Part shown: in pieces, positions 1 through 11,209 of the stretch
Layout of the letters: every line of letters begins with the position of its first letter
Position numbering within the stretch: position 1 is the stretch's first letter
Assembly (NCBI GenBank): GCA_021812735.1
Contig: JAKAMV010000234.1
Span: forward strand, 1 to 11,209
Length of the DNA: 11,209 nt
DNA from: Chloroflexota bacterium
GTDB taxonomy: Bacteria; Chloroflexota; Limnocylindria; Limnocylindrales; CSP1-4
Reading direction: 5' to 3'
Position numbers and translations under genes: made by a program
Notes under the pieces: model-generated
Database searches by the model: none
What the model saw: the letters and a program-made list of their open reading frames with translations, nothing else
Told to the model about the DNA's origin: nothing

Positions 1-82
1 ACAGACGCTGGGTGACGAGCGCCACGCCGACCGCGATGGCGACGAGCGCCACGAACAGGCCGACGACAACCTCGCTACCCAC
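1..82 (-). CDS. Partial N-terminus of a small membrane or membrane-anchored protein, cut by the window edge
   Basis: Reading leftward from a GTG at 82-80 gives an open frame of 27 codons that runs off the window. After a short start (MGSEVV, GTG read as Met) comes a strongly hydrophobic stretch, residues about 5-24, rich in Val, Ala, Leu and Gly and followed by TQRL. This looks like a first membrane segment or an uncleaved signal anchor. A GGAGG (complement of 86-90) lies only 3 nt before the GTG, close for a ribosome binding site but otherwise a perfect match. The gene is divergent from the SDR gene at 191. No family can be named from 27 residues. The fragment could be chance, but the combination of membrane-like composition, Shine-Dalgarno and divergent layout makes a real gene likelier than not. 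Confidence 0.45.
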   Translation of the reverse strand, partial: MGSEVVVGLFVALVAIAVGVALVTQRL

Positions 83-190
83 TGACCTCCTCTCCGTCCA
101 GCTGCGTCGCCGAGCGTACCCGACCCGCGGCGCCCGGTCGCTGCCGATCGCGCGCTACGCTGTTGCGACAACCCACCTGCGGAGGATCGG
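83..190. promoter_or_regulatory. Short divergent intergenic region before the SDR gene
   Basis: These 108 bases separate two divergent starts and must hold both promoters if the left fragment is real. Toward the SDR gene, TACGCT at 156-161 fits the TAnnnT form of a -10 box and would start transcription near 168. No convincing -35 box lies at the right distance. GGAGG at 181-185, five bases before the ATG at 191, is a clear ribosome binding site for the SDR gene. No strong inverted repeat was found. Confidence 0.25.
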
Positions 191-958
191 ATGGACCTCG
201 GACTCGCCGGGCGACGCGCCCTCGTGGGCGCGGGCGCCTCGGGCATCGGCAATGGCATCGCGACCGCGCTCGCTGGGGAGGGCGCCAGGGTCGCCCTTAT
301 CGGGCGGACGGTGGCGAGGGTCGAGGCGGAGGCGTCTCGGCTGGGCGGCCTGCCCGTGGTCGAGGATCTGTCCACGCCGGACGGGCCAGCGAAGGCGGTC
401 GCCACGGCGGTCGCCGGTCTCGGCGGGCTCGACCTGCTGGTGGCCTGCACCGGCGGGCCGCCCAGCGGCACCTTCGAGGCGCTCGACGAGGCGGCCTGGG
501 AGGCGGCGATCAGCGGCACGCTGCAGTCGGTGCTGCGCCTGGTCCGGGCCGCGCTACCCCACCTGCGCGAGGGCGGAGCCCCGGCGATCCTGATCGTGCT
601 CTCCTCGTCGGTCCGCGAGCCGATCCCGGCCCTGATGGCGTCCAATGTCCTGCGGCCGGGCCTGGCGGGGCTCGTCAAGGCGCTCACCGCGGAGATCGCG
701 CCGATCAGGATCAACGGCGTGGCGCCGGGCCGGATCGCCACCGAGCGGATCGAGTACCTCGACGGCGTCCGAGCCCGGGCGGCCGGTGTGACCGCGGAGG
801 AGATCGGCCGGCGTGCGAAGGCCACGATCCCGCTGGGCCGCTACGGCGACATCGCGGAGATCGGCCGGGTGGGCGCGTTCCTGCTGTCGCCCGCCGCGTC
901 CTTCGTCACCGGAGCGATCGTCCCGGTGGACGGCGGCATGGTGCGTGCCCTGCCGTAG
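191..958 (+). CDS. Divergent short-chain dehydrogenase/reductase (SDR), catalytic Tyr/Lys not conserved
   Basis: 255 residues, the usual length of a classical single-domain SDR. The N-terminal Rossmann motif is G13-AGASGIG-G20, so the common TGxxxGIG has lost its Thr. An S138-S139-S140 run follows the fourth strand, and the end has the usual SFVTGAIVPVDGG (about 237-249). Anchored on the GLxGLxK helix, the YxxxK catalytic pair of E. coli FabG (Tyr151, Lys155) falls on Ser151 and Arg155 here. Similar Ser-Asn-x-x-Arg versions occur in annotated SDR proteins, so this is probably a divergent subfamily rather than a decayed gene; the reading frame is intact. Whether it is an oxidoreductase with altered chemistry or a binding protein is open. 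The ATG has GGAGG five bases upstream. The MarR gene follows on the same strand after 71 bp containing its own operator, so I would not call them one operon. Substrate unknown. Confidence 0.88.
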   Translation: MDLGLAGRRALVGAGASGIGNGIATALAGEGARVALIGRTVARVEAEASRLGGLPVVEDLSTPDGPAKAVATAVAGLGGLDLLVACTGGPPSGTFEALDEAAWEAAISGTLQSVLRLVRAALPHLREGGAPAILIVLSSSVREPIPALMASNVLRPGLAGLVKALTAEIAPIRINGVAPGRIATERIEYLDGVRARAAGVTAEEIGRRAKATIPLGRYGDIAEIGRVGAFLLSPAASFVTGAIVPVDGGMVRALP

Positions 959-974
959 CGCCGGCCGACCGGCA

Positions 975-988
975 CTGTCGGCCGACAG
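975..988. repeat. 14-bp perfect palindrome between the SDR and MarR genes
   Basis: CTGTCGGCCGACAG is fully self-complementary, 17 bases after the SDR stop codon and just upstream of the MarR operator. It could form a 5-bp stem with a GGCC loop and act as a weak terminator for the SDR transcript, but no T-run follows. Alternatively it is a separate protein-binding site. Short palindromes are not rare at this GC content. Confidence 0.3.
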
Positions 989-994
989 GCAAAT

Positions 995-1027
995 GCAGAG
1001 TGAACCTCATTGTGAGGTACACTCTGC
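995..1027. promoter_or_regulatory. 33-bp near-perfect inverted repeat, probable MarR autoregulatory operator over the promoter
   Basis: The outer arms are GCAGAGTG (995-1002) and CACTCTGC (1020-1027), the inner arms ACCTCA (1004-1009) and TGAGGT (1013-1018). A 3-base centre (TTG) and one unpaired base on each side are the only breaks, so 28 of 30 arm positions are symmetric. TACACT (1018-1023) resembles a -10 box and would start transcription at about 1029-1030, at or next to the ATG. GAGGT (1014-1018) is the only possible ribosome binding site, 11 nt from the start, which is long; a leaderless message is therefore possible. MarR dimers typically bind such symmetric sites over their own promoter, so the likely reading is repression of marR and the exporter until a ligand releases the regulator. 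Confidence 0.75.
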
Positions 1028-1029
1028 TC

Positions 1030-1566
1030 ATGCAGACCCCCATGCCCTCCATGCCTGCCCCGACCCGGGTGGAGCCCGCGGTCGAGATGGCCGACCTCCT
1101 CAGCCAGGTCGTCCGGCAGCTCCATCGCCGGACGAGCGAGGCGCTCGCCCCGCTCGGGCTCTCCCGGGCGCAGGCAAGGGTGATCCGCCTCCTCGCCCAC
1201 GGCCCGCTGCGGATGGCGGCGATCGCCGAGCGGCTCTCCGTCGTGCCGCGGACGGTGACCGATCTCGTGGACGATGTCGAGGCGGCCGGGCTGGTCGAGC
1301 GGCGGCCCGACCCGGGTGATCGGCGCTCGTCGCTCGTGGCGCTGACGGCGGACGGCCAGCTCCTGCTCGACCGCCTGGAGGTCGCCAGGCGGGAGAGCGC
1401 CGAGCAGGTCTTCGGGCAGCTCGGTCCGGCAGACCGGGCCCTGCTGCTCCGTCTCCTCGTCAGCCTGACCGGCGAGGCCACCGGCGAACCCGCGCCCGGG
1501 GCACGGCCGGGGCCCGGAGCGGTCGAGACGGCGCCAGCCCCAGCCGCCCGGGAGCGTGCGCGATGA
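1030..1566 (+). CDS. MarR-family winged-helix transcriptional regulator
   Basis: 178 residues. The N-terminal helix (about 18-41) is the MarR dimerisation element. The DNA-binding winged helix spans about 44-110: a helix-turn-helix around R61-D81 (MAAIAERLSVVPRTVTDLV) and a wing with the family motif D94-PGDRRS-S100. A C-terminal dimerisation helix runs to about 146, followed by a roughly 30-residue Ala/Pro/Gly-rich tail that is probably disordered. The start at 1030 is chosen because the operator and -10 box end just before it; in-frame ATGs at 1042 and 1051 have no ribosome binding site either. Its TGA overlaps the exporter start (ATGA at 1563-1566), so the two are translationally coupled. 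The context says it senses a toxic compound or drug and controls the exporter and itself. The ligand cannot be told from the sequence. Confidence 0.93.
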   Translation: MQTPMPSMPAPTRVEPAVEMADLLSQVVRQLHRRTSEALAPLGLSRAQARVIRLLAHGPLRMAAIAERLSVVPRTVTDLVDDVEAAGLVERRPDPGDRRSSLVALTADGQLLLDRLEVARRESAEQVFGQLGPADRALLLRLLVSLTGEATGEPAPGARPGPGAVETAPAPAARERAR

Positions 1567-3488
1567 GCATGATGGGCGGATCGGGCATGGGCGGGTGGCA
1601 CCTCATGCGCTCGTTCCGGCGTGACGATTCCGTCCGCTCGCAGCGCCTTGCGCCCGGCCTGGTCCGGCGGATCGCGCGGTTCGCGGCACCGTACCGGCGC
1701 CTGCTCGTCGTGTTCCTCGTGCTGATCGTGATCGATGCCGCGGTTGGCGCCGCGAACCCGCTCGTCTATGCCGCGGTCATCGACCGCGGCATCCTGCTCG
1801 GCGACTCGTCGCTGGTCATCGAGCTCGCGCTGCTCCTCGTGCTCCTCGCGGCTTTTGACGCGGTCCTCTCGCTCGCCGAGCGCTGGATCTCGGCACGGGT
1901 GGGCGAGGGGCTGATCTTCGACATGCGGACGCAGGTCTTCGCGCACTTCCAGCGCATGCCGGTCGCGTTCTTCACCAGGACCCAGACGGGCGCCCTCGTG
2001 AGCCGTCTCAACAGCGATGTCCTCGACGCCCAGAGCGCGTTCACGAACACCCTCTCGTCGGTCGTCGGCAATGCCATCACGGTCCTCGCGACGCTGATCG
2101 CGATGTTCTTCCTGAGCTGGCAGATCACGCTGCTCGCGCTCGCGCTGTTCCCGCTGTTCGTGCTGCCGGCGCGCTGGGTTGGCAGGCGGATCCAGGCCAT
2201 CACGCGCGAGAGCTACAACCTCAACGCGGCGATGACCTCGACGATGACCGAGCGGTTCAACGTCGCCGGGGCGCTGCTGGTGCGGCTGTTCGGCCAGCCG
2301 CTCCGCGAGATCCACAGCTTCGAGGCCAAGGCCGGGCGCGTGCGCGACATCGGCGTGACGCAGGCGATGTACACGGCGGTGTTCATGACCTCGCTGCTGC
2401 TGACGGCGTCGCTCGCGACCGCGCTCGTCTACGGCGTGGGCGGCGTGCTCGCGGTCCAGGGCGCCCTGCAGGTCGGCACGGTCGTGGCGCTCGCCGCGTA
2501 CCTCAACCGCCTCTACGGACCCCTCATGTCGCTGTCCAACGCGCAGGTCAGCATCATGACCGCGCTTGTCTCGTTCGACCGCATCTTCGAGGTGCTGGAC
2601 CTCAAGCCGCTGGTGGCGGAGCGGCCGGGCGCGGTCGCCATCCCCCGGGGGCCCGCGAGCGTCGAGTTCGACCACGTCGACTTCAGCTACCCCACCGCCT
2701 CCGAGGTCTCGCTGGCGTCGCTGGAGTCGGTCGCGGTGCTCGACCAGGCGCCGTCGAGCCAGGTGCTCCACGACGTCTCGTTCACGGCCCGGGCAGGCGA
2801 GCTCGTCGCCCTCGTCGGGCCATCGGGCGCCGGCAAGACCACGATCAGCCAGCTCGTGCCCCGCCTGTACGACGTCCGGGCCGGGGCCATCCGGATCAAC
2901 GGCCTGGACACGAGGGACGCCACGTTCGACTCGCTGCGGGAGATGATCGGCGTCGTCACCCAGGACGCGCACCTGTTCCACGACACCATCCGGGCGAACC
3001 TTGCGTACGCGCGGCCCGACGCATCCGACGCGGAACTGCTCGACGCGCTCCGGGCAGCCCAGATCCTGCCGTTCGTTCGGACGCTGCCCGACGGCCTCGA
3101 CACGGTCGTCGGCGATCGCGGCTACCGGCTCTCGGGTGGCGAGAAGCAGCGGATCGCGATCGCCCGCCTGCTGCTCAAGGCGCCCGACATCGTCGTGCTC
3201 GACGAGGCGACGGCCCATCTCGATTCGGAGTCCGAGGTGGCCGTCCAGGAGGCGCTCCGGACCGCCCTCGCCGGGCGCACCTCGATCGTGATCGCCCACC
3301 GGCTCTCGACGATCCGGCAGGCGGACCAGATCCTGGTGGTCGCCGAGGGCCGGATCGTGGAGCGCGGTACCCACGCCGAGCTGCTCGCCGCCGGCGGGCT
3401 CTACGCCGAGCTCTACCAGACGCAGTTCGCCATCCAGGGGCCCGCCGGCACCGACGCCGAATCGCCCCCGCTCGCGGCCGCCGGCTGA
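1563..3488 (+). CDS. ABC exporter half-transporter, membrane domain fused to ATPase (multidrug/lipid type)
   Basis: 641 residues. A Gly/Met-rich N-terminus (1-12) is followed by a six-helix exporter membrane domain (about 40-330) with hydrophobic segments near 47-63, 85-103, 170-185, 187-203, 272-292 and 298-313. The nucleotide-binding domain starts near 365: aromatic A-loop Tyr376, Walker A G419-PSGAGKT-T426, Q-loop Gln467, signature L523-SGGEKQR-R530, Walker B IVVLDE with Asp547 and Glu548, D-loop AHLD (551-554) and switch His579. All catalytic residues are present, so it should be an active ATPase. As a half-transporter it must dimerise; no partner gene is adjacent, so a homodimer is the simplest reading. 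Between Tyr376 and VLHDVSF (401-407) the ATPase has about 15 more residues than usual. The start overlaps the marR stop, linking it to that regulator. The substrate is unknown; export of drugs, lipids or other hydrophobic molecules is inferred from family and regulator. Confidence 0.95.
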   Translation: MSMMGGSGMGGWHLMRSFRRDDSVRSQRLAPGLVRRIARFAAPYRRLLVVFLVLIVIDAAVGAANPLVYAAVIDRGILLGDSSLVIELALLLVLLAAFDAVLSLAERWISARVGEGLIFDMRTQVFAHFQRMPVAFFTRTQTGALVSRLNSDVLDAQSAFTNTLSSVVGNAITVLATLIAMFFLSWQITLLALALFPLFVLPARWVGRRIQAITRESYNLNAAMTSTMTERFNVAGALLVRLFGQPLREIHSFEAKAGRVRDIGVTQAMYTAVFMTSLLLTASLATALVYGVGGVLAVQGALQVGTVVALAAYLNRLYGPLMSLSNAQVSIMTALVSFDRIFEVLDLKPLVAERPGAVAIPRGPASVEFDHVDFSYPTASEVSLASLESVAVLDQAPSSQVLHDVSFTARAGELVALVGPSGAGKTTISQLVPRLYDVRAGAIRINGLDTRDATFDSLREMIGVVTQDAHLFHDTIRANLAYARPDASDAELLDALRAAQILPFVRTLPDGLDTVVGDRGYRLSGGEKQRIAIARLLLKAPDIVVLDEATAHLDSESEVAVQEALRTALAGRTSIVIAHRLSTIRQADQILVVAEGRIVERGTHAELLAAGGLYAELYQTQFAIQGPAGTDAESPPLAAAG

Positions 3489-3542
3489 CGGGGCAGACGG
3501 CCGCGCCGCCCGGATCGCTCGCGACAGGCGGCCCGTCAGCCG
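3482..3542. terminator. Inverted repeat spanning both stop codons of convergent genes, candidate bidirectional terminator
   Basis: CGGCTGACGGG (3482-3492) and CCCGTCAGCCG (3532-3542) are perfect 11-bp inverted arms 39 bases apart. The left arm contains the exporter TGA (3486-3488), the right arm the complement of the DapA-like TGA (3536-3538). A smaller internal pair, GCCGCC (3505-3510) with GGCGGC (3527-3532), could compete. No T-run follows on either strand, so an ordinary Rho-independent terminator is not proven. Transcript-end stabilisation is an alternative. Confidence 0.4.
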
Positions 3543-4477
3543 CCCAGGAGCTGGGGCAGCACCGATCCGGCGGCGAGATGCCGGTCGAGGCCAGTCCGCC
3601 GAAGCACGTCGTCCAGATCCGCCACGGTGCCGGGGTCGGCCGGCACGCCCGGCGCGCGCACGGTGGCGTGCGCGATCGCGCCGCGCCGCTGGTACACGAG
3701 CTTGCGGATGGGCAGGTTGAGCAGCGCCTGGTTCTCGAACCGGATCAGCGTCGCGTATCGGTCGAACACCGCGGCCGCCCCCGCCCGGTCGCCCGCGAAC
3801 CACCGGCGCACGATGGCGACCAGGACCTCGGGGAAGCCGAAGCCCGTCATCGTCCCGTGCGTCCCGCGCCGGAGCTCCTCGAGCAGCATCTCGCCGCCCA
3901 GCCCGCCGAGGACGACGATGTCCGGCGAGCCGGCAACCAGGCGCCCGGCCTTGGGCGGCGTCGGCTCCTCCTCGAGCTTCACCACGCGGCAGGCGGGTGC
4001 CTCCGCCGCCAGCGCGAGCAGGAACTCGGCGGACATCGGCACCCCGGACGACGCGGGGTGGTCCTGGACCACGATCGGCAGGTCGGTCGCCTCGGCCACG
4101 GCCAGGTAGTGGCGACGGAGCGCGGCGTCGGTCGGCCGCGCCAGCGGGGGCGGCGCCAGCATCACCGAGTGCGCCCCGGCGGCCTGCGCCTCGCGCGCGA
4201 ACGCCACCGCGCGGTCCGTGGCGGCGTGGGACACCCCGACGCACACGGGGATCGCCCCGCCGGCCGCCTCGACCGTCGTCCCCAGGACCGCGGACCGCTC
4301 CGCGTCGCCCAGGCGTGCGGCCTCGCCGAGCACGCCGAGGATCGTGAGACCGTCCACGCCGGTGGCGCGCACGAAGCGCACGAGCCCCGGGATCGAGGCG
4401 GTGTCGGGCGAGCCGTCCGGGAGGAACGGGGTGGGCACGATGTTCCACACCCCGCGCAGCGCCGCGATCGTGTCCAT
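3536..4477 (-). CDS. DapA/NanA-superfamily aldolase or dehydratase (dihydrodipicolinate synthase family), substrate unknown
   Basis: 313 residues, near the usual 290-310 for this (beta/alpha)8-barrel class I lyase family. The N-terminus has the family pattern GVWNIVPTPFLPDG (9-22), and GVLGE (48-52) stands where lysine-pathway enzymes have GTTGE. The Schiff-base lysine is probably Lys167 (VVKLEE). The YNxP motif carrying the catalytic Tyr is instead Q138-D139-H140-P141. A QDxP motif, as I recall, is found in branches acting on 2-keto-3-deoxy sugar acids, such as L-2-keto-3-deoxyarabonate dehydratase. True DHDPS activity is therefore unlikely; a sugar-acid dehydratase or aldolase role is inferred. 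The ATG at 4477-4475 has GGAGG (complement of 4482-4486) four bases upstream. It is divergent from iolB and may belong to the same sugar/cyclitol locus, but no direct step in inositol breakdown is obvious for it. Confidence 0.88.
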   Translation of the reverse strand: MDTIAALRGVWNIVPTPFLPDGSPDTASIPGLVRFVRATGVDGLTILGVLGEAARLGDAERSAVLGTTVEAAGGAIPVCVGVSHAATDRAVAFAREAQAAGAHSVMLAPPPLARPTDAALRRHYLAVAEATDLPIVVQDHPASSGVPMSAEFLLALAAEAPACRVVKLEEEPTPPKAGRLVAGSPDIVVLGGLGGEMLLEELRRGTHGTMTGFGFPEVLVAIVRRWFAGDRAGAAAVFDRYATLIRFENQALLNLPIRKLVYQRRGAIAHATVRAPGVPADPGTVADLDDVLRRTGLDRHLAAGSVLPQLLGG

Positions 4478-4607
4478 GCCGCCTCCGTGCCCGCGTGATC
4501 ACCCGACCGGGACGAGGCTACACGAGCGCGACAGGGCGCGAGGCGGGGGACGGGGGAGGGGGCGGGCGCCGCTGGGCCGCAGTCGGGTCGCGGTTCGCCG
4601 GGAGGCA

Positions 4608-4652
4608 CGTCGGCAGACCGCGGCCGGGGAGAGGGGCCGCGGTCCGCCGACG
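4608..4652. repeat. Long stem-loop: 18-bp arms with one mismatch, 9-nt loop
   Basis: The left arm runs 4608-4625 (beginning CGTCGGC, ending GACCGCGGCC) and pairs with 4635-4652 (GGCCGCGGTC to GCCGACG). The only mismatch is A4615 against C4645. The loop is GGGGAGAGG. It lies about 130 bases upstream of the DapA-like start and over 300 upstream of iolB. No T-run follows on either strand, so a terminator is not clearly indicated. It could be a cruciform, a protein-binding site or part of a structured RNA. Confidence 0.65.
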
Positions 4653-4801
4653 ACGTTGCGAGCCCTGGCGGAGGGGAGGGAGGGCTCTGTCCGGGCGGGC
4701 TCCGTCCGGACGAGCGTTGCCGCGGGGACCGACCCGCAGCGGCGCATCCCCATGCTGCGGCCAGCCGTCGCTCGGGCCCAGCCCACGATCGGGCCAGCCT
4801 C

Positions 4802-4873
4802 GCACCCCCCAGACGGGGGGTGCCGCCCTCGCGCCGGGGGTCCCGGCGGCCCCTCGAGGGCGGGCCGAGGCCC
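4802..4873. repeat. Tandem GC hairpins, led by a perfect 9-bp stem with 4-nt loop
   Basis: GCACCCCCC (4802-4810), loop AGAC, GGGGGGTGC (4815-4823) is a perfect hairpin. Next comes CGCCGGG (4832-4838), loop GGT, CCCGGCG (4842-4848); then the palindrome CCCTCGAGGG (4851-4860); then GGGCC/GGCCC (4862-4866 with 4869-4873). The first is strong by itself; the others are short enough to arise by chance at this GC content. None is followed by a T-run. All lie upstream of the iolB promoter. Confidence 0.5.
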
Positions 4874-4910
4874 CGCTGGCGCGATCCGTTCCCCGAAACC
4901 GCCCCTGCCC

Positions 4911-4939
4911 TTGACGCCCGCCCCGACGGGCGGCATCAT
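4911..4939 (+). promoter_or_regulatory. Predicted sigma-70-type promoter of the iolB operon
   Basis: TTGACG (4911-4916) matches the -35 consensus at five of six bases. CATCAT (4934-4939), exactly 17 bases later, matches the -10 consensus at four of six. Transcription would begin near 4946, giving a leader of about 33 nt to the iolB ATG. The spacer carries an inverted repeat, CGCCCG (4915-4920) and CGGGCG (4927-4932), which could bind a regulator between the two boxes. Confidence 0.55.
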
Positions 4940-4945
4940 GTTCAT

Positions 4946-4957
4946 GTAATCGATTGC
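4946..4957. promoter_or_regulatory. Candidate LacI-type operator at the iolB transcription start
   Basis: GTAATCGATTGC is symmetric at 10 of 12 positions around a central CG, with an 8-bp perfect core AATCGATT (4948-4955). LacI-family repressors commonly bind sites of this size with a central CG, and a site at the start point would block transcription. A LacI-family gene ends at the right of this window (11082-11209). The link between the two is inference; AT-rich 8-mers of this kind stand out in such GC-rich DNA. Confidence 0.4.
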
Positions 4958-4978
4958 CGGATCGTGGAGGATGATGCG

Positions 4979-5878
4979 ATGACCCCTGTTCCCGAGGCCG
5001 GCAATCCCGACGCTGCCCTTGTCCCCCCGGGGGCCGCGCGGCATCTCCTCCGCCGCGCGGCCCGCCCGGACTCCCGGGGCGTGGTGAGCCACGTGGACCC
5101 CGCCAACGCCGGCTGGTCCTGGGTCACCTCCACCGTGTACCGCCTGGCGCCGGGTCAGGCCGTCGAGTGCGCCGCCGACGACCAGGAGCGCCTGGTGCTC
5201 GTCCTGGAGGGGCACGCCTCGGTCGCCGCCGGCGATCTCCGCCTCGATCGGGTCGGGTCCCGCGCCAGCGTGTTCGACGGTCCCGCCGCACCGGTGGTCC
5301 TCGTGGCACCCGGCGACGCGGTCAGCGTCACCGCGTTGTCGGAGGTGCTCCTCGTCATCGCAGCGGCGCCCGGGGGCCCCGTGTCGATCACGAGGTACCT
5401 CGCCCCCGAGGACATCCTGGTCGAGGCGCGCGGCGAGGGGAACACCGCCCGCCGGATCCACCACCTGATGGACACCGAGATGGAGGCCGGGCGCCTGATC
5501 GCGTTCGAGGTCTTCACGCCTGCCGGCAACTGGAGCAGCTACCCGCCCCACAAGCACGACACGGAGAACCCGCCGGTCGAGGCGTACCTCGAGGAGTACT
5601 ACTTCTACCGCTTCGCGAAGCCCCAGGGTTTCGGCTTCCAGCGCGTCTACACCAAAGACGGCTCGCTCGACGAGTCGATGGCGGTCACCGACGGCGATGT
5701 TGTCCTGGTCCCCAAGGGTTACCACCCGTTCGGTGCCCCGGCCGGCTACGACGCTTACTACCTCAACATCATGGCCGGTCCCAACCGAGCCTGGCACTTC
5801 ACGATCGACCCGGACCACGCCTGGCTCATGAACTGGTCGCCGGCGGCGCCTCGGGCCCAGGAGGACACGTCCGCATGA
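4979..5878 (+). CDS. iolB: 5-deoxy-glucuronate isomerase (IolB), myo-inositol catabolism
   Basis: 299 residues; the family is typically about 270, the surplus mostly being some 20 N-terminal residues. IolB is a cytoplasmic metal-dependent bicupin of the KduI/IolB family that converts 5-deoxy-glucuronate to 2-deoxy-5-keto-gluconate. The first cupin spans about 35-130. The second (about 165-285) carries the conserved part: WSSYPPHKHD with His191 and His193, EAYLEEYYFYR with Glu206, and PKGYHPF with His249, together the expected two-His/Glu/His metal site. The C-terminal YYLNIMAGP (260-268) is also typical. The ATG at 4979 is chosen because GGAGG (4966-4970) lies eight bases upstream and the promoter just before; the frame stays open further upstream but without family similarity. 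Its TGA overlaps the next gene's ATG, so the two are co-translated. A LacI-type site suggests induction by inositol or a breakdown product. Confidence 0.93.
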   Translation: MTPVPEAGNPDAALVPPGAARHLLRRAARPDSRGVVSHVDPANAGWSWVTSTVYRLAPGQAVECAADDQERLVLVLEGHASVAAGDLRLDRVGSRASVFDGPAAPVVLVAPGDAVSVTALSEVLLVIAAAPGGPVSITRYLAPEDILVEARGEGNTARRIHHLMDTEMEAGRLIAFEVFTPAGNWSSYPPHKHDTENPPVEAYLEEYYFYRFAKPQGFGFQRVYTKDGSLDESMAVTDGDVVLVPKGYHPFGAPAGYDAYYLNIMAGPNRAWHFTIDPDHAWLMNWSPAAPRAQEDTSA

Positions 5879-6969
5879 CCGAGACCGGCATCGCCAGCCC
5901 ACTGGCGAAGATGGTCGAGACGACGGCCACCGACTATTGGAACGATTCCTGCGCGGTCGCCGAGCTGGAGTACGCCGTGGCCCGCGGCGCGACCGGCGCC
6001 ACCTCCAACCCGACGATCGTCGGCGAGGTCATGAAGAAGGAGAAGGACCACTGGGTGCCGCGCGTCCGCGAGGTCGCGGCCGCCAACCCCACCTGGTCCG
6101 AGGTCGAGATCACCTGGCAGCTCATCGAGGAGATGGGCCAGCGGGGCGCCGCCATCCTCCAGCCCGTGTTCGAGGCCCACGGCGGCCGGAAGGGGCGCCT
6201 CTCGCTCCAGACGAACCCGGCCAACTACCGCACGCCAGACCGGATGACCGAGCAGGCCGTGCACTTCAGCACGCTGGCGCCGAACATCCAGGTCAAGTTC
6301 CCGTGCACGGCGGAGGGCCTGGTCGCGGCCGAGGAGGCCACGGCCCGGGGCGTGTGCGCCAACGTCACCGTCGTGTTCACCGTGGCCCAGTGCATCGCGG
6401 CCGCCGAGGCGGTGGAACGGGGCCTGCGGCGGCTCGAGGCGGCAGGCGGTGACGCCAGCCATATGACCCCGGTGTGCTCGCTGATGGTCGGCCGGCTCGA
6501 CGACTGGATGAAGGTCCTCGTGGACAAGGACGCCATCGCGCTCCACCCCGACGCCCCGAACTGGGCAGGGATCGCCGCCTTCAAGCGGGCGTACGGCATC
6601 TACCAGGAGCGCGGCTACCGGACGCGACTGCTCGCCGCGGCCTACCGCCATCGGCTGCACTGGACCGAGCTCGTGGGCGCGGACGCGGTGCTCACCATGC
6701 CGCACGCGTGGCAGGTCCGGTTCAACAACTCCGGGATCGACCCCGTCGAGCGGATCGACATCCCGGTGGACCAGGCGCTGATCGACGACCTGTCCGCGCG
6801 GATCCCCGATTTCCGCCGGGCCTACGAGCCGGACGGCCTGGTCCCGGCCGAGTTCGTGACCTTCGGCGCGACGGCCCGGACCTTGCGAGGCTTCGTGCAG
6901 AGCTACCACGACCTCGTCGGCGTCGTCAGGGATATTGTTCTTCCCAACCCGGACGCGAAGGCCGGCTGA
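5875..6969 (+). CDS. Transaldolase-family protein in place of IolC/IolJ; possible 2-deoxy-5-keto-gluconate-cleaving enzyme
   Basis: 364 residues, in the range of the longer transaldolases. Family landmarks are present: YWNDSC with Asp24, ATSNPTIV (42-49) with Asn45, Schiff-base Lys141 in VKFPCTAEG (140-148), the NVTVVF strand (163-168), VGRLDDW with Arg207 (205-211) and AAAYRHR with Arg258. Compared by eye with E. coli TalB, catalytic Glu96 becomes Gln112 (LSLQTNP), Phe178 becomes Met204 and Ser226 becomes Ala256. Both phosphate-binding arginines (TalB Arg181, Arg228) are kept. Gln at the Glu96 place is also found in fructose-6-phosphate aldolase. The gene overlaps iolB by ATGA and precedes mmsA/iolA, so it very likely acts on an inositol intermediate. 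Inference: cleavage of 2-deoxy-5-keto-gluconate at C3-C4, releasing malonate semialdehyde and either moving the dihydroxyacetone unit to glyceraldehyde-3-phosphate (giving fructose-6-phosphate) or freeing it. Ordinary pentose-phosphate transaldolase is the alternative. Confidence 0.85.
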   Translation: MTETGIASPLAKMVETTATDYWNDSCAVAELEYAVARGATGATSNPTIVGEVMKKEKDHWVPRVREVAAANPTWSEVEITWQLIEEMGQRGAAILQPVFEAHGGRKGRLSLQTNPANYRTPDRMTEQAVHFSTLAPNIQVKFPCTAEGLVAAEEATARGVCANVTVVFTVAQCIAAAEAVERGLRRLEAAGGDASHMTPVCSLMVGRLDDWMKVLVDKDAIALHPDAPNWAGIAAFKRAYGIYQERGYRTRLLAAAYRHRLHWTELVGADAVLTMPHAWQVRFNNSGIDPVERIDIPVDQALIDDLSARIPDFRRAYEPDGLVPAEFVTFGATARTLRGFVQSYHDLVGVVRDIVLPNPDAKAG

Positions 6970-7022
6970 CGCCCCGTCGGCCCGCGCGTTCCGCGTCAGT
7001 CGGCACCCTCACCTGGAGGCAC

Positions 7023-8549
7023 ATGGTGGCCAGCGAAACCCTGATCGAGGCGGCAGCGCCCGTCCTCTCGCACTACATCGACGCGGCTGAGGTCGCCGTC
7101 GCGCCCGAGGCCACGGGCCCGGTCTACAACCCGGCCACCGGCAAGGTCATCGCGCGCGTGCCGCGCGGCGGCCAGACGGAGGTGGACGCCGCCGTCGCCT
7201 CCGCCAAGGCGGCCTTCCCCGCCTGGCGCGACATGCCGCTCATCGCGCGCAGCAACATCTTCTTCAACTTCCGCGCGCTGATGTACGAGCACCGCGAGGA
7301 TCTCGCCCGTCTCATCACCCGAGACCACGGCAAGACCTTCCCGGATGCCCTGGCCGAGGTCCTGCGCGGCATCGAGACGATCGACTTCGCCTGCGGGCTG
7401 CCCGTCCACCTGTCGGGCCTGAACACGCCCAACGTGTCCACCAAGGTGGACACCTCCACGCTGCGAGTCCCGCTGGGCGTCACGGCGGCGATCACGCCGT
7501 TCAACTTCCCGGTCATGGTCCCGACCTGGATCTACCCGATGGCGCTGATGGCCGGCAACACGGTCATCCTCAAGCCGTCCTCCCACACGCCGGGCGCCAC
7601 GCAGCTCCAGGCCAAGCTGTGGACGCAGGCCGGCGGGCCCAAGGGCACGTTCAACGTCGTCTACGGCGGCAAGGAGGCCGTCAAGGCGCTCGTCGAGCAC
7701 AAGGACGTCAAGGCGATCCAGTTCGTCGGGTCCACCGCGGTCGGCCGCTACGTGTTCGAGGAGGGGACGAAGCACGGCAAGCGCGTCGGGTCGTACACCT
7801 CGGCCAAGAACGCGATGCTCGTGCTGCCCGACGCGGACCTGGACAACGTGGCGGACGCGGCCGTGGCGTCGGGCTTCGGCTCGGCCGGCGAGCGCTGCAT
7901 GGCCCAGACCATGATGATCGCGGTCGGCGACACGGCCGACAGGCTCCGCCCGATGATCCTCGAGCGGATCGCCAAGCTCAAGATCGCGGACGGCATGGAG
8001 CCGGGCGCCGACATGGGCCCGATCTACTCCACCGAGCACCGCGAGTCCGTCATCAAGTGGATCGGCATCGGCGAGGCCGAGGGCGCGGAACTGGTGGTGG
8101 ACGGCCGGAAATTCGTGGGCCCGAACCCCGACGGCTTCTTCCTCGGCGTGACCCTGTTCGACCACGTCACCCCGGCCATGAAGATCTACCAGGAGGAGAT
8201 CTTCGGCCCGGTGTTCAGCATCGTGCGCGCCAAGACCTACGAGGAGGGCCTGGCCCTCATCAACGGCCACAAGTACGCGAACGGCACGGCGATCTTCACC
8301 ACCAACGGCGGCGCCGCCCGGCGCTTCAAGCTCGAGGTGGACGTCCCGATGATCGGCGTCAACGTGCCGATCCCGGTGCCCGCCGGCTTCATGAGCTTCT
8401 CGGGCGCCAAGGACTCGTCCGTCGGCGACCTGCCGATGCGGGGCGAGGACGGCGTTCGCTTCTGGACCCAGCAGAAGCTGATCACCGAGCGCTGGCCCGA
8501 GCCCGGCAAGCAGGGGCCGCTGTCGCTGGTCTTCCCCGGCAACTCCTAG
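7023..8549 (+). CDS. mmsA: CoA-acylating (methyl)malonate-semialdehyde dehydrogenase
   Basis: 508 residues, normal for the family. It would convert malonate semialdehyde (or methylmalonate semialdehyde) with NAD+ and CoA to acetyl-CoA (or propionyl-CoA) and CO2; in inositol catabolism this is the IolA step. The aldehyde dehydrogenase fold shows TPFNFPVMVP with Asn161, LKPS with Lys184, FVGST (234-238), catalytic Cys292 in GSAGERCMAQ, and EEIFGPV with Glu392. SAKNA (260-264) corresponds to the GAKNH stretch of MmsA/IolA, where hydrolytic ALDHs have their general-base Glu. Arg291 next to the Cys fits the carboxylate-binding Arg known from Bacillus IolA. The C-terminal DLPMRGEDGVRFWTQQK also matches. 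GGAGG (7015-7019) is 3 nt from the ATG and 6 nt from the next codon, GTG at 7026, so either may be the start. It follows the transaldolase-like gene by 53 bp, probably in the same operon. Confidence 0.93.
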   Translation: MVASETLIEAAAPVLSHYIDAAEVAVAPEATGPVYNPATGKVIARVPRGGQTEVDAAVASAKAAFPAWRDMPLIARSNIFFNFRALMYEHREDLARLITRDHGKTFPDALAEVLRGIETIDFACGLPVHLSGLNTPNVSTKVDTSTLRVPLGVTAAITPFNFPVMVPTWIYPMALMAGNTVILKPSSHTPGATQLQAKLWTQAGGPKGTFNVVYGGKEAVKALVEHKDVKAIQFVGSTAVGRYVFEEGTKHGKRVGSYTSAKNAMLVLPDADLDNVADAAVASGFGSAGERCMAQTMMIAVGDTADRLRPMILERIAKLKIADGMEPGADMGPIYSTEHRESVIKWIGIGEAEGAELVVDGRKFVGPNPDGFFLGVTLFDHVTPAMKIYQEEIFGPVFSIVRAKTYEEGLALINGHKYANGTAIFTTNGGAARRFKLEVDVPMIGVNVPIPVPAGFMSFSGAKDSSVGDLPMRGEDGVRFWTQQKLITERWPEPGKQGPLSLVFPGNS

Positions 8550-8970
8550 ACCGAAGACCAGCTCGGGGCCGGCGCGTCCGCCCAGCGCGGGCGCGTCCGT
8601 CCCGCCAGCTCGATCCGGCGTCGTCCTCCGGGACGGCGCCGTTCGATTCCGCGCCGCTGCGCCGTCGTGCCGCCCCCAGCCCGCCGAGGGCCGTCCCGCC
8701 GCCGGCCTGCGGTGGGCGTGGGTGCGCACTCGTTCTCGACTCGCGGAACCATCGAACCATCGCGGGGGCCGAACCCGTGTGTTCGGCTCGACGCCTCCTT
8801 GCTGCCCGAACGGGTGGCGGCGCCGCGCGCGGCCGTGGCCGGAAGATCCGATGGCCGGGGTTTCGGCCAGCCACGGTAGTTCCGCAATACGCGAACCGTC
8901 TCGCGGCGCCCGATTCCGCGGCAGCCGCACGGGACCGAGGTTCCCGGCGACCGGCCCCGGGCGACGCGCG
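8550..8970. other. Non-coding convergent spacer with several inverted and direct repeats
   Basis: No frame here looks protein-like. Repeats seen: a direct repeat GGCGCGTCCG (8571-8580 and 8590-8599); inverted arms CCGTCCCG (8597-8604) and CGGGACGG (8629-8636); a tandem AACCATCG (8747-8754, 8755-8762); and a hairpin GCCGAAC (8768-8774) with GTTCGGC (8781-8787), extendable by a G-U and a G-C pair. Near the right end an outer pair CCGTGGC (8833-8839)/GCCACGG (8870-8876) encloses TGGCCG (8852-8857)/CGGCCA (8864-8869). Both converging operons must end here, so some of these are probably terminators, but none has a T-run and I cannot say which. Confidence 0.5.
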
Positions 8971-10089
8971 TCAGCCCTCCTCGGCGGCGATCTCCTCGAG
9001 CGTGACGCGTCGGCCCTCGCGCGCGCTGCGCACGGCCGCGTCCACGATCCGCTGGATATGCAGTCCGTCGGCGAGGTCGGGCTTGACCGGCTGCCCCGCG
9101 GCGACGGCAGAGACGAAGGCGCGCGCCTGCGTCTCCTGCTCGCGGAAGACGTGCTTGTACGTCTCGTGGACGTCGTCGCGCGGCGCGCCGCCCCAGCAGC
9201 GGTCGGGGATCGGCAGGTCGTGGACGGCGTTCTCGTCTGCGCGGGCCCCGGAGACCGCCTGGAGCCGGATCCAGTCGTTGACGTGGTGGAGCGTGCCGCC
9301 CGACCCGTGCAGCTCGATGCCGTGCAGCTGCCCGAACGACGACGGCTCGTGCGCCACGGACGAGACGTGCAGGTTGCCCGTCGCGCCGTTGGCGAACCGC
9401 AGCAGCATGATCGCGGAATCCTCGCCGCGAGGGTAGTCGGCGCCGTCGGGCCGGTTCGCGCGAGGCACGTTCTGGCCGAACTCCGCGGTCACGGCCTCCA
9501 CAGGCCCGTACAGCCAGTAGGCGTAGTACGCCAGGTGCGAGCCCAGGTCACCCGCGAGCGCAGCTCCCGCGACGTCGAGGTCGAACCGCCAGGCGTAGGC
9601 GCCGTCGCGCCCGTAGCCCGCGAAGTAGCGCATGTTCAGGTGGTAGGGCTGCCCGATGTACCCCTCGTCCACGAGCTCCTTGAGGTACCGCATCCCGGGC
9701 ATGTTCCGATACGTGAAGGGCACCATCGTGATGAGGCCCTTGGCGGCCGCGAGGTCCGCCAGGCGCCGCGCCTCCGATGACGACAGTCCGACCGGCTTCT
9801 CGCACAGCACGTGCAGGCCGCGCTCCAGGGCCGCGTGGGCGATGGGGTAGTGGGCGCGGTTGGGCGTGGCCACGATGACCGCGTCGAGCGGCTCGACGGC
9901 GATCATCTCCTCGGCGGTGGCGTACGCGGACGGGATGCCCCACTGGGCGGCGACCTGCCGCGTGTGCTCGGGCCGGGTCCCGGCGATCGCCCGCACGTCG
10001 GCCAGGGGATGCCCGGCCAGCGCGGGCAGGTACATGGAATCGACCCACCAGCTCGTTCCCGCCAAGCCGATCCGCACCTTGTCGGTCAT
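8971..10089 (-). CDS. Gfo/Idh/MocA-family NAD(P)-dependent oxidoreductase, possible inositol dehydrogenase
   Basis: 372 residues. The N-terminal Rossmann domain (about 4-125) opens with the nucleotide loop G8-LAGTS-S13, a G-x-x-G variant common in this family, then AGTRPE after the second strand and CEKP (96-99) with Lys98. The C-terminal alpha/beta domain carries YAWRFD (165-170) and GDLGSH (180-185). Lys98, Asp181 and His185 correspond to the catalytic Lys/Asp/His of Bacillus IolG. The family oxidises or reduces a sugar or cyclitol hydroxyl in the cytoplasm. Next to iolE and opposite iolB, oxidation of myo-inositol or a stereoisomer to an inosose is the best guess, but family sequence does not fix substrate, so no symbol is given. 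GGAGGAG (complement of 10095-10101) is five bases from the ATG. It lies 75 bp after the iolE-like gene on the same strand. Confidence 0.9.
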   Translation of the reverse strand: MTDKVRIGLAGTSWWVDSMYLPALAGHPLADVRAIAGTRPEHTRQVAAQWGIPSAYATAEEMIAVEPLDAVIVATPNRAHYPIAHAALERGLHVLCEKPVGLSSSEARRLADLAAAKGLITMVPFTYRNMPGMRYLKELVDEGYIGQPYHLNMRYFAGYGRDGAYAWRFDLDVAGAALAGDLGSHLAYYAYWLYGPVEAVTAEFGQNVPRANRPDGADYPRGEDSAIMLLRFANGATGNLHVSSVAHEPSSFGQLHGIELHGSGGTLHHVNDWIRLQAVSGARADENAVHDLPIPDRCWGGAPRDDVHETYKHVFREQETQARAFVSAVAAGQPVKPDLADGLHIQRIVDAAVRSAREGRRVTLEEIAAEEG

Positions 10090-10143
10090 GCCGTCTCCTC
10101 CCTGCGTGCCCCGCGTTGCTGCAGCGCCGAGGAGCCGCTGGGC

Positions 10144-10164
10144 CGCCCGGCGTGACGCCCGGCG
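10144..10164. repeat. Short direct repeat between the iolE-like and Gfo/Idh genes
   Basis: CGCCCGGCG occurs at 10144-10152 and again at 10156-10164, separated by TGA. The same bases can fold as GGCGT (10149-10153) against ACGCC (10155-10159). It sits immediately after the iolE-like stop and may adjust expression within the operon, or be chance in GC-rich DNA. Confidence 0.25.
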
Positions 10165-11064
10165 CTAGACGCCGATCGACCGCAGGTAATCGCGGTTCCG
10201 TTGCGCGCTCTCGCGCGGGCTGCCCATGCCGGGCAGGACGTCCTGCTCCACGACGATCCAGCCCTGGTAGCCGATCTCGTCGAGCGCCTTGAGCATCCCC
10301 GGGAAGTCCACCGCGCCCTTGCCAAGCTCGCAGAACACGCCATGGCCCACGGACTCCGGTCCGCTCCACTCGTACTTGCGGGAGTCCGCCATGACGTTGG
10401 GCTCCGCGTCCTTGAAGTGGACGTGCCACACGCGATCGCGGAACTCGCGGACGGCCGCCACCGGGTCGCCGCCTGCGCCGAAGGTCCAGTGGCCGGTGTC
10501 GAGGCACAGACCCAGCAGCGCCGGGTCCGTCAGCTCGAACAGCTTGCGGGCCTCGGCCTCGGTCTCGACGAACGTGCCGATGTGCTGGTGGACCACGGTC
10601 CGGATCCCGGCCTCTTCCCAGACGCGCTTGGCGACGTAGTTCGCGCCGTCGGCGAGCACCTTGAACGCCTCGTCGCCGAGGCCGTCCTGCGGCCGGACCC
10701 GACCGGCCACCTTGGTCCGGACCGGGTCCCCGTACGGATCGTTGCCCAGCACCACGACGGCGTCCTTGCCGCCCACGCGCGCCAGCTGCTTGGCGGTGCG
10801 CACCGCGTCGTCGGCAGAGCTCTGATGCCTGGACTTGTCATGGAGCCAGACGCTGACCCACGAGCCGACCAGGGCTAGGCCGCGGCGGTCGAGCTCTCCC
10901 CTGAGCTGCCCGGGATCGGTGGGCATGAAGCCCCAGTCGCCGAGTTCGGTGCCGAGGTAGCCCGTCTGGGACATCTCGTCGATGACCCTGTCGTAGCCGG
11001 CGGTCTCGCCCTCGATGCCCTCGATGACGCCCCACGAGCACGGGGCGTTTGCGATGCGAACCAT
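10165..11064 (-). CDS. iolE: IolE-like inosose dehydratase (xylose-isomerase-type TIM barrel)
   Basis: 299 residues, against about 297 for Bacillus IolE. IolE dehydrates 2-keto-myo-inositol (scyllo-inosose) to a trihydroxycyclohexane-dione in the cytoplasm, using a divalent metal. Features shared with IolE as I know it: NAPCSWG at the start, GTELGDWGF (38-46), VVHQHIGTFVET (157-168), LCLDTGH (186-192), HVHFKDAEPNVM (214-225), GAVDF (250-254) and GWIVVEQ (268-274). Probable metal ligands are Glu167, Asp189, one or both of His214/His216, and Glu273. GGAGAG (complement of 11070-11075) is five bases from the ATG. The upstream LacI-family gene ends 17 bases before it, so they look like one operon. 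Related isomerases such as IolI or IolH share the fold, but the HVHFKDAxxNVM and GTELG segments favour IolE. Confidence 0.82.
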   Translation of the reverse strand: MVRIANAPCSWGVIEGIEGETAGYDRVIDEMSQTGYLGTELGDWGFMPTDPGQLRGELDRRGLALVGSWVSVWLHDKSRHQSSADDAVRTAKQLARVGGKDAVVVLGNDPYGDPVRTKVAGRVRPQDGLGDEAFKVLADGANYVAKRVWEEAGIRTVVHQHIGTFVETEAEARKLFELTDPALLGLCLDTGHWTFGAGGDPVAAVREFRDRVWHVHFKDAEPNVMADSRKYEWSGPESVGHGVFCELGKGAVDFPGMLKALDEIGYQGWIVVEQDVLPGMGSPRESAQRNRDYLRSIGV

Positions 11065-11081
11065 GCTGTCTCTCCGCTGGA

Positions 11082-11209
11082 TCAGCCGGCCGCGCCGGCC
11101 TGTGGCTGGTGGTTGTCCGCGTTGCCGTCACGACTGGCGCCGGTTGCCGCCGCGCCAACCGGCGCCAGGCCGGTCGATTCGCGCACCTCGAGCACCATGG
11201 GGACGCGGA
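11082..11209 (-). CDS. Partial LacI-family transcriptional regulator (C-terminal 41 residues)
   Basis: On the minus strand the window begins inside this gene and reads RVPMVLEVRESTGLAPVG, then about 23 Ala/Gly/Asn-rich residues to a TGA at 11084-11082. The V(L/V)EVRESTG pattern is the typical end of LacI/GalR-family sugar-binding domains (peripheral binding protein fold). The DNA-binding half lies outside the window. The tail after RESTG is longer than usual and low in complexity. Its stop is 17 bases before the iolE-like ATG, so it probably leads that operon. By position it is the likely regulator of the inositol genes on both strands, with an inositol-derived ligand; this is inferred. Confidence 0.85.
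   Translation of the reverse strand, partial: RVPMVLEVRESTGLAPVGAAATGASRDGNADNHQPQAGAAG

Follow-up and report, generated by a model that had tools for sequence, protein, structure and literature searches.

Genes at the locus

The window, an 11,209-nucleotide stretch of DNA from a Chloroflexota bacterium, carries iolB, a gene of the transaldolase family (hereafter TAL) and mmsA as a single run on the plus strand (Table 1). The ATG of TAL (5875-5877) lies on the iolB stop codon TGA (5876-5878), forming an ATGA overlap. The TAL stop codon ends at 6969, and a possible mmsA ATG with GGAGG ahead of it is found at 7023; the profile scan of mmsA began at 7056 and the start was taken from the sequence. 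Coordinates and profile scores confirm the original prediction that a transaldolase-family gene stands between iolB and mmsA and overlaps iolB. The prediction had also described the window as devoid of iolC and iolJ, which was borne out when eight of its genes and the regulator were scanned with profiles.

Table 1. Inositol-related genes of the window, with the profile scores on which the assignments are based
Gene and assignment	Position	Strand	Profile score
iolB, 5-deoxy-glucuronate isomerase	4979..5878	+	TIGR04378, 301.2 bits (cut-off 205)
TAL, transaldolase family, proposed 2-deoxy-5-keto-D-gluconate cleavage	5875..6969	+	Pfam TAL_FSA PF00923, 135.3 bits (cut-off 27)
mmsA/iolA, CoA-acylating (methyl)malonate-semialdehyde dehydrogenase	7023..8549	+	TIGR01722, 601.8 bits (cut-off 448.5)
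IolG-like Gfo/Idh/MocA dehydrogenase, possible inositol dehydrogenase	8971..10089	-	TIGR04380, 112 of 355 bits (below cut-off)
IolE-like inosose dehydratase	10165..11064	-	TIGR04379, 188 of 290 bits (below cut-off)

The IolG-like gene also falls below the cut-off of the levoglucosan dehydrogenase profile (129 of 650 bits).

In the Bacillus route, IolB yields 2-deoxy-5-keto-D-gluconate (DKG), IolC phosphorylates it, IolJ cleaves the product to DHAP and malonate semialdehyde, and IolA/MmsA forms acetyl-CoA. Much of this pathway (IolG-E-D-B-C-J-A) can be recognized here: IolB, MmsA/IolA and the IolG- and IolE-like proteins are encoded in the window, and IolD is encoded elsewhere in the source genome, on contigs C53 and C163. 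In contrast to the Bacillus-type pathway, the source genome, which is 72% complete, yielded no above-cut-off iolC in the search that the original prediction had proposed, and it has TAL instead. The best PfkB-family match to iolC reaches 170 of 300 bits on the 10.5-kb contig C23. We rejected this gene as a hidden iolC because its contig also carries a pdxS-type gene (SOR_SNZ) and none of the inositol labels applied was found there.

Distribution of TAL and iolC among Chloroflexota

We surveyed 400 Chloroflexota genomes, counting iolC only above its cut-off unless stated otherwise. The gene iolB was matched in 111 genomes and the TAL clade in 42. TAL co-occurs with iolB, as had been anticipated: iolB was matched in 33 of the 42 TAL genomes versus 78 of the 358 without TAL, and in 16 of 17 TAL genomes outside the source family. 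An anti-correlation between the TAL clade and iolC had been set as a test beforehand, and it was found. None of the 33 genomes with both TAL and iolB has iolC, compared with 41 of the 78 other iolB genomes (12.2 co-occurrences expected, p 1e-8), and 26 of these 33 are at least 90% complete. When iolB was also required to exceed its own cut-off, the counts were 0/29 and 41/70 (p 4e-9). Outside the source family, in a set of 80 genomes with iolC accepted from 260 bits, they were 0/10 and 29/51 (p 9e-4). Above-cut-off iolD is present in 24 of the 33 genomes. The remaining 37 of the 78 iolB genomes without TAL lack above-cut-off iolC as well. On a tree of IolB, six or more changes of TAL/iolC state are needed, and the starred branches force at least five changes for the TAL label. 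Actinomycetota provided no replicate in a second phylum because TAL was found in only one of 296 genomes, the centre genome of that set.

The mutual exclusion is strong but falls short of absolute. Among 40 genomes, comprising the source genome and 39 reached by TAL similarity, four contain above-cut-off iolC. In one of these (locus L030) both genes share an operon, LacI-iolC-TAL-iolD-mmsA-LacD-like aldolase-iolB-iolG. The plasmid-borne relatives with the best coverage come from Clavibacter (47%) and from Shinella (33%), the latter in a different context. On the Clavibacter plasmid, iolC and a gene for a DeoC-type aldolase lie about 10 kb away from TAL. A further TAL genome, G352, has an iolC match below the cut-off (261 of 300 bits) and holds two modules, iolD-iolC-iolB-LacD-like (33%) on contig C4 and TAL-iolB on contig C6.

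Gene neighbourhoods

Of 26 genomes, 19 have TAL no more than 300 bp from iolB and 22 have the two genes within 20 kb of each other, in either order. Counted by locus, the distance is at most 300 bp in 25 of 66 cases and at most 6 kb in 29 of 66. The arrangement is more than chance, and the close pairs are spread over several subclades of the TAL tree. The anticipated link to mmsA was followed in neighbourhoods, where it is less frequent, with mmsA at most 300 bp away in 13 of 66 TAL loci and at most 6 kb away in 18 of 66. Some TAL-iolB pairs adjoin a thiamine-diphosphate enzyme that is only about 30% like IolD. A family scan bore out the neighbour names transketolase, CoxM-like, PPDK, GntR, RpiR, LacI and CoA-transferase.

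Two pairs of loci illustrate the exchange of TAL for iolC. Within a single family, the order iolB-iolC-iolD-iolE-iolG (genome G426, locus L159) contrasts with iolB-TAL-iolD-iolE-iolG (G376, L149), and the latter genome is a single contig with no iolC match at E 1e-45. The second pair consists of iolG-iolE-iolC-deoC-iolD-iolB (G214, L163) versus iolG-mmsA-TAL-iolD-iolB (G246, L145). A thermophile also has the gene: in a MAG named Thermoflexus hugenholtzii, locus L041 reads iolB-TAL-iolD, and no above-cut-off iolC was found. Among 46 neighbourhoods searched, ten contain IolC homologues (eight of iolC type, the iolC module of G352, and L030), and aldolases of the DeoC/LacD type are confined to these ten. 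However, the absence of an aldolase beside TAL says little because none was found in five of the eight iolC-type neighbourhoods either. Class II aldolases, the type of IolJ, also serve glycolysis; none was found in the 46 neighbourhoods using one Shinella class II aldolase as the query.

Family and active site of TAL

TAL misses the cut-off of every NCBIfam transaldolase profile that it matches, including those for classical transaldolase (TIGR00874, 54.5/396 bits; TIGR00876, 64.2/234; PRK03343, 116.5/367), and likewise that for fructose-6-phosphate aldolase (FSA; TIGR00875, 50.1/246). Its predicted fold is nevertheless of the transaldolase type. In an alignment of 67 clade members, the Schiff-base lysine (K141 counting Met, K140 without it), the donor-site Asp, Asn and Thr, and the equivalents of the anion-binding arginines R181 and R228 of TalB are present in all 67. 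The predicted fold, the lysine and the donor-site Asn and Thr are common to TAL and E. coli TalB and FsaA, and the donor-site Asp aligns with FsaA at a place where the TalB alignment is gapped.

Proposed reaction and alternatives

We consider it likely that TAL is a dedicated DKG transaldolase. The substrate would be the unphosphorylated product of IolB, whose C5 keto group would be bound by the Schiff-base lysine. Breakage of the C3-C4 bond would release malonate semialdehyde, which MmsA would turn into acetyl-CoA. The enzyme-bound dihydroxyacetone unit would then be handed to a phosphorylated sugar, with glyceraldehyde-3-phosphate the likeliest acceptor, to give fructose-6-phosphate. Read in the reverse direction, DKG matches the D-threo configuration at C3-C4 of fructose on which transaldolases depend. 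TAL alone would stand in for both the IolC kinase and the DKG-phosphate aldolase, whether the latter is IolJ, of LacD/DeoC type or DUF2090. The bypass put forward in the original prediction is supported by neighbourhoods, presence and absence, repeated swaps, catalytic residues and predicted fold, from which we infer the substrate, cleavage and acceptor. The prediction had called the bypass kinase-free. That holds in that no dedicated DKG kinase would be needed, but phosphofructokinase would still phosphorylate the fructose-6-phosphate, so ATP need not be saved.

The foremost alternative, which we regard as unlikely, is an FSA-like aldolase that splits DKG into malonate semialdehyde and free dihydroxyacetone for a subsequent dihydroxyacetone or glycerol kinase; it too would replace IolC and IolJ. 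Two active-site positions at which TAL differs from TalB bear on this. The site of TalB Phe178 is Met in 66 of 67 TALs. FsaA is gapped there, and we take the proton-shuttling Tyr131 of FSA to pair with this site, in which case the Met speaks against an aldolase. In contrast, all 67 have Gln at the site of TalB Glu96, matching Gln59 of FsaA, and exchanging the amino acids that position the catalytic water is reported to interconvert transaldolase and aldolase activity (PMC13259622). Dihydroxyacetone kinase is not enriched alongside TAL, with Dak1 in 19 of 33 TAL genomes versus 28 of 41 iolC genomes (p 0.47) and not found in the incomplete source genome, although this pattern is a weak sign for or against free dihydroxyacetone. 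Together with the Met and both arginines, the lack of enrichment and the transketolase genes near some TALs, although mostly ones without iolB, indicate that the unit is probably transferred rather than released.

It is improbable that TAL acts chiefly on a different keto sugar acid or on a cyclitol product and serves a side branch in inositol operons. Some of the clade does lie elsewhere: iolB is unmatched in nine of the 42 TAL genomes, only two of these nine have above-cut-off iolD, and six of seven TAL neighbourhoods fetched from iolB-less genomes contain a gene with a PEP-utiliser domain. Part of the clade may therefore do other work with the same active site. The few genomes with both TAL and iolC and the pairs beside the thiamine-diphosphate enzyme also fit another substrate. 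Against it stand the near-constant iolB outside the source family and the placement of TAL in the exact position of iolC (L149 versus L159).

More doubtful still is that TAL replaces IolJ alone and that an unrecognized sugar kinase phosphorylates DKG first. The source genome has PfkB-family genes, and TAL directly follows iolC in L030. However, the best of these genes has the setting described above, the L030 run already includes a LacD-type aldolase, and transaldolases would be expected on chemical grounds to bind the unphosphorylated dihydroxyacetone end, where DKG-phosphate carries its phosphate.

Least probable is an ordinary pentose-phosphate transaldolase that lies in inositol operons by chance and only rearranges triose phosphates made there: family, fold and lysine are as expected, and seven of 66 TALs have the N-half of a split transketolase no more than 6 kb away (mostly those without iolB), but another TAL_FSA gene of the source genome, on contig C110, scores 248 bits versus 134 for TAL, the family cut-offs are missed, two catalytic-site positions differ, and the mutual exclusion with iolC would be left unexplained.

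Relation to known pathways

The proposed DKG transaldolase would work like the sulfofructose transaldolase (SqvA/SF-TAL) of the sulfo-TAL pathway, described as taking the glycerone part of an acid ketose and transferring it to glyceraldehyde-3-phosphate (PMC9594981). Price et al. (2022; PMC9007349) reported a fusion of IolC with DUF2090 that serves as an alternative to the usual DKG-phosphate aldolase. It is likewise a non-orthologous answer to the cleavage step after IolB, but it still requires a kinase. DUF2090 was considered as the missing aldolase and rejected: it occurs in five of 80 genomes, none of which carries TAL, and in none of 26 TAL genomes. The original prediction knew of no established description of a transaldolase in inositol catabolism, and none was found in the literature searched, a body that mostly excludes subscription papers and preprints. 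Within it, papers that combine transaldolase, myo-inositol and iolB contain the terms in unrelated passages.

Inositol released from phytate is widely available as a source of carbon. That TAL is found in place of kinase and aldolase in many Chloroflexota suggests a second route of DKG cleavage, one that has yet to be described. It is more probable than not, judging from the gene patterns, that a DKG:glyceraldehyde-3-phosphate glyceronetransferase constitutes this second inositol route and that the two forms have been swapped at least five times within the phylum. A large survey regarded iolB, iolC, iolD and iolE as the essential core of inositol breakdown, was satisfied with three of them, and explained the absence of the fourth by incomplete sequencing, misassembly or frameshifts (PMC9430895). 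If the proposal is correct, some of these gaps would mark a genuine second route, a gene would be matched to a new enzyme activity, and the logic of the sulfo-TAL pathway would be a general means of cutting acid sugars.

Gene order around the transaldolase gene

The start codon of the transaldolase-family gene (TAL) overlaps the iolB stop as ATGA, and mmsA, its start preceded by GGAGG, follows 53 bases past TAL. The DapA/NanA-family gene is 84–89% kept in relatives (L005–L009 and L011) and falls under each curated cut-off among those matched. The window maps to contig C34 from -2127, so its first part (1-2100) extends past that contig.

Genes of the window
Gene	Position	Strand	Remarks
Short-chain dehydrogenase	191-958		upstream of iolB
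MarR regulator	1039-1566		upstream of iolB; scanned range
ABC exporter	1563-3488		upstream of iolB
DapA/NanA-family gene	3536-4477	-	upstream of and divergent from iolB
iolB	4979-5878	+
TAL	5875-6969	+
mmsA	7023-8549	+
IolG-like gene		-	downstream of mmsA; below equivalog cut-off
IolE-like gene		-	downstream of mmsA; below equivalog cut-off

The source assembly (2.05 Mb, 317 contigs, 72% complete) holds three TAL_FSA matches: the gene of the window, a 54% relative on contig C163, where it immediately follows an IolD gene, and a third on C110 (248 bits). A second iolB lies on C181, and iolD occurs on C53 and C163. No iolC over the 300-bit cut-off was found in this incomplete genome, where the top iolC-like gene scored 170 bits. 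In a genome of the same genus (G384), the genes of the second kind form a single run of iolB, IolG-like, IclR regulator, iolD, TAL, IolE-like and IolG-like genes, and IolC queries found no match in this 16-kb stretch.

Distribution of TAL and iolC in Chloroflexota

Among 400 Chloroflexota genomes, iolB was matched (E limit 0.001) in 111, 99 of them above the curated cut-off, and the TAL clade in 42. As originally predicted, the clade co-occurs with iolB, which is present in 33/42 TAL genomes versus 78/358 others (p 4e-13, like all genome-count p-values here inflated by relatedness); with the window's own family left out, the counts are 16/17 and 75/350. The predicted anti-correlation with iolC also held: a search covering all 111 iolB genomes found above-cut-off iolC in 41, none shared with TAL where 12.2 were expected (p 1e-8). 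If iolB too must pass its own cut-off, 29 TAL and 41 iolC genomes remain among 99, with zero overlap (p 4e-9). When the iolC limit is relaxed to 260 bits, a single joint genome appears, G352 (p 4e-8), and this case is telling, as its two modules are on separate contigs, one carrying iolD, iolC, iolB and a LacD-like gene (33%) and the other TAL-iolB. The exclusion cannot be put down to missing data alone, since 26 of the 33 genomes with TAL and iolB are at least 90% complete. Above-cut-off iolD is found in 24 of these 33, and above-cut-off iolC is also absent from 37 of the 78 iolB genomes lacking TAL. TAL matches in four genomes (G066:C4, G286:C28, G335:C38 and G030:C67) are each flagged with one stop codon inside the match, which may be the natural end.

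Because relatedness inflates the p-values, we looked at swaps. On a quick-search IolB tree with one support value, whose 57 rows (33 TAL, 20 iolC, four neither) are fetched iolB loci with certain genomes entered twice rather than all 111 iolB genomes, the TAL/iolC state changes at least six times; for the TAL label, starred branches require five changes or more. Both kinds occur within families f10, f19, f22 and f1, in f1 only via G352. In f10, one genome (G426) has the order iolB-iolC-iolD-iolE-iolG and another (G376), on one contig, LacI regulator-iolB-TAL-iolD-iolE-iolG, with IolB, IolD and IolG above their equivalog cut-offs and IolE below (209/290 bits).

IolC homologues are present in 10 of 46 neighbourhoods examined (eight picked as iolC type, the G352 iolC module and locus L030), and DeoC/LacD type aldolases are confined to these ten. 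The absence of an aldolase beside TAL is weak evidence, since just three of the eight iolC-type neighbourhoods have one. DUF2090, the alternative aldolase, occurs in 5/80 genomes and in 0/26 TAL genomes.

Evidence against strict replacement

Above-cut-off iolC is present in 4 of 40 genomes (the source genome and 39 reached via TAL similarity), including that of locus L031, where one contig carries iolB and, about 10 kb behind it, iolC. Locus L030, from another of the four, carries both routes side by side in a single run (LacI regulator-iolC-TAL-iolD-mmsA-LacD-like aldolase-iolB-IolG-like). On the Clavibacter plasmid pCI3, an iol cluster includes both iolC and a DeoC-type aldolase, and a TAL (47% identity) lies about 10 kb from iolC.

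In 9 of the 42 TAL genomes iolB is unmatched, and only two of these nine have above-cut-off iolD. Neither gene was seen in the stretches fetched around TAL for seven of the nine. Six of the seven have a PEP-utiliser-domain gene, less than 1 kb from TAL in five and 12 kb off in one; the seventh (G234) has mmsA, IolE-like and IolG-like genes. Given these neighbourhoods, some TAL subclade may belong to another pathway, or have the same activity on other substrates. One subclade (L012–L025; L170–L174 and L176) has a PEP-utiliser mobile domain gene (602 aa) nearby, assigned by cluster in 10 of the 14 loci L012–L025; a 295-aa protein with no Pfam hit, GntR and CoxM-like genes stand near in place of iolB. 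Five other loci (L126, L127, L133, L135 and L138) combine TAL-iolB pairs with a thiamine-diphosphate enzyme just ~30% like IolD and, in all except L135, IolG- and IolE-like genes; this type is perhaps a variant for another cyclitol.

Proposed reaction

Numbered from C6, 2-deoxy-5-keto-D-gluconate (DKG), the IolB product, is a 5-deoxy fructose analogue that ends in a carboxylate at the opposite terminus, and it shares the C3/C4 arrangement of fructose. A transaldolase would cleave DKG to release malonate semialdehyde, the MmsA substrate, and the dihydroxyacetone would stay bound to the enzyme before passing to a sugar phosphate. This transfer is favoured, none of the points being strong, by the arginines kept in TAL, by the lack of DHA kinase enrichment in TAL genomes, and by transketolase N-halves within 6 kb of 7/66 TALs, four of those listed without iolB near.

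At L031, TAL, transketolase halves, CoA-transferase-like genes, an acyl-CoA dehydrogenase and iolB form one run. The run (L031:10001-20340), in which the transketolase is split, also holds an IolO/IolE-like gene and is possibly a fermentative inositol route. It fits malonate semialdehyde as the product in such a setting, because in Anaerostipes a 3-oxoacid CoA-transferase is reported to take that step (PMC8355322).

Our literature search found no description of a TAL route in inositol catabolism; the nearest published descriptions it turned up are those of the sulfo-TAL pathway and of the IolC-DUF2090 aldolase. We consider it very likely that TAL replaces IolC plus aldolase, and the whole explanation, including transfer to a sugar phosphate, is probable. 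We lean, less firmly, towards its boldest form, in which TAL would be a DKG:glyceraldehyde-3-phosphate glyceronetransferase defining a second inositol route, with at least five mutual replacements within Chloroflexota.
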